Part shown: one piece after another, positions 1-64,000 of the stretch | How positions within the stretch are numbered: the stretch's first letter is position 1 | How the letters are laid out: the number at the start of each line of letters is the position of its first letter | Assembly: GCA_016874735.1 (NCBI GenBank) | Contig: VGTI01000012.1 | Location: 1-64,000, forward strand | Length of the DNA stretch: 64,000 nucleotides | Direction of reading: 5' to 3' | Origin: Deltaproteobacteria bacterium | Lineage (GTDB): Bacteria > Bdellovibrionota_B > Oligoflexia > Oligoflexales > CAIYRB01 | Position numbers and translations under genes: made by a program | The notes under the pieces: model-generated | What the model saw: only the letters and a program-made list of their open reading frames with translations | The model's database searches: none | What the model was told of the DNA's origin: nothing

Positions 1-1078
1 AATCGACAAACTGGTAGCGCTCCAAGATGGCGCTAATAGCCATGGCCAGTACCATGCCTATGAGGCCACCAATGATGCCGATGTAGACGCCCTGCTTGAT
101 AAACAGCGTCAACACTTGGCGATTGGTGGCGCCAAGGGCTTTAAGAATTGAAATATCACGCTGCCTCTGACTTACGGCCACGAAGATTGTCGTCAAGATG
201 TTGAACCCGGCGACGCCAGCGATCAAACCGGTAATGAGGAGAATCACCACCCGCTCCATCTGCATAGCCTCAAACAGCGGACGGTTAAACGACTGCCACT
301 CCTTAATGGACAGTGTGTACTTGGCACTCATCTGCTCAGCGATCTTTGGGCTGTCCCACGGCTTTTCGAGGCCGATCTCAAGTCCGGTCACCTTCTTGCC
401 CATGTTAAAGAACCGTTGTGCGGTCGGCAGGCTCATCAACACTAGCTTATTGTCGTAGTGCTTAAGTCCAGAATCGTACACCCCGACGACCTTAAACGGC
501 TTCATCGCGGCCAAACTCTCCTTAGTCGGCTCAACTAGCTCGATGGTGTCACCGACCTTGGCCGAGAGTAGCGACAGCAATCCAGACCCAATGATGACGC
601 TGGGCAGCTCAGGTGGAGCCTTGCCAGTGGCTGCGTCAGAGATCTCCTGCTGCAGGATGTCTATCGCCCCTTTAGGTCTTGTAATCGGTGCCAAACTCTG
701 GACGCTCTCGCGCATCTTAGGATCGGTGCCACGGACAAGGACACCGTGAAGAATAGAATCTTTGCGTGCCATCGTCTCGTAATGCACAAACAGCGAGACC
801 CCAGTCACCACATTCTTAAAGTCTTTGTTGATATCCTCGATCCAATGATCACCGTTGGATATCCCGTGAGGAAAGCGGTAGGCCATGATGTGTGCATTGG
901 CCTCAAGAAAACGCCGCCTTAGTTCACTCTCGAAGCCGTTAATGACCGACCAAACCACAATCATGGCTGCCACGCCGATGGCCACTCCGGCTATGGTCAG
1001 CACTGAGATCCAGGAGAAGAAACGGTTATCACGTCCCGCCTGCATGTAACGTTTGGCAATGAAAGTGGTAACAGACAT
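1..1078 (-). CDS. LolC/LolE-type ABC transporter permease (3' end outside window)
   Basis: The reading frame starts at the ATG at 1078 and stays open to the left edge, giving 359 visible residues; about 50 C-terminal residues are probably missing compared with the usual 400-415. The start MSVTTFIAKRYMQAG, a first membrane segment at about residues 20-45 (SVLTIAGVAIGVAAMIVVWS), a large periplasmic domain, and a C-terminal FtsX-like permease region (ILTTIFVAVSQRQRDISIL, then two more hydrophobic stretches) are the family pattern. Members work in the inner membrane with the ATPase LolD and release lipoproteins to the carrier LolA. A lolD partner, if adjacent, lies outside the window. Whether this is LolC or LolE cannot be told from one copy. 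Confidence 0.87.
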   Translation of the reverse strand, partial: MSVTTFIAKRYMQAGRDNRFFSWISVLTIAGVAIGVAAMIVVWSVINGFESELRRRFLEANAHIMAYRFPHGISNGDHWIEDINKDFKNVVTGVSLFVHYETMARKDSILHGVLVRGTDPKMRESVQSLAPITRPKGAIDILQQEISDAATGKAPPELPSVIIGSGLLSLLSAKVGDTIELVEPTKESLAAMKPFKVVGVYDSGLKHYDNKLVLMSLPTAQRFFNMGKKVTGLEIGLEKPWDSPKIAEQMSAKYTLSIKEWQSFNRPLFEAMQMERVVILLITGLIAGVAGFNILTTIFVAVSQRQRDISILKALGATNRQVLTLFIKQGVYIGIIGGLIGMVLAMAISAILERYQFVD

Positions 1079-1240
1079 GCTTTTACTCGAAAAAATATGT
1101 GTCAGTGCCTCCCTACCATAGCACTGCAGGCTTTTTTGCAGAAGCATAATCCCGAGGTCTCCTTTAGACTTGGCAGAGCTACCTCGGTCGGGTAGTTGGA
1201 ATTGTGGTCGTCCATCCGTTTTGAACAAAGACAGAGCCTG

Positions 1241-2089
1241 ATGGCAACAGCACTTGATGATGTGTATCGCGGTATGGGACCCCGAGATCTCATAGGCAAG
1301 CCCTATGCACGATATTGGAATCCCACCATGGCTCCCGAAAGAGCGGAAGTCACTGCAGCATTGGCTGCGGGATTTCAGGCGCCGGAGCGTGCTTTAGAGT
1401 TTAGTGATGCTGCTAAGTTGCAAGCCGCCCCGGATGAGCAACGTTATTTTGAGACCGGTTATGCCCGGCTTAGGTCAGGTAGTTACTACGTGGCCGTGGA
1501 GACGCCCATGCCTGGGGTCACTGGCAAGATGCTGCTCTGGTGGTTTGGTTGGCATGGCGAAGAGACGCAGCGCTATAAACTTTGGCATCCCAAGGACCAC
1601 TTGTCAGTTAGGACTCGTGTTAACAGAGCTGCTCATCTCTACAATGGAGCATGGACGCGACACTTAGGGATTGTGTCCCATGTTAAAGAGTACGTTGGAT
1701 CAGAGTTGCAAAGTCTAGCCATTGCTTTTGCGCCTCCGGAGGCGTTTGGCCTCTCTGAGACTTCGAGGGAAGCCGCCGGTATTGAGGCCGCTATCTGCGC
1801 GCGGATTGGTTACTCCCGCGGGCCACTGGCGTTTGGCAATCTGGTGCATCTCGTGCAAAGAACAGAGTCGGGTGCGATGGTGATGCGTAGCCGCTTTTGG
1901 TTAGGCGATGTGACGCTCGGACCTGTCGCCGCTGGGAGGGGGATTCGACTTCTAATCGGCAGCATGATTGCCAGGAGGTTTAAAATCACCGAGTCTCAGG
2001 TGCGGGCTTTGCTCACGCATTGTGCTGCGGAGATGCAACACCTGGCCAGCTTCCTCCCCAACCTTTACCAGGAACTAGGGCCTCGATGA
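1241..2089 (+). CDS. DAPG hydrolase (PhlG)-like protein
   Basis: The protein (282 aa from the ATG at 1241; a TTG at 1196 would add 15 residues) resembles the 2,4-diacetylphloroglucinol hydrolase family. Seen: a WWFGWHG segment followed by RYKLWHPKDH in the middle, and HCAAE near the end. In PhlG a zinc ion is held by His, Glu and a C-terminal HxxxE pair, and the HCAAE lies at the matching distance from the C-terminus. The family cleaves a carbon-carbon bond in acylated phloroglucinols and related ketones. No phloroglucinol biosynthesis gene is nearby, so the true substrate is unknown. Its stop overlaps the start of the next gene (ATGA), so the two are translationally coupled. Confidence 0.72.
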   Translation: MATALDDVYRGMGPRDLIGKPYARYWNPTMAPERAEVTAALAAGFQAPERALEFSDAAKLQAAPDEQRYFETGYARLRSGSYYVAVETPMPGVTGKMLLWWFGWHGEETQRYKLWHPKDHLSVRTRVNRAAHLYNGAWTRHLGIVSHVKEYVGSELQSLAIAFAPPEAFGLSETSREAAGIEAAICARIGYSRGPLAFGNLVHLVQRTESGAMVMRSRFWLGDVTLGPVAAGRGIRLLIGSMIARRFKITESQVRALLTHCAAEMQHLASFLPNLYQELGPR

Positions 2090-2538
2090 GCGAAGCTTTG
2101 CCACACGTTTTAGTATTTTTTGATGGTGACTGCGTGACCTGTCACCGTGCGGTCATGTTTCTCATGAGGCGCCGGGCGCGGCAGCGATTTCGCTTTGTGT
2201 CTTTACACCTACTGGCCGGGACGTCTTGGGAGCAGGCCATCAAGCAGCAGCTGGACTTGGATCTTACCTCGAGCATCGTCGTAGCTAAAGATGGCCAATT
2301 GATGGCCAGGTCGGCAGCGGTATTTTGCTTGATTGGTGAACTTGGTTGGCCGTGGCGCCTATTGCTAGTTGGGCGGATCGTGCCTCGGTTTTTGCGTGAC
2401 GGAATTTATGATGCCTTTGCCAAAGTCCGTTACCGCGTCTTCGGCAAAGCGCCGTTAGCTACTTTTTGCGAGCCACTGCCGCCGGAGCTACGGCAGCTGG
2501 TGTTGACCGAGGTGCCAAGGGCAATAAGTTTGCAGTAA
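2086..2538 (+). CDS. DCC-family thiol-disulfide oxidoreductase (DUF393)
   Basis: A 150-residue protein starting at an ATG that overlaps the preceding stop codon. Near the N-terminus it has VFFDGDCVTCHRAVMFL, the DxDCxxC signature of DUF393/DCC proteins (YuxK type), and later a stretch fitting this thioredoxin-like fold. These proteins are presumed redox enzymes with a CxxC active site; their partners are mostly unknown. Coupling to the hydrolase-like gene upstream suggests the two act together or are merely co-expressed. A longer reading of the frame from 2020 is possible but lies inside the upstream gene. Confidence 0.8.
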   Translation: MSEALPHVLVFFDGDCVTCHRAVMFLMRRRARQRFRFVSLHLLAGTSWEQAIKQQLDLDLTSSIVVAKDGQLMARSAAVFCLIGELGWPWRLLLVGRIVPRFLRDGIYDAFAKVRYRVFGKAPLATFCEPLPPELRQLVLTEVPRAISLQ

Positions 2539-2558
2539 CTGACTTGGAGTGAATCTTC

Positions 2559-3506
2559 GTGAACATACTTGTATTCGGTGCTGGGGCAGTTGGTATCACC
2601 TTTGGCACCGCCCTGGTTGTGGCCGGCGATGCCGTAACGATGTTAGCGCGCGGTGCAATCGCTGATGAGCTTCGGTCTCAAGGTATGGGCTTCGGCGGTG
2701 TCGTCGGTAGTCACCATATTGATCCCCACAAATTTAAGGTAGCTGACGGACTAGCCGCTGCCTTGACTGAATCGTACGACATGATCCTCTGCTGTACCAA
2801 AGTAGCCAACTTGACGTCTTGGCAAGACGATATTCTGACTCTGGCCCGCGCTAATCCGAAGGCTATGCTAGTGTTTATGCAAAACGGCTGGGGGATAAAT
2901 GCGCATTTTGCTCATGAAATAGCCCCTGAGCGTATGGCTAATGCCGGTGTCCAGCTGGGAATCACACGCGCTAGCTTGACTCGTGTCCACATTAACTCAG
3001 CTGGAGACCCAAGCGACATCGGGCGGATCGGTTTTACCAGTAACCATGTCGTGCTTGATCAGCTGATTAGTCATATCAACGTGGGCGGCATATCCTGCCA
3101 ATTTGCACCTGATATCGGTTCCGCGCTTTGGAAGAAGATGCTTTACAATTGTACGACCAACGCACCATCCGCGTTGCTCAATGTTGCTAATGGCGGCCTA
3201 GGTGGGACGGACGGCCGCGCTTTAATGGGGCTCATAGTAGGCGAGATTTATGGCGTCATTCACGCACTAGGTTATCACCCACCGGTCGCTTCACCGGGTG
3301 CTTTTGCTGATCTCATGATTAACGAGATGATCCCGTTAACCGCCGATCACATCTCTTCGATGTTACAGGATCGGCGACAGGGGAGACCTACTGAGATTGA
3401 GTTTCTAAACGGGGCCGTTGTCAAAGTTGCGGAGTCTTTCGGATTGCCCTGTTTCGCCAACAAGACGATTTATCACCTCGTAAGAATGATGCAGGGCAAT
3501 GTGTAG
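2559..3506 (+). CDS. panE: Ketopantoate reductase family (PanE/ApbA) oxidoreductase
   Basis: The 315-residue protein starts at GTG with a GGAG ribosome site eight bases upstream. The N-terminal Rossmann motif GAGAVG (residues 7-12) binds NADPH. The C-terminal domain has WKKMLYNCTTNAPSALL, which carries the family's catalytic Lys and substrate-binding Asn, and SSMLQDRRQGRPTEIEFLNG, which is the typical closing motif with its Glu. 2-Dehydropantoate 2-reductase makes pantoate for coenzyme A. The family also includes paralogues with other substrates, and no panB or panC is nearby, so the exact role is not certain. The gene faces the lipoprotein gene at 3517 with only 10 bases between them. Confidence 0.8.
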   Translation: MNILVFGAGAVGITFGTALVVAGDAVTMLARGAIADELRSQGMGFGGVVGSHHIDPHKFKVADGLAAALTESYDMILCCTKVANLTSWQDDILTLARANPKAMLVFMQNGWGINAHFAHEIAPERMANAGVQLGITRASLTRVHINSAGDPSDIGRIGFTSNHVVLDQLISHINVGGISCQFAPDIGSALWKKMLYNCTTNAPSALLNVANGGLGGTDGRALMGLIVGEIYGVIHALGYHPPVASPGAFADLMINEMIPLTADHISSMLQDRRQGRPTEIEFLNGAVVKVAESFGLPCFANKTIYHLVRMMQGNV

Positions 3507-3516
3507 AACGATCTCG

Positions 3517-4410
3517 TTAGTGAGTAGCGGCAGCATTTTTATAAACAAACTGAATCGACTTCTGGACCTGCGCTTGCAGCGTATTTTTGGCAATACTTGA
3601 GTAACCGTGATCATCGACAGTGATGTGTCCAATCATAATGACATAGCCTGATCCTCCAACGTCCAGTCCAGCCATCATGATTTGGTAATCCTTCATGGTT
3701 TCACGGCTTTGGTCGATAGTGGATAGGTAGAGAAAACGGTCGCTGCCAAGATCGTAATGATCAGCAACAAAACTATAGGAAGTCCTGACATTGACTACGA
3801 CCACACGTTGTACCGAGGTTTCGTCGATCTTCCACCCCCTGATCCACTTAGGCGACGTATCCGGTGTCACTGGTGTGATGTTGACGGAGACTGGATTTGC
3901 TCCCTGAAAACGTATCAGATTGGACTCGTTGTCGATGTCACCTTGTTTAATCAACACTTGATCAAATTCGTGTCTAGCACTAATAGGCGTCTTGATAGCG
4001 ATGCCGAATAGGTAGCTAACCGTGCCATTGCGGCCCACGATGGGAGCCAGTGCCACCGGAGTGGGATTACCATTGCCTGTGTAGGGTTTAGAGAGAAGAT
4101 CTGCGAATGTAGCTTTAGCGCTACCGTCACTGCTACATATAGCATCCCATTGACTTTGATGGGTTGCAGATTGAGCCTTGGCAATGGCCACTGCACTGCT
4201 ACACCAATCACTCGCCGCCGCGCTGATGGTTGCCAAAGAAAGATTCACTCCTGCGGGTGAGTCTGCATGGACTGCAAGAGCGCTTCCATCGGCGCCCGTC
4301 GTTGCTGTCTCCTTGTCGCTCCTCGACTTCCAGATTCCCGATGTGTTGCCACATCCAGTTAGCGTCACTAGTACCGCGCTAGCACAAACAACGCGCCATG
4401 TAGTCGCCAT
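3517..4410 (-). CDS. Putative lipoprotein of unknown function
   Basis: The start at 4410 is chosen because a strong purine-rich ribosome site (gagggggtgacgtt) lies just upstream; an in-frame start 18 bases earlier is less good. The 297-residue protein begins with a short positive stretch, a hydrophobic helix and the lipobox LTGC, so it should be exported and lipidated. The rest is Ser/Thr- and Ala-rich with mixed beta-type sequence and no motif I recognise. It is transcribed toward panE with a 10-base gap. Function unknown. Confidence 0.68.
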   Translation of the reverse strand: MATTWRVVCASAVLVTLTGCGNTSGIWKSRSDKETATTGADGSALAVHADSPAGVNLSLATISAAASDWCSSAVAIAKAQSATHQSQWDAICSSDGSAKATFADLLSKPYTGNGNPTPVALAPIVGRNGTVSYLFGIAIKTPISARHEFDQVLIKQGDIDNESNLIRFQGANPVSVNITPVTPDTSPKWIRGWKIDETSVQRVVVVNVRTSYSFVADHYDLGSDRFLYLSTIDQSRETMKDYQIMMAGLDVGGSGYVIMIGHITVDDHGYSSIAKNTLQAQVQKSIQFVYKNAAATH

Positions 4411-4522
4411 AACGTCACCCCCTCTCAATGTGTACCAATAAATGTGTCTGCTTAGGGATAGGTATCGGCGGTAGAAACATTAGATTGAGAGTGCTAGCGC
4501 CATGGCGATTTCCCTAACTTGG

Positions 4523-4691
4523 CAAAATCTCAGCTCTCCTGTCTGCCATGGGTGCTGAAATCTTTGGAAAATATCCCATTAATGTTTGGGTCTTAAGGTC
4601 TAGCCTCAAGTTTTGCTCCTCCCTGCCGATCCCCTTTATATAAGAACCGGACCTCCCGGCAAATGATTCCAGGCCCTTAACCGAGGCGCCT
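4523..4691 (+). promoter_or_regulatory. Duplicated leader of fibre gene A
   Basis: The 169 bases before the fibre A start align without an overall length change to 12842-13010, before fibre B. Conservation is strongest near the gene: gttttgctcc, ccctgccgatc, ataagaac, gacctcccgg and attccaggcccttaaccga occur in both. The block ends with a GAGG ribosome site six bases before ATG. No confident -35/-10 pair was picked. Conservation of untranslated sequence suggests a shared promoter or leader. Confidence 0.5.
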
Positions 4692-7600
4692 ATGGCGAGA
4701 GTGGAAACTAAACAAGTGCGCATTATCTCAGTACTGGTGTCAGCACTGGTGATGGTTGTACTGGTCGTATTTAGTTCGGCTGTCGCGCGAGCGGAAGCCA
4801 CCATTTATCCCCTCAGCTACTCGGGGCGATTGACACTTCCTGGTGGTGAGCCCATGCAAGGGCCTGTCGACATGCAGGTGAAGTTTTGGGATGCCGTGAG
4901 CGGTGGTAATCCGCTGGCGAGCGCGTTTCCATTTAATGCCGTCACTTTGAATCAAGGCGTATTTCAGATTCAAATACCGACAGGAAGTGACGACATCGCC
5001 GCTATCTTTGGTGACGGCACAAAGACCGTGTTTATCGAGGTGACTGCTAAAGGTGTCACTTATCCACGGCAAGAATTTAGCTATGTGCCACTAGCGCTGC
5101 GTGTACCAGTCGACATGAAGACGGTGGCCTTTGATAGCGACGGCAAACTCAAGGTGGTCATTCCGTCCCGTCCTTCTCTAGACAAAGTACTCAGCGTTGA
5201 CAACGCCGGTAAGTTTGCCTGGGAATCGTTGGCTGTGAACTCCCTGCAAAATAAACCGGTGTCCCAGCAGGTACCGTCGTCTGGTCAGGTGCTGACTTAC
5301 GACGGGAGTCAGTGGGTGCCGCAGACGGTAAATCACGGTGGGTCAGTCACGAGTACATCCATCACTGCAGGAGCGGGGTTGACTGGCGGGACCATCACTA
5401 CCAGCGGCACGATTGGCCTAGCTCCCACTGGTGTTACTGCCGGGACATATGCGCGTGCTCTGGTGGTCGTTGATAGTACAGGGCGCATCACGAGTGCCAG
5501 TAGCGGTGCACCGATTGATCTTGCGAGTGATGTGGCAGGAGTCTTGCCGGTGGCCAAGGGGGGTACGGGCGCGGATCTCAGCAGCACCGGTGGAGCGCGG
5601 CAGTATCTAAAACAGGTGAGCGCAGGTGGTGTAGTCTCAGTCGGGACCATAGCCGCGGAGGATGTGACCCAGGCGCTTGGATATACGCCGCTCAATAAGG
5701 CAGGCGATACGCTGACTGGTGCTTTGACTCTGGGGTCGTATTCCACTGACCCAACAGGACTACAAGCTTCCGACAAAGGAAAAACCTGGTTCAATGCAAC
5801 TACGAACCAGATTAAATATTGGGACGGGTCAGCTGCAGTAGCACTTGGTGTTGCTGGCTCTGGACTCACCAGTCTCAACGGCCAGTCCGGGAATACCCAA
5901 ACATTCGCTACGCCAGTTGTGACTGGGAATGCTCCCGATTGGTCCTCATCCGGTAATACACATACGCTGAGTATCCCGCTGGCATCAGCTGCTAATGTGA
6001 CAGCTGGTTTAATATCGAACGCAGATTACACGAATTTTAAAAACAAGGTTGCCGAAGTCGCGCAGGGCACAGGCATCGCCGTATCAACAGCCAGTGGCAC
6101 GGCTACCGTTGGCTTAACTAACACAGCCGTCGTCGCAGGTAGCTACTCTAGGGCGAATATCACTGTCGATGCTCAGGGGCGTTTGACGGGAGCGATGAAT
6201 GCTGCGGCGATCATCGATGCTGATATAGCGACGAATGCGTCGATTGCACAGGGCAAAATCTCAGGTCTCAGCACTTCACTAGCGGGTAAAGAAAACACCG
6301 TCTCTGCGGGCACCAGCACGCAGTACTACCGTGGCGATAAGTCGTGGCAGGAACTTAATACGTCCTCAGTCACTGAGAGTGGCACAAGCCTCTACTACAA
6401 TGATGCTCGCACACGTAGCGCCCTGAGTGCCACGGGGCCTATCACCTACGGGGTGATGAGTGGGGCGATTGGTATCACGCAGGCTGGCAGCGCGGCTGAC
6501 GGTTATCTTTCGTCCACGGACTGGAATGCGTTTAACGCGAAGCAAAATGCACTCGGTTATACACCACTCAATAAAGCTGGTGATACGCTGACCGGTACTT
6601 TAACCCTAGGCACTTACCCCACCGACCCAACCGGTTTAGTATCAGGTGACAAAGGTAAAACTTGGTTTAATTCAAACACGAACCAGATTAAATACTGGGA
6701 TGGATCTAGTGCATTAGCACTTGGTGTGGCAGGATCCGGGCTGAGTAGTCTAAACGGTCAGTCCGGCAATACCCAAACATTTGCGACGCCAGGTGTGACT
6801 GGGAATGCTCCCGATTGGTCCTCAGCTGGCAATACCCATACGCTTAATATCCCGCTGGCATCAGCAGCCAATGTAACTGCGGGTTTACTGTCAAATGCAG
6901 ACTATACGAGTTTTAAAAACAAGGTGAGTGACGTGGCGCCGGGCACTGGCATCGCAGTGTCCTCAGCCAGTGGCACTGCTACCGTAAGCTTAAATAACAC
7001 AGCCGTCGTCGCTGGGAGCTACACTAGGGCCAATATCACCGTCGATGCCCAGGGGCGTTTGACGGGAGCGGTGAGTGCTGCGGCGATCGTGGATAGCGAT
7101 ATTGCGGCAAACGCTGCGATTGCTCAAAATAAAATCTCAGGCCTGAGCACTTCACTAGCGGGTAAAGAAAACACCGTCTCTGCTGGCACCAGCACGCAGT
7201 ACTACCGCGGTGACAAGTCGTGGCAGGAACTTAATACGTCCTCAGTCACTGAGAGTGGCACGAGCCTCTACTACAACGATGCACGCGCACGGAGTGCCCT
7301 GAGTGGCACAGCTCCCGTTACCTACAGTGTGATGAGTGGAGCCATTGGTATCACCCAGGCTGGCAGTGCTGCTAACGGTTATCTTTCGTCCACAGACTGG
7401 AACGCGTTTAATGCTAAGCAAAATGCGCTTGGTTACACTCCGCTCAATAAGGCGGGCGATACTCTGAGCGGGGCGCTCGATGCTGGTGGATCCGACATAT
7501 CGAACACCGGTAACATCCAATTGGCGGCCGCGAAAACTCTAGGCTTCGGTGTATATGCTACCGATCCCACGGGACTAGGCGCCGGAGATAAAGGCAAGAC

Positions 7601-9986
7601 TTGGTACAACTCAACCACGAGTCAGGTTAAGTACTGGGACGGCTCTGCAGCGATAGCGTTGGGCGCCACTGGCGGTGAAAACTGGGCTGCACCAGGAGCC
7701 ATCGGGGCGACGACACCAAACTCAGGTGCATTCACAAACGTTACAAGTAATGCGCAGTCCGGTTACGAGGCCAAACCGTACGGTGCCAACGCTGGCAACA
7801 CAGGTGAGGTGCGCTTCACCGAGCTAACATCCGGTGGCACCAATTACGTCGGCTTCAAAGCGCCTGACGCCATTGGTGCCAATAAAGTTTGGGTGCTTCC
7901 AGCAGTAGATGGTAACGCAGGACAGGTCCTAAAGACCGATGGTGCCGGTAACTTGGGCTGGGTATCACCGACGTCTGGTACGGTCACAAGTGTGGGTATC
8001 ACAGCGCCCGCAGCGGGCGTGACGGTCAGTGGCGGTCCGATTACGGGATCTGGAAACATGACCCTAGCGCTGGCTAACGACCTCGCAGCGGTCGAGAACA
8101 TAGCGACCACCGGTGGCGTTGAGCGCACGGCTACTGATACTTGGTCGACCTATACGCTCACCGCCGCTGGTAAGGCACTACTTGACGATGCCGATGCGAC
8201 AGCGCAGAGAATAACTTTGGGTCTGGGTGTGCTAGCGACTGCGGCAGCTGTGTCTGGAGGTGTAGCGGGCACGATCACGGACGGTACTATTACCGATGCT
8301 GATCTTTCAGCTTCAGCGAGTATTGGCGATGCAAAACTGGCAACGATCACGACTGCCGGTAAAGTGTCGGGGGCAGCGATTACCTCAGGGACAATTGGGG
8401 GATCAACTGGGATCAATACGTCTGGGAACTTGCTGACCAGTGGGAGTGTGGGGATTGGGACCACAGCGCCTAATTCTAGACTAGAAGTGCAGGGAAAAGT
8501 CACGATCTTTAATTCAAGTGGATCTACTGGTGCAGATGCCCTCACTTTGGGTGTGACTGGGTCCAGTAAATATCTTTTTGCTCAGTACGATACAACAGCG
8601 GATGCCGGCCGCATTGGGGCTTACGACTCCGCTGGATCTGGTGCGATAAAGAACTTATATCTCGCTGCGAGCAACGTTGGGATTGGGACCACCGCCCCAA
8701 GTTCGACTCTTACAGTTAATGGAACCATCGAATCGACTACGGGAGGGATAAAGTTTCCCGACGGTAGTGTCCAAAGCACCTCTGCGACCGGCGGTTCACA
8801 AAATATTGCATCAACTGAATTTACTTCCACATTCACCACAACATCGTCAAGCTGGGTCGATGTCACCGGCTTCAGTGTGACGATCACGCCTTCGCGTACA
8901 GACAGTAAGATACTTTTGTTTGCCAACGTCGTGGCTGGGTTGAATGGCGCCGGATCAGCGGCGTTTCGTCTATTGAGGGGATCCACTGCTATCGCCGTAC
9001 CTCCGACAGTTTCCGGATACAACGCAGTTTCCGGCGCAAATTTAAACAGTGGCACGGACTCAAATAATAATAAGAGCACAACAGTGGTCTTTGTGGATAC
9101 TCCTGGAACAACCAGCACTGTCACGTACAAGATTCAAGTTGCATCGTTTCAGAGCGTGAGTTTAGTTGTGAACGCGCTAGGAGCAGACGCCTCAGGTGCT
9201 GGGTGGTCCCAACGCACTCGGTCGTCTCTTACGGCCGCCGAAATTTCATCGTCAACGATCGCTAGCAGTGGTAGCGGAACCCCAAACTACGTGCCCCTTT
9301 GGAACAGTACCACGGGTCTTGGAAACAGTCCTCTTTCCGTGAGTGCAGGCAATGTCGGTATTGGTACCACGGCGCCTGGCAGCACACTGCAAGTCAACGG
9401 CACGGTCACTGTGGATGGCGGTGGCGCTAACATCGGCTCAATCGCTAATTCTCTCAAATTCGGCGGCTCTGGTTCAGGCGAGGGCGTTGGCTCCAAGCGT
9501 AGCGCTGGCGGCAACCAGTACGGCCTCGATTTTTACACCAGCAGTATTTCACGCATGTCGATAAATCCAGTGGGAAACGTCGGGATTGGGACGACTGACC
9601 CAGGGGCTAACCTTGACGTAAACGGTTCCATCAAAAGTCCAATGTGGAAAGCCACCCAGTTGATGAACTCAACTCCTGGTGCCTTGCCCCTGACAAGTGC
9701 ATCGTTCACTACCGGTGGTGGCACACTTATGATTTTTGCCTCGGGTGCCGGTTATGCCGTAACGCTCCAACAAATCGGAATGTCCGTAGCAATCGATAAC
9801 GTGGTGAAGGGCTACGCTAAATCCTTTACAAACGAGACAAGTAGCCACAAGGCTTTTGCAGCAAATGCGATATTAGTCACTGGAATTTCCGCAGGGTCAC
9901 ACACCATAACTCTAAGCGCTTGGAATAATACCGTGACTAACTTTGATGATTTCTTTAGTGTCACAGTCCTTGAGTTGCCTTTTTAA
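4692..9986 (+). CDS. Giant secreted fibre/adhesin A with tandem 292-residue modules
   Basis: A 1764-residue exported protein. Residues 1-36 are a signal peptide (positive start, long hydrophobic helix, AVARAEA cleavage region). A conserved N-terminal domain follows (YPLSYSGRLTLPGGEPMQG). The central part has two complete 292-residue modules plus a partial third, each beginning LNKAGDTL and containing TDPTG...DKGKTWF, YYRGDKSWQELNTSSVTESGTSLYYNDAR and LSSTDWNAFNAKQNALGY. The C-terminal part has several phage-tail-fibre-like GxVGIGTTAPxxxLxVxG repeats and ends in a beta-rich tip (TVLELPF). Such proteins are presumed trimeric surface fibres used in adhesion. After the stop, the same frame stays open for 92 more codons. 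Anchoring and secretion route beyond Sec are not visible. Confidence 0.85.
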   Translation: MARVETKQVRIISVLVSALVMVVLVVFSSAVARAEATIYPLSYSGRLTLPGGEPMQGPVDMQVKFWDAVSGGNPLASAFPFNAVTLNQGVFQIQIPTGSDDIAAIFGDGTKTVFIEVTAKGVTYPRQEFSYVPLALRVPVDMKTVAFDSDGKLKVVIPSRPSLDKVLSVDNAGKFAWESLAVNSLQNKPVSQQVPSSGQVLTYDGSQWVPQTVNHGGSVTSTSITAGAGLTGGTITTSGTIGLAPTGVTAGTYARALVVVDSTGRITSASSGAPIDLASDVAGVLPVAKGGTGADLSSTGGARQYLKQVSAGGVVSVGTIAAEDVTQALGYTPLNKAGDTLTGALTLGSYSTDPTGLQASDKGKTWFNATTNQIKYWDGSAAVALGVAGSGLTSLNGQSGNTQTFATPVVTGNAPDWSSSGNTHTLSIPLASAANVTAGLISNADYTNFKNKVAEVAQGTGIAVSTASGTATVGLTNTAVVAGSYSRANITVDAQGRLTGAMNAAAIIDADIATNASIAQGKISGLSTSLAGKENTVSAGTSTQYYRGDKSWQELNTSSVTESGTSLYYNDARTRSALSATGPITYGVMSGAIGITQAGSAADGYLSSTDWNAFNAKQNALGYTPLNKAGDTLTGTLTLGTYPTDPTGLVSGDKGKTWFNSNTNQIKYWDGSSALALGVAGSGLSSLNGQSGNTQTFATPGVTGNAPDWSSAGNTHTLNIPLASAANVTAGLLSNADYTSFKNKVSDVAPGTGIAVSSASGTATVSLNNTAVVAGSYTRANITVDAQGRLTGAVSAAAIVDSDIAANAAIAQNKISGLSTSLAGKENTVSAGTSTQYYRGDKSWQELNTSSVTESGTSLYYNDARARSALSGTAPVTYSVMSGAIGITQAGSAANGYLSSTDWNAFNAKQNALGYTPLNKAGDTLSGALDAGGSDISNTGNIQLAAAKTLGFGVYATDPTGLGAGDKGKTWYNSTTSQVKYWDGSAAIALGATGGENWAAPGAIGATTPNSGAFTNVTSNAQSGYEAKPYGANAGNTGEVRFTELTSGGTNYVGFKAPDAIGANKVWVLPAVDGNAGQVLKTDGAGNLGWVSPTSGTVTSVGITAPAAGVTVSGGPITGSGNMTLALANDLAAVENIATTGGVERTATDTWSTYTLTAAGKALLDDADATAQRITLGLGVLATAAAVSGGVAGTITDGTITDADLSASASIGDAKLATITTAGKVSGAAITSGTIGGSTGINTSGNLLTSGSVGIGTTAPNSRLEVQGKVTIFNSSGSTGADALTLGVTGSSKYLFAQYDTTADAGRIGAYDSAGSGAIKNLYLAASNVGIGTTAPSSTLTVNGTIESTTGGIKFPDGSVQSTSATGGSQNIASTEFTSTFTTTSSSWVDVTGFSVTITPSRTDSKILLFANVVAGLNGAGSAAFRLLRGSTAIAVPPTVSGYNAVSGANLNSGTDSNNNKSTTVVFVDTPGTTSTVTYKIQVASFQSVSLVVNALGADASGAGWSQRTRSSLTAAEISSSTIASSGSGTPNYVPLWNSTTGLGNSPLSVSAGNVGIGTTAPGSTLQVNGTVTVDGGGANIGSIANSLKFGGSGSGEGVGSKRSAGGNQYGLDFYTSSISRMSINPVGNVGIGTTDPGANLDVNGSIKSPMWKATQLMNSTPGALPLTSASFTTGGGTLMIFASGAGYAVTLQQIGMSVAIDNVVKGYAKSFTNETSSHKAFAANAILVTGISAGSHTITLSAWNNTVTNFDDFFSVTVLELPF
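5691..7442 (+). repeat. Tandem 876-bp repeats in fibre A
   Basis: Two head-to-tail units, 5691-6566 and 6567-7442, both exactly 876 bp (292 codons), measured from the CTCAATAA that encodes the start of LNKAGD. A partial third unit starts at 7443. The exact register keeps the reading frame, so unit number can change by recombination without breaking the gene. Confidence 0.85.
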
Positions 9987-10265
9987 TCGCAACCCGTCGT
10001 CATCTTTCAGAAATCCGATGATGTCATATTATTTAGGATCGACACAGGCGAACCAATCTGCAACACAAGCGGCGTTAACTTTAATTCCAATTCTCAGGCG
10101 CGGTTTATTTTCCGCGGCAACATCAAAGCGGACTGCATCACGAACGATACTTCCTGGGGCTTCGGAATCAACGGCTGGTCTGGCACCTGCGGCACCGGGG
10201 TGGTCACCTATGCCGCCGGAGGCGGTCGCACCTACTTCCAACAGACGGCGGTGTGGATCAAATAG
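9987..10265 (+). pseudogene. Orphan fibre C-terminal module, in frame behind fibre A stop
   Basis: Ninety-two sense codons follow the TAA of fibre A in the same frame and end at TAG (10263-10265). The encoded piece starts SQPVVIFQKSDDVILFRIDTG and has three Cys residues, a Gly/Ser/Asn-rich middle and the ending QQTAVWIK, which looks like a small folded tip domain. It has no start or ribosome site of its own. It is either the remnant of an older or alternative fibre tip, or the product of stop readthrough. Confidence 0.55.
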
Positions 10266-10346
10266 TCCATATACACCCCAGCATTGCAGCTGGAACACGG
10301 ATTATCGGGCGTTGCAGCAACTCTAGTCTCTGTGGTTTAGCTGTTC

Positions 10347-10725
10347 TTATCCACAATTAAGACTGAAGTTACCCGGGCCATTATCCGCGCGAAAGCTATC
10401 GTGCTGGCCTTTGCGCTTGGGCTGCGGATATTTTGATTTACCGGTAAAAAACCGGTTAAATGCTGTCCCTAGATTTTTAATGGCTTGCTGCGGCGCCACC
10501 TTGGTGACGTCTAACATCCACGGGAATTGCTCCCGCTTAACCGCATTGAGCCTTTTGCGGAGTCCGGCTTCGCTCAGTTTTTCACCGGCCTCATAACTTT
10601 GCTTCCACTCATGCAACGCCCAGTAATGTCTAGTTTGGTGCGAACCTAACAGCACCAGCACTGCGGGCGCAGTAGATGCGTTGCTGGACGTTGAGATTCA
10701 GAGCTGTCTTATGAGCAATAATCAA
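10347..10725 (-). pseudogene. TnpB (IS605/IS607 OrfB) N-terminal remnant
   Basis: The frame opens at a TTG (10725) overlapping the tnpA stop and reads AHKTALNLNVQQRIYCARS then AGAVRFAPN, the usual TnpB start. It then hits a stop and shifts frame. The next frame continues WALHEWKQSYEAGEKLSEAG and KVAPQQAIKNLGTAFNRFF, the helix-turn-helix part of TnpB. About 10 extra bases separate Asn from Trp, where family members have them adjacent. Sequence ends at about 125 residues, so the RuvC-like nuclease part is absent. The gene is dead and no guide-RNA end is expected. Confidence 0.72.
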
Positions 10726-11249
10726 GGACCTGGATCCGCTGCGGCTGTGAACGCTTTATGAGCACGACGTTTAGCACCGCGACGCCCGTATAATCGCGCA
10801 CAAAAACTTGTTAGAATATCGATCATATCCCTCGATAAATCGGGAACTAAATCGTCGTCGATTTCTTGTTCATCGACCACTATAAGCTTTCGTCCCGCAG
10901 ATGCCAGTGACATCTCAATATACTCAAAGCCGAAGCTGACAAGTCGCTCGCGATGCTCAACGATAATAAACTTGATGGATGGATCAGCTAGCAATTTGAG
11001 CAGTCGGGGCCGCCTACCATTTAAACCTGAGGCTACTTCCGTGATGACAGCGCTAACCGGCAATTGCCTGCCGACGGCATAACTAGTCAAGCGACCGACT
11101 TGACGCTCAATATCAGTCTTCCGATCATGAGAACTTACTCGTGCATAGATGGCGACGGCCCCTGAGCTTGCTGCGTTATTTTGCTCAACGATAATCGTAC
11201 CAGTTGGGAGCTGAGTAGCAGGAACGGGGAGCCTACCTTGCTGCCACAT
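10722..11249 (-). CDS. tnpA: IS607-type serine recombinase TnpA, N-terminally truncated
   Basis: A 175-residue protein with AIYARVSSHDRKTDIERQ, the catalytic Ser region of IS607-type resolvases (Ser39/40 here), followed by family-like segments (EVASGLNGRRP, IIVEHRERLVSFGFEYIE). Family members carry a MerR-like DNA-binding helix domain before this; only its last part remains (MWQQGRLPVPATQLPTGTIIV). An in-frame stop lies 14 codons above the ATG, so the missing part is not simply a wrong start. The Asp and Arg residues of the catalytic domain look present. Together with the broken tnpB it forms an inactive IS607 element. Confidence 0.75.
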   Translation of the reverse strand: MWQQGRLPVPATQLPTGTIIVEQNNAASSGAVAIYARVSSHDRKTDIERQVGRLTSYAVGRQLPVSAVITEVASGLNGRRPRLLKLLADPSIKFIIVEHRERLVSFGFEYIEMSLASAGRKLIVVDEQEIDDDLVPDLSRDMIDILTSFCARLYGRRGAKRRAHKAFTAAADPGP

Positions 11250-11477
11250 GCGCCCTACAGAAAAAATCTGGTATCAAGCGGTCAGGCACCTTTAGGAACC
11301 CACCGAAACCACTGACAGGCCGATTCGTGGCGCATCCCTGATCCTCGCTTAACCCTATTTTATGACCAAAAAAATATATCAATTAGACTAATTTAAGGCC
11401 ATAAAATATAATTTAAATGGCTGTATTTGGGACAAAAAATATTTGTCCAATAGTTCTAATTACTTAAGAGATCGTCA

Positions 11478-12794
11478 ATGAGACGTCATCGCTTACAGGA
11501 TTTAATCGAGTGGAAGAACCGGGCCACCCGCAAACCCTTGCTGGTGCGCGGCGCGAGGCAGGTGGGCAAAAGTTACCTGGTCCGGGCTTTTGGGTTAGAG
11601 CACTTCCGCAACGTCGTCGAGATCAATTTTGAAATGCGCCCCGATCTGGCGTCGTTATTCGCCGGAAGCCTTGAGCCACAGCGGCTGGTGCGCGACATTA
11701 AAATTGCGACACAGCAGGAGATTCACCCAGGTGAGACGCTCCTCTTTTTCGACGAGATCCAACTCGTGCCGCAGTCGCTGACGGCGCTACGTTATTTCTA
11801 CGAGAAGATGCCCGAGCTACACGTGATTGCAGCCGGGTCGCTTATGGAATTTGCGATAGAGGAAGTTGGCATTCCGGTCGGACGAGTCGAATCCTTGTAT
11901 TTGTATCCGATGAATTTCGCCGAGTTTTTGGAGGCCCGCGGTCAGAAAGAATTATGCAGTCTGCTAGATGATCATGGCGGCAACGATCCAATCAGCGAAT
12001 TTGCCCATAAACAGTTTTTGACGTTCTTATCAGAATACTTTGCCATAGGAGGTATGCCAGAAGCCACGCGAGTCTGGTCAGAGACCCAAGACCTTGTGAG
12101 TGTTGCACGCGTGCATAGCACGTTAGTTGAAAATTACAGACAAGACTTCCCGAAATATGCCCGTCGTGCACAAGTCAAATATGTCGAAACCGTGTTCCAA
12201 TCCATCCCCCGTCTACTTGGACGAAAGTTTGTCTATTCTCATATCGATCCCAGCATTAAAGCTCGCGATCTCAAGGCCGCTTTGCAACTTTTATCAAAGG
12301 CAGGAGTTGTACACTTAGTGCACCATACCAGCGCTAACGGTATCCCTTTAGGTGCAGAGACAAAAACCGACGTTTATAAGGTGATCTTTCTCGACGTAGC
12401 ACTAGCGCAGTCACTTCTAGGTTTACAACAAGGTGCGTGGATCTTGGATTCAGCGACCCAGTTTGCAAATCGTGGAGCGATCGTCGAGAGTTTTGTCGGC
12501 CAGGAGATCCTGGCAGCAGGCCCGGCACAGATTCGAGGCGAGCTTTTCTACTGGGTTAGAGAGAAGTCCACAAGTTTGGCCGAGGTTGACTATATCTGTA
12601 CCAAACGCGACCAAATTCTACCGATTGAAGTTAAAAGTGGTAGCAGACGTCGAGGCAAGAGCGTGCAAATACTCTTAAGTGAAAAACCTAACATCAAAGA
12701 GTATCGTCAGGTCTCAATCGATAACTTTCATAGCTTGAGGCACGGCATTAACATCCCTCTATATGCTGTACAACGCTTGATCCAGGGACCCTAG
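11478..12794 (+). CDS. AAA-family ATPase with DUF4143 domain
   Basis: A 438-residue protein. Walker A is GARQVGKSY at residues 25-33; Walker B is LLFFDEIQ with Asp92-Glu93; a sensor-like AAGSLMEF follows. The second half is the DUF4143 region, ending in EVDYICTKRDQILPIEVKSG, a PD-(D/E)xK-like motif often seen at the end of this family. Proteins of this kind are common, mobile in distribution, and without a settled function; some lie near toxin-like or defence genes. The gene sits between an IS607 remnant and fibre B. The upstream 200 bases are AT-rich and a weak AAGAGA ribosome site precedes ATG, both suggesting recent acquisition. Confidence 0.85.
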   Translation: MRRHRLQDLIEWKNRATRKPLLVRGARQVGKSYLVRAFGLEHFRNVVEINFEMRPDLASLFAGSLEPQRLVRDIKIATQQEIHPGETLLFFDEIQLVPQSLTALRYFYEKMPELHVIAAGSLMEFAIEEVGIPVGRVESLYLYPMNFAEFLEARGQKELCSLLDDHGGNDPISEFAHKQFLTFLSEYFAIGGMPEATRVWSETQDLVSVARVHSTLVENYRQDFPKYARRAQVKYVETVFQSIPRLLGRKFVYSHIDPSIKARDLKAALQLLSKAGVVHLVHHTSANGIPLGAETKTDVYKVIFLDVALAQSLLGLQQGAWILDSATQFANRGAIVESFVGQEILAAGPAQIRGELFYWVREKSTSLAEVDYICTKRDQILPIEVKSGSRRRGKSVQILLSEKPNIKEYRQVSIDNFHSLRHGINIPLYAVQRLIQGP

Positions 12795-12841
12795 TCATAC
12801 AAGCTTATTTTGCCCGATCGATGCTTCCAGTCCTAACCTCC

Positions 12842-13010
12842 CAAAATCTCAGCTCTACTGTGCAGCGAAAGCGCTAGAATTATCTGAAATTATTTCAGTA
12901 AATTTGGCTGCTTAAGGATCAGCCTAAAGTTTTGCTCCGCCCTGCCGATCCACTTTACATAAGAACGGGACCTCCCGGTAAATGATTCCAGGCCCTTAAC
13001 CGAGGCGCCG
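12842..13010 (+). promoter_or_regulatory. Duplicated leader of fibre gene B
   Basis: This is the second copy of the 169-base leader described before fibre A. Similarity is patchy in the first half and close to identical over the last 80 bases (gccgatcc, cctcccggtaaatgattccaggccc, GAGG before ATG). The first half has drifted more than the coding sequence that follows, so the duplication covers at least leader plus N-terminal domain. Confidence 0.5.
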
Positions 13011-15983
13011 ATGGCGACAGTGGAAACTAAACAAATGCGCATTGTCTCATTGCTGGTGTCAGCACTGGTGATGGTTGTACTTGTCGTGTTTAGTTCGGCT
13101 GTCGCGCGAGCGGAAGCTACCATTTATCCCCTCAGCTACTCGGGGCGATTGACACTTCCTGGTGGTGAGCCCATGCAAGGGTCTGTCGATATGCAGGTGA
13201 AGTTTTGGGATGCCGTGAACGGTGGTAATCTGCTAGCGAGTGCGTTTCCATTTAATGCCGTCTCTTTGAATCAAGGCGTATTTCAGATTCAAATACCGAC
13301 AGGAAGTGACGACATCGCCGCTATCTTTGGTGACGGCACAAAGACCGTCTTTATCGAGGTGACAGCTAAAGATTTTGCTTATCCACGGCAAGAATTTATC
13401 TATGTGCCACTAGCGCTGCGTGTACCAGTCGATATGAAGACGGTGGCCTTTGATAGCGACGGCAAACTCAAGGTGGTCATTCCGGCGCGTCCTTCTATAG
13501 ACAAAGTACTCAGCGTTGACAACGCTGGTAAGTTTGCCTGGGAATCGTTGGCTGTGAGCACTCTGCAAAATCAACCCGTGTCCCAGCAGGTACCGTCATC
13601 TGGCCAGGTACTGACCTATGACGGGAGTCAGTGGGTGCCGCAGACTATAAATCAGGGTGGCTCTGTGACGAGTACTTCCATCACTGCAGGTGTGGGGTTA
13701 ACTGGCGGGACCATCACGACTAGCGGCACGATCGGTCTCGCTCCAACCGGCGTGACAGCCGGAACTTACGCCCGTGCTCAAGTGGTGGTCGATAGTACAG
13801 GACGCATCACAAGTGCGACCAGCGGTGCATCGATCGATCTTGCGAGTGATGTGGCAGGAGTCTTGCCGGTGGCTAAAGGTGGTACGGGCGCATCATCAAT
13901 CGTGGCTAATAGCGTGGTACTCGGTAGTGGCACTAATCCGGTGCAATCTGTAGCTCCAGGCACAAGCGGCAACGTTCTAACATCCAATGGCACGACCTGG
14001 ACCAGTGCGACCGTGCCTCAAGCAAATAGTTCCACAACTGGTTACCTTAGCGCGGGAGACTGGACGAGCTTCAGTCTTAAGCAACCACCCGGCAATTACT
14101 TGATAGCACTGACTGGTGATGTGACGACCTCTAGTTTTAACGCGGGATCAGCAACGGCGACTCTGGCTAGCGTGGCGATCCAGGGGACATCAACCAAAGT
14201 GACTTACGATGTAAAGGGGCGTGTAACTTCTGGGGCGACGTTAGAGCCAGCGGATATTCCGCCACTAAGCACGGGGAAAATCACCTCTGGAACTTTGCCA
14301 GTAGCACTGGGTGGTACCGGAACCGATCTAACCAGTACAGGTGGAGCGCGGCAGTATCTTAAACAGACGAGCGCAGGTGGTGTAGTTTCGGTCGGGACCA
14401 TAGCCGCGGAGGATATCACCCAGGCGCTTGGATTTACGCCACTCAATAAGTCCGGTGATACGCTGACTGGCGCATTGACGCTTGAAACTTTTACCTCCGA
14501 TCCCTCAGGTCTTCAGGTAGCAGATAAAGGCAAAACCTGGTTTAACTCAAATACGAATCAGATCAAGTACTGGGATGGCTCAACTGCAATAGCACTTGGT
14601 ATTGCTGGATCAGGGCTAACTAGCCTCAACGGTCAGTCCGGGAATACCCAAACATTTGCGACGCCAGGTGTGACTGGGAATGCTCCCGATTGGTCCTCAG
14701 CTGGCAACACCCATACGCTCAATATCCCGCTGGCATCCTCGGCAAGTGTCACGGCGGGTTTACTATCAAACGCAGACTATACGAGTTTTAAAAACAAGGT
14801 GAGTGACGTGGCGCCGGGCACTGGCATCGCAGTGTCCTCAGCCAGTGGCACTGCTACCGTAAGCTTAAATAACACAGCCGTCGTCGCTGGGAGCTACACT
14901 AGGGCCAATATCACCGTCGATGCCCAGGGGCGTTTGACGGGAGCGGTGAGTGCTGCGGCGATCGTGGATAGCGATATTGCGGCAAACGCTGCGATTGCTC
15001 AAAATAAAATCTCAGGCCTGAGCACTTCACTAGCGGGTAAAGAAAACACCATCTCTGCGGGCACCAGCACGCAGTACTACCGCGGTGACAAGTCGTGGCA
15101 GGAACTTAATACGTCCTCAGTCACTGAGAGTGGCACGAGCCTCTACTACAATGACGCACGCGCACGAAGCGCCCTGAGTGCAACGGGACCCATTACCTAC
15201 GGTGTGCTGAGTGGAGCCATTGGTATCACCCAGGCTGGCAGTGCAGCAAGTGGTTATCTTTCGTCCACGGATTGGAATGCGTTTAACGCGAAGCAAAATG
15301 CGCTTGGTTACACGCCACTCAACAAGGCCGGCGATACGCTGACCGGCACTTTGACCCTTGGCTCCTATGCCACTGACCCCACGGGTATGGTATCAGGCGA
15401 CAAAGGCAAAACCTGGTTCAACTCAAATACGAATCAGATTAAGTACTGGGACGGGTCTAACGCACTGGCACTCGGTGTAGCTGGCTCTGGACTTACTAGT
15501 CTCAACGGTCAGTCCGGTAACACCCAAACATTCGCTACCCCCGGCACATCAGGTAACGCCCCCGATTGGTCTTCATCCGGCAACACCCATACGCTTAATA
15601 TCCCGCTGGCATCCGTGGCAAGCGTCACGGCGGGATTACTATCAAACGCGGACTACGCGAGTTTTAAAAACAAGGTAGCCGAAGTCGTGCAGGGCACCGG
15701 CATCGCAGTATCAACAGTCAGTGGCGCGGCCACGGTCAGCCTTGCAAGCGTTGGTAGCGCAGGTAGCTATGCTAAGGTAACGACCGATGCTCTGGGCCGC
15801 GTGATTAGCGGTACAACTCTCAGTGCCATCGATCTCCCGCCCCACAGTGCTGATCTGATCGCATCTGGAACGCTTAATGTCCTCAACGGAGGCACTGGTG
15901 TCACCTCACTTGCTACCAACAGCGTCATCCTGGGCAAACGGCACCGGCCCGGTGCAGTCCGTAGCTCCTGGCGCCAGCGGTAG
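13011..15983 (+). CDS. Fibre/adhesin B, 5' part before a frameshift
   Basis: Paralogue of fibre A with the same signal peptide and N-terminal domain (about 95% alike over the first 200 residues). The next section differs from A: an extra block at about residues 300-440 (NSVVLGSGTNPVQSVAPGTSG, then GDVTTSS) replaces part of it. One complete 876-bp module and a partial second follow. The normal frame is lost at 15936-15938 (ggcAAAcgg), where one extra A turns the expected GNGTGPVQS into GKRHRP and leads to a stop at 15983. Reading continues one base over in the 15877-17613 frame. The shift site is not a long homopolymer, so either a real mutation or a sequencing error fits better than programmed slippage. 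Confidence 0.8.
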   Translation: MATVETKQMRIVSLLVSALVMVVLVVFSSAVARAEATIYPLSYSGRLTLPGGEPMQGSVDMQVKFWDAVNGGNLLASAFPFNAVSLNQGVFQIQIPTGSDDIAAIFGDGTKTVFIEVTAKDFAYPRQEFIYVPLALRVPVDMKTVAFDSDGKLKVVIPARPSIDKVLSVDNAGKFAWESLAVSTLQNQPVSQQVPSSGQVLTYDGSQWVPQTINQGGSVTSTSITAGVGLTGGTITTSGTIGLAPTGVTAGTYARAQVVVDSTGRITSATSGASIDLASDVAGVLPVAKGGTGASSIVANSVVLGSGTNPVQSVAPGTSGNVLTSNGTTWTSATVPQANSSTTGYLSAGDWTSFSLKQPPGNYLIALTGDVTTSSFNAGSATATLASVAIQGTSTKVTYDVKGRVTSGATLEPADIPPLSTGKITSGTLPVALGGTGTDLTSTGGARQYLKQTSAGGVVSVGTIAAEDITQALGFTPLNKSGDTLTGALTLETFTSDPSGLQVADKGKTWFNSNTNQIKYWDGSTAIALGIAGSGLTSLNGQSGNTQTFATPGVTGNAPDWSSAGNTHTLNIPLASSASVTAGLLSNADYTSFKNKVSDVAPGTGIAVSSASGTATVSLNNTAVVAGSYTRANITVDAQGRLTGAVSAAAIVDSDIAANAAIAQNKISGLSTSLAGKENTISAGTSTQYYRGDKSWQELNTSSVTESGTSLYYNDARARSALSATGPITYGVLSGAIGITQAGSAASGYLSSTDWNAFNAKQNALGYTPLNKAGDTLTGTLTLGSYATDPTGMVSGDKGKTWFNSNTNQIKYWDGSNALALGVAGSGLTSLNGQSGNTQTFATPGTSGNAPDWSSSGNTHTLNIPLASVASVTAGLLSNADYASFKNKVAEVVQGTGIAVSTVSGAATVSLASVGSAGSYAKVTTDALGRVISGTTLSAIDLPPHSADLIASGTLNVLNGGTGVTSLATNSVILGKRHRPGAVRSSWRQR
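14442..15317 (+). repeat. 876-bp fibre module in gene B
   Basis: A single unit of the same length and register as the two in fibre A, followed by a partial unit from 15318. Positions 14772-15050 of this unit are identical by eye to 6897-7175 of fibre A. Confidence 0.8.
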
Positions 15984-17613
15984 TGTCCTCACCTCAAACG
16001 GGACCACTTGGCAGAGTGCGGCTCTTCCGGCCACCAACTGGGCGACTCCTGGCACCATAGGGTCGGCCACACCCAATACCGGTGCCTTCACCAGCATCAC
16101 ATCAAGCGCACAAGCCGGTTACGAGGCTAAACCCTTCGGAGCGGCCACAGGAAACACCGGAGAAGTTCGGTTCGACGAACTCGCGGCTAATGGCACTAAT
16201 TACGTCGGGTTCAAGGCACCCGATGTGATTGGTACTAATAAAGTGTGGGTACTTCCTGCTACCGACGGCACGGCAGGCCAAGTGCTAAAAACCGATGGCA
16301 TCGGTAATCTAGGCTGGGCCTCCGATGGAGGCGGCACGGTCACGAGTGTAGGCATCACAGCTCCTGGAGCAGGTATCACTGTCAGTGGTAGTCCTATCAC
16401 CGCCAGCGGCAACATGACGCTTGCCCTTGCTAACGACCTCAGTGCCGTCGAGGCACTCACAACCACAGGTTTAGCAAAACGCACTGCCAACGACACGTGG
16501 ACCACAGTTGCCGATAACTCTGCCAATTGGGACAGTGCCTACACGGACCGACTCAAGTGGGGTGGTGGCGCAACAGGACTCGTTGCAGCGACTGGTCGTA
16601 CGAGTCTTGGTCTTGGTAATTTAGCCACACTTTCTGCAGTCGGTAGCTCGGAGATTAGCGATGGCAGTATCAGTGATGCAGATATTTCAGCCTCAGCAGC
16701 AATAGTTGATAGCAAGCTAGCGACTATCAGCACAGCAGGTAAAGTATCGGGGGCAGCAATTACCTCGGGAACAATCGGTGGAAGTACCGCGATGACTACC
16801 TCTGGTAACATTACGACATCTGGGAGCGTAGGGATTGGGACGACGTCTCCAAACGACAAACTACAGGTTGTTGGCAACATCTCTGGAGACTCGCTGTCTG
16901 TCGGCCCCTATTTGACCGCTTACAATGCGGGTATCGAACTTGGTAACAGCAGCGGCACATCGACTGTTCCGTACATTGATTTTCATTACGGCACTGGTTC
17001 AGCACAAGATTACAACACCCGCATCATCAATTCCGGTAACAACCGTCTCGACTTTACGAATTGGGTTGGTACTCCGTTGTCCCTGAATGCCGGCAACGTC
17101 GGGATCGCAACAACGTCGCCTGGATCCAAACTTCAGGTGAACGGTAATGCTGCAATTGGCTATTCAGCCGCGACCGCAGGTCCAGCTAATGGCCTCGCAG
17201 TGAGTGGCAACGTCGGCATTGGGACGACGGCGCCAGCTGCACTGCTCCAAGCAGGATCATTGACTGAAATAACACCTGCAACAAATACTGGCACAATTAA
17301 AGTGACTGGAACAACCCAAACTAGCCTTGAATCTGTAGGGGGTATCGAGCTTCCTATTGCTACCAACGGTTATGGTATAAAGATGCAGGCTTTGTCAGAT
17401 ACCGGATCCTCATTTGCGATCGCACGTAGGAATGCATCTGCAACTTGGTCTGAAAGCCTCCGGATAAATGCAAATGGCAATGTTGGGATTGGGACAACGG
17501 CGCCGACCCAAGCGCTGGATGTAAATGGCACCATCCGCACCTCTCACGTTAGTATCACGGGCTCACGTTGTAGCTGGTCGGGGTGGGCATGTAGCCCGAC
17601 TTGCGCAGCCTGA
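15877..17613 (+). CDS. Fibre/adhesin B, 3' part after the frameshift
   Basis: This frame only makes sense as the continuation of the gene at 13011; real homology begins at about 15935 with NGTGPVQSVAPGASGSVLTSNG. It carries the KVWVLPATDG region shared with fibre A, then five GxVGIGTTxP-like fibre repeats and a different tip from A (TSHVSITGSRCSWSGWACSP). A TGA at 17611-17613 cuts the Cys-rich tip. The same frame continues for 28 codons (YYQAGTMMGAANNCNG...VQIYCCSF) to a TGA at 17698-17700, and this tail reads like the natural end of the domain. With the frameshift and the TGA, fibre B is probably a pseudogene unless both are bypassed. Confidence 0.72.
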   Translation: MSSTEALVSPHLLPTASSWANGTGPVQSVAPGASGSVLTSNGTTWQSAALPATNWATPGTIGSATPNTGAFTSITSSAQAGYEAKPFGAATGNTGEVRFDELAANGTNYVGFKAPDVIGTNKVWVLPATDGTAGQVLKTDGIGNLGWASDGGGTVTSVGITAPGAGITVSGSPITASGNMTLALANDLSAVEALTTTGLAKRTANDTWTTVADNSANWDSAYTDRLKWGGGATGLVAATGRTSLGLGNLATLSAVGSSEISDGSISDADISASAAIVDSKLATISTAGKVSGAAITSGTIGGSTAMTTSGNITTSGSVGIGTTSPNDKLQVVGNISGDSLSVGPYLTAYNAGIELGNSSGTSTVPYIDFHYGTGSAQDYNTRIINSGNNRLDFTNWVGTPLSLNAGNVGIATTSPGSKLQVNGNAAIGYSAATAGPANGLAVSGNVGIGTTAPAALLQAGSLTEITPATNTGTIKVTGTTQTSLESVGGIELPIATNGYGIKMQALSDTGSSFAIARRNASATWSESLRINANGNVGIGTTAPTQALDVNGTIRTSHVSITGSRCSWSGWACSPTCAA

Positions 17614-17700
17614 TATTACCAAGCTGGTACGATGATGGGGGCGGCAAATAATTGCAACGGGACCGGACCGAACGTTCAGATATACTGCTGCAGTTTCTGA
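17614..17700 (+). pseudogene. In-frame Cys-rich tail behind the TGA of fibre B
   Basis: Twenty-eight sense codons continue the fibre B frame after TGA 17611-17613 and end in YCCSF and a second TGA. The tail has three Cys, as does the last 15 residues before the first stop, so the two halves together would form one disulfide-bonded tip. The next 180 bases to 17880 hold nothing I can support. Confidence 0.45.
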
Positions 17701-17880
17701 TCTTTTATCGCGTCTGCCACCTAGGCCTGCTTCAGCCCTCTGAACAACATTGAACACTAAATGGAAAAACGCTGAAGCATTGACCGGAGTTCCTGCGACC
17801 ACAGCACCAACTAAAGGCACAGGTACCACTGATTAGCTTCTTTGGTGTCGCGTCGGTGACTCAATGGAAGTGCAGTGGAA

Positions 17881-18303
17881 CTAGGTCCCAACCAGTGGCG
17901 GTTCTGTTGATGTGATTTGTTTAGTTGCCCAATCAAGAACCGCACAAGCTAAAGTTAGGGCCTCCTTATACTCATCTTCGGTAACTGGCTCACCCCAACC
18001 TGGGTAACGTGTTTCTACCGCATACTCAGTGAGAGCGGCTGCAGATTCGATATCAGGCGAGATAGTGACACCGGCTACGGTAAGTTGTTCGAAAAGCTTA
18101 CCAATATCGTGAGTGTAGGGAAATTTAAGACCTAGTAATATCATCACAGCTTTGATTGATTTTTCAGCCGCTTGCTGAGCATCAAAGCACAAATCCTCCC
18201 AAAAGCCCTCTGCTGGTTTCGACTGACACGCACGTGCATAGCTGCCGCGAGCTCGACTTAACCATTGTTTAGCGGCGATAATTGAGCGTTGATTAGGCGG
18301 CAT
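17881..18303 (-). CDS. HEPN-domain protein (partner of MNT nucleotidyltransferase)
   Basis: A 140-residue all-helical protein starting at ATG 18303, which overlaps the end of the MNT gene by 11 bases. Family features: WLSRARGSYARAC, CFDAQQAAEKSIKAVMILLG, FPYTHDIGKLFEQL and AVETRYPGWGEPVTEDEYKEAL. In HEPN/MNT pairs the HEPN protein is often an RNase toxin held in check by the nucleotidyltransferase. This one lacks a clear RX4-6H catalytic motif (no His follows the Arg in RYPG), so it is more like the non-nuclease, binding-type HEPN proteins. Toxicity is therefore uncertain. A longer frame from 18354 would run into the MNT gene. Confidence 0.82.
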   Translation of the reverse strand: MPPNQRSIIAAKQWLSRARGSYARACQSKPAEGFWEDLCFDAQQAAEKSIKAVMILLGLKFPYTHDIGKLFEQLTVAGVTISPDIESAAALTEYAVETRYPGWGEPVTEDEYKEALTLACAVLDWATKQITSTEPPLVGT

Positions 18304-18607
18304 AAAGCACTTTACCCTCTTGCAACGCGGGACAAATAACTGTCCAAAAATCATCTTTATGACGGATTAAGTCATCCTCAGTCGCAACGACAAAGTCTAA
18401 AGGTATTCCATTGCGTCGCACGGATTTGTAGAGCAATTGGGCGGTCTTTCTCCGATGTGTGCCGTCCGGCATCACAACCAAAATGTCTAGATCGCTATCT
18501 GGACCAGTCGTGCCACGCGCCGACGAGCCAAACAAAATAATTCGCGTTGGATTAACGAGGGACACGATTTGAGCAACGATAATTTGTACTGATTGTAGGG
18601 ATGCCAT
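18293..18607 (-). CDS. MNT-type minimal nucleotidyltransferase
   Basis: A 104-residue protein with the pol-beta-type motif GSSARG at residues 27-32 and the metal-binding DSDLDILV at 37-44, plus a third conserved Asp in LDFVVATEDD. Such proteins transfer nucleotides (AMP in studied type VII toxin-antitoxin pairs) to a HEPN partner and neutralise it. The pair MNT then HEPN, with overlapping ends, is the usual operon order. The module lies between the end of fibre B and a detached fibre 3' end, in antisense to both. Confidence 0.85.
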   Translation of the reverse strand: MASLQSVQIIVAQIVSLVNPTRIILFGSSARGTTGPDSDLDILVVMPDGTHRRKTAQLLYKSVRRNGIPLDFVVATEDDLIRHKDDFWTVICPALQEGKVLYAA

Positions 18608-18647
18608 AAATTGATTTACCCCATACTAATCGAAACCGATAACATGA

Positions 18648-19307
18648 CAGACTCTATCAAGGACTGCAAAAATCAGCAACGTCGGTATTGGCACAACCGC
18701 TCCAAGTACAAAGCTACATGTACACCAGGAATTCGGTGGTGCCAGCAATGGTGCTTACGGCATTTACTACACCTCAGCTAATACCGGCGATACTGGCTAC
18801 TATCCCCTGGTCCTTAGGCACGGTCTTTCCACCAACGTCATGTATGTGACAGCTTGGGGATATACTTGGACGTCCAATTCGTATGGCCAAGGCTCGGACG
18901 AGCGATTAAAACGAGATATCATCACGACACCTCATGCTCTTAATGATGTGCTTTCCCTGCGTGGCGTGAATTATTACTGGAAGGATCCGGCCAAGGGTGA
19001 TGCCCTTCAACTAGGTCTTATTGCGCAGGAAGTGGAGAAGGTGATCCCCGAGGTAGTTGCGGAGGATAAAGAGGGCATGAAAGCGGTGTCGTACTCTAAC
19101 CTCGTCGCTGTACTGATTGAGGCGATCAAGGAAGAGCATGCAGAGAAAGAGTCGCAAGTCACTGCACTCAAGGCCTCACTTAAAAAAGCGCAAGACGACG
19201 CGGTCTCAGCTAATGCACGTGCGGTAAGCAACGAGGCTACGATCAAAGAGTTAAAAAACCTAGTCTGTCGCCAATATCCCGAAGCAAATGTTTGTGCGAC
19301 TCCGTAA
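18648..19307 (+). pseudogene. Detached fibre 3' end with peptidase-S74 intramolecular chaperone
   Basis: The frame becomes open after a TGA at about 18643 and begins inside a fibre repeat (SNVGIGTTAPSTKLHVHQ). A short tip region (YYTSANTGDTGYYPLVLRHG) is followed by GSDERLKRDIITTPHALNDV, the start of the S74/endosialidase chaperone, with Ser and Lys five residues apart as in the self-cleavage dyad. LGLIAQEVEKVIPEVV and SYSNLVAVLIEAIKE are the other family motifs. A coiled coil (about 50 residues, EKESQVTALKASLKKAQ) and CRQYPEANVC end it. No plausible start or ribosome site precedes the fragment; the internal ATG at 18840 would omit the fibre repeat. It is the 3' end of a third fibre gene, or a donor cassette. 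Confidence 0.75.
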
Positions 19308-19320
19308 TCCATATGAGAGA

Positions 19321-19746
19321 TCACAACGTCTTACGTGACGGCACAACCCAGTTAGCCAACAGTACGCCAAAACTGACGCCGACCGTGATGGCAATGGCGC
19401 TGAGCCCAATGGTCAGCGCATCGTCGAAGCGGCGGCCTAAAGCGGCATTGAACGCGCGGTAAATATAGGTGCCTGGTACCAGCAAAATGACCCCTGGTAT
19501 GAGAAAGCACTGCGCCGGAGCTTTAGTAAACCGTGCTGCTAGATGACTTAAGCAACCAGCACTCAGAGCGGCGAGGAACGAGCCAAAGCCTACGTTCCAG
19601 TCGTGCGGCATCAGCTTTAGCAGGATAAATGGGCAAGCGCCAATCAGTACGGTTAGCCCAAAATAGCGGCGCGGTGTCCTAAAGGCGATAGCAAATGCCG
19701 CCGCACCAAGTATAGCCGCTAAGATCATCGTGCCAGTGTGTTCCAC
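19321..19746 (-). CDS. Threonine/serine exporter, small membrane subunit (ThrE C-terminal half, DUF3815)
   Basis: A 141-residue protein with four or five membrane helices and the ThrE_2 pattern FLIPGVILLVPGTYIYRAF. It starts at GTG 19746, one base after the stop of the preceding gene, with GAGGA eight bases upstream. In one-gene ThrE exporters this domain forms the C-terminal half; here it is separate. It is expected to pair with the product of the preceding gene in the inner membrane and export small amino acids or their derivatives. Confidence 0.82.
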   Translation of the reverse strand: MEHTGTMILAAILGAAAFAIAFRTPRRYFGLTVLIGACPFILLKLMPHDWNVGFGSFLAALSAGCLSHLAARFTKAPAQCFLIPGVILLVPGTYIYRAFNAALGRRFDDALTIGLSAIAITVGVSFGVLLANWVVPSRKTL

Positions 19747-19747
19747 G

Positions 19748-21624
<1,877 letters not shown>

Positions 21625-21673
21625 TCAATAACAAAGACGTATCCACCACCGTTAGTTTTAGGTGACCAAGCCT

Positions 21674-22231
21674 ATGCGCCTCATCCTCGGCATCGATCCC
21701 GGCTCGCGGACGACAGGCTTTGCTCTGCTTCGGTCCAAGAAGCCGCTGCCGCTTGTGCCGCGGGACTTTTCCGTGGTTGAGGCTGGGGTGCTACGTGCTG
21801 ATGCGGCTCTACCTTATGCGCAGCGGATAGGGCTTTTGCACATTGCCCTGTGTGAACTCCTGATGGAGCATCGCCCCGATGTTTGTGTGATTGAGAAGGC
21901 TTTTTTCGACAAAAATGTCAACTCAGCACTCAAGCTCGGCGAACTCCGCGGTGCTTATATTGCAGCCTGTGCGCGCAGCGAGGTTCCTGTGGCTGAGCTC
22001 ACCCCCGCCGATGTTAAGAAGACGATTGCCGGTAACGGCCGCGCGGATAAAGAGGCGATCGCTCTTGCTCTCCATGCCCTGCTCGGCTTTAACCGCGGCA
22101 GTCTGCCTCACGATGCTACCGATGCCCTGGCTATCAGCCTTTGCCATGGGCTCAAGTCGGCCCTGACCAGTCTGGACGGTATGTCAGGTCGGGCGATGAC
22201 ACGACCGCGTCTGCCTACGCTGAGGCGCTAG
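21674..22231 (+). CDS. ruvC: Holliday junction resolvase RuvC
   Basis: A 185-residue endonuclease that resolves Holliday junctions with RuvAB. The start at ATG 21674 is preferred because AGGTGA lies nine bases upstream; GTG 21662 would add four residues. The acidic catalytic residues are visible: Asp8 in LGIDPGS, Glu74 in VIEKAFF, and Asp147 and Asp150 in HDATDAL. Length is close to the usual 170-185, with a short basic tail (RAMTRPRLPTLRR). No ruvA or ruvB is in the window. The stop overlaps the convergent P-type ATPase stop by four bases. Confidence 0.95.
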   Translation: MRLILGIDPGSRTTGFALLRSKKPLPLVPRDFSVVEAGVLRADAALPYAQRIGLLHIALCELLMEHRPDVCVIEKAFFDKNVNSALKLGELRGAYIAACARSEVPVAELTPADVKKTIAGNGRADKEAIALALHALLGFNRGSLPHDATDALAISLCHGLKSALTSLDGMSGRAMTRPRLPTLRR

Positions 22232-24819
22232 GCCCTTGGGCGGAGTACCCGTCGAAAGCCCAAGGCCGCCACGAGGACGCCGCCGCCACCCACCGCCAAA
22301 CATGCAATAATATCAGGTATATAAACCGCCTCAAAGTGGAGAATCTGGCGCGCGACCGGGAGCATGAGCATACCCGTCATGAGCAATCCTGTACCCCCGA
22401 TGACCCAGCGAAAGGCTGCATTGGGGGCCATAACGGTGGCGACGAGCGACCTAGACCAGGAGCGGTTGGCAGTGATGGTGGTGAGAAAGCCAGCCACTAG
22501 GGTCACAAATGTCAAAGCGCGCGCGGCATCGGGACTGTGGTGTTGGCGTGTGTAGAAAAACACAGCTAGACACATGGCTAGGATGGCAAAACCCTGGCCC
22601 ACAGCTGCGATCAGCGTGCGTCTTGAAAAGAGGCGATCGGTTGGTCGCCGCGGTGGTCGTCGCATCAAATCACCCTCGCTCTCTTCAGCCTCAAAAATAA
22701 GTGAGCAGGATGGATCGATGATGAGTTCAAGGAACACAATATGGACCGGTAGCAAAATCAACGGCCACGCGGCAAAAAATACCGGTAGCATTGATAAACC
22801 GATAATTGGGATATGAACGGCTATGACGAAAATCATCGCCTTCTTGATATTGTCATAGATGCGTCGTCCGAGGCGGACAGCGGCGACGATAGACGAAAAA
22901 TCATCGTGAACCAACACCAAGGCAGCAGCCTCTCGCGCCACATCAGTGCCACGACCTCCCATCGCCACACCGATATGGGCCGCCTTTAACGCGGGAGCGT
23001 CGTTGACACCGTCGCCAGTCATAGCGACAACCTCTCCATTAGCCTTGAGCGCAGTCACTAAACGCAATTTCTGTTCTGGAACAACGCGCGCAAAAACATC
23101 GATGTCAGTTATCCGCTGCGCGAGTTCGGCATCAGACATCTGATCAAGCTGCGTCCCGGTCATGACGTGAGCGCTGCGCAAAATTCCAGCTTCCCTTGCA
23201 ATACTCTGCGCTGTGGTCGGGTAATCACCAGTGATCATGACAACGCGAATACCAGCACCTTGGCACTCTGCTACAGCCTGCGGTACTTCGGGGCGCAAGG
23301 GATCCTCGAAGCCCAGGAGACCAACAAGATCCAGTTTGAGATCATGTTGCTCATCGGTTAACGCGGCTTTATGAGCAGTGCCCTGTGCGACTGCCAAGAC
23401 GCGTAAACCCGAAGCGGCGAGCCGCTCGACATCGCGCTGTAGTCGCAGCCTAGCTGGCTCTGGCAGATGGCATAAATCAGCGATAGCCTCGGGAGCTCCC
23501 TTACTAGCGACTATGGCAATGTCATCGTCACCACTCAGCCAAATATGACTCATAGCTAGCATGGCTGGGGTCAGTTCATACTCGCGCTTGAGAGCCCAGT
23601 CTGGGTGCAGATGCTCCGTATCTTTAAGGTGGTGGTCTCCAGCAACAACGAGCGCTCTTTCCATGGGATCGAAGGGATCGCGCTGACTAGCCAAAATTGC
23701 GTATTCGAGCAAGTTATGAACGGGCTCCGGTAATTCCCCAATCATAGAGGTGAGGTCGCAATCTAACTCCTGCGTCCAGAGGCGTCGCAACGTCATGTTG
23801 TTTAGCGTTAATGTACCGGTCTTATCGACACAGAGTACAGTTGCTGCCCCCAATGTTTCAACGGCGGGCATCCGACGCGTTAAGACGCCGCTGCGCGAGA
23901 TCCGCCAGGCCCCTAAGGCGAGAAAGACGGTCAAAACCACTGGAAACTCTTCCGGCAAAATCGCCATGGCCATAGCGATACCTGCGAGCAGTCCTTCCTT
24001 CCAAGACTGCCAGGTGGCGCCCCTAGTCAGCGCATAGGTCACCACAACCACCGAACATGCACATAAGCCGGCAACGGCGAAAAACCTAACGAGACGACCT
24101 GTCTCCTTCTGCAGCGGCGTATCCTCTGGCTCCAACTGTTGTAGCGATTTGCCAATCTTTCCTAATTGCGAGTGCTGGCCCGTAGCCATCACTTCACAAA
24201 TCCCCTGGCCGGCAGTGATAAGTGTACCCGAGTAAACTGAGGGTAAGTCGTCCCCACCCGGGAGTGTCATCGCAGAATTTATCGGCGACGCGCGTTTGCG
24301 CACAGGTACCGATTCTCCGGTTAGTAGTGACTCATCTACAGATAGACTGATGCTGCGACGCAAAATACCGTCTGCAGGGACACGGTCACCTTCTCTGAGG
24401 ATTACGATATCCCCACGGGCTACTTCGCGACCAGCAATACGGCGCTCATTGCCGCCCCGGATTACTAGTGCACGTGGACTTGCCATGTCGCGCAGCGCTT
24501 CGAGGGCGTTCTCAGTGCGTCGCTCCTGAACAATGGTGATCAACATCACGACGATGACGAAGCCGAGCAACATTAATGCGTCAGTGGGCTCACCCATGAG
24601 GAGATAGAGAATCCCAGCACTCACCAACATGAGAAACATTGGCTCGCGCGCCACATCCAAACATATACGCAGCACCGTCCGCTGATCCTGCGAGGGTAAT
24701 TCATTGGCGCCTTCTTGCAGGAGTCGCTGATTGGCCTCGCTTTCGGTGAGGCCAATGAATCCGCTTAGGTCGAGCACCGCTGGGCTTAACTCGGTGCTGC
24801 GTGGGTCTTTAGAGTTCAC
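22228..24819 (-). CDS. Ca2+-type P-type cation ATPase
   Basis: An 863-residue pump starting at GTG 24819. Domains in order: N-terminal cation-ATPase domain (GLTESEANQRLLQEGANELP), actuator with LTGES, membrane helix 4 with AILPEEFPV, phosphorylation site DKTGTLT, nucleotide domain, MTGDGVND hinge, and a C-terminal membrane bundle with LELIIDPSCSLIFEAE. The PEEFP in helix 4 and IDPxCSxxFE in helix 6 are found in a bacterial group near the Ca2+ pumps. Calcium is the best guess for the ion but manganese or another divalent ion is possible. No metal sensor gene is adjacent. Confidence 0.92.
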   Translation of the reverse strand: MNSKDPRSTELSPAVLDLSGFIGLTESEANQRLLQEGANELPSQDQRTVLRICLDVAREPMFLMLVSAGILYLLMGEPTDALMLLGFVIVVMLITIVQERRTENALEALRDMASPRALVIRGGNERRIAGREVARGDIVILREGDRVPADGILRRSISLSVDESLLTGESVPVRKRASPINSAMTLPGGDDLPSVYSGTLITAGQGICEVMATGQHSQLGKIGKSLQQLEPEDTPLQKETGRLVRFFAVAGLCACSVVVVTYALTRGATWQSWKEGLLAGIAMAMAILPEEFPVVLTVFLALGAWRISRSGVLTRRMPAVETLGAATVLCVDKTGTLTLNNMTLRRLWTQELDCDLTSMIGELPEPVHNLLEYAILASQRDPFDPMERALVVAGDHHLKDTEHLHPDWALKREYELTPAMLAMSHIWLSGDDDIAIVASKGAPEAIADLCHLPEPARLRLQRDVERLAASGLRVLAVAQGTAHKAALTDEQHDLKLDLVGLLGFEDPLRPEVPQAVAECQGAGIRVVMITGDYPTTAQSIAREAGILRSAHVMTGTQLDQMSDAELAQRITDIDVFARVVPEQKLRLVTALKANGEVVAMTGDGVNDAPALKAAHIGVAMGGRGTDVAREAAALVLVHDDFSSIVAAVRLGRRIYDNIKKAMIFVIAVHIPIIGLSMLPVFFAAWPLILLPVHIVFLELIIDPSCSLIFEAEESEGDLMRRPPRRPTDRLFSRRTLIAAVGQGFAILAMCLAVFFYTRQHHSPDAARALTFVTLVAGFLTTITANRSWSRSLVATVMAPNAAFRWVIGGTGLLMTGMLMLPVARQILHFEAVYIPDIIACLAVGGGGVLVAALGFRRVLRPRA

Positions 24820-24933
24820 GATGGAGTCCTATGGCGCAAGTTTGCATTCATTAGTTACCGAGCATCGAAAGTATTGTATACGGTTTTTGGTAGCATGAAT
24901 CAGCGGCTCTGCTAGTGATGAGGATGCTTACAC

Positions 24934-26230
24934 ATGGTCTTAACACCCCCAAGACTGACAGGATTCAGAAGTAGTGTCGGCCTAGCCTTGACCCTATCCC
25001 TTGGAAGCATTGGCAGTGCTTCGGATGCTGCATCAACGCCGGAAAACTTTCATCAGTATGTCGATCCGTTGATAGGCACAGGGCCGAGTAACGCGCCCAA
25101 TCCAGTGCCAGGTGGTACCGGCGGTAGTGTATTCCCAGGCGCCACGGTACCTTTTGGTATGGTGCAATTCAGTCCCGACACGCCTAACGGAGAACCGTCC
25201 GGCTACGGCTACAAAGATAGCGAGATTACAGGATTCAGTCTGACTCATTTCAGTGGTGCGGGTTGCCGCAATTTTGGTGATCTACCCATGATGCCCACTG
25301 TGGGCTCCGGCAATGTGCAGACTAAAATTGGATTCTCCCATGCGACGGAACGAGCTGAAGCCGGCTATTACGGCGTTCTCTTGGATAATGGGGTACATAC
25401 GGAACTCACTGCCACGACCCGCAGTGTCTCGCACGCTTCACGTATCCCAAACATGAAATCGCCCGTAACCTAGTCCTTGAGCCTTGGAATTCTGCCGCCG
25501 GGGTCCGTGACGCCTCCGTGCAAATGACCGGACCCAGCAGTATTTCTGGATTCGTAGCAAGCGGCAACTTCTGCAATACCAACAACAAATACACGCTCTA
25601 CTTCGTCGCCGAATTCGACCACCTATTTACGCTGCAAGAAACCTCCAAGCGGAGCTATCTCTTAAGCTGTGCCCAGGGTGATAGCGACCAAGTGCATATG
25701 CGGGTCGGTATTTCCTTTGTCAGCGTGGCAAATGCCGCTCAGAATCTGAGGACGGAAAATTCTGGCTATGATTTCGACAGTGTACGCACTGCGGCGCAGA
25801 CAACTTGGGATCAGTACCTTTGGCAAAATTGCTGTCCCAACTGGTGACAAGGCGGCCCTGACCAAATACTACACGGCGCTATATCACTCGCTTTTACATC
25901 CAAGCGTCTACAGTGACGTTGACGGTGAGTATCTTGGTTTTGACAATCAGTTCCACACAGCTTCTGGTTACACGCAGTACGCTAATTATTCGGGCTGGGA
26001 TATTTACCGGACTCAGGTACAGCTACTCGCATGGCTCTGGCCAAAAGAGGCAAGTGACATGGCGCAATCGTTGGTGGTCGCTGCTAATGAGTGCGGTGCC
26101 TTGCCAAAGTGGTCTCAGGCCAATGGCGAGACAGGCGTGATGGTTGGCGATCCGGGGGCTCTCATCGTTGCCAACATCCATGCGTTCGGAGGCACCAGTT
26201 TTGATACGGCGGCAGCCTTGAAAATCTGCC
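24934..26230 (+). pseudogene. Decayed GH92 family alpha-mannosidase
   Basis: Three frames together encode the first part of a GH92 enzyme: a signal peptide, FHQYVDPLIGTG and GGSVFPGATVPFGMVQFSPDT, then GYGYKDSEITGFSLTHFSGAGC; next FTYPKHEIARNLVLEPWNSA, then TKYYTALYHSLLHPSVYSDV and GYTQYANYSGWDIYRTQVQL. The first shift is one missing base near 25425 (SGLARFTYP lost). The second is one extra T at about 25820 (cctttggc). Similarity stops after FGGTSFDTAAAL at about 26225, so some 350 residues with the catalytic acid and base are gone. The family removes alpha-mannose from glycans with Ca2+. The gene cannot make active enzyme. Confidence 0.85.
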
Positions 26231-26280
26231 CTGACTACGTTGCCCCCGGCAGCATTTTAAAGTTCCGCGTCCAAATAAGA

Positions 26281-26315
26281 ATCCCGAGCCGGCAAATTGG
26301 GGCTCGGGATTTTTT
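26281..26315. terminator. Rho-independent terminator, probably bidirectional
   Basis: Ten-base perfect arms ATCCCGAGCC and GGCTCGGGAT with an 11-base loop, followed by six T on the + strand. On the - strand the stem lies a few bases after the stop of the Cys-repeat gene and is preceded by A6, so it can serve that gene too. Confidence 0.85.
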
Positions 26316-26322
26316 AGTAAGC

Positions 26323-26715
26323 TCAATTGCCGACAAACTGGAGACAACCACCGGTACAACGGAAGTAACCGTTGCGATGTCCCCAAGGTGTCCCAATTTG
26401 TCCCTCGTAGAACCCGACCTGCGCGCAAGTGATACCATCGCGGTTCAGCGCATAACAGGCGTTGGAGGCATAACCACTTCCGCTGCCGACATACTGTAGA
26501 CAGCCATTGATGCAGCGAAACTGGCCGGCATCAAAGCCCCAAGGTGATCCGACTTGCCCCTCGAAGTAGCCCACTTGATTACAAGTGATTCCATCTCGGT
26601 TGTAGTAACGGCAGTCACCCCAGTAATTGCCACCCCAGTTATCATGATGGTGGGCCAGAGCAGTCATAGACCAAGAAGTAAGCATCAGTACGGCTAAAAA
26701 AAGTTTCTTCAACAT
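26323..26715 (-). CDS. Secreted protein of two Cys-rich repeats, unknown function
   Basis: A 130-residue protein with AAAGGAG before its ATG and a signal peptide (MLKKLFLAVLMLTSWSMTALA). The mature part is two copies of one unit with spacing CX9CX22CX3C: Cys 35, 45, 68, 72 and Cys 87, 97, 120, 124. Shared cores are NRDGITC, QVGYFEGQ or QVGFYEGQ, SPWG or TPWG, and GCLQYVG or GCLQFVG. The pattern suggests two small disulfide-bonded domains in the periplasm or outside the cell. I do not recognise the family. The terminator at 26281 follows directly. Confidence 0.82.
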   Translation of the reverse strand: MLKKLFLAVLMLTSWSMTALAHHHDNWGGNYWGDCRYYNRDGITCNQVGYFEGQVGSPWGFDAGQFRCINGCLQYVGSGSGYASNACYALNRDGITCAQVGFYEGQIGTPWGHRNGYFRCTGGCLQFVGN

Positions 26716-26878
26716 GACGAACTCCTTTCAAGTTGAGACGCGTGATGAACCAATCACCACGGTTCAGAGTTCGACACTATGCAAAATTTAATCCCAGCTC
26801 ATAAAGGCAAACCGACATGGTCCGTTGGTGGCGCATGACGCGAGATTCTGTATATCCCGCAGGCGCTTCATGAGTGAT

Positions 26879-27826
26879 TTACTCGAAACCAACATGCTGA
26901 CCACCAAGCACCATGATGATGATGCCAACCACAGCAAACACAGTACAGACGATCGATATCAAACTACTGCGCTCCTTGGTCATAAGTCGTGCTACTGGGA
27001 TCACCCAAATAGGATAGGTTGATGAAAGAGCTGTGCCTACACCGGCCTTGGTATATTTTGTGCTGAGTGACATCAAGATGAGACCAAGGTAGGTGCCAAG
27101 AAATGCCGCAGCAGTAAGCAGCAGTCCCTGTTTCTTCGTAGCCCAAATGGCTACCTGTGATTCTGTTTTTGGCTTAGTGCGGTGTTGCCAAATGGCAAGT
27201 GCAATCACCGCAGGTGCGATCCTGGCTACCGTGCCGTAGACAATATCAATCTCCTGTAAGGCTTGTCTTGACATCACAATACCGATGCCGTGACAGACCG
27301 CAGACGCCAGGGAGTAAACGATTCCGAGAATGTAATCCTTACGACTGTTAACGTTATCACTGGCGCGATTAACTTTGTGGAACAGGACCACACCCGTGAC
27401 GGCGACGACTGTGACAATCATGCCGACAAGCTCTAATTGAGTCATGTTTTCGCCGAGAAATATCAAAGCTAAAACGGAGGCAATCAACGGAGCGAGGCAC
27501 TGCAACGCCGAGACCAAGTTGGCGCCTATATGCATCAGGCCGAAAAAGAATAGGGTATCCCCCATGGCAATGCCGATGACGCCAGAAAGTCCGAGGATGG
27601 GTAGCTGACTAGTGGAACTCGGGATCGGAATTTGAAAAAACAAAGCAGTCAGAACTAAACAAACGCCAGCTACAACGTTTTTATTGACGTTTAGTAATAG
27701 GCTGTCAACATGTTTGCCGTATTTGGCATACATCGTGATTGATACCGACCAAATGAGGGCAGCTGCAATGGAGGCAACCTCGCCAAGTCCGCGAAATGCT
27801 GGCTGTACCTGAGCAAAAGTTGACAT
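26879..27826 (-). CDS. DMT-superfamily (EamA) transporter
   Basis: A 315-residue membrane protein with ten predicted helices in two EamA halves. Typical segments: AALIWSVSITMYAKYGKH near the start, GVIGIAMGDTLFFFGLMHIG and ALQCLAPLIASVLALIFLGE at the end of the first half, and LSTKYTKAGVGTALSSTYPIW late in the second. Such proteins export or import small metabolites; the substrate cannot be told. GGAGA lies 12 bases before the start. It is divergent from the NtrC-type regulator, but common regulation is not shown. Confidence 0.87.
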   Translation of the reverse strand: MSTFAQVQPAFRGLGEVASIAAALIWSVSITMYAKYGKHVDSLLLNVNKNVVAGVCLVLTALFFQIPIPSSTSQLPILGLSGVIGIAMGDTLFFFGLMHIGANLVSALQCLAPLIASVLALIFLGENMTQLELVGMIVTVVAVTGVVLFHKVNRASDNVNSRKDYILGIVYSLASAVCHGIGIVMSRQALQEIDIVYGTVARIAPAVIALAIWQHRTKPKTESQVAIWATKKQGLLLTAAAFLGTYLGLILMSLSTKYTKAGVGTALSSTYPIWVIPVARLMTKERSSLISIVCTVFAVVGIIIMVLGGQHVGFE

Positions 27827-27858
27827 GCAGTAGCGATCTCCGTAGGCGCTTGAATCAC

Positions 27859-27877
27859 GGTCACATAACTAGTGACC
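27859..27877. promoter_or_regulatory. Dyad between divergent transporter and regulator genes
   Basis: GGTCAC, seven bases, GTGACC, then TTTTT on the + strand. Six-base arms in an AT-rich divergent spacer suggest an operator; a weak terminator is the other reading. Confidence 0.3.
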
Positions 27878-28034
27878 TTTTTATAATAATATTTAAAAAA
27901 TGATATTGAAATCTACATAAAAATAACTTATCCCCAGGTTTCTTATAAATGTGGTTGGGACCAGTGCCCCCGAAAAATTAGTGCGCAATTCTGGGTACTT
28001 GCGTTCAGATATCCAGTATGGCAGGAGAGATGGC

Positions 28035-29447
28035 ATGCGGGTTTTAGTGGTAGACGATGACGAAACACTACGGTTGATTGTCCGCGCGGCACTAGAGGAA
28101 CGGTCGTATCACGTAGAGGAAGCTGAGGACGGCGTAGAGGCCGTGCACAAAGTGACCACCGCCGGGCCGTTCGATGCCGTCATCCTCGATGTGAACATGC
28201 CCCGGATGTCGGGACTAGATGCTCTTTGTAAAATTCGTGAGTTAAGCCCCACGAGTTTTTGTTTAATCATGACGGCATACTCAAATATTCAAGATGCCGT
28301 GACCGCTATCAAGCATGGCGCTTACGACTATCTGGAAAAGCCAGTCGACAGTGATCGACTCTTAAAGGTCATGGATGCTGCCATGGCCGCCAACGCCCTC
28401 GTGGAGCAGCTGCGCTTTTCGGCTCCGCAGCTTGAGTTTGATAAGGGGCGCAAGATCATCGGGAGCTCTACCCAGATCCAGAAGGTGTTCGAAATCATTC
28501 ACCGATTGGCCAAGGTTGAGACTTCGGTGCTGGTTCGTGGCGAAAGTGGGACAGGGAAAGAATTAGTTGCTAGGGCTATCCATTTTAATTCGCAACGGAT
28601 GAAAGGGCCTTTTGTTGCTGTAAATTGTGCGGCGATCCCCGAAAACTTGATCGAGAGCGAATTATTCGGGCATGAAAAGGGCGCCTTTACGGGGGCCGAT
28701 CGGCGTAAGATCGGTAAGTTCCAGTTTGCCGAGGGTGGCACGATTTTCCTTGATGAAATAGGTGATATCTCCCAGCAAATGCAAGTGAAGCTGCTTCGCG
28801 TTTTGCAGGAACGGATGTTCACTCCCGTGGGTTCCAACCAAGACATCAAAGCTGATATCAGAGTGGTTGCTGCGACAAATGCCCCGCTCGAAAAAATGAT
28901 CGAAACGGGAGCTTTCAGGGCGGATCTATTTTACCGGCTAAACGTCATGCCCATCAGGTTGCCCTCACTACGGGACCGTCGTGAGGATATCGCTCCCTTG
29001 GGCGGTTTTATGATTCAAAAGTTTAATAAGCTGCACGGACGCTCCATAAGGGGGTTCGACCCGAAAGCGCTAGCCAGCATGAGACTCTATCAGTGGCCGG
29101 GCAACATTAGAGAACTGGAGAACGTCGTGGAGCATGCGTTCATCATCGAGAACTCTGATGTTATTCGCTTGGACGCTCTACCCGATCATCTACAAGATCT
29201 TGTTAAGACTCGTCCAGACGGTGCGGTATCGGCAGCACCCGAAGTCGACTTCAACGAGGGGAATCATGGCGGTTCACAACTGAACTATCCGCAACTCAAA
29301 GAACGATTCGAACGAGAGTTTATCGTGCGAGCTCTCAAAGCATTCAACGGTAAAATAAACCAGACTGCTGAGCATACACAGATGACGAAGGTGACCCTAC
29401 TGCGAAAACTTGAGAAGTATGGGATCGATCCCAAGCAGTTCGCTTAA
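28035..29447 (+). CDS. NtrC-family sigma-54-dependent response regulator
   Basis: A 470-residue regulator; ATG 28035 has AGGAGA six bases upstream, unlike the frame that opens at 27951. Receiver domain: acidic residues in VVDDDE, phospho-acceptor Asp52 in VILDVNMPRMSG, Lys in YDYLEKPVD. AAA+ domain: Walker A GESGTGKE, sigma-54 contact loop GAFTGAD, Walker B FLDEIGD, and the RELENVVEHA helix. The C-terminal Fis-type helix-turn-helix is NQTAEHTQMTKVTLLRKLEKYGI. It activates sigma-54 promoters when phosphorylated. No histidine kinase gene is in the window. The stop codon TAA is part of the TTAA flank of an insertion sequence. Confidence 0.93.
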   Translation: MRVLVVDDDETLRLIVRAALEERSYHVEEAEDGVEAVHKVTTAGPFDAVILDVNMPRMSGLDALCKIRELSPTSFCLIMTAYSNIQDAVTAIKHGAYDYLEKPVDSDRLLKVMDAAMAANALVEQLRFSAPQLEFDKGRKIIGSSTQIQKVFEIIHRLAKVETSVLVRGESGTGKELVARAIHFNSQRMKGPFVAVNCAAIPENLIESELFGHEKGAFTGADRRKIGKFQFAEGGTIFLDEIGDISQQMQVKLLRVLQERMFTPVGSNQDIKADIRVVAATNAPLEKMIETGAFRADLFYRLNVMPIRLPSLRDRREDIAPLGGFMIQKFNKLHGRSIRGFDPKALASMRLYQWPGNIRELENVVEHAFIIENSDVIRLDALPDHLQDLVKTRPDGAVSAAPEVDFNEGNHGGSQLNYPQLKERFEREFIVRALKAFNGKINQTAEHTQMTKVTLLRKLEKYGIDPKQFA

Positions 29448-29475
29448 ACTGGCCCACTTAATTGTTGTTTTAAAG

Positions 29476-29519
29476 AACTCCAAGATTAATCCATATGGAA
29501 TGGCCTTGGAGTTTTTTTT
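29476..29519 (+). terminator. Terminator inside the insertion sequence
   Basis: AACTCCAAG and CTTGGAGTT pair across 20 bases and are followed by seven T on the + strand. The transposase stop codon (29486-29488) is in the loop. It would stop transcription arriving from the regulator gene before it becomes antisense to the transposase. Confidence 0.75.
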
Positions 29520-30394
29520 ACGAGATTATTGTGCCACCAGGCGTACAGATTCAGTAAATGCTGCAGGTTGACGATTTTTTTTGTAGTACACCATGTTTTG
29601 CGTGCAAGGCGTTTAATTCGGTCACGAAACATGGCGCACGTATGATTCAATGGAAAAAGCGGGTCTCGCGCGCCCCTTTTAAGCTCACCCTGCCCAACAA
29701 CGCAACCTCGACGTCCCTTATAGGTGGTGTGGGTCGCCTTGCCGCGGAAAATATCACGAACCATAACCGGATATCGGGTGCATTTATCGGATTTCAGTGT
29801 CTTTACTGTGGGGCAGAGTCGGGCCACTTCTGAGAGCACTTTACGCATCGAGTGTCGCCTATGATCATGGCGCTTGCCGTAACGTTTTCGCGCGATTTTT
29901 GCCAGCCTGCCGCTAGCCGCCATCGTTGTAGCATCCACAGATAGGATTTCTCTAGTGGTTGAAGTGACCGCAATTGCGATTGAAATTGGTTTGCACTTGG
30001 TGTGTTCAAATGTCTCCATTTCGTCGAAAATTATCGTGTTTTCACGGCCGCTTGCGATGTCAGGTGGTCGACGAGATTGAAGATGGAGCGCGGCGCGAGA
30101 TCCGAGTCGACAGATTTTTTTTGCAATTGTTGCACGTCTGCAGCCAAGAAGTCGCGCGCAACTTCGTTGGGACATTCCCTCCATCATGCCTCTCATCACG
30201 AATTGTGTGAGATGCGGCTTGCGCTCTCGGTATGTTAATGACCCAGTTTGTGCTGAGAATGTCAATTTACATGACTTGCAAAGATATCTCCGGATTTGGA
30301 ATTTGTGTCCAGTCTTGCGTTTAAAAAAACCGTGCTTGACTACGTGCTGTTCATCTTTTGGGCAAAGCGGGCAAACTGTGATTTTTGAATCCAT
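29486..30394 (-). CDS. Zinc-ribbon DDE-type transposase
   Basis: A 302-residue protein with GGAGG eight bases before its ATG. Residues 8-11 and 39-42 are a CxxC...CxxC zinc ribbon (CPLC, CKSC); a helix-turn-helix follows (MSQRSCARLLGCRRATIAKK). The catalytic part has FDEMETFEH, LKSDKCTRYP and a late MFRDRIKRLARKTW region, the layout seen in IS1- and IS1595-like transposases. I cannot assign it to a named family. The frame is intact from end to end and inverted repeats surround it, so it may be active. Confidence 0.8.
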   Translation of the reverse strand: MDSKITVCPLCPKDEQHVVKHGFFKRKTGHKFQIRRYLCKSCKLTFSAQTGSLTYRERKPHLTQFVMRGMMEGMSQRSCARLLGCRRATIAKKICRLGSRAALHLQSRRPPDIASGRENTIIFDEMETFEHTKCKPISIAIAVTSTTREILSVDATTMAASGRLAKIARKRYGKRHDHRRHSMRKVLSEVARLCPTVKTLKSDKCTRYPVMVRDIFRGKATHTTYKGRRGCVVGQGELKRGARDPLFPLNHTCAMFRDRIKRLARKTWCTTKKIVNLQHLLNLYAWWHNNLVKKTPRPFHMD

Positions 30395-30576
30395 ATTTCC
30401 TCCCTAGATTTAAGTGCGAAATATGCTTCAAGCTGAGATGCGTGGGAAGTGACATGAATCTTTAGTGCAGCGACATGAGAAAAATTTATATCCACAATTA
30501 AGTGGACCAGTTTAAAAAATTCGGTTTTAAAGGCTGTGGAGAGTACGAAACATCTTTTTCGCAAAGGAGTGGTGTT

Positions 30577-31149
30577 ATGAGCATGCTCAAAAAACGTTCC
30601 GCGATCGTTGCAGCCTTGATGTTTGCTACTGCGAGCCCGATGATTGGGAGTTATGCCTCTATTGCTGCTGTTGAGGAAGAAAGTGAAGTTACGGTTAAGT
30701 TAGATGATCCTACAATTGCGCGGGTGGTTTCCGCCGCCACGGATCAAATCATTTTCAACGCCAAATATGCGCAGAGACATGCGCGGAGCCAGCAGGTGGT
30801 TGAATATGCCAACCAGCTGCTCCGTGAAAATCAACGCATGGCGGAGGAATTTGCCGTTATTGTTAAGCGAGCCGGTGTGAAGCCCGAAGAAACTGCGCTG
30901 AGTATCCTGTGGCGTATTGCAGGACTTCGTAATCTTGCGGCGCTGCATCTATCTTCACCGGAGCAGTTTGATCAAGTATTCCTCAAACAAAGCGCTAAGT
31001 ATGAGCAACGTCTTGCGAAAATTCTGCAAGAAAAATTGATCCCCGAGACGCAACATCAGTCAATCCGTGCCTATCTGCAATCGATGCAAAGTGACATGCT
31101 TCAATTCGTAGAGCAGGCCAATCAGCTGAGCGCTGAGCTTACAGACTGA
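30577..31149 (+). CDS. DUF4142-like exported helical protein
   Basis: A 190-residue protein; ATG 30577 has AAAGGAG seven bases upstream. Signal peptide about residues 1-30 (KKRSAIVAALMFATASPMIGSYASIAA). The mature part is helical and ferritin-like in pattern: DQIIFNAKYAQRHARSQQVVEYANQLLRENQRMAEEF resembles DUF4142 proteins, which share helices of this kind but have no settled function. The insertion sequence ends 61 bases before the start, so the native promoter may have been displaced or replaced. A strong terminator follows. Confidence 0.7.
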   Translation: MSMLKKRSAIVAALMFATASPMIGSYASIAAVEEESEVTVKLDDPTIARVVSAATDQIIFNAKYAQRHARSQQVVEYANQLLRENQRMAEEFAVIVKRAGVKPEETALSILWRIAGLRNLAALHLSSPEQFDQVFLKQSAKYEQRLAKILQEKLIPETQHQSIRAYLQSMQSDMLQFVEQANQLSAELTD

Positions 31150-31169
31150 TCAGCCATGTCAATTTGACG

Positions 31170-31199
31170 ACGGAGCTCTGAGGGGCTCCGTTTTTTTTT
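31170..31199 (+). terminator. Rho-independent terminator
   Basis: ACGGAGC, eight-base loop, GCTCCGT, then nine T. It follows the DUF4142-like gene by 20 bases and touches the stop of the convergent MFS gene. Confidence 0.85.
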
Positions 31200-32439
31200 A
31201 CTTGAGACTGTCAGCATCCCGGAGTTTCGGAAAAAGCCTAGACCATAAAATTACCACCGCGATGGTGCCTATACCTCCGACGATTGTTGCAGGCACGGTA
31301 CCCCACCAACTAGCCGTGATTCCTGATTCAAATTCACCTAGCTCATTAGAGGCCCCGATAAACACCTGATTGACAGCGCTGACACGCCCTCGCATTGCTT
31401 CCGGTGTCCTGAGCTGAACAAGGGTTTGGCGTACATAAACACTGATAAGATCAGCGGCGCCAATGAGTATTAGCATAGCTAGCGATAGGTAGAAGTTGGT
31501 CGAGATACCAAAGATACAAGTTGCCAGGCCGAATACGAAAACACCGGCTAACATCGATTTGCCAGCGCGTCGTTCCAGTGGCCAAAATGCCAGATAAATT
31601 GCCATGGCAGCTGCACCTATGGATGGTGCGCTCCGCAATATACCGAGACCGATGGGTCCAACAAACAGAATATCTTTGGCATACACTGGAAGCAGAGCCA
31701 CTGCCCCGCCCAAGAGTACCGCAAAAAGGTCTAGCGAGATAGCGCCTAACAGGATTTGATTCTTACGAACGTAATGAACGCCAGCCATCAGGCGCTGCCA
31801 GCGGCCAGTGACAGCGGCCGTGTCAGGCTTGAGGCGATGTGGCCGAACCGCGAAGTTGCAGATCAGAGCAGCGATCATAAGGCACCCAAACGAGGCGTAG
31901 ACCGTAGAGGCCCCATTTTTAAGACCGAAGACTAAGCCGCCAAGTGCGGGTCCAATGATCGTGGCGACCTGCCAGGTAGTGGAGCTCCACGCCACTGCGT
32001 TACTAAAGTGCTCCGTCGGTACCAAGCTAGGTAGCAAGGCGCTGGCGGCTGGTCCCGCGAACGCACGAGCAGTCCCAAGCACGATTAGCACAGCGTATAT
32101 TGGCATCACGCCATACGTTTGCAAGATACCTGACGAGCTGAAATAGTACAGCGTGGCAGCGCAAAGCATCAGTATGGTGTTTTGGACCAGGAGTATACGG
32201 CGGCGATCGAAAATGTCCGCGGTGTGTCCAGTGACTAGAGTTAAAAGTAGCGCTGGTAAAAATTGAACCAGTCCGACGTAGCCAAGATCTAGCGCTCTAC
32301 CGGTGATCGCATACACTTGCCAGCCTATCGCGACTGATTGCATCTGTTGGCCAATAGTAGAGGTAAACTTCATTATTTGGAAAAAAGTAAAATCGCGGTG
32401 TTTGAATGCGGCGAAAGGAGCTGATGATTTCTGACCCAT
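31198..32439 (-). CDS. MFS transporter (MFS_3, EntS-like)
   Basis: About 413 residues from ATG 32439; a GTG at 32481 would add 14, and neither start has a clear ribosome site. Ten to twelve membrane helices. Family features: FQIMKFTSTIGQQMQSVAIGWQVYAITG, then TGHTADIFDRRRILL in the loop between helices 2 and 3, FAGPAASALLPSLVP, and the late VYVRQTLVQLRTPEAMRGRVSAVN. These match exporters of the enterobactin-exporter/MFS_3 group, which expel siderophores or drugs. No siderophore genes are near, so the substrate is unknown. Confidence 0.87.
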   Translation of the reverse strand: MGQKSSAPFAAFKHRDFTFFQIMKFTSTIGQQMQSVAIGWQVYAITGRALDLGYVGLVQFLPALLLTLVTGHTADIFDRRRILLVQNTILMLCAATLYYFSSSGILQTYGVMPIYAVLIVLGTARAFAGPAASALLPSLVPTEHFSNAVAWSSTTWQVATIIGPALGGLVFGLKNGASTVYASFGCLMIAALICNFAVRPHRLKPDTAAVTGRWQRLMAGVHYVRKNQILLGAISLDLFAVLLGGAVALLPVYAKDILFVGPIGLGILRSAPSIGAAAMAIYLAFWPLERRAGKSMLAGVFVFGLATCIFGISTNFYLSLAMLILIGAADLISVYVRQTLVQLRTPEAMRGRVSAVNQVFIGASNELGEFESGITASWWGTVPATIVGGIGTIAVVILWSRLFPKLRDADSLK

Positions 32440-32568
32440 GATGGTTTTACTCGTAGCACAGGAGTTGACCTTAATTTTCACTGCTCAAGTCTGCCACAAC
32501 TTGCGGTAGCTACTGTGGTAAAATCAACTGGTCACAACCGGATTAAAACCAACGGTGGGGGAGGCTCT

Positions 32569-35154
32569 ATGCGGCCTGGCTCAAGCGATAAGCCTCAGGT
32601 TCAAGAAGGCACCCAAGCAACACTGCCTGAAGATAGCCTGGCCTCAGGGGGTGTGGCCATGGATGCGGCGCGCTTAGCACGGCTTTATCGCAGTGCCGCT
32701 AATGGTGAACTCGGTGAGTCGACCAAAAAGTTACTCCAGGAGCTGCTGTGTCAGCAGCTTGGCTTCGCTGACAGTGTCGGCAGCAACGGTGAACAAAAAA
32801 CCAAAGCCGAGGTCATTGCCGCGGCGAAACCATGCCCGACTCAGGCTGTAGCGGTTCCAGCCGCGCAGCTTGGAGTTGCTCAGCTAGAGATGAAACTGCG
32901 ACAACTCATAGATCAAGGTGCCCCTTGGGATACTTTGGAGCCAATGGCAATCAAGCTTTACGGAGCCCAACCGGGTGACAGCGCTGCGGCCCGCGTGATT
33001 GAGTTGGCCTTTATTCATGGCACAGCCGAGCGTATTGAACCTTTGCTCATTTGGGCAAAAAAACAGGCCTCGAATTTCTACCGGCACTTGCACCCTACTC
33101 TTAGAGTCCATCTCGTGATGAGATTATGGAATTCTGGTGGCAGTGAAGCTCTGGTGAATATTCTTTTTCGCGAGCGTGACGAGGTCTATTTACAGCCTGC
33201 TGAGCGGCTGTATCTCTTCCGCAGTATGGCGACTGCAGCGGATGCCACCGTACCTTATCTCTATTTTCAGAGATTCCGCGTCGAATTGGTGGCGGCCGCG
33301 AAGTCGATAGGGGAGCACGTTGGTCTTGGTCATGATGCTCTGCTTTTGCGGGTTGGGCAATTAGCACTGGACCTTGGTTATGTGACCGAGGCTGGCACCA
33401 TTCTCGAGGGAATCAGCGCTGAAAGTCCGGAGAGGGACGAAGCACTGCGACACATGCTGACGGCGACCGTTGAAAAGAACAAAGCTGGCCGTAGCCATCT
33501 CGTAGAGCTGATGCTTGCCGAGGCTTCTGGCGAGGGGCGACTCGCGCTCATCGAGAAGTTCTTGCGAGATTCCAGGGGCCTCGGGGGGTTCAAAGATCGC
33601 AGTCGTCCAGCTCTCAATGAGTTGCTGGCTGATCCTCTAAGCTGGTTGCCCCGTGAATTGGCTGTTTATCAAAAACTGTCAGAAATACTGATTAATAATC
33701 GAGATCTAGGTGGTCTGTTACCGAATCTCATGGCCCTTTTTAGAAAGCAGGCGCTCACCTTTGTCGCGCCGTCTCAGGACTTAGCCCTGTGGCATGGTGT
33801 CGTTACTATGGTGCCGCTCTCGCCGTTGGATAAGTTTTGGCAGGGTGTGGCCTTGCTCCACTTTTATGTGTCCACAGGAGCCAGTGCTGAGTCGGAGTTG
33901 TGGCGTTCTCTCTCTCTCATCACTTTTGCCAGGCAACATGCGGCTGAGCACCTCCCTCTGCAATGGAAGGAGCTGCACAGAGCTGCCTTCAATGCGGTGC
34001 TTAAATCCACCCATGTGCTTGATACCGAGCGGAACCGGATGCTGCGGCAGCTAAGAATCGCCGTACCTTCCGAGCAGCTCAACATGACTGATATCGTTGA
34101 TTACGTTCAGGAGAGCGAACATGCGCCATGCGAGGTACTGCGGTCCTTGCAGGGTGCTGCCGAGGCGATGCGGAATCTCGGTTTAGCACGGACAATTTTG
34201 CTCAAACGAGCTGCTCAGTCTCATTTGACGAATGGAGATCTCAATAGAGTTTGGCAGTTTGCACTGACTGGTAGCGATCACGATCTAGCCTGGCGGGCAG
34301 CTACGGTGTTACATGCACGTCAGGCGCTGCAACCATCAGTACGTCACGCATGGGAGTTTTCTGGCGAAAAACGCGCTGAGTACGGCCTTTTTGCACCGAC
34401 GCGTCCTCAGCTTCAAGTTTGTACGGCAGGTTTTTCGCCCCCTGTAGTGCGCCTGGTGAATGCGTGTTTGACGGTCGGAGCAGCTCTGCCCGAGCTTTTG
34501 GTCATGCTAGATCAGGGTGCAAGTGTGACGAAATCTGCCGCGGCCCCACACGATAGTCTTGAGGCTCGTATCGATAGTGGTATTGCTAAACTAGGGTGGT
34601 TACCCGTGCCTAAGCGTCGCTATCGCTTTAGTTTCGAAAGCGCGCTTGGCGGCACGCCGTTACCATCGTTCATGCAAGTTTTGCCGTCCAACACCTGGAG
34701 CCTAGTAGTTGCCCGTGTGGCAGAGCGTCTCGGCATAAACGCTTGGGGATGGCGCCTCAGTCGTCTGCATAGTCAGATTGCGGATCTGATACCGAGACTC
34801 GCCAGTCGGCAGGATTTGCGTCGGCAGTCAGCCAAAGTAGCGTCTTGGCTAAAAGATCTCACTCCCGAGCAGCGTACGGCATGGCAGGATATGGCAGCTC
34901 TTAGTCGGGCGCTTGATGATCAGACCGCAGTCGCCAGTTTAGCGGCCTTTGTGTGTCGCGTCGCTACGCTCATTTGTCCCAACCACTATATGGCTCTGAC
35001 CTCTCTGCAGGCTATGCGAGCCCCCGTGGCCATTATGTGGGATCTGGAAACTTGGCTGCTAGGGGATGGCTATTCTCAGTTAAGAGTAGAGATGGGAACT
35101 TCGACGCGTATACCGGTCCCTAACAGCCTTATGAAACTGACCAGCATCTCTTAA
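32569..35154 (+). CDS. Large cytoplasmic protein of unknown function
   Basis: An 861-residue protein; ATG 32569 has a very strong GGGGGAGG site five bases upstream, so the frame from 32515 is too long. There is no signal peptide or membrane segment. The first 90 residues are low-complexity and Gln/Ala/Ser-rich; from about 100 it is nearly all helices of 30-40 residues, suggesting a solenoid of TPR or HEAT-like repeats, though no clean repeat is visible. No catalytic motif seen. Its stop overlaps the convergent small envelope gene by four bases. Not recognised. Confidence 0.75.
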   Translation: MRPGSSDKPQVQEGTQATLPEDSLASGGVAMDAARLARLYRSAANGELGESTKKLLQELLCQQLGFADSVGSNGEQKTKAEVIAAAKPCPTQAVAVPAAQLGVAQLEMKLRQLIDQGAPWDTLEPMAIKLYGAQPGDSAAARVIELAFIHGTAERIEPLLIWAKKQASNFYRHLHPTLRVHLVMRLWNSGGSEALVNILFRERDEVYLQPAERLYLFRSMATAADATVPYLYFQRFRVELVAAAKSIGEHVGLGHDALLLRVGQLALDLGYVTEAGTILEGISAESPERDEALRHMLTATVEKNKAGRSHLVELMLAEASGEGRLALIEKFLRDSRGLGGFKDRSRPALNELLADPLSWLPRELAVYQKLSEILINNRDLGGLLPNLMALFRKQALTFVAPSQDLALWHGVVTMVPLSPLDKFWQGVALLHFYVSTGASAESELWRSLSLITFARQHAAEHLPLQWKELHRAAFNAVLKSTHVLDTERNRMLRQLRIAVPSEQLNMTDIVDYVQESEHAPCEVLRSLQGAAEAMRNLGLARTILLKRAAQSHLTNGDLNRVWQFALTGSDHDLAWRAATVLHARQALQPSVRHAWEFSGEKRAEYGLFAPTRPQLQVCTAGFSPPVVRLVNACLTVGAALPELLVMLDQGASVTKSAAAPHDSLEARIDSGIAKLGWLPVPKRRYRFSFESALGGTPLPSFMQVLPSNTWSLVVARVAERLGINAWGWRLSRLHSQIADLIPRLASRQDLRRQSAKVASWLKDLTPEQRTAWQDMAALSRALDDQTAVASLAAFVCRVATLICPNHYMALTSLQAMRAPVAIMWDLETWLLGDGYSQLRVEMGTSTRIPVPNSLMKLTSIS

Positions 35155-35723
35155 ATAAGAAGCCTGGCACCCAGGCTGAACCAGAGCTCAGCGCCAAAGA
35201 CGCGCGTTGCCATGAATGGTCCGAGGTAGAGGGCGATGCCACCCCACAACGTGACTGGATGGTGCGGCAATACATATTGAATGCCCATGGGAAGACGCAA
35301 ACCCAGTCCATCATCGATCTGAATACCTGCGCCAACATACGGCAAAATTTTATCCCGAAATTGATTATAAGACTGATACTGACTGATGGACATAGGGTGT
35401 AGGCCAAATCCAAGGTAGCGGATGTAATCAGCCGCGATACCTAAGTCAGAATTCCCGAGCCCCAGGGCGAAAGCTAGATCAACGCTACCACCGAGGACGC
35501 CCAGATACTGAGCGCTAAACCCTGTCACATTATAGTTGCCAACTTGAATACCTAACGACCACTTTGGGGCGGTCGTGACTAGTCCGCTAGATTCCATCGG
35601 CTTTGCTTGAATTTTCGTACTTTGACAAAATAGCATTGATGCGAGAGCGATTGATGCAAGCCAAAGCCACGATGCACGCCGATTTACTGGTTTCGTTCGT
35701 ACTGGCGAGCACGTGCTTGCCAT
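35151..35723 (-). CDS. Putative outer-membrane beta-barrel protein
   Basis: A 190-residue protein with a signal peptide ending near IQA-KP (residue 41). The mature part has alternating polar/hydrophobic strands such as WSLGIQVGNYNVTGFSAQYLGV, DLAFALGLGNSDLGIAADYIRYLG and ILPYVGAGIQIDDGLGLRLPMGIQYVLP, ending ELWFSLGARLLI. The Gly-rich strands suggest a small six- to eight-stranded barrel. Its start overlaps the previous gene by 40 bases, so the two are probably co-transcribed. Function unknown. Confidence 0.65.
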   Translation of the reverse strand: MASTCSPVRTKPVNRRASWLWLASIALASMLFCQSTKIQAKPMESSGLVTTAPKWSLGIQVGNYNVTGFSAQYLGVLGGSVDLAFALGLGNSDLGIAADYIRYLGFGLHPMSISQYQSYNQFRDKILPYVGAGIQIDDGLGLRLPMGIQYVLPHHPVTLWGGIALYLGPFMATRVFGAELWFSLGARLLI

Positions 35724-35971
35724 GGCTTATACTCCCATTTCTCAGACATAGGCACAGCTGTCACAATAAGTCCTAGAATGACTATCGGCAACCCAGGCAT
35801 CCAGGCGGATGGATTAGGGTGCGAAATTTCCTGGTTTATCAGCACACAAAAGGCAAAAAATCCGATCACTACCGCGATGGAAATGAGTCGTCGTCGCGCC
35901 TTGTCGATGATAAGTCGCGTGTAAAACGTAGACTCCTCTGCCGGGGCGCCTTTGACTTCTTGACTTGCCAT
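35684..35971 (-). CDS. Small two-helix membrane protein
   Basis: A 95-residue protein with two hydrophobic helices (LISIAVVIGFFAFCVLI and LPIVILGLIVTAVPM) between a charged N-terminus and a basic tail (EYKPWQARARQYERNQ). It overlaps the barrel-protein gene downstream by 40 bases in another frame, which suggests translational coupling. No family recognised. Confidence 0.6.
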   Translation of the reverse strand: MASQEVKGAPAEESTFYTRLIIDKARRRLISIAVVIGFFAFCVLINQEISHPNPSAWMPGLPIVILGLIVTAVPMSEKWEYKPWQARARQYERNQ

Positions 35972-36138
35972 GGATTCAGTCCCTGATCTCGTTATGTGTC
36001 TATGAGGCTTCTGACTCGGTCATACGCATCACCTGTCGGTCATTTGCCTCGTTGACTTAACGCGGTAAAAATTTCCCTGCTAGCACTTCAGGGGCGGCCT
36101 GATTAAGATATGGTCATGACATCTCAGGAGGAATCACT

Positions 36139-37185
36139 GTGGGATTAATCAGATTCAGCCAAGGTAGGCTCATTGCCATCGTTTTGAATGCAGTGGGAGC
36201 TCTGCTGTTGGCGATCACAGCCTCGTCGGCCGTCGCCGCAGGACTTACTTACGGGACCCTCCATTTCGACAAGAGTAGTCATGACTTTGGCGAGGTGTTC
36301 CGTGGCACGCAACTGACTCAGACCTTTCGTTTCGTCAATAAAGGGCCGGGCCCATTGACGATCCAAGGGGTGCACGCGGCATGTAATTGTACAGCTGTGG
36401 AGGTCGATCGAGGGCGACGCTATGAGCCAGGGCAAAGTGGTACGATCGAAGTGACTCTCGATACCAGTGACTTTATCGGTAACCTAGTAAAGACAGTGAC
36501 AGTAATCAGTAACGAGCGGCTTTTGCCGGATCGCACGCTAACGATTAGAGCTAAGGTCAAGTCCGAGATTTTTGCCGATCCACCTTTACTGGATTTCGCC
36601 AGCGTTAAACCGAAAGCGAATGATGCACGTACCATTCGCATTAGATCGGCACCCGGACAGCAGCTTGAAATCAAGGGGCTCGATTTCAATGAGAAAGTCC
36701 TATCAGCGCAAGTTGCGCGCGATAAAGACGATTGGATTCTAACGGCTCAGCTGCTTGCCGGCGTGCCGCCAGGTTTTCTGAAGGAGTCGATTGTGGTACG
36801 CAATAACTCGCAGCACCTACCAAAGCTCACGATTCCCGTACGCGGCCAGGTTATGAGCAACTTCGAGGTGGCACCCAGCTACATAGAGTTTGGTTCCCTC
36901 GGAGCGACTGAGGGAGCTCAGCGAGTAGTGACTCTTCGGGGCTCCGACAACTACAAGGTCGTTAGTATGCGTGGCGATATGCAAATTAACGGGCAAAAGG
37001 TCGACCAGGTGGCTAACTTACTCAAGATCGAATCAGCATCACTGCAAAATGATATGCAGCAGATTAATGTCGAGCTAAAGAATGGCCTAAGTAGGGCAGG
37101 TAGTGTTCGTGGTAAGATCTATATAGAGACCACGGACCCTGTGCAGCCGGAACTATCTGTCGATTTCTATGCTCTGTTTAGGTAA
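36139..37185 (+). CDS. DUF1573-domain exported protein
   Basis: A 348-residue protein starting at GTG with AGGAGG eight bases upstream. Signal peptide about residues 1-34 (ending SSAVAA). The first mature domain is DUF1573: LHFDKSSHDFGEVFRGTQLTQTF, then FVNKGPGPLTIQGVHAACNCT, an Ig-like (ASH/MSP-like) sandwich. Two more beta-rich domains follow, with DFASVKPKANDARTIRIRS and FEVAPSYIEFGSLGATEG repeating the theme. Function of the family is unknown; an envelope location is likely. Confidence 0.82.
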   Translation: MGLIRFSQGRLIAIVLNAVGALLLAITASSAVAAGLTYGTLHFDKSSHDFGEVFRGTQLTQTFRFVNKGPGPLTIQGVHAACNCTAVEVDRGRRYEPGQSGTIEVTLDTSDFIGNLVKTVTVISNERLLPDRTLTIRAKVKSEIFADPPLLDFASVKPKANDARTIRIRSAPGQQLEIKGLDFNEKVLSAQVARDKDDWILTAQLLAGVPPGFLKESIVVRNNSQHLPKLTIPVRGQVMSNFEVAPSYIEFGSLGATEGAQRVVTLRGSDNYKVVSMRGDMQINGQKVDQVANLLKIESASLQNDMQQINVELKNGLSRAGSVRGKIYIETTDPVQPELSVDFYALFR

Positions 37186-37217
37186 CGTGGTATAAGCAGA
37201 CTTATGAGGGGCCACTC

Positions 37218-37352
37218 GTGCTAGTAACTATTTATGTAGTTTCTTCAGTTCTGTTTGTTGTGGGGCTTCTTGGCTATTGGATCGTGACGCATTCCTTCCG
37301 CAATGTCCCGGCTATTTACGAAGCTGTGGAACCACAGATCGCTAATCAGTAG
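37218..37352 (+). CDS. Small membrane peptide
   Basis: A 44-codon frame, GTG start, with GAGGGG seven bases upstream. The product is one hydrophobic helix (LVTIYVVSSVLFVVGLLGYWIV) plus a 20-residue tail (THSFRNVPAIYEAVEPQIANQ). It lies 32 bases after the DUF1573 gene and 31 before the pectinacetylesterase gene on the same strand, as an operon member would. The ribosome site and composition support it; conservation cannot be checked here. Confidence 0.5.
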   Translation: MLVTIYVVSSVLFVVGLLGYWIVTHSFRNVPAIYEAVEPQIANQ

Positions 37353-37383
37353 TCATACAACTATCGGCTACCAGGGGCTAAGT

Positions 37384-38454
37384 ATGATCAAACGGTCATT
37401 CGCTCGTGTTCTGGTTGTACTCCTTGGTGGCGTGACTGCTGCTACTAATCTTTATGCCAAGGCGTTCAATAGCTGTCCCGATTATGCTACCTGCACCTAT
37501 GAACTGCCGGGGGCTGAGTGTGCTGATGGGACGCCGATGTTTTTAAACGTCACGCGGCGCCCCAATGCCACCAAACTATATATTTATCTCCAGGGCGGCG
37601 GCGCTTGCTGGGATACGGTGTCCTGTGATTGTCATGGTGATCGTTGTTACGGTGGCACAGCCCGCAATCTGACGCGGCGCGACCCACAACAGACGCACTC
37701 TGGCTGGACGGATTTGAGTGTTCCCGCCAATCCGATATCGGCCGACTACAATGTGGTGGAGGTACCATACTGCACCGGTGATTTATTTATGGGAAATCGC
37801 GAGCGTAAGCTTGGTAACCCCAAGCATCCCATCACCATTAAGCATTTCGGCTACCGCAACATCACCAAGGCCTTCGCTGCTGCCAAAAAACTTTTCCCAT
37901 CTCCCCAGAGCATCGTTGTTATGGGGTCTAGCGCTGGTGGGCTCGGCGCTATGTTCAATCTGCATCAGTTGCGTAAGTTTTATGATAAAGCACCCGCCTA
38001 TGTCATCTCCGATGCAGGTGCACCATTTAAGATACCTTATGTTTCAGCAGAGGGCGTTGACCGTCTGATCAGCGCTTGGGGTGTCGAAGACATTATTCCA
38101 CCGGACTATGCGGTGATTTCGCCCGGACCAATCGACTTTGCGGGTCTACTTCGGTACAACGCTGCGCGGTTTCCGCAAGACCGTTTTGCGTTTATTTCAT
38201 CGTACAACGATTGGGTGATGACAGCCTTTTCGATTCTGCTTGGTGCTGAATATGGGTTCTCCACCATTGGTCGCATGATTCGCGATGTCGCTGCAAATGA
38301 TCTAGGCGTGATGCAGAAGGTTTTCTACGTCGGTGGGGAGCGGCACACTTTCCACAATGTTCCACCTAACGACGTACTTAGCGGCCAAATCAATCTCGCC
38401 GACTGGGTCAGCAAAATGATTACCGGCAAACCTGATTGGTCCAATCAGCTGTGA
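37384..38454 (+). CDS. Pectinacetylesterase/Notum-family esterase, exported
   Basis: A 356-residue protein; ATG 37384 has AGGGG seven bases upstream. Signal peptide residues 1-25 (ending NLYA). Motifs of the PAE (CE13) family: KLYIYLQGGGACWD for the oxyanion region, VVMGSSAGGLGAMFN with the nucleophile Ser, FISSYNDWVM with the probable Asp, and GGERHTFHN with the catalytic His. The Cys-rich early part (NSCPDYATCTYELPGAEC) and loop (SCDCHGDRC) fit. The family removes acyl groups from polysaccharides or, in animal Notum, a lipid from protein. The bacterial substrate is not known. Confidence 0.85.
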   Translation: MIKRSFARVLVVLLGGVTAATNLYAKAFNSCPDYATCTYELPGAECADGTPMFLNVTRRPNATKLYIYLQGGGACWDTVSCDCHGDRCYGGTARNLTRRDPQQTHSGWTDLSVPANPISADYNVVEVPYCTGDLFMGNRERKLGNPKHPITIKHFGYRNITKAFAAAKKLFPSPQSIVVMGSSAGGLGAMFNLHQLRKFYDKAPAYVISDAGAPFKIPYVSAEGVDRLISAWGVEDIIPPDYAVISPGPIDFAGLLRYNAARFPQDRFAFISSYNDWVMTAFSILLGAEYGFSTIGRMIRDVAANDLGVMQKVFYVGGERHTFHNVPPNDVLSGQINLADWVSKMITGKPDWSNQL

Positions 38455-38464
38455 CTCATGTGAT

Positions 38465-39871
38465 CTAGATCAATTCACCGAGCAACGCGGTTTTATTGGC
38501 ATCGGTAATCCGAACTGCGGCAATGTCACCGGTGAGTTGACGCGCTGCAGCCACGCGCACTAGACGGAAGTGGTCTGTACGCCCGTAAAAATGGCCTGGC
38601 ATCTTTTCGCTCTCATAGAGGAAAAGGACCTGTCTCGTCGTGCCGATCTCACTAGTGTTCAATGACGTAGTGATGCGGTTTTGTAGCGCGTTCAGACGAG
38701 CTAGGCGCTCCTCTTTCACATGTTCGGGCACCTGGTCTAGGTAGCGTGCTGCTGGGGTGTTGTTGCGCGGCGAATATTTGAAGGTGAAGGAAAAGCTGAA
38801 GCCCACCTGTTCTACAAGTCCAAGGGTGGCAGCAAAGTCTTCCTCGGTCTCTCCGGGGAATCCAACAATCAGGTCAGTTGAGATAGCGATATCCGGAACA
38901 GCAGCTCTCAGCCAACTCACGCGCTCAAGGTACTCAGCCGCGGTGACCTTGCGTTGCATTCTCTGCAGGATACGGTCGCTGCCGCTTTGGACTGGCAGAT
39001 GGATGTAGCGTCCTAGTTTGGGCTCAGAGGCAAACAGTTCGGCTAAATCCTTGGTGAAGTCGTGCGGATTGGATGTCGTAAAACGCAGTCGTGCCAACTC
39101 AGGTAGCGATGCGACCTCGCGCAGGAGATCGACAAAGTGCGTCTCAGGACCGTGATCGCTACCGTAGCTATTGACGTTTTGACCCAACAAGGTGATCTCG
39201 CGGGCGCCGCTAGCAAGCAAAGCCTTCGATTCAGAGACGATGTCGCTAACGCTGCGCGATAACTCACGCCCGCGCGTAAATGGCACGACGCAGAAAGTGC
39301 AGTAGTTGTTGCAGCCTTGCTGAATATTGACGTATCGTGAGATCTCACGCTTGCCGCTGAGTGTGGGGGGGGCCTGCAGCTCGGTTGTGACGGGTGTCGC
39401 AGTCACAGCAGCTGCGGCGTCATCGCCGTCGTGAGTATGGCGTCGGGCAAAGCCGGTCGCCACGGAGCTCTGACCGCTTGCCGCATGCTCTTCAAGCAGG
39501 CGTGGAAGTTCTTCAATCTTGCCTGGGCCCAGCAACACGTCAATTTGCGGCGCAGCTTTCAAAAGGCGACGCCCCTCGGCCTGAGCCACACAGCCGGCGA
39601 CTGCTATCTTCATGCCTGGACGGTCACGCTTGAGCTCGCGCAGTATGCCTAGGCGACTGAGTACTTTATGTTTGGCTTTTTCGCGGATGTGGCAGGTGTT
39701 TAAAAGCACCAAATCCGCGTCGTCGGCAGACTGAGTGAGAGCGTAGTTTTTTTCAGCCAAAATCGCCAGCATCCGCTCGCTGTCGGCGGCGTTCATTTGG
39801 CAGCCCCAAGTTTCTATGTGGACTTTTTTAGGCTGCGTTATGGTGGCGGATTGCTGTGTTACTTCACTCAC
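38465..39871 (-). CDS. miaB: tRNA-2-methylthio-N6-dimethylallyladenosine synthase
   Basis: A 468-residue radical-SAM enzyme that adds a methylthio group to i6A37 in tRNA. The N-terminal UPF0004 domain has Cys24, Cys60 and Cys94 for one iron-sulfur cluster; the radical-SAM motif is CNNYCTFC in QGCNNYCTFCVVPFTRG; a TRAM domain ends it. The segment at about residues 145-170 is an Ala/Thr/His-rich linker not usual in the family. It starts at GTG 12 bases after the ffh stop, in the same operon. QGCNNYC plus the WGCQMN start fit MiaB better than RimO or MtaB. Confidence 0.95.
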   Translation of the reverse strand: MSEVTQQSATITQPKKVHIETWGCQMNAADSERMLAILAEKNYALTQSADDADLVLLNTCHIREKAKHKVLSRLGILRELKRDRPGMKIAVAGCVAQAEGRRLLKAAPQIDVLLGPGKIEELPRLLEEHAASGQSSVATGFARRHTHDGDDAAAAVTATPVTTELQAPPTLSGKREISRYVNIQQGCNNYCTFCVVPFTRGRELSRSVSDIVSESKALLASGAREITLLGQNVNSYGSDHGPETHFVDLLREVASLPELARLRFTTSNPHDFTKDLAELFASEPKLGRYIHLPVQSGSDRILQRMQRKVTAAEYLERVSWLRAAVPDIAISTDLIVGFPGETEEDFAATLGLVEQVGFSFSFTFKYSPRNNTPAARYLDQVPEHVKEERLARLNALQNRITTSLNTSEIGTTRQVLFLYESEKMPGHFYGRTDHFRLVRVAAARQLTGDIAAVRITDANKTALLGELI

Positions 39872-39883
39872 GGTCGTCTGATC

Positions 39884-41458
39884 CTACTTCTTTCTGTTCT
39901 TCTTGCGGGCTTTTTTCGCGTCTTTGCGCAGTTTGCGTTGCTTGTCGCGGTCGACGGGGCGCCGCGTGGCTCCACCGGCGTCGCCAAACATACCGCCTAG
40001 GCCTGGCATCCCGCCTAGGCCTGGCATACCGCCTAGCCCACCCATTCCGGGCATGCCGGGCATGCCGCCGGGACCACCCATTTGTTGGGCCATCTTGCGC
40101 ATGTTGTTCAGTTGGGCGAGGCCGCCCATACCTGGGATCTTACCTAGTAGGCCCATATTCTTGCCAAACATGCCCATCATTTGACGCATGCCGTTAAACA
40201 TCTTGAGGAGCTCGGTGACCTCTTTGGGGGCGCGGCCCGATCCTTTGGCTACGCGGCGAATGCGATTGTCGTTAAATACTTTGGGATTGACCCGCTCTTC
40301 GTTCGTCATCGAATCGATGATGGCGCGAATGCGAAGCAATTGCCGGTCGTCGACGTTGATGTCTTTGGGCATGCCGGGGAGCGGCATTTTTGCGATGATG
40401 TCCTTGAGAGGACCCATCTTCTGGATCATCGAGATTTGTTCGTAAAAGTCCCTTAGCGTGAACTGTCCCTGCAGCATCCGTAGGGCATCGGCCTCGCGGT
40501 CTTCGGTCGCGACACGCTCAAAGTCTTTAACTAAACCGACAATATCGCCCATGCCGAGGATACGGCTGGCTAAGCCATCAGGGCGGAACTCTTCCAGGCG
40601 ATCCAAACTCTCGCCCATACCAAGAAATTTAATCGGTTTACCCGTAACCTCTTTGATACTCAGTGCTGCGCCACCGCGCGCGTCACCATCCAGCTTCGTC
40701 ATGACCACACCCGTCAAATTGAGGCGATCATTAAAGCTTTTAGCGGTGGTTACAGCGTCCTGGCCCATCATGGCGTCACACACGAGAAGGATATTATCCG
40801 GTCTCGTAGTGGCTTTGATGTCATCCAGCTCCTTCATCAGAGCTTCGTCAATGGCGAGACGGCCAGCGGTATCCATCAGGATCGTGTCGCATCCAAGGTC
40901 GTATGCCTTTTGCAGCGACTGCTTGCAGATATCCACCGGCGAGGCGCCACTGACGTGGAAAACTGGGACGCCTAGTGTGTTGCCGAGTACTTGCAACTGA
41001 TCAACGGCTGCTGGGCGGTAAATATCGGCGGCCACCAAGAGTGGCTTCCGCTTGTGCTGATCGACAAGATACTTGGTAAGCTTACCTGTGGTCGTCGTTT
41101 TACCGCTACCCTGCAAGCCGACCATCATGAACGTCGTTGGCCGGTTGCTAACGAAGTTTAGGCTAGGATCAGCTGGACCCATCAGTTTAACAAGCTCGTC
41201 CTGGCATATCTTAACGAAATGATCACCAGCACTAACACGCATCGCGCCGCCGCCAGCCTTGAGCTGTACCTGGGTGCCTACTGCCTGCTCTTTCACATCG
41301 GCCAAAAACTTCTTGGCGACGCCATACTCTACGTCTGCCTCGAGCAAACTTTGGCGTATGGCTACTAAGGCTTCGTCAATATTCTCATCGGACAGGGTCG
41401 TTTTGCCGCGAAACTTATCCCGCGCCTGGCGGAACCCTTCGCTCAGGACGTCCAACAT
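39884..41458 (-). CDS. ffh: Signal recognition particle protein Ffh (SRP54)
   Basis: A 524-residue GTPase that, with 4.5S RNA, takes nascent membrane proteins to FtsY. N domain, then G domain motifs GLQGSGKTTTTGKL, DTAGR and TKLDGDARGG, then a Met-rich M domain (MFNGMRQMMGMFGKNMG). The C-terminus is unusually long and repetitive: Gly/Met/Pro-rich PGMPGMGGLGGMPGLGGMPG, then a highly basic tail. GGAGAG precedes the ATG. No 4.5S RNA gene was found nearby. Confidence 0.96.
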   Translation of the reverse strand: MLDVLSEGFRQARDKFRGKTTLSDENIDEALVAIRQSLLEADVEYGVAKKFLADVKEQAVGTQVQLKAGGGAMRVSAGDHFVKICQDELVKLMGPADPSLNFVSNRPTTFMMVGLQGSGKTTTTGKLTKYLVDQHKRKPLLVAADIYRPAAVDQLQVLGNTLGVPVFHVSGASPVDICKQSLQKAYDLGCDTILMDTAGRLAIDEALMKELDDIKATTRPDNILLVCDAMMGQDAVTTAKSFNDRLNLTGVVMTKLDGDARGGAALSIKEVTGKPIKFLGMGESLDRLEEFRPDGLASRILGMGDIVGLVKDFERVATEDREADALRMLQGQFTLRDFYEQISMIQKMGPLKDIIAKMPLPGMPKDINVDDRQLLRIRAIIDSMTNEERVNPKVFNDNRIRRVAKGSGRAPKEVTELLKMFNGMRQMMGMFGKNMGLLGKIPGMGGLAQLNNMRKMAQQMGGPGGMPGMPGMGGLGGMPGLGGMPGLGGMFGDAGGATRRPVDRDKQRKLRKDAKKARKKNRKK

Positions 41459-41640
41459 TGTGCGTCTCTCCAGGATCTCAAAAGGGGAAAAGGGCAGTAT
41501 GCGTATAGCCTTTCTCGGTGTAACTAGTCAAAATCTGATCGACTTAAATCTTTAGTGCAGAAAAATACTCCTTCATATCAGGGGGTTGCGATTTGGGTGG
41601 GTTAACCAGCTTCTACCGCCCCCCAAACTGCCAGTATCAT

Positions 41641-41659
41641 TGATGAATCATATTCATCA
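41641..41659. promoter_or_regulatory. Perfect 8-bp-arm palindrome before lipoprotein/TPR operon
   Basis: TGATGAAT CAT ATTCATCA: perfect arms with a 3-base spacer, 45 bases before the ATG of the 41705 gene. It has the size of a dimeric repressor operator. No regulator gene is adjacent. It is not followed by a T tract. Confidence 0.5.
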
Positions 41660-41704
41660 CGGTTAGGCCCACCCCCGAGGGGCAGATACCATAGGGGACT
41701 ACTC

Positions 41705-43318
41705 ATGGCAGATGGGCGAGTTTGCGCACATGTGACGACGAAACTTAGGTGCATCAGCTGGCTGCTAGCTCTCATGTTGGCGTTAAGCACGACTCTTCCT
41801 GCCTGTAAGACCACGGGCAGTGGCACCAAGTCTGCGGACGTTCCAGTCACCGTGACTGATAGTTCGGCATCTCTGCGCATCATGGCGGGAGATCCGCGGA
41901 CCATACTGGTGCTGTTTACTGGGGCTTACATGAAACCAGCCGTGTACACGGCTCTAGCCCAAAAGATCGTCCAACTCTCTGGTGGTTCTGTCGGGGTGTT
42001 TGTGCCGCATTTTCTTGGCGATTTTACGAACCCACTCCAAAGCGACGGAGCCGTTAATGAAGCCGTTAAGTACTTAAAAGAGCGAGGAGTCGACCAGCCT
42101 GCGAGCCACGTGTTTCTTGCGGGCCACAGTGCCGGAGGAATTTTTGCCTCTGATGCACCTCTAAGATTTAAGCTACCGGGGTTGATTCTATTAGCCAGCT
42201 ACCTGCCGCGGACACCTGTCATCGGTAAAAATCTCAATGACTACCAGCGCCCGGTTCTCACACTCGGCGGTGAACTCGATGGCCTAACTGGCATCAACTA
42301 TATGGCGCGTGAGCATCAGGTCATGCAAAACCTCGCTGAAAGCGACGCCGCAGCCATTTTGGACAAACCAGTTATTGTTTTGCGTGGCGTTAAACATGCC
42401 CAGTTTGCAGACGGTACGCCAGCCGACGGTGACGTTATCGATGGAGCGGTAGACCTCGATGAGGCGCACGGCCTTATTGGGCGCCAGATTGTAGATTTTA
42501 TTGCCGCTCAATCTATCGAGGGAGCTATTGCTGGTGTAACTAAAGCCGACGGCGCTAATGCTATTAAAGAGTCTGTAGCTGCGACCAAGCAGTTACTTCA
42601 GCCCTATTTTGCTAGTGAGAACGCCCTCGCGGATCTCTGTCAGTTCATGCAAAAGTCTGCCTTTGCGCTTGATGCAGACGGCTGGTCGCGCGTCGACTTT
42701 GACGTGAAAACCTACGTATCATTGCTGAGCCAGCCGGCATTTATTTTTGATAAATCATCAGTCACTAAAATCAATGATCGGATTAAACTGCATCTACCCA
42801 TGTATGTGGATCAAGATCGGAATATTACCGATGTATCAAAGGATCGCTATCTTTCGCCTAAATCCGTCTCGTGTAAGATGCGCAGTCAGGAGGCTTTTGT
42901 CGCCGAGTCTGGGCTCACGAGTTCAGCGGTGCCGCTAAACTGTGCGCAAATGAACCAAAAAATCATCGCCTCTGCGATTAGTCTCGTGATTGATGAGAAA
43001 CAATTAGACAGACTTAAAGATCGCTATGGCAATCCTGCGCGATGGGATTTGAGTCAAGACGCGACAGAGGCGGTAAACTCGGTCAGTTACGGCCCCTTCA
43101 GGATTCGGAGTAGTCGCAAATCCACCGGACAACAGTTTATTGCAAGTGGGTTTAGGTTTGAGCGTGACGGTACCCAAAAAGACCAGTGGATACTGGACAC
43201 GGCTGAATTGCAGACCGGAAAAACTGCTGTCATTCAGCAATTTGCCGGCGCCAATTATTGCAAATTGATCCCACCGGAGCGAGTGATAGAATGGGCGACT
43301 CTGTTCGGACTGAAATAA
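41705..43318 (+). CDS. Alpha/beta-hydrolase lipoprotein
   Basis: A 537-residue protein with AGGGGA eight bases before ATG. A hydrophobic helix ends in the lipobox LPAC (about residue 35). The first half is an alpha/beta hydrolase: ILVLFTGAYMKPAVYTALAQ, nucleophile elbow LAGHSAGG, PVLTLGGELDGLTG with a likely acid residue, and GVKHAQFADG with a likely His. The second half (about 250 residues) is unrelated, with CKMRSQEAFVAESGL and other Cys, and is not recognised. It overlaps the first TPR membrane protein gene by 28 bases, so it heads that operon. Confidence 0.72.
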   Translation: MADGRVCAHVTTKLRCISWLLALMLALSTTLPACKTTGSGTKSADVPVTVTDSSASLRIMAGDPRTILVLFTGAYMKPAVYTALAQKIVQLSGGSVGVFVPHFLGDFTNPLQSDGAVNEAVKYLKERGVDQPASHVFLAGHSAGGIFASDAPLRFKLPGLILLASYLPRTPVIGKNLNDYQRPVLTLGGELDGLTGINYMAREHQVMQNLAESDAAAILDKPVIVLRGVKHAQFADGTPADGDVIDGAVDLDEAHGLIGRQIVDFIAAQSIEGAIAGVTKADGANAIKESVAATKQLLQPYFASENALADLCQFMQKSAFALDADGWSRVDFDVKTYVSLLSQPAFIFDKSSVTKINDRIKLHLPMYVDQDRNITDVSKDRYLSPKSVSCKMRSQEAFVAESGLTSSAVPLNCAQMNQKIIASAISLVIDEKQLDRLKDRYGNPARWDLSQDATEAVNSVSYGPFRIRSSRKSTGQQFIASGFRFERDGTQKDQWILDTAELQTGKTAVIQQFAGANYCKLIPPERVIEWATLFGLK

Positions 43319-45342
43319 AAAACGGTGCGCAACCCACTGCCGCCGATATGGGCCACTCCACAGTACCTAGTCGTATGATCCTTACGTCGGTCCTGCTTAC
43401 AGTCCTTGTCCTCACTGTGTACGGCAGAACCATCGGTTTTGATTTTGTACCATACGATGACGCACTAAATGTGACGGAGAACCCTTATCTCGCCATCAGT
43501 GGGTCAGAGAGCACCAAACAATTTTGGCAGGCTCCACTGCACAAACTGTATATTCCCTTAACCTATACTCTTTGGGCTCTGATCGCTAAGGTGAGTCAAA
43601 TTGGCATTAGTGGTGATGGCTATTTCATTTTTTCAGCTGCCAAGTTTCATGCCGTAAATGTACTTCTGCACTGCCTCAACACCCTCTGGGTTGCAGCCAT
43701 CATGCGGCTCGTTACGCGACGCGCATTCATGGTCTTCGCAGGCGCGGCGGTATTTGCCTTGCACCCCCTCCAGGTTGAACCGGTAGCATGGGTTACAGGT
43801 CTTAAAGATGTTCTCTGCGCCAGTTTTGCTCTACCCTCAGTCTACTTGATCATGAAAAGCGGAGCTGAACAAAGGTGGCTACGGCGCCGTCTCTTTGGTG
43901 CTTCGTTACTTTATTTTGCTGCATTGTTGGCTAAGCCTGCCGCATTGGCGCTGCCGTGCGTCGTGATTGTTATTGCGCTCTACCAACATTGGCCGTGGCG
44001 GCGTGCGGGCATGGTGGTGGCGGCCTGGTTTGCGCTCAGTGCACCTATCATGGCGACGGTGTGGGAGTCACAAGCGCAGCAGGCTAAGATGGTGGTGTCT
44101 CCACTTAAGCGCCTATTAATTGCAGCAGATGCCCTCTCTTTTTATACAGCCAAAACCCTGGTGCCGTTGGGACTAATTATTGACTACGGGGCGACACCGG
44201 TTTGGGTATTGAACCAGCCGCAAGTATGGTTTTCAGCGATCTTTATTGGCCTGGTTCTGATCGCCCTGTGGGTGAAGCGTCGGTCCGGATGGTGGCTGGG
44301 GGCTGGTATCTTAGTGGCTGCTTTGAGCCCTGTTTTGGGTCTAGTGCCATTTGAGTTCCAAAGTCACTCAACGGTTGCAGACCGCTACATGTATATGCCC
44401 ATGCTCGGAGTGTCCTTGATATGCGTTTGGTTGCTAAACAGTGTGAAGCCAAAAGTGGCGCTGATCGCCGTGCCAAGTGTGACTGCAGCCCTGGCTATAC
44501 TCGCGAGTATGCAGGTAGAGACATGGGCAAGCGCCGACGCCCTCTTTACCCACACACTTGCACGCAATCCGGGGAGCTTAGTAGCTTGGCAGTCACTTGG
44601 GGCTGGCTACATGACGGATCAACGCTGGACAGATGCCGCTAGGGCCTTTACGAGCGCTTTATCCCTGCGTCCGCGCTTTCGTGACGGACTTTATAATTTG
44701 GGCCTTGCCTACGAACGCCAGGGCCAGCATGAACTTGCACTGGAGCAGTTCAATAAGATCATTGGGAGCGGAGCATCCACGGCAACAGCACTAGAAGGTG
44801 CCGCGCGCGTAGCTAATCAGCTGGGACAATTCGAGGTGTCCCGAGGCTACCTCATGCAAAGTGAGGATTTGTTTCCTGGGCGTGCCGAGACGGCACGGCT
44901 TCTGGCCGATGCATTGGTCGGTATCAAAGACATAGAAGGCGCTAACCGCATGTACCTTGAGGCACTGCGCAGGCAACCCAATGCCTCTGAGATTCACACA
45001 GTATACGGTGATTTTCTCGCAGATCATGGGGATCCTCAGGCCGCGGTACGCGCTTATTTGCAGGCTATAGCTATCGATGCACAGTCGGTAGCGCCGCGAA
45101 TCAATTTGGGTTCTTTGCTTGCCTCGCTCGGTCGTTTTGAAGAGGCCGAAGTCCAGTTGCGCGAGGGAGTCCGTTTGGCTCCCAAGTTGGCTACTGGATA
45201 TGTAAATCTCGCTCTTGTTTTTGAGCGCAAGGGAGACCTGAAGGCAGCCGCAGACGCCTATAGAAATGCTTTGAGTCTTGAAGTGAATCGTCTGGATGCG
45301 CGAGAGGGTTTGGCTCGAGTCCTCGGGGGGCGTCGTGAGTAA
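43291..45342 (+). CDS. TMTC-like membrane protein with TPR repeats, paralogue 1
   Basis: A 683-residue protein; ATG 43291 has GGAGCGAG eight bases upstream. Residues 30-415 hold about ten membrane helices. The first outside loop has FVPYDDALNVTENP with Asp56-Asp57, the place of the catalytic Asp in GT-C transferases. Further conserved pieces are FALHPLQVEPVAWVTGLKDVL and DRYMYMPMLG. The tail from about 430 has some seven TPR units. The layout matches TMTC O-mannosyltransferases (compare their HPIHTEAVAGIVGRADLL). I infer transfer of a lipid-linked sugar to proteins. Overlap with the hydrolase gene upstream and with paralogue 2 marks an operon. Confidence 0.8.
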   Translation: MGDSVRTEIKNGAQPTAADMGHSTVPSRMILTSVLLTVLVLTVYGRTIGFDFVPYDDALNVTENPYLAISGSESTKQFWQAPLHKLYIPLTYTLWALIAKVSQIGISGDGYFIFSAAKFHAVNVLLHCLNTLWVAAIMRLVTRRAFMVFAGAAVFALHPLQVEPVAWVTGLKDVLCASFALPSVYLIMKSGAEQRWLRRRLFGASLLYFAALLAKPAALALPCVVIVIALYQHWPWRRAGMVVAAWFALSAPIMATVWESQAQQAKMVVSPLKRLLIAADALSFYTAKTLVPLGLIIDYGATPVWVLNQPQVWFSAIFIGLVLIALWVKRRSGWWLGAGILVAALSPVLGLVPFEFQSHSTVADRYMYMPMLGVSLICVWLLNSVKPKVALIAVPSVTAALAILASMQVETWASADALFTHTLARNPGSLVAWQSLGAGYMTDQRWTDAARAFTSALSLRPRFRDGLYNLGLAYERQGQHELALEQFNKIIGSGASTATALEGAARVANQLGQFEVSRGYLMQSEDLFPGRAETARLLADALVGIKDIEGANRMYLEALRRQPNASEIHTVYGDFLADHGDPQAAVRAYLQAIAIDAQSVAPRINLGSLLASLGRFEEAEVQLREGVRLAPKLATGYVNLALVFERKGDLKAAADAYRNALSLEVNRLDAREGLARVLGGRRE

Positions 45343-46996
45343 AGTCCGTCTAGTTGATCGGGAGCATATCCCCTTGGGTTTCATTGTGATCAGCGTGCTA
45401 TGTGTCTTTTGGCAGGTGCGGTCGATGTCCTATGTGCTTTGGGATGATGATTTACTCATAGCAGATAATGCTATTTTACGTATGCCGTTCATCGACGCCG
45501 TCAAGGCAGCATTTGGCGGGTATTACAATGGGGACTATATGCCCCTGACTCTCATGTCTTATTGGTGCGAAGTGCGATTTGCAGGCTTTCAGCCGTCGGT
45601 CCAACACTTAAGTAATTTATTCCTACATGTTGTGAATGTCTTGCTGTGTTGGGTGTGGTTAAAAAGAATCATCAAAGATCCGCGGATTATTTGGGCGGCT
45701 GTCGGGATCTTTGCTATTCATCCCCTCCAGGTGGAGACGGTCGCTTGGATCAGTGAGCGCAAAGGACTTTTAGCGACGTGTTTTTATCTCCTATCTTTAA
45801 TCTCGTATGAAAAGTCCAATCGCACCAATACCAGACGTTTTGGCTGGGTCACTCTTTATCTTGGATTTTATGTCTTAGCGGTACTTTCCAAGGCTAATGG
45901 GATATTCCTGCCTCTTTGGGTGGCTTTGAGCGACTGCCTCAGAGAGCGTAGAGCGATTCCCAGAAAATGGCCGGTCCACGTGGTGGCGTTGGTTCTCGTT
46001 GGGGGCGCCGTCATCCTGCGAGTCCATGCCTATGCGAGTGCTGTGCCTCAATTAAGTGCAGTCATGCTGACGCCAGAGCGCGTTCTGGGATGGCCAGGCA
46101 TGATTTGGGCTGTGCTTGGGTTTTACGTGCAGGCATTTTTTTGGCCACTAGATCTATCGATCATCTATCCGTCCTATCAGTCCTCGGGCGGATGGGGAAA
46201 TTATCAGCTCACAGGCGCCATATTTGTAATCGCGGTATTGAGCATCCTATTTATAAAGCGATTGCGCGAACAAATCCTATGGATAATATTTTTGCTCTTG
46301 AGTTTAGCACCCGTGATGAATCTGGTGCCGCGTATCAATTTTGTCAACGATCGCTATGCTTACTTACCGCTGATTGCGATGACTATCCTGGTGATCGAAG
46401 TGGCAAAAAATCTTGGCTCTGCGGTGACTCGATCACTGAGCTTATCTATGGGCTTGTTGCGTCACCTGCTTTTACCAACAATGGCATTATTATTGATGTT
46501 AATGATGATAGCTAGCCACGGCCGGGCTCAGGTATGGCACGATAATCTTAGCCTATGGGGGGACACGGTCAAAAAAGTACCAGCGAGTAGTCTAGCATTC
46601 AATAATCTGGGGCAGGCTTACCAAGAGCGCGGCGATATAGCCAAGGCTATCGAGCAATTTCAAAAAAGCCTGGCCCTCGCCGATCCATATCTCGCAAATC
46701 TCGCCACTAATAATTTGGCGACAATCTATAGCTCCAGACAGTATCCCGATTATTTTAATCTGCCCTATGCCAAGTCATTGCTAGAGGAAGGGATCACTAA
46801 GGTTGCGCGCCCCGACGATAGTTTGGTGCTCAGATACAATTTGGCTTTGGTTTACCTGCAGATGGGTGACGCAATAAACGGACGTAAGATTCTTGATTCG
46901 TTAAGGCTAGCGATCGAACAAAGCAGTAACCAGCGTTATCGTTTTCTCTTGGCGCGAGTGACGGATTTGCAGACCAGACTCGAGGGGGTACCGTGA
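45335..46996 (+). CDS. TMTC-like membrane protein, paralogue 2 (short TPR tail)
   Basis: A 553-residue protein starting at GTG 45335, eight bases inside the end of paralogue 1. It keeps the loop motif VLWDDDLLIADNAI (Asp37-39), FAIHPLQVETVAWISERKGLL and DRYAYLPLIAM, but the TPR tail is reduced to about two or three units (NNLGQAYQERGDIAKAIEQF). It is the most divergent of the four in helix sequence. The frame from 45296 is inside the upstream gene and is not the start. Confidence 0.8.
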   Translation: MSKVRLVDREHIPLGFIVISVLCVFWQVRSMSYVLWDDDLLIADNAILRMPFIDAVKAAFGGYYNGDYMPLTLMSYWCEVRFAGFQPSVQHLSNLFLHVVNVLLCWVWLKRIIKDPRIIWAAVGIFAIHPLQVETVAWISERKGLLATCFYLLSLISYEKSNRTNTRRFGWVTLYLGFYVLAVLSKANGIFLPLWVALSDCLRERRAIPRKWPVHVVALVLVGGAVILRVHAYASAVPQLSAVMLTPERVLGWPGMIWAVLGFYVQAFFWPLDLSIIYPSYQSSGGWGNYQLTGAIFVIAVLSILFIKRLREQILWIIFLLLSLAPVMNLVPRINFVNDRYAYLPLIAMTILVIEVAKNLGSAVTRSLSLSMGLLRHLLLPTMALLLMLMMIASHGRAQVWHDNLSLWGDTVKKVPASSLAFNNLGQAYQERGDIAKAIEQFQKSLALADPYLANLATNNLATIYSSRQYPDYFNLPYAKSLLEEGITKVARPDDSLVLRYNLALVYLQMGDAINGRKILDSLRLAIEQSSNQRYRFLLARVTDLQTRLEGVP

Positions 46997-48648
46997 ATAC
47001 GCCAGACAATTCGCGGATCTTTGCATCGATGGAGAGACGTTGGCCTCTCATATGTGTTTTGGTCATAGTTGTGGCGGTCTATGGACGGTCGGTAAATTTT
47101 GATTTTGTCAGCTGGGACGATGATCAGAATGTGACACAGAACCCATGGTTTCTCGATGGTACGTGGTGGCGTTTTTGGACTGAACACTTTGTCGGAATGT
47201 TTGTCCCGCTCGTCTATACCGTGTGGTACGGATTATTTAAATTTGCGACGCCTCCAGATCCGCGGTTATTCCATGGCCTCAATGTGCTGATACACGCAGT
47301 GAACACAGGCCTCGTTTGTGTGCTTGCTTATCGCTTCGTACCGATCGATCGCCGCTATGGTGTCAACGCCAGAATGGCGGGTGTTACGGCCGGATTGTTG
47401 TTCGCTTTGCATCCTCTTCAGGTAGAGTCGGTTGCTTGGGTTACCGGACTCCGGGACCTACTTTGTTGTCTCATGGTTTTAATTACCACCAATCTTAGCC
47501 TCTACCAGGGATACTCTCTGCGTCGTGAGTTCATTGGCTTTGTCGTGTTTGCTTTGGCGCTGCTCTGTAAACCATCAGCCACGGTGTTACCTGTTGCGCT
47601 TGGCATCATCATGATGGCCGAAAATCCTCGGCAGTGGCGCCGCGCTTTACAAAAATATCTCCCGTGGTTGCTCATAGGACTCATCGCAGTGCTTCGGACC
47701 AAAGATATTCAGACCGAGGTGATTAGCTTTGCAGTCCCTGACCTACCGTGGGCGTCGCGCCTCTTGGTGGCGATGGATAGTTACGGTTTTTATTTGACTA
47801 AACTACTCTGGCCTTTCGATTTGGCCGTGGATTATGGGCGCACCCCAGAGAAAGTCATAAATTTGCTGCTGTTCATAAGACCAGTATTTTTACTAATGGC
47901 AACTACGGCCCTGATTGCTGCCACTTTTAGGCTACTCAAGGGGCGAGAGTGGGCGTTGATTGCCTTTGCTGTGGTAGCGTTGGCACCAACATCCGGGCTC
48001 GTAAGATTCGCCTACCAGCATGTATCTACGGTAGCTGATCACTATATGTATTTACCTCTGGTTGGCATCGCCTTATTTGCCTCAGGCATTATCGCAAGGC
48101 TGCCAGCCCGTTGGGTCTTTGGTGGCGTCGCAGTGTTAGCGGTATTTTGGGGTACAGTGAGCGCGCAGCGCTTAACAATATGGCGGAATGATAAGACGCT
48201 GTTTCCTGCGATGCTTGAGTCTAATCCAGATAGCTACGGTGCAAACATAGGGATGTTAGCTGTTGCCATGCGTGAAGGTCGCTATCAGGACGGGTTGCCA
48301 TATCTTAGGGAGGCAGAACGGCTTGAGCCTACTAACGTAGTGACGCTACTTGATAAGTGGCTACTTTACGTAAAGCTAGGGAAGTATCAAGAGGTAGCAG
48401 ATGACATGCCCGGTCATATGCTGACTAAGGAGCAGATCCTAGCTAATCCTAATTCAAGATCAACAATCGGTGGCCAGTACGTGGTTTTAGCCTATGCGCT
48501 CATGCAGCTCGGTGATTACAGGAAGAGCTTCGAAATTGCCTGCCTGGCCCGATTTGCTTATGCCGCGCATGCAGATCTACCTAGTTTTTTCCCGTTTCTG
48601 GGACAAAAACTGGGGCTTGCAATGCCGGCCGAGAAGTGGTGCGATTAG
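46993..48648 (+). CDS. TMTC-like membrane protein, paralogue 3
   Basis: A 551-residue protein starting at GTG 46993, which overlaps the previous stop as GTGA, with GAGGGGG upstream. Motifs: FVSWDDDQNVTQNPW (Asp42-44), FALHPLQVESVAWVTGLRDLL, DHYMYLPLVG. The tail has about two weak TPR-like units (GRYQDGLPYLREAERLEP) and ends with a Leu-rich helix pair. It closes the operon that begins at 41705; the next gene faces it, one base away. Confidence 0.8.
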   Translation: MNTPDNSRIFASMERRWPLICVLVIVVAVYGRSVNFDFVSWDDDQNVTQNPWFLDGTWWRFWTEHFVGMFVPLVYTVWYGLFKFATPPDPRLFHGLNVLIHAVNTGLVCVLAYRFVPIDRRYGVNARMAGVTAGLLFALHPLQVESVAWVTGLRDLLCCLMVLITTNLSLYQGYSLRREFIGFVVFALALLCKPSATVLPVALGIIMMAENPRQWRRALQKYLPWLLIGLIAVLRTKDIQTEVISFAVPDLPWASRLLVAMDSYGFYLTKLLWPFDLAVDYGRTPEKVINLLLFIRPVFLLMATTALIAATFRLLKGREWALIAFAVVALAPTSGLVRFAYQHVSTVADHYMYLPLVGIALFASGIIARLPARWVFGGVAVLAVFWGTVSAQRLTIWRNDKTLFPAMLESNPDSYGANIGMLAVAMREGRYQDGLPYLREAERLEPTNVVTLLDKWLLYVKLGKYQEVADDMPGHMLTKEQILANPNSRSTIGGQYVVLAYALMQLGDYRKSFEIACLARFAYAAHADLPSFFPFLGQKLGLAMPAEKWCD

Positions 48649-49626
48649 CTAGCGATGGCTGGCCTTGACCCAGTCCAAAACAAAAGCGTCGACCCAGCGC
48701 CTATCGCCGTACGGCGTCACGCTTGCAGCATAAAAGCCCACATGACCACCGTGCTGCTCAAGACGAAGGTTAATATGTTGCGGCACTCTGTCGTCAAAGA
48801 TAGATGACGGTATGATCGGGTCATCCTTCGCGGCTAGGATAGTAGTAGGGAGACTGATCTTGGCTAAAACAGGCGCCGCCGAACATTCACGGTAATACTC
48901 CTCGCGAGACTTAAATCCGGCGTTAGGGGCCGTATAAACGGCGTCGAATTCCCGCAAGCTAAGTCCATGACGTAGATTGGGATTCCTGTATTTTGCTAGC
49001 TGACGATCACGTGCGATAGCCTGCTTGGTGACAAAATAACTAAAAAATCGATCTATATGCCGGTTCCTAGCAGTTGCGATGGCGTTGGAACATGCCTCAA
49101 GATCAATCGGTGGACATATGGCTAATGCGCCCGCCAAATTAGGTATTTGGCTTGGCGCTGTATTGCCGAGCAAGCGCAGAAGCATATTCCCTGACAGCGA
49201 ATACGCAATCGCCAATACTGGACGTCCAGGCCATCTTTTTTCAAGGTAGTTCAGGGCTCTTACGATGTCTCCAGTGCGCCCAGAGTGGTAGATCTGCTTG
49301 GCTCTACCACCAACGCCTCGTCCACAGCCGCGATGATGAAATCTGATGGCAGTATAACCGTGTTGGTTGAGTTTCGCGCTTTGACGGATAATAGTTGCTC
49401 CATCTCCAGATCCACCAAGTCCATGCAGGATGATGACTACCGGCTTATCGGTGTCGTCGTGCTTCGCCGGTTCCTCGTTTAAAAGTAAAGAGTCACCGTC
49501 CCCCAAATCAACCCAAAGACGCAGCGTACTCTCGAGTTTAACTGGCCTTGCGAATAGGGCACCAAAAGCCGTTTGCGCCTGAGGATGTTTGAGGAGCGGG
49601 TGAGGTACAAATTTCGGCGTCTTCAT
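48649..49626 (-). CDS. YheT-like alpha/beta hydrolase
   Basis: About 325 residues from ATG 49626; a TTG four codons earlier is possible and neither has a good ribosome site. Family features: FVPHPLLKHPQAQTAFGALF at the start, VVIILHGLGGSGDG (oxyanion region), IRFHHRGCGRGVG, nucleophile elbow AIAYSLSGNML, ILAAKDDPIIP with the acid, and EQHGGHVGF with the His. YheT/ABHD-type proteins are general esterases of unknown substrate. Not part of the surrounding membrane-protein operon. Confidence 0.86.
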   Translation of the reverse strand: MKTPKFVPHPLLKHPQAQTAFGALFARPVKLESTLRLWVDLGDGDSLLLNEEPAKHDDTDKPVVIILHGLGGSGDGATIIRQSAKLNQHGYTAIRFHHRGCGRGVGGRAKQIYHSGRTGDIVRALNYLEKRWPGRPVLAIAYSLSGNMLLRLLGNTAPSQIPNLAGALAICPPIDLEACSNAIATARNRHIDRFFSYFVTKQAIARDRQLAKYRNPNLRHGLSLREFDAVYTAPNAGFKSREEYYRECSAAPVLAKISLPTTILAAKDDPIIPSSIFDDRVPQHINLRLEQHGGHVGFYAASVTPYGDRRWVDAFVLDWVKASHR

Positions 49627-49652
49627 ACAGCCACGCAATCGTGAAGGAGTTA

Positions 49653-50489
49653 TTAGGCAGCTATATCATGGTCGCTAGATTCCGTTAAAGGGGGCTTAAT
49701 CGTAAGTTTGCGAATTCTGCCGTAGAGACGTAGCGTATCCAGTAGGACTGATGATCCTACGCGAAATATATGAAACATTTCGCGTAGGAATGGTCTTGAA
49801 TTCGTTCTGAAATAGTCAAGACGAACGGGGGCCTCCAGAAATCGTTGATAGCCTGCTGCGCGCGCCAGAGCGAGTATCTCGAGGTCAGCTCCGTAACGGT
49901 CTAGACATAAGTGTGGCAAGATGGACCTGATAACGTCACGCTTGAATAGTTTCAGTCCAACCTGCGTATCGGTTACGTTCATCTTGAATAGGTAACGAAT
50001 CAGTAGCTGATAGATAAAGCTTAGGATCCTCCTAATAGTAGGATAGTCAATTTGTGATTGAGGATGACGCTTTGATGCGACAACGACGTCGGCATCGTAA
50101 AGTTCCATAAGACCGAGAAATATTCTGATTTCCCGTGGATGCAACTCCATGCCGCCATCGATGAAGAGGACAAAATCGCCTTGAGACCTCTTAAAACCCT
50201 CGCGGATGGCATAACCCTTGCCGTGGTTTTTTTCGTAGGCGATTAATTTTATCTGCGGATGTATGAAATCTTGCAAAACCTCTGCCGTACCGTCGGTACT
50301 GCCATCACTCACAACTAAGATTTCAAATTTCGAAAAATATGGAACGACCTCGGCGAGTAGTAGGTCCAGATTTGCTTTAATGTGTTTAGCTTCGTTAAAA
50401 ACGGGGACGATGACGGATAAGTCTAGGTCACGTAATGACCTAAAAAGCATTGCGCGGTGCTCTTGGCTCATTTGCGGTAAGCCGGACAT
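49653..50489 (-). CDS. GT2 glycosyltransferase, polyprenyl-phosphate-glucose synthase-like
   Basis: A 278-residue GT-A protein: LSVIVPVFNEAKHIKANL, ILVVSDGSTDGT, then KGYAIREGFKRSQGDFVLFIDGG and VGLKLFKRDVI. The order resembles Alg5/DpmI enzymes that load a polyprenyl phosphate with one hexose. Where those have the metal-binding DxD (DAD or DGD), this has FIDGGMEL, so the second Asp is missing. The C-terminal 100 residues carry a hydrophobic stretch that may hold it to the membrane. Lying among GT-C-like membrane proteins, it could make their lipid-linked sugar donor. GGAGG is 12 bases before the start. Confidence 0.83.
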   Translation of the reverse strand: MSGLPQMSQEHRAMLFRSLRDLDLSVIVPVFNEAKHIKANLDLLLAEVVPYFSKFEILVVSDGSTDGTAEVLQDFIHPQIKLIAYEKNHGKGYAIREGFKRSQGDFVLFIDGGMELHPREIRIFLGLMELYDADVVVASKRHPQSQIDYPTIRRILSFIYQLLIRYLFKMNVTDTQVGLKLFKRDVIRSILPHLCLDRYGADLEILALARAAGYQRFLEAPVRLDYFRTNSRPFLREMFHIFRVGSSVLLDTLRLYGRIRKLTIKPPLTESSDHDIAA

Positions 50490-50657
50490 AAGACGAGTTA
50501 ATCCTCCGTGTCCTATGTAACGGCAAGATTGGCTCAGTCATTTAACTTAGGTGCTTTGGTTGATTTTATAAAAAAGCCTGATAACTCAGTATTTATCGAT
50601 GATTAGGTCGTCACCTAGAAAAATTATCTTCTCCCCGCCAGGCGGCGAAAAATTTAG

Positions 50658-50663
50658 TATAAT
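50658..50663 (+). promoter_or_regulatory. Possible -10 box
   Basis: TATAAT 59 bases before the aldolase-like gene, in AT-rich sequence. No convincing -35 element lies 17 bases above it, so this is a weak call. Confidence 0.3.
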
Positions 50664-50721
50664 CTCGCAATAAGCCATACATCGTTGAAATTTCACCGCC
50701 ACTGACATGACAGGAAGTTCT

Positions 50722-51639
50722 ATGCGTATTGATCAGGTCGCCCCGGCGTTGCAGGAGTTCCTAGCTATTTCACAACGCGTCGGAGCTTTGTGTCCCCAAT
50801 GGTGTCAGGCAGAATCTGGTTATGTTTCGATCAAATACGCGCGCGGTGCTGGCCGCAATGTCCTCATAAAAAAACCTTCTGTACGCATTACAGAAGTGAG
50901 TAGTGACTTTGGATGGCAGGAATTTCCCGTCGACAAACTTTTGGAGCAGTTAGACGAACCCCTAGTATCTGAATGGTTAGACAGTCATCACGCGAGTGTG
51001 CACGCGCTGATGCCGGCTAAAGTAGTGGTTGAATTGACCTCCTTAGTCTCTCTGCTTATGGCCCACGAACACAACCACGACATGAATGTTCCTTGTTGGT
51101 TGTCGGAACGTTTAGGTGCTGAGGTTGCGATCGTTCCTTATCCAAAATCACTCGATGATCTATTTTCCTCTATCTGTGGTCACATCAATAAAACAGCGAT
51201 CGTGATCGCCAATTACGGTGTGATTTTACAGGACGAGACCGCTGAAATCGTCGCTAAGTGGCAAGAAGTTGAAAAGGAATTCTGCGAAAGACTAGGCTAC
51301 CTACGATTATTGAAGCATTTGGGCGGCGCATCTATTGCGGAAGTAACCGAGGCCCCTGCACCGAAAAAGAATTATCTGGGTGGTCCGCGTCGACATAAAT
51401 ACGTGCCAACCGATGCGCTGGCTGAGGCCATTAAATCTACTCGCAATCCGAGAAAATCAGCCGAGAAGCACTTTCACTTGCATTCAGATGATCCCTGCGT
51501 GAATGAACTGTGGCAGGCGCACCAAATTCTTTACGCGGAATGTCCTAATTTGGCAGAACTCCCGACGACGGCGGCCGCTGCCTTCATTCACCGTAGTCGT
51601 ACCTTGCACGACGACGATTTGCTATTCAGGCGTCGCTGA
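50722..51639 (+). CDS. Degenerate class II aldolase/adducin-like protein
   Basis: A 305-residue protein; ATG 50722 has AGGAAG four bases upstream, better than ATG 50707. Residues 15-200 follow the class II aldolase pattern: GYVSIKYARGAGRNVLIKKPSV recalls GNISVR...ITPSG, then SVHALMPAKVVVELTSLVSL, a VPYPKSLDDL segment and VIANYGVILQDETAEIVAKWQEVEKEF, which recalls NHGVVVxGxxxEEA. The zinc-binding HxH becomes VHALMP and NHG becomes NYG, so metal binding is probably lost. The last 100 residues are basic and not recognised. It lies just before TMTC-like paralogue 4. Confidence 0.55.
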   Translation: MRIDQVAPALQEFLAISQRVGALCPQWCQAESGYVSIKYARGAGRNVLIKKPSVRITEVSSDFGWQEFPVDKLLEQLDEPLVSEWLDSHHASVHALMPAKVVVELTSLVSLLMAHEHNHDMNVPCWLSERLGAEVAIVPYPKSLDDLFSSICGHINKTAIVIANYGVILQDETAEIVAKWQEVEKEFCERLGYLRLLKHLGGASIAEVTEAPAPKKNYLGGPRRHKYVPTDALAEAIKSTRNPRKSAEKHFHLHSDDPCVNELWQAHQILYAECPNLAELPTTAAAAFIHRSRTLHDDDLLFRRR

Positions 51640-51665
51640 GTCAGGGGTCAACCTAGGAGTAGATA

Positions 51666-53531
51666 ATGGCTTTAGGCATGCGGCCGCGCGTCTTGCTGCT
51701 GATGGCAGCTTTGGTGAGTGCGATCTACGGACCCACCTTACGCTACGGCTTCCTGGAGCATGACGATGATCAGAATATCGTCAAGAATCCCCATTTGCAG
51801 TCGCTGACCGCGGATGAACTTGGGGCCTTCTGGGAGCGTCCTCATCTCGGACTTTTTATTCCAGTAACCTACACCTATTGGGCTGGTGGCGTTGCCATCT
51901 CACGCATAGGTCAGGATCCTAGCACCCCTGCGGTGCCAAATCCCGGTCTCTTTCACTTTGGTAATGTGCTGCTTCACACTGCCAATGGTTACTTGGTGTG
52001 GTTGATTCTATGTCAGTTCGGAGCATCGCAAATAGCCGCCTTGGTGGGCGCTATGTTCTTTTTGCTTCATCCTCTCCAGGTGGAAGCAGTGAGTTGGATT
52101 ACCGGGGCCAAGGACTTACTCTGCGCCTTTTTATCGCTAAGCGCCGTTTATGTTTACATCAGGCAGTTAAATCGCAAGGACAAACTGAGCAATGCCAGAA
52201 TGATGATCAATTATGGCTCAGTCGTAGGACTCACCATTCTTGCCATCTTGGCCAAACCTGCAGCAGTCGTCGTGCCTTTATTGATGGGTTTTATCGGCAT
52301 TTTTGTGGCGAAGAGGATCTGGTGGCGCGTCGGCCTGACGCTTGCCCTCCCGCTTGGTGTCGGTGTCATGATTGCTAAGCTGACTAGTGGCGCACAGGCG
52401 CCCGAAGGGCCACTGCCGGTTGTTGCCTGGTGGCAGCGCCCATTTGTTGCCGGCGATGCCTTGCTGTTTTATGCGCGCAAGATCCTGATCCCATTCGGGT
52501 ACGCCGTCGATTACGCGCGGCGGCCCGACTTGGTGGCAAGCAATTATTTGCTTTGCGCCCTAGGCGTGTTACCGGCGCTTGCCTTTATTTACTTACTGCG
52601 TCACCGTCGCCGCTTTCCTCTGCTCCTCGGATCGCTTGTAGCATTTGCGCTGCTTCTTGCGCCAAATCTCGGTTTTCTCATGTTTTCAAACCAATTTTTG
52701 ACGACGGTCTGTGATCGTTATGCCTACCTAGCCATGGTCGTACCGGCGTTTTTGGTGTCGCAGGTACACTTGGCAAGTATCCAGCGTTTTTGGCCCAGTC
52801 TTAGTCTGAGGCAGCTGCAATCTTTGGCTGTCGGTATATGCGCGCTATTTACGGTTCTCAGTGTGATACAAGTCAGATACTGGGCCAATGAGCGCGCCCT
52901 TTTTCAACATAGTGTTGATGTCGAGCCTAATGGCGTGATGGCTTTGGTGGGCTTGGGTAACGACGCAGCAAACCAAAAGCAATGGGACGATTCGATTAAG
53001 TATTTCAGCGCAGCTCTATCACTAAGGCCAGATTGGGGCCGTGTGCACAATAATCTGGGTAATAGCTATATCAATGTGAACCGGCTGGTCGAGGCGACGG
53101 AGTCGCTAAAACGGGCAATTGCCGTGTTTCCGTCTTATCCGCTGGCGTTCAATAATTTGTGCGGAGCGTTAGCTAGGCGCGAAATGTGGGAGGAAGCCAC
53201 TGCAGCCTGCCGTCAAGCCCTGACATTGGCGCCAGATTTTTACATGTCCTTTCAGAATCTTGGCTACATCGCCGCCAAACAGGGTAGGTTTGAGGAGGCA
53301 GAGAGAAATTTTAGAGGTGCCATGCGCATTGCACCAACGGATATTCCACCGAGACTGAATTTGATCAGAATTTTGAAGCTACAATCCAAGTGGGATAAAC
53401 TTGCTGCGGAGCAAGAGGTACTATCACGCATGATGCCTTTCGACCGCGATCTTACCCTCGACTTGGCAGAGACCTACAAAAAGCTCGGACGTGCTGATCA
53501 GGCAGATCGTTTGTTGCAGAAGAGGCAGTAA
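51666..53531 (+). CDS. TMTC-like membrane protein with TPR repeats, paralogue 4
   Basis: A 621-residue protein with TAGGAG seven bases before ATG. Motifs in the shared order: FLEHDDDQNIVKNPH (Asp33-35), FLLHPLQVEAVSWITGAKDLL, DRYAYLAMVVP. The tail has about five TPR units, the clearest being DWGRVHNNLGNSYINVNRLVEATESLKRAI, cut here into two halves by spacing only. It is separated from the other three by the YheT-like, GT2 and aldolase-like genes, so the family has spread beyond one operon. Its 3' end overlaps the GT-C-like gene on the other strand by 34 bases. Confidence 0.8.
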   Translation: MALGMRPRVLLLMAALVSAIYGPTLRYGFLEHDDDQNIVKNPHLQSLTADELGAFWERPHLGLFIPVTYTYWAGGVAISRIGQDPSTPAVPNPGLFHFGNVLLHTANGYLVWLILCQFGASQIAALVGAMFFLLHPLQVEAVSWITGAKDLLCAFLSLSAVYVYIRQLNRKDKLSNARMMINYGSVVGLTILAILAKPAAVVVPLLMGFIGIFVAKRIWWRVGLTLALPLGVGVMIAKLTSGAQAPEGPLPVVAWWQRPFVAGDALLFYARKILIPFGYAVDYARRPDLVASNYLLCALGVLPALAFIYLLRHRRRFPLLLGSLVAFALLLAPNLGFLMFSNQFLTTVCDRYAYLAMVVPAFLVSQVHLASIQRFWPSLSLRQLQSLAVGICALFTVLSVIQVRYWANERALFQHSVDVEPNGVMALVGLGNDAANQKQWDDSIKYFSAALSLRPDWGRVHNNLGNSYINVNRLVEATESLKRAIAVFPSYPLAFNNLCGALARREMWEEATAACRQALTLAPDFYMSFQNLGYIAAKQGRFEEAERNFRGAMRIAPTDIPPRLNLIRILKLQSKWDKLAAEQEVLSRMMPFDRDLTLDLAETYKKLGRADQADRLLQKRQ

Positions 53532-54874
53532 ATAGCCAAAAAATTGAACGTTGCAAGTAGCAACGCAATGGATAATCCTACGCGCCCAGCAGATGCACCC
53601 AGGTGCCAATAAAGATCAGCATTGGTTGCTAAGTAAACACAGAATACGACAGCAATGTAGCCAACTGCTGTTAAGAGCGGCAGTAGTAAAATGATCGGTT
53701 GACCGCGCCTTTGGCGGATGATCACTAGCGTCAACACCGTCGCAAGAGCAAGCGACGGTAAGACCATGGCGTTATGCAGTAAGATATTTGCGACTATCCA
53801 CTCCCAGTCACTTGGGGTCGACAGTCTTGCTAAAGCTCTCTCAAAGGTGTTGCCCGAGTAATGGCTCCGCGCCAGATGCTGAACCTTCACGGCTATAAAC
53901 CAAGCGAAGATCGGCACGATGAGTAATGCGCCTTTGCCAGCATGACGCAGCATGACGAATTTACCTTGGCTATGAAGTAGAGCTCGTACTCGAGGTGCCT
54001 GTAACGCGATGCCGATCGTGCTGACTATGCCTGCAAGGATCAACCCCTCCTGCTTAATCTCGGCAACTAGACATAGAAATACAAAAACCTGCCACAGATT
54101 ACCACTTGTCACCCAAGCTATCGTTGCTAGGCAGGCGTAGAGCGCTACCCAGCCATCCATATAGCCATTGAAGAGAAAAAAACCTGAGCCATCGAAACCA
54201 AAGAGGAGCAGCGTCAGCATCCCAACATAAATCCAGCCGACGCCTTTATCCGTGTCATATTTACTGCAAAGGCGTTGCCAAGCTTCGCAGTAAAAGGCAA
54301 GCATGGGCAGGGCTAATAGGGTGATGGCCAATTTGGGGGCGTACTCATTCCAAAATCCCAGTAGCGTGGCGACTTGCGCAGCAAGTAATGAAAATAATTT
54401 TGGATAGTTTAGATGCGTGTAGATATTGGCCTCTGTGGCCCAGGCACCTCCGGCCCATATGCTCTTGGTATGGTAAATAACCTTAGCGTGGTAAAACCAA
54501 ATTGATCGCGCGTCCCAATCCTTGATGGGCTCGACCAGACATAGGATGAGGAAGCAGCTGGCAATTACTCCCAGTCCAATCAAGAAGCGAATTCCTTGAG
54601 CCTGATCGCCTGCGGTGTCTGGGCTTGCGTCGGCAGTTGTCGCTCCCCAATAGCGTGCCAGTGCCCCGGAGGCGACCGCCGTCATACCGGCAACTACAAG
54701 ACCGCCAACGATCTGACCGGTGAGCATTGCACAGAGTAGATTTAGGACCAAACCCGCCGCTAATGCGGTAGATGGTGCGGCATGCTGGCGCCAACCAAGG
54801 ACGCTACGGCCTAGAAAGTAAAAGAGGCTACTGAGGCCAACAAAGATGGCGCCGCATTTAAGGACAGCGTACAA
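53498..54874 (-). CDS. GT-C-like multi-pass membrane protein
   Basis: A 458-residue protein with eleven or twelve membrane helices. The first large loop has PIKDWDARSIWFYHAKVIYH and then NIYTHLNYPKLFSLLAAQVA, typical of GT-C glycosyltransferases of the ArnT/PMT sort (acidic pair near the first loop, then HxxYP). FNGYMDGWVALYACLATIAW and VAEIKQEGLILAGI are further conserved-looking pieces. Acceptor and donor are unknown. It begins inside the end of the upstream gene (17 bases), so the two are co-translated. Confidence 0.7.
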   Translation of the reverse strand: MYAVLKCGAIFVGLSSLFYFLGRSVLGWRQHAAPSTALAAGLVLNLLCAMLTGQIVGGLVVAGMTAVASGALARYWGATTADASPDTAGDQAQGIRFLIGLGVIASCFLILCLVEPIKDWDARSIWFYHAKVIYHTKSIWAGGAWATEANIYTHLNYPKLFSLLAAQVATLLGFWNEYAPKLAITLLALPMLAFYCEAWQRLCSKYDTDKGVGWIYVGMLTLLLFGFDGSGFFLFNGYMDGWVALYACLATIAWVTSGNLWQVFVFLCLVAEIKQEGLILAGIVSTIGIALQAPRVRALLHSQGKFVMLRHAGKGALLIVPIFAWFIAVKVQHLARSHYSGNTFERALARLSTPSDWEWIVANILLHNAMVLPSLALATVLTLVIIRQRRGQPIILLLPLLTAVGYIAVVFCVYLATNADLYWHLGASAGRVGLSIALLLATFNFLAIYCLFCNKRSA

Positions 54875-55400
54875 GTTGCGCCTCCTTAGTTGCGCCTAGG
54901 AGCTGGCAGTCTGTGGTTTCGCCAGGTGCCATGAGGCGATACCTGCTGGCAAAGCCCTCGCTGACCAGTACCGGATATAGCCCCTCAAATAGTCTCTGAT
55001 AGAGCTCGTCTTGAGACGTGAGTTGAGAAGATACCGCGATGTTCTCGATTTCGGGAAATAGCCTAACGACTCCGGCAATTGCCAGGGGCTCACCAAGGTA
55101 CGGCTCGCTCACGCGCGCTGTCCATTTGCCCTCGCTTACATCACTTGCGAATTGGCGCAGTCGATGCGGCAACTTCTCATAAGCTGAGCCAAAACGCTCG
55201 TCGAACGCCCGTGAACGCATTTGGGGATCCGCTACCATCTGGTCCCAAGCCTGATCTACCCATTGGCTGAAACTGATGCCGAGCCATGGGATGAGTGTAG
55301 TCGACGGACGCACACTTAGAAAAAAAGCTATTAGCCAGATTCCGGTCAGCAACGTCTTGCCACCGAGAATAGAGGTATTGTCTGAGTGCTTTGCATTCAT
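54858..55400 (-). CDS. Single-pass membrane protein of unknown function
   Basis: Start taken at ATG 55400, four bases after the stop of the sigma-54 activator gene; the frame reaching 55490 lies inside that gene. The 180-residue protein has one membrane helix near the N-terminus (LLTGIWLIAFFLSVRPS) and a soluble domain after it (FDERFGSAYEKLPHRLRQFASD, then EPLAIAGVVRLFPEIENIAVSS). Overlap with the GT-C-like gene suggests a partner of that protein. Not recognised. Confidence 0.65.
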   Translation of the reverse strand: MNAKHSDNTSILGGKTLLTGIWLIAFFLSVRPSTTLIPWLGISFSQWVDQAWDQMVADPQMRSRAFDERFGSAYEKLPHRLRQFASDVSEGKWTARVSEPYLGEPLAIAGVVRLFPEIENIAVSSQLTSQDELYQRLFEGLYPVLVSEGFASRYRLMAPGETTDCQLLGATKEAQLVRCP

Positions 55401-55404
55401 GAAG

Positions 55405-57186
55405 CTAGGTGATGCCAAATTGTTCGATGTAACGGAAAAGCGTGCGCTCACCGATACCAAGGGCTTTAGCAGTGTCGCTGCGACGGCCATTGTGCTTAGC
55501 TAAGGCTCGTTGCAGAAAACGCCGCATCCAGGCATTTCTGGCTTCGTCTAGAGTGGGTTGTGTCACGGCCTGAAGTTCATCGATGCATTTCCATGCCGCG
55601 TTTAGATCACCGCCTAATTCACCATCCAGATGACTCGGCTGCACTAAAGGACCGTCACACATCACAAGCGCGCGGCGGACACAGTGTTCTAGTTGGCGGA
55701 TATTACCGGGCCAGGGCAGATCGCTTAGAAAATGAAGGGCGCTCGTTGACCAGCGCTTTGGACTTAGACCATGCTCTTCGGTGAAGCGGCGGTGAAAATG
55801 TAACACGAGCGGAGCAATGTCTTCACGTCGCTCCCTGAGCGGTGGCATCTGAATGTTCGCTGCGGCGATCCGGTAATAAAGATCTTCGCGGAATTTACCG
55901 CTAGCAATCAACTCTGGTAAATTACGGTGCGTCGCCGTCACCAATCTAAAATCGCTGTGGCGCGGCGTATTATCACCAATCCGCGTGAAGCTGCGCTCCT
56001 GCAGTACCCGCAGTAGTTTGGCTTGGATTTCGGGTGAAAGTTCACCGATTTCATCCAAAAATAAAGTACCGCCGTCAGCTTTCTCTATGAGACCAACGCG
56101 GTCATTTTGCGCGCCAGTAAACGCGCCACGACGGTGGCCAAAGAGCTCACTTTCGACCAAGCTGGCCGGCATGGCGACGGCATTTACAGTGATCAGCGGT
56201 CCCGCGGCACGCCCAGATAGACGATGGATTTCGCGTGCAACCAGCTCCTTGCCGGTCCCGGTTTCGCCCGTGATCAGGGTTGCCACATTAACCGGTGCCA
56301 GTCGTGTGATCAGTTGGTAAACCGCCAGCAGGCCTGGGGAATGACCCACCATCAGCCGATCCGGAGGCAGCAGTGGTTGATCGACACCCTTAGTGGAAGA
56401 CGGTGGCGATCGCCGCGACTCATGAGCACGAAGATTGCGCCGGATGTGTGTCGCCGGATCCTCATCGGTTAGAGTTGCGAGGAGGATGCGCAGGTCCTTG
56501 GCCATAATCGCAGCGCTGCTACTTGCTCTACCGAGTAGAGTGGCGCCGACCGTGTGCATCAGGTGCTCCGCAGCTTGGAGATCGTTCCTCACTGCGCAGT
56601 CCAGTTGCTCGGTACTCGCTACGCTGCGATCGCCACTCCGCTGCTGCTTATTAGTTCGTGCGCTGTTGGCAGATATCCTCTGCCATGTGCCACCAAAGCC
56701 AATGAGCTTGACCTGTCCCTGCTGCCCGACCAAAACCTGGTCGGCGCTCAAGCCGCGGTGCGGTAGATCGACTTGGTGAGCGGCTGCCAACCCCTCGTAT
56801 ACTTGGATCATTAAGGCGATGCCGACACTCGGTGCGAGCGGTAAACGCACATCAGAAAGGTGCTTGGCCTCAAACCATTCGGTAACAATAAAGACGCGGT
56901 CATCGTCAGATAAGACATCATAAATTTTAGCCACATGCTGGTCGTTGACCGCAGCAAGTGCCTTGGCCTCCGCCAGGACGCGACTTCTGAGGTCAGGAAG
57001 GCCCGTGTCAAAAATGCACTTGATCGCGACCGGTCGCTCCAGTTCCTGATCGATGGCGCGGTAAACGAGACCAAGTGGGCCGCGCCCTATCAGCTCCTGC
57101 AGCTCGTAGCGCCCTCCCGCAATGCTGGAGGCCCCCCCCAGGGGCGAATCAACGATTTCAGATGGCGATAAGGGGGTGGTTTCCAA
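55405..57186 (-). CDS. Pseudokinase fused to sigma-54 activator (AAA+ and Fis HTH)
   Basis: A 593-residue protein from TTG 57186, which has CGGAG six bases upstream; a TTG at 57243 would overlap a regulatory palindrome. Residues 25-200 are a Ser/Thr-kinase fold (RYELQELIGRGPLGLVYRA, VAIK with Lys56). The catalytic loop is HRGLSADQV (143-151) where active kinases have HRDLKPxN, and the DFG is GFG (163-165), so it cannot transfer phosphate in the normal way. The AAA+ domain is intact: GETGTGKE, the sigma-54 loop GAFTGAQ, Walker B FLDEIGE. The end is a Fis-type helix-turn-helix (RRSDTAKALGIGERTLFRYI). It is divergent from the fatty-acid-type operon and probably activates it. Confidence 0.9.
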   Translation of the reverse strand: METTPLSPSEIVDSPLGGASSIAGGRYELQELIGRGPLGLVYRAIDQELERPVAIKCIFDTGLPDLRSRVLAEAKALAAVNDQHVAKIYDVLSDDDRVFIVTEWFEAKHLSDVRLPLAPSVGIALMIQVYEGLAAAHQVDLPHRGLSADQVLVGQQGQVKLIGFGGTWQRISANSARTNKQQRSGDRSVASTEQLDCAVRNDLQAAEHLMHTVGATLLGRASSSAAIMAKDLRILLATLTDEDPATHIRRNLRAHESRRSPPSSTKGVDQPLLPPDRLMVGHSPGLLAVYQLITRLAPVNVATLITGETGTGKELVAREIHRLSGRAAGPLITVNAVAMPASLVESELFGHRRGAFTGAQNDRVGLIEKADGGTLFLDEIGELSPEIQAKLLRVLQERSFTRIGDNTPRHSDFRLVTATHRNLPELIASGKFREDLYYRIAAANIQMPPLRERREDIAPLVLHFHRRFTEEHGLSPKRWSTSALHFLSDLPWPGNIRQLEHCVRRALVMCDGPLVQPSHLDGELGGDLNAAWKCIDELQAVTQPTLDEARNAWMRRFLQRALAKHNGRRSDTAKALGIGERTLFRYIEQFGIT

Positions 57187-57236
57187 CGCTGCTCCGCGTG
57201 CACTTTTTAGAACTAAACATATACTCGTATCATGGC

Positions 57237-57284
57237 CTGCCAATTTTGGCAGTTAAAAAATCTAGTCCCCGCCAACTTTGGCAG
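57237..57284. promoter_or_regulatory. Two palindromes 32 bp apart, likely activator sites
   Basis: CTGCCAATTTTGGCAG at 57237-57252 (7-base arms) and CCGCCAACTTTGGCAG at 57269-57284 (one arm mismatch). Starts are 32 bp apart, about three DNA turns, so both face the same side. They sit about 108 and 141 bases before the expected start of the operon at 57452, the normal place for enhancer sites of sigma-54 activators. Confidence 0.65.
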
Positions 57285-57358
57285 TCAGCTATGTGACGTA
57301 AGGACGCACACAGTAACTAAATTCGGTATGTTAGGTACCCATAAGTCATTACTGGATT

Positions 57359-57374
57359 TGGCATGAATTCTGCA
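57359..57374 (+). promoter_or_regulatory. Sigma-54 promoter (-24/-12) of the fatty-acid-type operon
   Basis: TGGCATGAATTCTGCA: GG at 57360-57361 and GC at 57372-57373 with ten bases between, the exact sigma-54 spacing, and close to the consensus TGGCAYG-N4-YTGCA. Transcription would start near 57386, 66 bases before the first gene. Confidence 0.72.
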
Positions 57375-57451
57375 CATCTAAGCCGTTAGTTTACTAGATA
57401 CGAGAGCCGTAGGTTGCGCGACCCCAGACGCCGACGCCCCAGGAGGTCATT

Positions 57452-58207
57452 GTGAGTGACAAGCTAGAATTTTCCGAACAGGTCGTCATCATCACCGGTG
57501 GTAGTCGTGGCATCGGTAGAGCCATGGTCGAGGCCTTCGCCCACGGTGGAGCCAAGGTGGTGTTCACCTACGTCCACGGAAGTGACGCCGCCAGGACTCT
57601 GGAGTGCTCTCTGCGTGATCAAGGGCTGAGTGTGCAGGCTTTGCAGGTCGATGTGCGCGACGAAAAGGCAGTCGATGAAGCGGTCACTATGGTCGAGAAA
57701 GAGCACGGTCGTATCGATGTGCTCATCAACAACGCAGGTATCACTGCCGACGGTTTGATCATGACCATGGAAGACAAATCGTGGTCCGACGTGCTGACCA
57801 CAAATCTTAGTGGGGCCTTCCACTTCTGTCGCATAACCTCGCGCTTTATGATGCGTCGGCGGCAGGGATCGATCATCAATATCTCCTCCCTCGTTGCCAC
57901 GCGGCCAGGGCGCGGCCACTGCAACTATGCAGCATCTAAGGGTGGCATTGAGGCGATGACCAAGGCTCTAGCAATTGAACTTGCTCCCCGAAATATCCGC
58001 GTCAACTGTGTGGCGCCAGGTATGATCGAAACTGACATGAGCAAAGATGTGCGCGCTCTTGCTGGTGACGAGATTTTGCAGCGAATCCCCCTCAAACGTT
58101 ATGGGCAGCCCGCCGAAGTGGCAGCCGTCGTGAAATTTTTGAGTAGCAAGGCTGCATCCTACATCACGGGATCCGTGATTCATGTCGATGGTGGATTAAT
58201 CGTGTGA
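57452..58207 (+). CDS. 3-oxoacyl-ACP reductase (FabG-type SDR)
   Basis: A 251-residue short-chain dehydrogenase starting at GTG with AGGAGG seven bases upstream. NADPH site: VVIITGGSRGIGRA. INNAGITADGLIM follows the usual pattern. The catalytic Ser, Tyr and Lys are in INISSLVATRPGRGHCNYAASKGG. The close IRVNCVAPGMIETDMS and ITGSVIHVDGG complete it. FabG reduces the 3-keto group on an acyl-ACP after each condensation. As first gene of an operon with its own ACP and ketosynthase, it is more likely dedicated to that pathway than the housekeeping copy. Confidence 0.9.
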   Translation: MSDKLEFSEQVVIITGGSRGIGRAMVEAFAHGGAKVVFTYVHGSDAARTLECSLRDQGLSVQALQVDVRDEKAVDEAVTMVEKEHGRIDVLINNAGITADGLIMTMEDKSWSDVLTTNLSGAFHFCRITSRFMMRRRQGSIINISSLVATRPGRGHCNYAASKGGIEAMTKALAIELAPRNIRVNCVAPGMIETDMSKDVRALAGDEILQRIPLKRYGQPAEVAAVVKFLSSKAASYITGSVIHVDGGLIV

Positions 58208-58256
58208 TTCGTGTCCCAACCTGGGACTGTTTAACTATGACATAGGAGAGAGTCTG

Positions 58257-58685
58257 ATGAACAATTTGGACCGCGTACGAGCCGTAATTGCTGACGCACT
58301 TTATGTGGATCTCGAGCAGGTCGAGCCCCAAGCCAACTTGATGGCTGACCTGGGTGCAGAAAGTATCGACTTTCTCGATATCATGTTTCGCTTGGAAAAA
58401 GAGTTTAACATTAAGCTCCCACGCGGTGAGATTGAGCAGAAAGCTCGTGGTCAGTTGAGTGACGCCGAGTTTGCGGTCGAGGGTCGCCTTACCGACGCAG
58501 GTCTTACAAACCTGAAAGCCATGCTGCCGGAAGTCAAAGCTGAGGCTTTCCGCTCAGGACTCCATCTCCGTGAAATCCCGACTTTGTTTACCGTCCAAAC
58601 CTTCGTGCGTATGGTGGAAGAACAGTTAACTGGAGGGGGCGCGGTGTTGACGGGGCTCGGCACTGAGAAACCTGTTTCGCTCTGA
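58257..58685 (+). CDS. Acyl carrier protein with internal extension
   Basis: A 142-residue protein with GGAGAG six bases before ATG. The carrier signature is DLGAESIDFLDIMFRLEKEFNI, Ser36 being the site for phosphopantetheine; the usual DSL is ESI. Normal ACPs are about 80 residues. Here some 50 residues lie between helix II and the last helix (ARGQLSDAEFAVEGRLTDAG, then LKAMLPEVKAEAF), before TVQTFVRMVEEQL. The extension may serve contacts with the partner enzymes. It lies 49 bases after the ketoreductase gene. Confidence 0.88.
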   Translation: MNNLDRVRAVIADALYVDLEQVEPQANLMADLGAESIDFLDIMFRLEKEFNIKLPRGEIEQKARGQLSDAEFAVEGRLTDAGLTNLKAMLPEVKAEAFRSGLHLREIPTLFTVQTFVRMVEEQLTGGGAVLTGLGTEKPVSL

Positions 58686-58714
58686 CCGTAATTTTTTGAC
58701 GCCGGGAGTACAGG

Positions 58715-59575
58715 ATGCGCTTCTTGTTCGTGGACGCAATTACTGAAGTTGGTGAAGGGTCTATAGTTGGATACAGGCACTTTCCCATCACTGAACCATT
58801 GCGATATCCGTTACGCAAGGAGCAGGCCCATGTTGCTCCCGGTGCAATTTTTGAAGCCCTTGGTCAATTAGCCTCCTGGTACTGTCTCAAGGAGAATAAT
58901 TTTACGGCGCGTCCCGTATTTCTCTTTGTTGACAGCATCGAATCAAAGGGACTCGTACCCATAGGCTCGCGGGTTGAGCTCCGCGCGACCATTCACGATT
59001 TAGGCCAGGATGCATTCCGGTTTAGCGCCGAGGCATTGGTCAATGGTGTCGTGGTGCAACGCCTGAGTGACTGTGGTGGTATGTTCATGCCACTTGCTGA
59101 GCTCGAGGATCCCGAAGTAACTAAAGCGCGCTATCAGGCTTTAACCAACGGGGGGCTTATCTTGCCTGGTTCTGACGGTCCAGCCTATCCCTTTGCCGAC
59201 CTAGTCGGTGAGGTGCTTAGCGTGGATGTGGGGCGGCGGATTCACACGCGGCACCTTTTCAGTCGTGACGAACCCTTTTACGCCGATCACTTTCCCAGGT
59301 TTCCAGTGACGCCCGTGGTGATCCTGACCGAGATGTTGGGCCAGGGTGCTCGGCGCTTGTTTGCACTGAAAGACGATCAAGAGCTGACCTTGCTAGCTAT
59401 GCAGAGACTTAAGATCAGAACCTTCGTTGCTCCAGGAGATATCACGGAAGTGATCCTAACCAGCGCCGGTGTCCGCACAGTCAGCGGCAGACGACTTGGT
59501 GACGTCACTGCCGAACTACTCAAGGACGGCAAGAGGATCCTGCGGAGCGAATTCATCTACGATGTAACTGGGTAG
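58715..59575 (+). CDS. Double-hotdog dehydratase-like protein (FabA/FabZ type)
   Basis: A 286-residue protein with two hotdog folds. The first (residues 1-125) has HVAPGAIFEALGQLASWY, close to the FabZ helix, but lacks the catalytic His. The second (from about 155) has DEPFYADHFPRFPVTPVVILTEMLGQ with His192 in the HFPxxPVxP motif and is the likely active half. Such proteins remove water from 3-hydroxyacyl-ACP. The Pro-Val after the motif, where FabZ has Pro-Gly, may change the tunnel. It starts 30 bases after the ACP gene. Confidence 0.78.
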   Translation: MRFLFVDAITEVGEGSIVGYRHFPITEPLRYPLRKEQAHVAPGAIFEALGQLASWYCLKENNFTARPVFLFVDSIESKGLVPIGSRVELRATIHDLGQDAFRFSAEALVNGVVVQRLSDCGGMFMPLAELEDPEVTKARYQALTNGGLILPGSDGPAYPFADLVGEVLSVDVGRRIHTRHLFSRDEPFYADHFPRFPVTPVVILTEMLGQGARRLFALKDDQELTLLAMQRLKIRTFVAPGDITEVILTSAGVRTVSGRRLGDVTAELLKDGKRILRSEFIYDVTG

Positions 59576-59579
59576 GGCT

Positions 59580-60848
59580 ATGCAAACCAACTCTGAAAAA
59601 CAGTCGCTGCGTCGTCGTGTCGTCATCACAGGTATCGGAGCTGTAACACCCCTTGGACTATCGATGCAGGACACCTGGAACGGTCTGGTCGAAGGGATCT
59701 CCGTAGCGGGGCCGGTGAGGCGCTTTGATGCGCGTCAATTTCCAGTTCAGATGGCTTACGAGGTCGATGGATTCAAGTTGGCCAAGGATCTTGTGCTGAT
59801 GCACGAAGTTCCCCATATGAGCGATATTTGTGCGTTTGCGATCAATGCGACGAAAGAGGCCCTGGAGCAAGCTCACATACCAATTGCCGGACCTGTATCC
59901 GATCGCACCTCGGTTTGTTTTGGCGTTGGCCTGCAGTGCCCCCAGCTGTCCTGGTACGACCAAGTGCATTTACAGAGAAAGTTTGATGATCCAAGTCTCA
60001 TCCCACACATTCATCTCTTTCCCGATCAAATGTCGTCCATACTGGGACGGTTGATGGGGGCAGGTGGCGGTATTACCTCAGTCCATACTGCCTGTGCATC
60101 CTCTGGTCAGGCCATGGGCGAAGCTTACGATCAAATTTTGTCCGGCGATGTCGACTTAGTCTTAACTGGTGGGACAGATTCGATGATCAGTCCCTTCTAT
60201 CACACGGGCTTCAATCTCCTCGGAGCCTTGTCAAAACGCAACGACTCTCCCAAGACAGCTTCCAGGCCCTTTGATCGTGATCGGGATGGATTCGTCTTTG
60301 GTGAAGGTGCCTGCGTCTTTGTTTTTGAAGAGCTAGAGCATGCCAAAGCCCGCGGCGCCACGATCTTGGGTGAGGTGTGTGGTTACGGCGTGACCGAGTC
60401 GGCCTACCGGATCACCGATCTTCATCCCGAGGGTACTGGGCCGGTCGAGGCCATGCAAATGGCACTTGATGATGCTGGCATTACCGCTGCTGAAGTTGGT
60501 TATATCAACGCTCATGGCACCTCGACGCAACTCAATGACCGCATCGAGGCATTGGCAATTGCCAAAGTGTTTGGTGAATTTGCACCACGAACCTATGTCA
60601 GCTCTACGAAGAGTATGACTGGTCACATGATTGCTGCTGCTGGTGCCATCGAATTTGCCTTCTGTGTGAAGGCTCTCGAGCACCAAGTGCTGCCTCCATC
60701 GATCAACCTATTCAACCCGGATCCTGACTGCCGCGTTAACTTGACTCCGCCTCAGATTAGCTCGCATCCCATGAATTATGCACTGTCCAATTCGGTCGGC
60801 TTTGGCGGCTCTAATACAGCTCTGATCGCTGGTAGGGGGACGGTATGA
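59580..60848 (+). CDS. Beta-ketoacyl-ACP synthase (KAS II/FabF type)
   Basis: A 422-residue condensing enzyme. RVVITGIGAVTPLG opens it. The triad is complete: Cys172 in HTACASSGQAM, His312 in INAHGTSTQLND and His349 in TKSMTGHM, with Lys344. NSVGFGGSNTAL closes it. It joins malonyl-ACP to a growing acyl chain. It starts 5 bases after the dehydratase stop and its stop overlaps the next gene (ATGA), so it is made together with the inactive partner, as in type II polyketide ketosynthase pairs. Confidence 0.92.
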   Translation: MQTNSEKQSLRRRVVITGIGAVTPLGLSMQDTWNGLVEGISVAGPVRRFDARQFPVQMAYEVDGFKLAKDLVLMHEVPHMSDICAFAINATKEALEQAHIPIAGPVSDRTSVCFGVGLQCPQLSWYDQVHLQRKFDDPSLIPHIHLFPDQMSSILGRLMGAGGGITSVHTACASSGQAMGEAYDQILSGDVDLVLTGGTDSMISPFYHTGFNLLGALSKRNDSPKTASRPFDRDRDGFVFGEGACVFVFEELEHAKARGATILGEVCGYGVTESAYRITDLHPEGTGPVEAMQMALDDAGITAAEVGYINAHGTSTQLNDRIEALAIAKVFGEFAPRTYVSSTKSMTGHMIAAAGAIEFAFCVKALEHQVLPPSINLFNPDPDCRVNLTPPQISSHPMNYALSNSVGFGGSNTALIAGRGTV

Positions 60849-62098
60849 AAGGTGGTATGAGCGGTCAAGATTTAGTCATTACTGGGCTTGGCGCCTTAAC
60901 CAATTTAGCTACGGGACGTACCAGGCTGTCAGAGTGTATGACGGCTAAACCTGATCAGCGGCAGCAAAAAGACTACAGTTTGGCTGGGTTTAAAGCGATG
61001 CCGCTCATGCGTGACAAACGGCATTTGAAGAGTATTTCCCACTCCGACAGTGTAGGTATGGCCGGTGTCTCGGTGCTTCTCGATGATGCCAAACTCAATA
61101 TCGGTGATTATCCCGCCGCGCGCATTGGTGTTTACGTCGGATCGCCGTCACCTTGTGCCAGTGACAATGATGCCTACCGCGAGGCGATCATTGCATCACA
61201 CAAGGGGGATGGGAGTTATGACTTGGCGACGTTTGCGCGTCTAAGTCACGAAGCAAGACCTGTGACCTTGCTGACAGGGCTGACCAATAATGTGCTCTGT
61301 TATACCTCGCTCCTTATGGACGCGCGTGGCCCCAACTCAAGTTACATGGCGTCCGCTGTCGCGGGTCAGTTGGCAGTGATCAATGCGATGCAGCGCCTCA
61401 AGCGTGGCAAAATTGACCTGGCTATTGCTGGTGGATTCGCGTTTCCCACCGATCCAATTTACCTCGCCATGTTAACCAAGCACGGATTAACCCAGAGGGG
61501 AGTACCCAATAAGAACTACGAAACGGTCCCCTTTGGCTTAGATCCTGAGACGATTGGCATGGTTCTCGCTGATGGGGCCGCCTTTGTCGCCATCGAGCGA
61601 CGGGAGCAAGCGCGTTGTCGTGGTGCTTCAGTGTTAGCGACGTTGGTTGGTGGCGCTGTGACTAGTGATGGACTGGGACCAAAGCATTTTCATAGCGACG
61701 GCCGATCCATACTTAGGCTGCTACACAAGGTGGTCGAGCAAGCTGGGATTTCTCCAGCGGACGTCGGTCTAGTCGTGAGTGGCGCTGCTGGTATCACGGA
61801 TCTTGATTTGGCCGAGCTTAATGCCCTGCAGCAGTTTTTTGCTGGAGTCACTGAGGCCCCGGCCTTGGCGGTGCCAAGCAAGCTGTGGGGCAATCTCCTA
61901 GAGGCTGGCGGTCTCATGGAAATTGGTTTTTTGAACGAGATTTATCAAGCTGGTGCTGTGCCCGCCTCCCTCAGTGTAGCTGTGCCCGGATCAAGATTTG
62001 GGGCAAAAATTGACCAAACTAAACCGTACGTGCTCTTGCTGCGTACCAGCGCTTGGGGTGAATATAGTTGCATCGTGGTGAAACGCGAGGATCCATGA
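60845..62098 (+). CDS. Inactive ketosynthase homologue, chain-length-factor-like
   Basis: A 417-residue thiolase-fold protein aligned along its length with the ketosynthase before it. None of the catalytic residues remain: the Cys site reads YMASAVAGQ (Ser170), the first His region is SGAAGITD in place of AHGTST, and the second is SKLWGNLLEAGG in place of KSMTGH. In type II polyketide systems the partner KS-beta (chain length factor) also lacks the Cys and sets chain length. I infer that job here. The start overlaps the ketosynthase stop by four bases. Confidence 0.85.
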   Translation: MKGGMSGQDLVITGLGALTNLATGRTRLSECMTAKPDQRQQKDYSLAGFKAMPLMRDKRHLKSISHSDSVGMAGVSVLLDDAKLNIGDYPAARIGVYVGSPSPCASDNDAYREAIIASHKGDGSYDLATFARLSHEARPVTLLTGLTNNVLCYTSLLMDARGPNSSYMASAVAGQLAVINAMQRLKRGKIDLAIAGGFAFPTDPIYLAMLTKHGLTQRGVPNKNYETVPFGLDPETIGMVLADGAAFVAIERREQARCRGASVLATLVGGAVTSDGLGPKHFHSDGRSILRLLHKVVEQAGISPADVGLVVSGAAGITDLDLAELNALQQFFAGVTEAPALAVPSKLWGNLLEAGGLMEIGFLNEIYQAGAVPASLSVAVPGSRFGAKIDQTKPYVLLLRTSAWGEYSCIVVKREDP

Positions 62099-63294
62099 AC
62101 GGTGCGGCAACTGCAGGTGGCGACACTAATGTCTTGATCACCGGGATTAATAGTTTCCTCGGTAAGGCCACGTTGGCACGATTAGTAGATAAGATCAATG
62201 TTGATCGGATTTACTTGTTACTGCCATCGGAGGATGGCACTGACGCCTCGCCTCAAGTGGATCTGCTGCTGCGGCAGATGTTTCCGCTTTGGCGCGCTAA
62301 TGAATTGCGCAACCGTGTCATTGGGATCTGCGGCAATTTCACCGAGAGTGGTTGTGGACTTTCCGAGGCATCACTTGCCTTGTGTCGTGAGCAGGTTATG
62401 CAAATCCTGCACTGTGGTGCTAATACCGATCTGGGTGGTAGTCTGGAGCAGGCACGCCATCTGAATACCGAGGGCACCTTGCACGTGCTGCAGCTCGCCG
62501 ATGAGCTCTATCGCCATGGTAGACTGCAGCGTCTCGACTATGTGTCGACCGCCTATGTTTGCGGGCGCAAACCTGGTGTGACTACAGAGAGTGATTTCGA
62601 ACGCGGTCAGACATTCGCAAATTATTATGAGCAAAGTAAATTTGAAGCAGAAACCTTAGTGCGCCAATACGCTAAGCGTCTACCAGTGTGTATCTATCGT
62701 CCTTCGATAGTCGTTGGCCACTCGTACAACGGTTACACACCTAACTTTAGGGTGCTCTACTGGCCTATTTTGCTCTTGGCGAAGGATCTCCTACCTTTTC
62801 TCGTCTGCAATCCCAAGGCCTACTTGGATATCGTACCAGTCGACTTTGTGGCTGACAGTATCGTGACTTTGATGAGCGTCCCAGAGGGGGTAGGTGAGAC
62901 CTTTTTACTGACGGCCGGCCTTGGTCATGAAATCCGCATCCGCGATATTTTGCACGATACCTACGAAATCGCTGGGCTTAAAAGGCGGCCAACAATTCCA
63001 TTTTGGTTATTTGAGATGTTGGCGCGGACGCCTGTAGCTGGCCTTTTGCCGATGCAATTTTGGGCCTTGGTTGAAGCCGCTAAACCTTACTTCCCTTATC
63101 TGCGTGGGACGAATTTAAGGTTTGATTCAAGTAAAACTCTGGCAGTGCTCGCTAAGCACGGTATCAGACCTCCTGATTGGCAAGATTACAAACAAGAGAT
63201 ACTGAGTTTCTGCGTAGCGACGCGTTGGGGCAAAAGATTGCCTCTGCCAGAGTACTCGTACTACTTACCAGCTAAGTTTAATCGGGCTATGTAG
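62095..63294 (+). CDS. Thioester/fatty-acyl reductase-like extended SDR
   Basis: A 399-residue protein; ATG 62095 overlaps the preceding stop and has GAGG five bases upstream. NADPH site: VLITGINSFLGKATLARL. Middle: ILHCGANTDLGG and NTEGTLHVLQLA, then DYVSTAYVCGR and YYEQSKFEAE with the catalytic Tyr and Lys, then YRPSIVVGHS. These are the features of NAD_binding_4 proteins: fatty acyl-CoA reductases and the reductase domains that release products from carrier proteins as aldehydes or alcohols. As the last gene of the operon it probably frees the product from the ACP. Another oxidoreductase role cannot be ruled out. Confidence 0.8.
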   Translation: MNGAATAGGDTNVLITGINSFLGKATLARLVDKINVDRIYLLLPSEDGTDASPQVDLLLRQMFPLWRANELRNRVIGICGNFTESGCGLSEASLALCREQVMQILHCGANTDLGGSLEQARHLNTEGTLHVLQLADELYRHGRLQRLDYVSTAYVCGRKPGVTTESDFERGQTFANYYEQSKFEAETLVRQYAKRLPVCIYRPSIVVGHSYNGYTPNFRVLYWPILLLAKDLLPFLVCNPKAYLDIVPVDFVADSIVTLMSVPEGVGETFLLTAGLGHEIRIRDILHDTYEIAGLKRRPTIPFWLFEMLARTPVAGLLPMQFWALVEAAKPYFPYLRGTNLRFDSSKTLAVLAKHGIRPPDWQDYKQEILSFCVATRWGKRLPLPEYSYYLPAKFNRAM

Positions 63295-63754
63295 TTGCGC
63301 AGCAGCTTTTCTCCGCCTTTGCCTCACCTATAACAATCTTCACGGGCTTTGCTGCGACGGGTTTTTGGACAAAAAGTCTGAGTACACCATCGCGATGATC
63401 AGCACTAATATCCTCGGCCTTAACGCCATCAGGGAGCGTGAATGTGCGCTCAAATTTCGTATAACTGCCACTTGCATCGCCCTCATCGTGCTTGCGCTCG
63501 CCAGTAACGACCAGGTTATTGGCCGTCAGCTCAATCGTGATGTTGTCGCGACTGACTCCTGGGATCTCAAGGCTGAGGGTGTACTTAGTTTCGTCTTCGT
63601 CGACTTGCACCCGGGGCGTTTGCTTGTAGCCGGTGGCTCGTTCACGGGCGGCAACGCGCCAGTCATCCGTAAACCAATCGTCAAGACCGTTAAACCATGG
63701 GCGCAGGTTAGCAAAACGGCGGGGTTCGAGGTTTCTATCGAAAACGGTTAACAT
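63287..63754 (-). CDS. Small heat-shock protein Hsp20
   Basis: A 155-residue chaperone with AGGAG eight bases before ATG. The alpha-crystallin domain is PRVQVDEDETKYTLSLEIPGVSR...ITIELTANNLVVTGERK, then YTKFERTFTLPDGVKAEDISADHRDGVLRLFVQK. The C-terminus is KSCCATT, with two adjacent Cys, and the usual IxI motif appears as VKIVIG. It holds unfolding proteins in soluble form. Its end overlaps the reductase gene by eight bases. No CIRCE element or clear RNA-thermometer pairing to the ribosome site was seen. Confidence 0.93.
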   Translation of the reverse strand: MLTVFDRNLEPRRFANLRPWFNGLDDWFTDDWRVAARERATGYKQTPRVQVDEDETKYTLSLEIPGVSRDNITIELTANNLVVTGERKHDEGDASGSYTKFERTFTLPDGVKAEDISADHRDGVLRLFVQKPVAAKPVKIVIGEAKAEKSCCATT

Positions 63755-64000
63755 AATTAATCTCCTTTGTTTTTATTTCTGAACTGAGGCGGCAGCTACC
63801 TGCCTCTGAATTTAATGTGAGTACGATTTCGTAAGTGTCAAGGTATGATGATTGTGAGGGGATGTTTAGGTGCTAGTTTTGGATTGATATGTGGGGATAG
63901 TTTTGCTGAGCGCCACGACACAGAATTGGTACCTCGTTAGGCGCTGGACGAAACGCCTGCTTAGCCTCATGTACCTAAACGCTTTCTTAATTGCATTTCA
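63755..64000. other. Right-edge region without a gene
   Basis: This is the leader of hsp20 on the - strand, containing an imperfect hairpin (GAGGC...GCCTC on that strand) about 30 bases before the start. No open frame of note; nothing else that I can support. Confidence 0.4.

Follow-up and report, generated by a model that had tools for sequence, protein, structure and literature searches.

A probable remnant of a former fibrinogen-like tip behind a MAT-like fibre gene, and its setting among displaced fibre tips

The DNA analysed here (the window) is a stretch of 64,000 nucleotides from a Deltaproteobacteria bacterium. Its forward strand carries a MAT-like fibre gene, fibre A (4692..9986), whose stop codon is followed in the same frame by a further open stretch (9987..10265, + strand), referred to below as the module. 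The module is very probably a remnant of the former fibrinogen-like tip of the fibre A gene, namely the half that was left when this tip was replaced. We read it as a decayed member of a displaced-tip architecture that is found behind other fibres as well.

Identification of the module

Fibre A encodes 1764 aa (open from 4692 to 9983, TAA at 9984-9986). The module continues in its frame with 92 sense codons (9987-10262) and ends in VWIK and a TAG at 10263-10265. The original prediction had regarded an open frame of this quality as unlikely to arise by chance. This argument proved weak: a first-order Markov simulation put the probability of a frame open for at least 92 codons at 0.14 when the composition was that of the module, at 0.013 when it was that of the next 1.2 kb, and at 0.020 for the two combined. 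Because the +1 frame from the same start point is open for 112 codons, the openness of the module is by itself little proof. The module is judged to be real on account of its sequence similarity to C13, not of its open length.

In a protein search of the 166 contigs of the genome, residues 11-92 of the module matched C13:3617-3865 with an E value of 2.6e-29 and 60% identity, and this was the sole other match. The homologous part of the module (10011..10262, + strand; residues 9-92) aligns with residues 138-222 of the C13 domain at 57.6% identity, and the DNA is 73% identical over 227 bp (window 10041-10267). The similarity to C13 at the DNA level stops within 2 nt of the module's TAG. No homologue was detected for the first ~24 nt (9987-10010). 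Since the detectable old tip thus begins ~24 nt past the TAA, the predicted direct continuation of fibre A holds for the frame only. A frame-shifted homology in a MAFFT alignment, running from the TAA back to the C13 “LFN”, was rejected; it needs a 4-nt deletion and is supported by few bases.

In C13, the matched segment forms the C-terminal part of an open stretch that spans 222 codons and includes a GGGW motif. This homologue is a full domain of the GGGWT type: it is recognised by the NCBIfam model NF040941 (fibrinogen-like YCDxxxxGGGW domain) at E 4.2e-15, its match to Pfam Fibrinogen_C lies below the family cut-off, and its nearest PDB sequences are fibrinogen-like structures (tenascin and intelectin chains). 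Since residues 9-92 align with C13 residues 138-222, the module is, as judged by this alignment, the C-terminal half of a fibrinogen-like domain of the bacterial GGGWT type. Unlike the C13 homologue, it holds the other half of the domain: no family was returned by the 46-residue NF040941 model or by Pfam, and the N-terminal YCDxxxxGGGW motif is absent. Sequence continuity with a member of the NF040941 family is provided by C13 residues 138-222, but because the homology falls outside the GGGW motif, the module is to be regarded as a fragment of a member's tip and not as a member itself. The N-terminal half of the domain was not found elsewhere in the window's contig at E <= 1.

Among 80 codons aligned between module and C13, there are 20, 17 and 31 differences at codon positions 1, 2 and 3, and dN is 0.26 compared with a dS of 0.84; most of the divergence therefore arose under coding constraint. 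The homologous part of the module contains neither an internal stop codon nor a frameshift. A cysteine near its end has been lost (YFQQ vs YCQH), which several other such domains keep, as seen by eye.

The present tip of fibre A (9642..9983, + strand) has only weak relatives at 30% identity, in same-genus genomes among others, and no close relative among 55 other genomes. It is preceded by the last repeat of the fibre body, an NVGIGTT...VNG “handle” (9568..9626, + strand) with short DNA similarity to other fibres (79-96% over 26-61 bp). Neither an NVGIGTT repeat nor another body repeat lies ahead of the module. Single-sequence structure prediction was uninformative for the present tip as well as for the module (mean pLDDT 44.5 and 32.5).

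Fibrinogen-like domains as fibre tips

A match between fibre A (1166-1416) and Bd2133 of Bdellovibrio, a solved MAT fibre (8ond), with an E value of 5.5e-10 suggests that the family of fibre A is close to the Bdellovibrio MAT (mosaic adhesive trimer) fibres. It is this similarity from which we infer a predatory habit of the organism. The genome contains 47 matches to the N-terminus of fibre A, some of them partial, and the N-termini are conserved while the C-termini differ. Fibre-family frames of 15,097 and 12,490 codons without stops were seen in G000 C18 and C20. The tips of MAT fibres of Bdellovibrio bacteriovorus are exchangeable in evolution (PMC10769870), and the fibres share with those described here the Bd2133-like shaft, a member type with an S74 domain and the combination of conserved N-termini with varied C-termini. 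There are also differences. The members here are about twice as many as the 21 of PMC10769870, the main text of that paper does not contain the word “fibrinogen”, and the part of it available to us reports exchanged tips rather than physical leftovers of old ones.

Fibrinogen-like domains were found at eight places in the genome at E <= 1, including the query and the module. In C72 (a frame of 1180 aa) and C46 (1995 aa) such a domain ends the fibre body without an intervening stop, and by this sequence criterion fibrinogen-like domains are tips of fibre A's family. The original prediction listed a discarded earlier tip among its options, and this option is supported: other fibres of the genome use the tip domain whose C-terminal half makes up the module. 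As a check it had asked for a fibre gene with the module joined to a main body; related domains are fused in this way in C72 and C46, but the exact tip is not. No genome searched contains this tip joined to the fibre A body, and we therefore infer, rather than observe, their former fusion. The further check, for a homologue in any fibre protein, was passed through C13, with one reservation: the C13 fibre body and the full domain are parted by an in-frame TGA (C13 3197-3199, leader DGTY*TSC), at a site where homologues carry an amino acid. Both members of the subfamily in the genome are hence cut off.

Close relatives were not found in a wider search. The module had no match in phage records, and 58 genomes of the phylum contained no further member of its subfamily. 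Six distant relatives were found in genome contigs, mainly over the N-terminal motif region only. The C13 domain has distant counterparts in cyanophages (26-29% among the matches listed), which suggests that such domains also occur on phage-encoded proteins, nothing closer being seen there. Viral contigs gave no match to the C13 domain half, the fibre A tip or the 22-bp repeat described below.

A second fibre gene of the window, fibre B (13011..17613, + strand), is a near-duplicate of the fibre A body in two frames (13011-15983 and 15877-17613). The main body blocks of both genes are 82-92% identical in DNA, the genes diverge towards the tip, and the tips are unrelated; in this distal region only the short NVGIGTT-VNG handles are shared with other fibres. 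Inside the cysteine-rich tip of fibre B lies an in-frame TGA (17611-17613). This TGA and the one in C13, which likewise stands between a fibre and a fibrinogen-like domain, could be taken together with the open, in-frame module as a sign that stops are read through and that a minor, longer form of fibre A with a second C-terminal domain is made. We regard this low-level readthrough, which had also been proposed, as highly improbable. The extension would add half a domain, the module is without match and the joined form absent in all of the 55 other genomes, and TGA terminates many fibre frames of the genome. Selenocysteine at the two in-frame TGA sites is argued against by the SelB-like hits, none of which reached the curated cut-off; the completeness of the genome is rated at 96.8%. 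Judged by sequence, both TGAs are read as nonsense mutations.

Repeat and insertion element downstream of the module

At 10342..10363 (+ strand), 77 nt past the module's TAG, lies a copy of a 22-bp repeat, truncated here. The genome contains 15 copies with at most three mismatches and none of a reversed control pattern. For eleven of them, a fibre-type stop on the same strand lies less than 500 nt upstream; for one of the others the distance is 653 nt, for another it is 3.5 kb, and two are without a fibre stop in the sequence examined. C9 has two copies in tandem, 48 bp apart. In C51, C64, C71, C134 and C139 the repeat has a long form, identical or near-identical, which continues for 127 nt up to the contig end and contains a hairpin; it may represent one end of a multi-copy element that is missing from the assembly. 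The repeat was not seen at up to four mismatches in 60 stretches from four same-genus genomes, and it had no plasmid match. An Rfam search with three repeat loci gave a single sub-threshold match elsewhere, which was judged to be due to chance. C134 (L110) has a tyrosine recombinase gene (3065-3904) that ends ~230 nt ahead of a repeat copy, and the same contig also has displaced tip pieces.

The repeat is abutted by an IS607-type remnant (10364..11254, - strand) with a transposase gene (10722-11249, - strand) and an N-terminal piece of TnpB (within 10347-10661, - strand). It is 91% identical to a copy inside the C14 fibre gene (C14 11913-12781), which has a longer TnpB. The presence of this element 100 nt downstream of the module, and of its close copy within a fibre gene, might indicate that the module stems from another fibre gene or from transferred DNA, a fragment of which landed here by an unrelated rearrangement, for instance together with the element. 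The third-position GC content of 0.68 in the module, compared with 0.52 in fibre A and 0.48 in its present tip, would fit such an origin. We nevertheless consider it improbable: the module stands in sense orientation ~24 nt behind the stop of fibre A and has kept its own stop, a repeat following it is typical of what is found behind fibre stops, and the IS similarity begins only at 10364.

Displaced tips behind other fibres

A survey of 30 stretches downstream of fibre ends, from which intact neighbouring fibres and independent fibrinogen-like genes were excluded, gave 11 displaced fibre pieces: behind fibres A and B, C9, C13 (three pieces), C15, C83, C117 and C129, and at the contig start of C134. 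All except those of A, C117 and C83 (8 of the 11) lie directly behind a type II toxin-antitoxin gene or pair. In seven of these eight, the piece starts with a recognisable handle, less than ~130 nt from where the antitoxin or toxin gene starts; in C15 the handle is further inside. The counterpart of the module behind fibre B is a displaced 3' fibre fragment with an S74 chaperone domain (18678..19307, + strand), which starts at a handle and is preceded by a pair of HEPN and nucleotidyltransferase (MNT-type) genes (17881..18607, - strand). A HEPN gene with a nucleotidyltransferase gene is also found in C129. In C9, a weak BrnT match (E 0.0055, below cut-off) is paired with a CopG antitoxin, and the three C13 pieces are associated with BrnT and CopG/BrnA, with TumE and HVO_A0114, and with DUF4258 and a weak helix-turn-helix protein. 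C15 has BrnA, the one gene there that the test covered, and C134 was assigned only because 94 bp of it, at the toxin start and the handle, match the C9 stretch at 98%. The toxin-antitoxin genes ahead of displaced tips come from many different families (C9, C13, C15 and C129; in the relatives L118, L129, L134 and L142). In C117, which has no such gene, the frame goes on past the TAA of the tip with a piece whose DNA (221 bp) is 86% identical to an internal part of the C64 fibre body.

Among 95 proteins encoded behind fibre ends, Pfam at 1e-4 yielded NTP_transf_2 (3), CopG antitoxin (3), BrnT (2), HEPN (2), BrnA (2), HepT-like (1) and DUF4143/AAA_14 (6), counted among the 25 commonest families. 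No toxin-antitoxin family was found at a limit of 0.01 in a control of 26 small ORFs from 121.5 kb without fibres. The control ORFs were restricted to at most 200 aa and came partly from G005, a rule not identical to that of the 95-protein set; due to this difference in selection, the contrast is only indicative. ATPase genes of the AAA_14/DUF4143 type recur behind fibres (window 11478-12794; C134 1720-2880; C143 497-1684).

Relatives of the genus were represented by 60 stretches from four genomes. As the stretches were picked by contig number, and partly around weak hits, the five places with displaced fragments found there are no census. Four of the five lie behind a toxin-antitoxin gene or pair: a Gp49-type toxin with a helix-turn-helix antitoxin in G005 C71 (L118), a PIN protein on the same strand in G005 C83, BrnT in G003 C176 and a BrnA-like ORF, identified by eye only, in G003 C177. 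A second fragment in G003 C177 (3452) is without a toxin-antitoxin gene. In L118, the live and the displaced tip align over 556 positions, beginning at the handle, with 83% DNA identity. Judged by sequence, displaced tips that keep a handle could serve as donors, L118 being the clearest case.

Such handle-bearing tips elsewhere in the genus, together with the fact that the module is open and adjoins a live fibre, are what would speak for its being a silent donor, kept as a template from which expressed fibrinogen-like tips are altered by gene conversion. For the module itself, we consider this highly improbable, and the proposal of a silent donor cassette is not supported in its case. Since the module lacks the N-terminal half, which holds the GGGW motif, as well as the connection to a fibre body, including the NVGIGTT repeat needed for recombination, it is a remnant and unusable as a donor. 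Moreover, the one further subfamily member found in the genome, in C13, is cut off by the TGA and live tips of this kind were not detected there; a DNA identity of 73% is low for gene conversion.

Proposed origin of the module

As a remnant of a replaced tip, the module probably arose as follows. A new tip with its own stop would have entered fibre A at the last of its NVGIGTT handles (9568-9626) or close to it, leaving the older fibrinogen-like tip downstream of the new stop. The segment from just past this stop to the middle of the old domain would have been lost, either in the same event or by a later deletion, and the remnant would now be untranslated and decaying. Its frame match with fibre A would be without function, either a one-in-three chance or a carry-over, and the repeat at 10342-10363 would mark the former 3' end of the fibre gene. 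Replacement is supported by the displaced fragments behind C13, C9, C15, C83, C129 and fibre B, and by the parallel in C117. A counterpoint is that the only full-length relative in the subfamily (C13) is itself separated from its fibre by a TGA. That the present tip of fibre A is the newcomer rests on its position, and recent origin and hidden use of the module both fit the single sequence.

Implications for tip exchange

At the loci described above, the order is live tip, toxin-antitoxin genes, handle and old tip. One could conjecture that handle-to-handle recombination would restore the old tip at the cost of the live tip and the toxin-antitoxin pair, both of which would be deleted. Cells that switch by such a deletion would risk being killed, so the pair would act as a lock on the current tip, and new cassettes consisting of tip, stop and toxin-antitoxin genes would enter at the handle. 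A tip-switching system of this kind at handle-bearing loci is a tentative proposal that we think has perhaps one chance in a few, and the module itself would be past the point of return. It is possible, although we would not expect it, that a switch with toxin-antitoxin locks works at other loci, but not at the module. We also considered the simpler view that toxin-antitoxin genes were merely inserted into fibre genes. However, the live fibre upstream has its own tip at the end in the loci inspected, and the displaced tip and the live tip of L118 duplicate one another. A two-step history, with displacement first and insertion of the toxin-antitoxin genes afterwards, is possible.

Two known systems offer partial parallels, as far as the accessible parts of the sources go. 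In Rhs loci of Salmonella, displaced C-terminal modules recombine back (PMC3967940). Orphan Rhs-CT modules resemble the displaced tips in that C-termini are displaced downstream of the main gene and have no translation start. They often keep a core stretch for recombination, which the module does not have; a shared body stretch ahead of the displaced tip is present at C9, C13, C129, fibre B and L118. In contrast to the toxin and immunity gene of Rhs, the displaced unit here is a binding tip with a toxin-antitoxin neighbour. In the Vibrio cholerae superintegron, toxin-antitoxin pairs lie among repeats and spare genes, as they do here, and keep the array stable, since cells from which they are lost are killed (PMC11551772); unlike there, no integron integrase or attC site was identified (attC by eye only). 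By analogy, a stabilising role of toxin-antitoxin genes in this genome is a conjecture. In searches of the open-access literature, none of the papers listed was described as dealing with MAT tips that have been displaced or with toxin-antitoxin pairs located between tips of fibres.

The module itself is an ordinary fossil in an informative setting. Tip exchange in MAT fibres is known from the comparison of genes, and the region described here preserves the physical scar of one such exchange. The pattern that surrounds it suggests how predators store and change the domains with which they recognise their prey.
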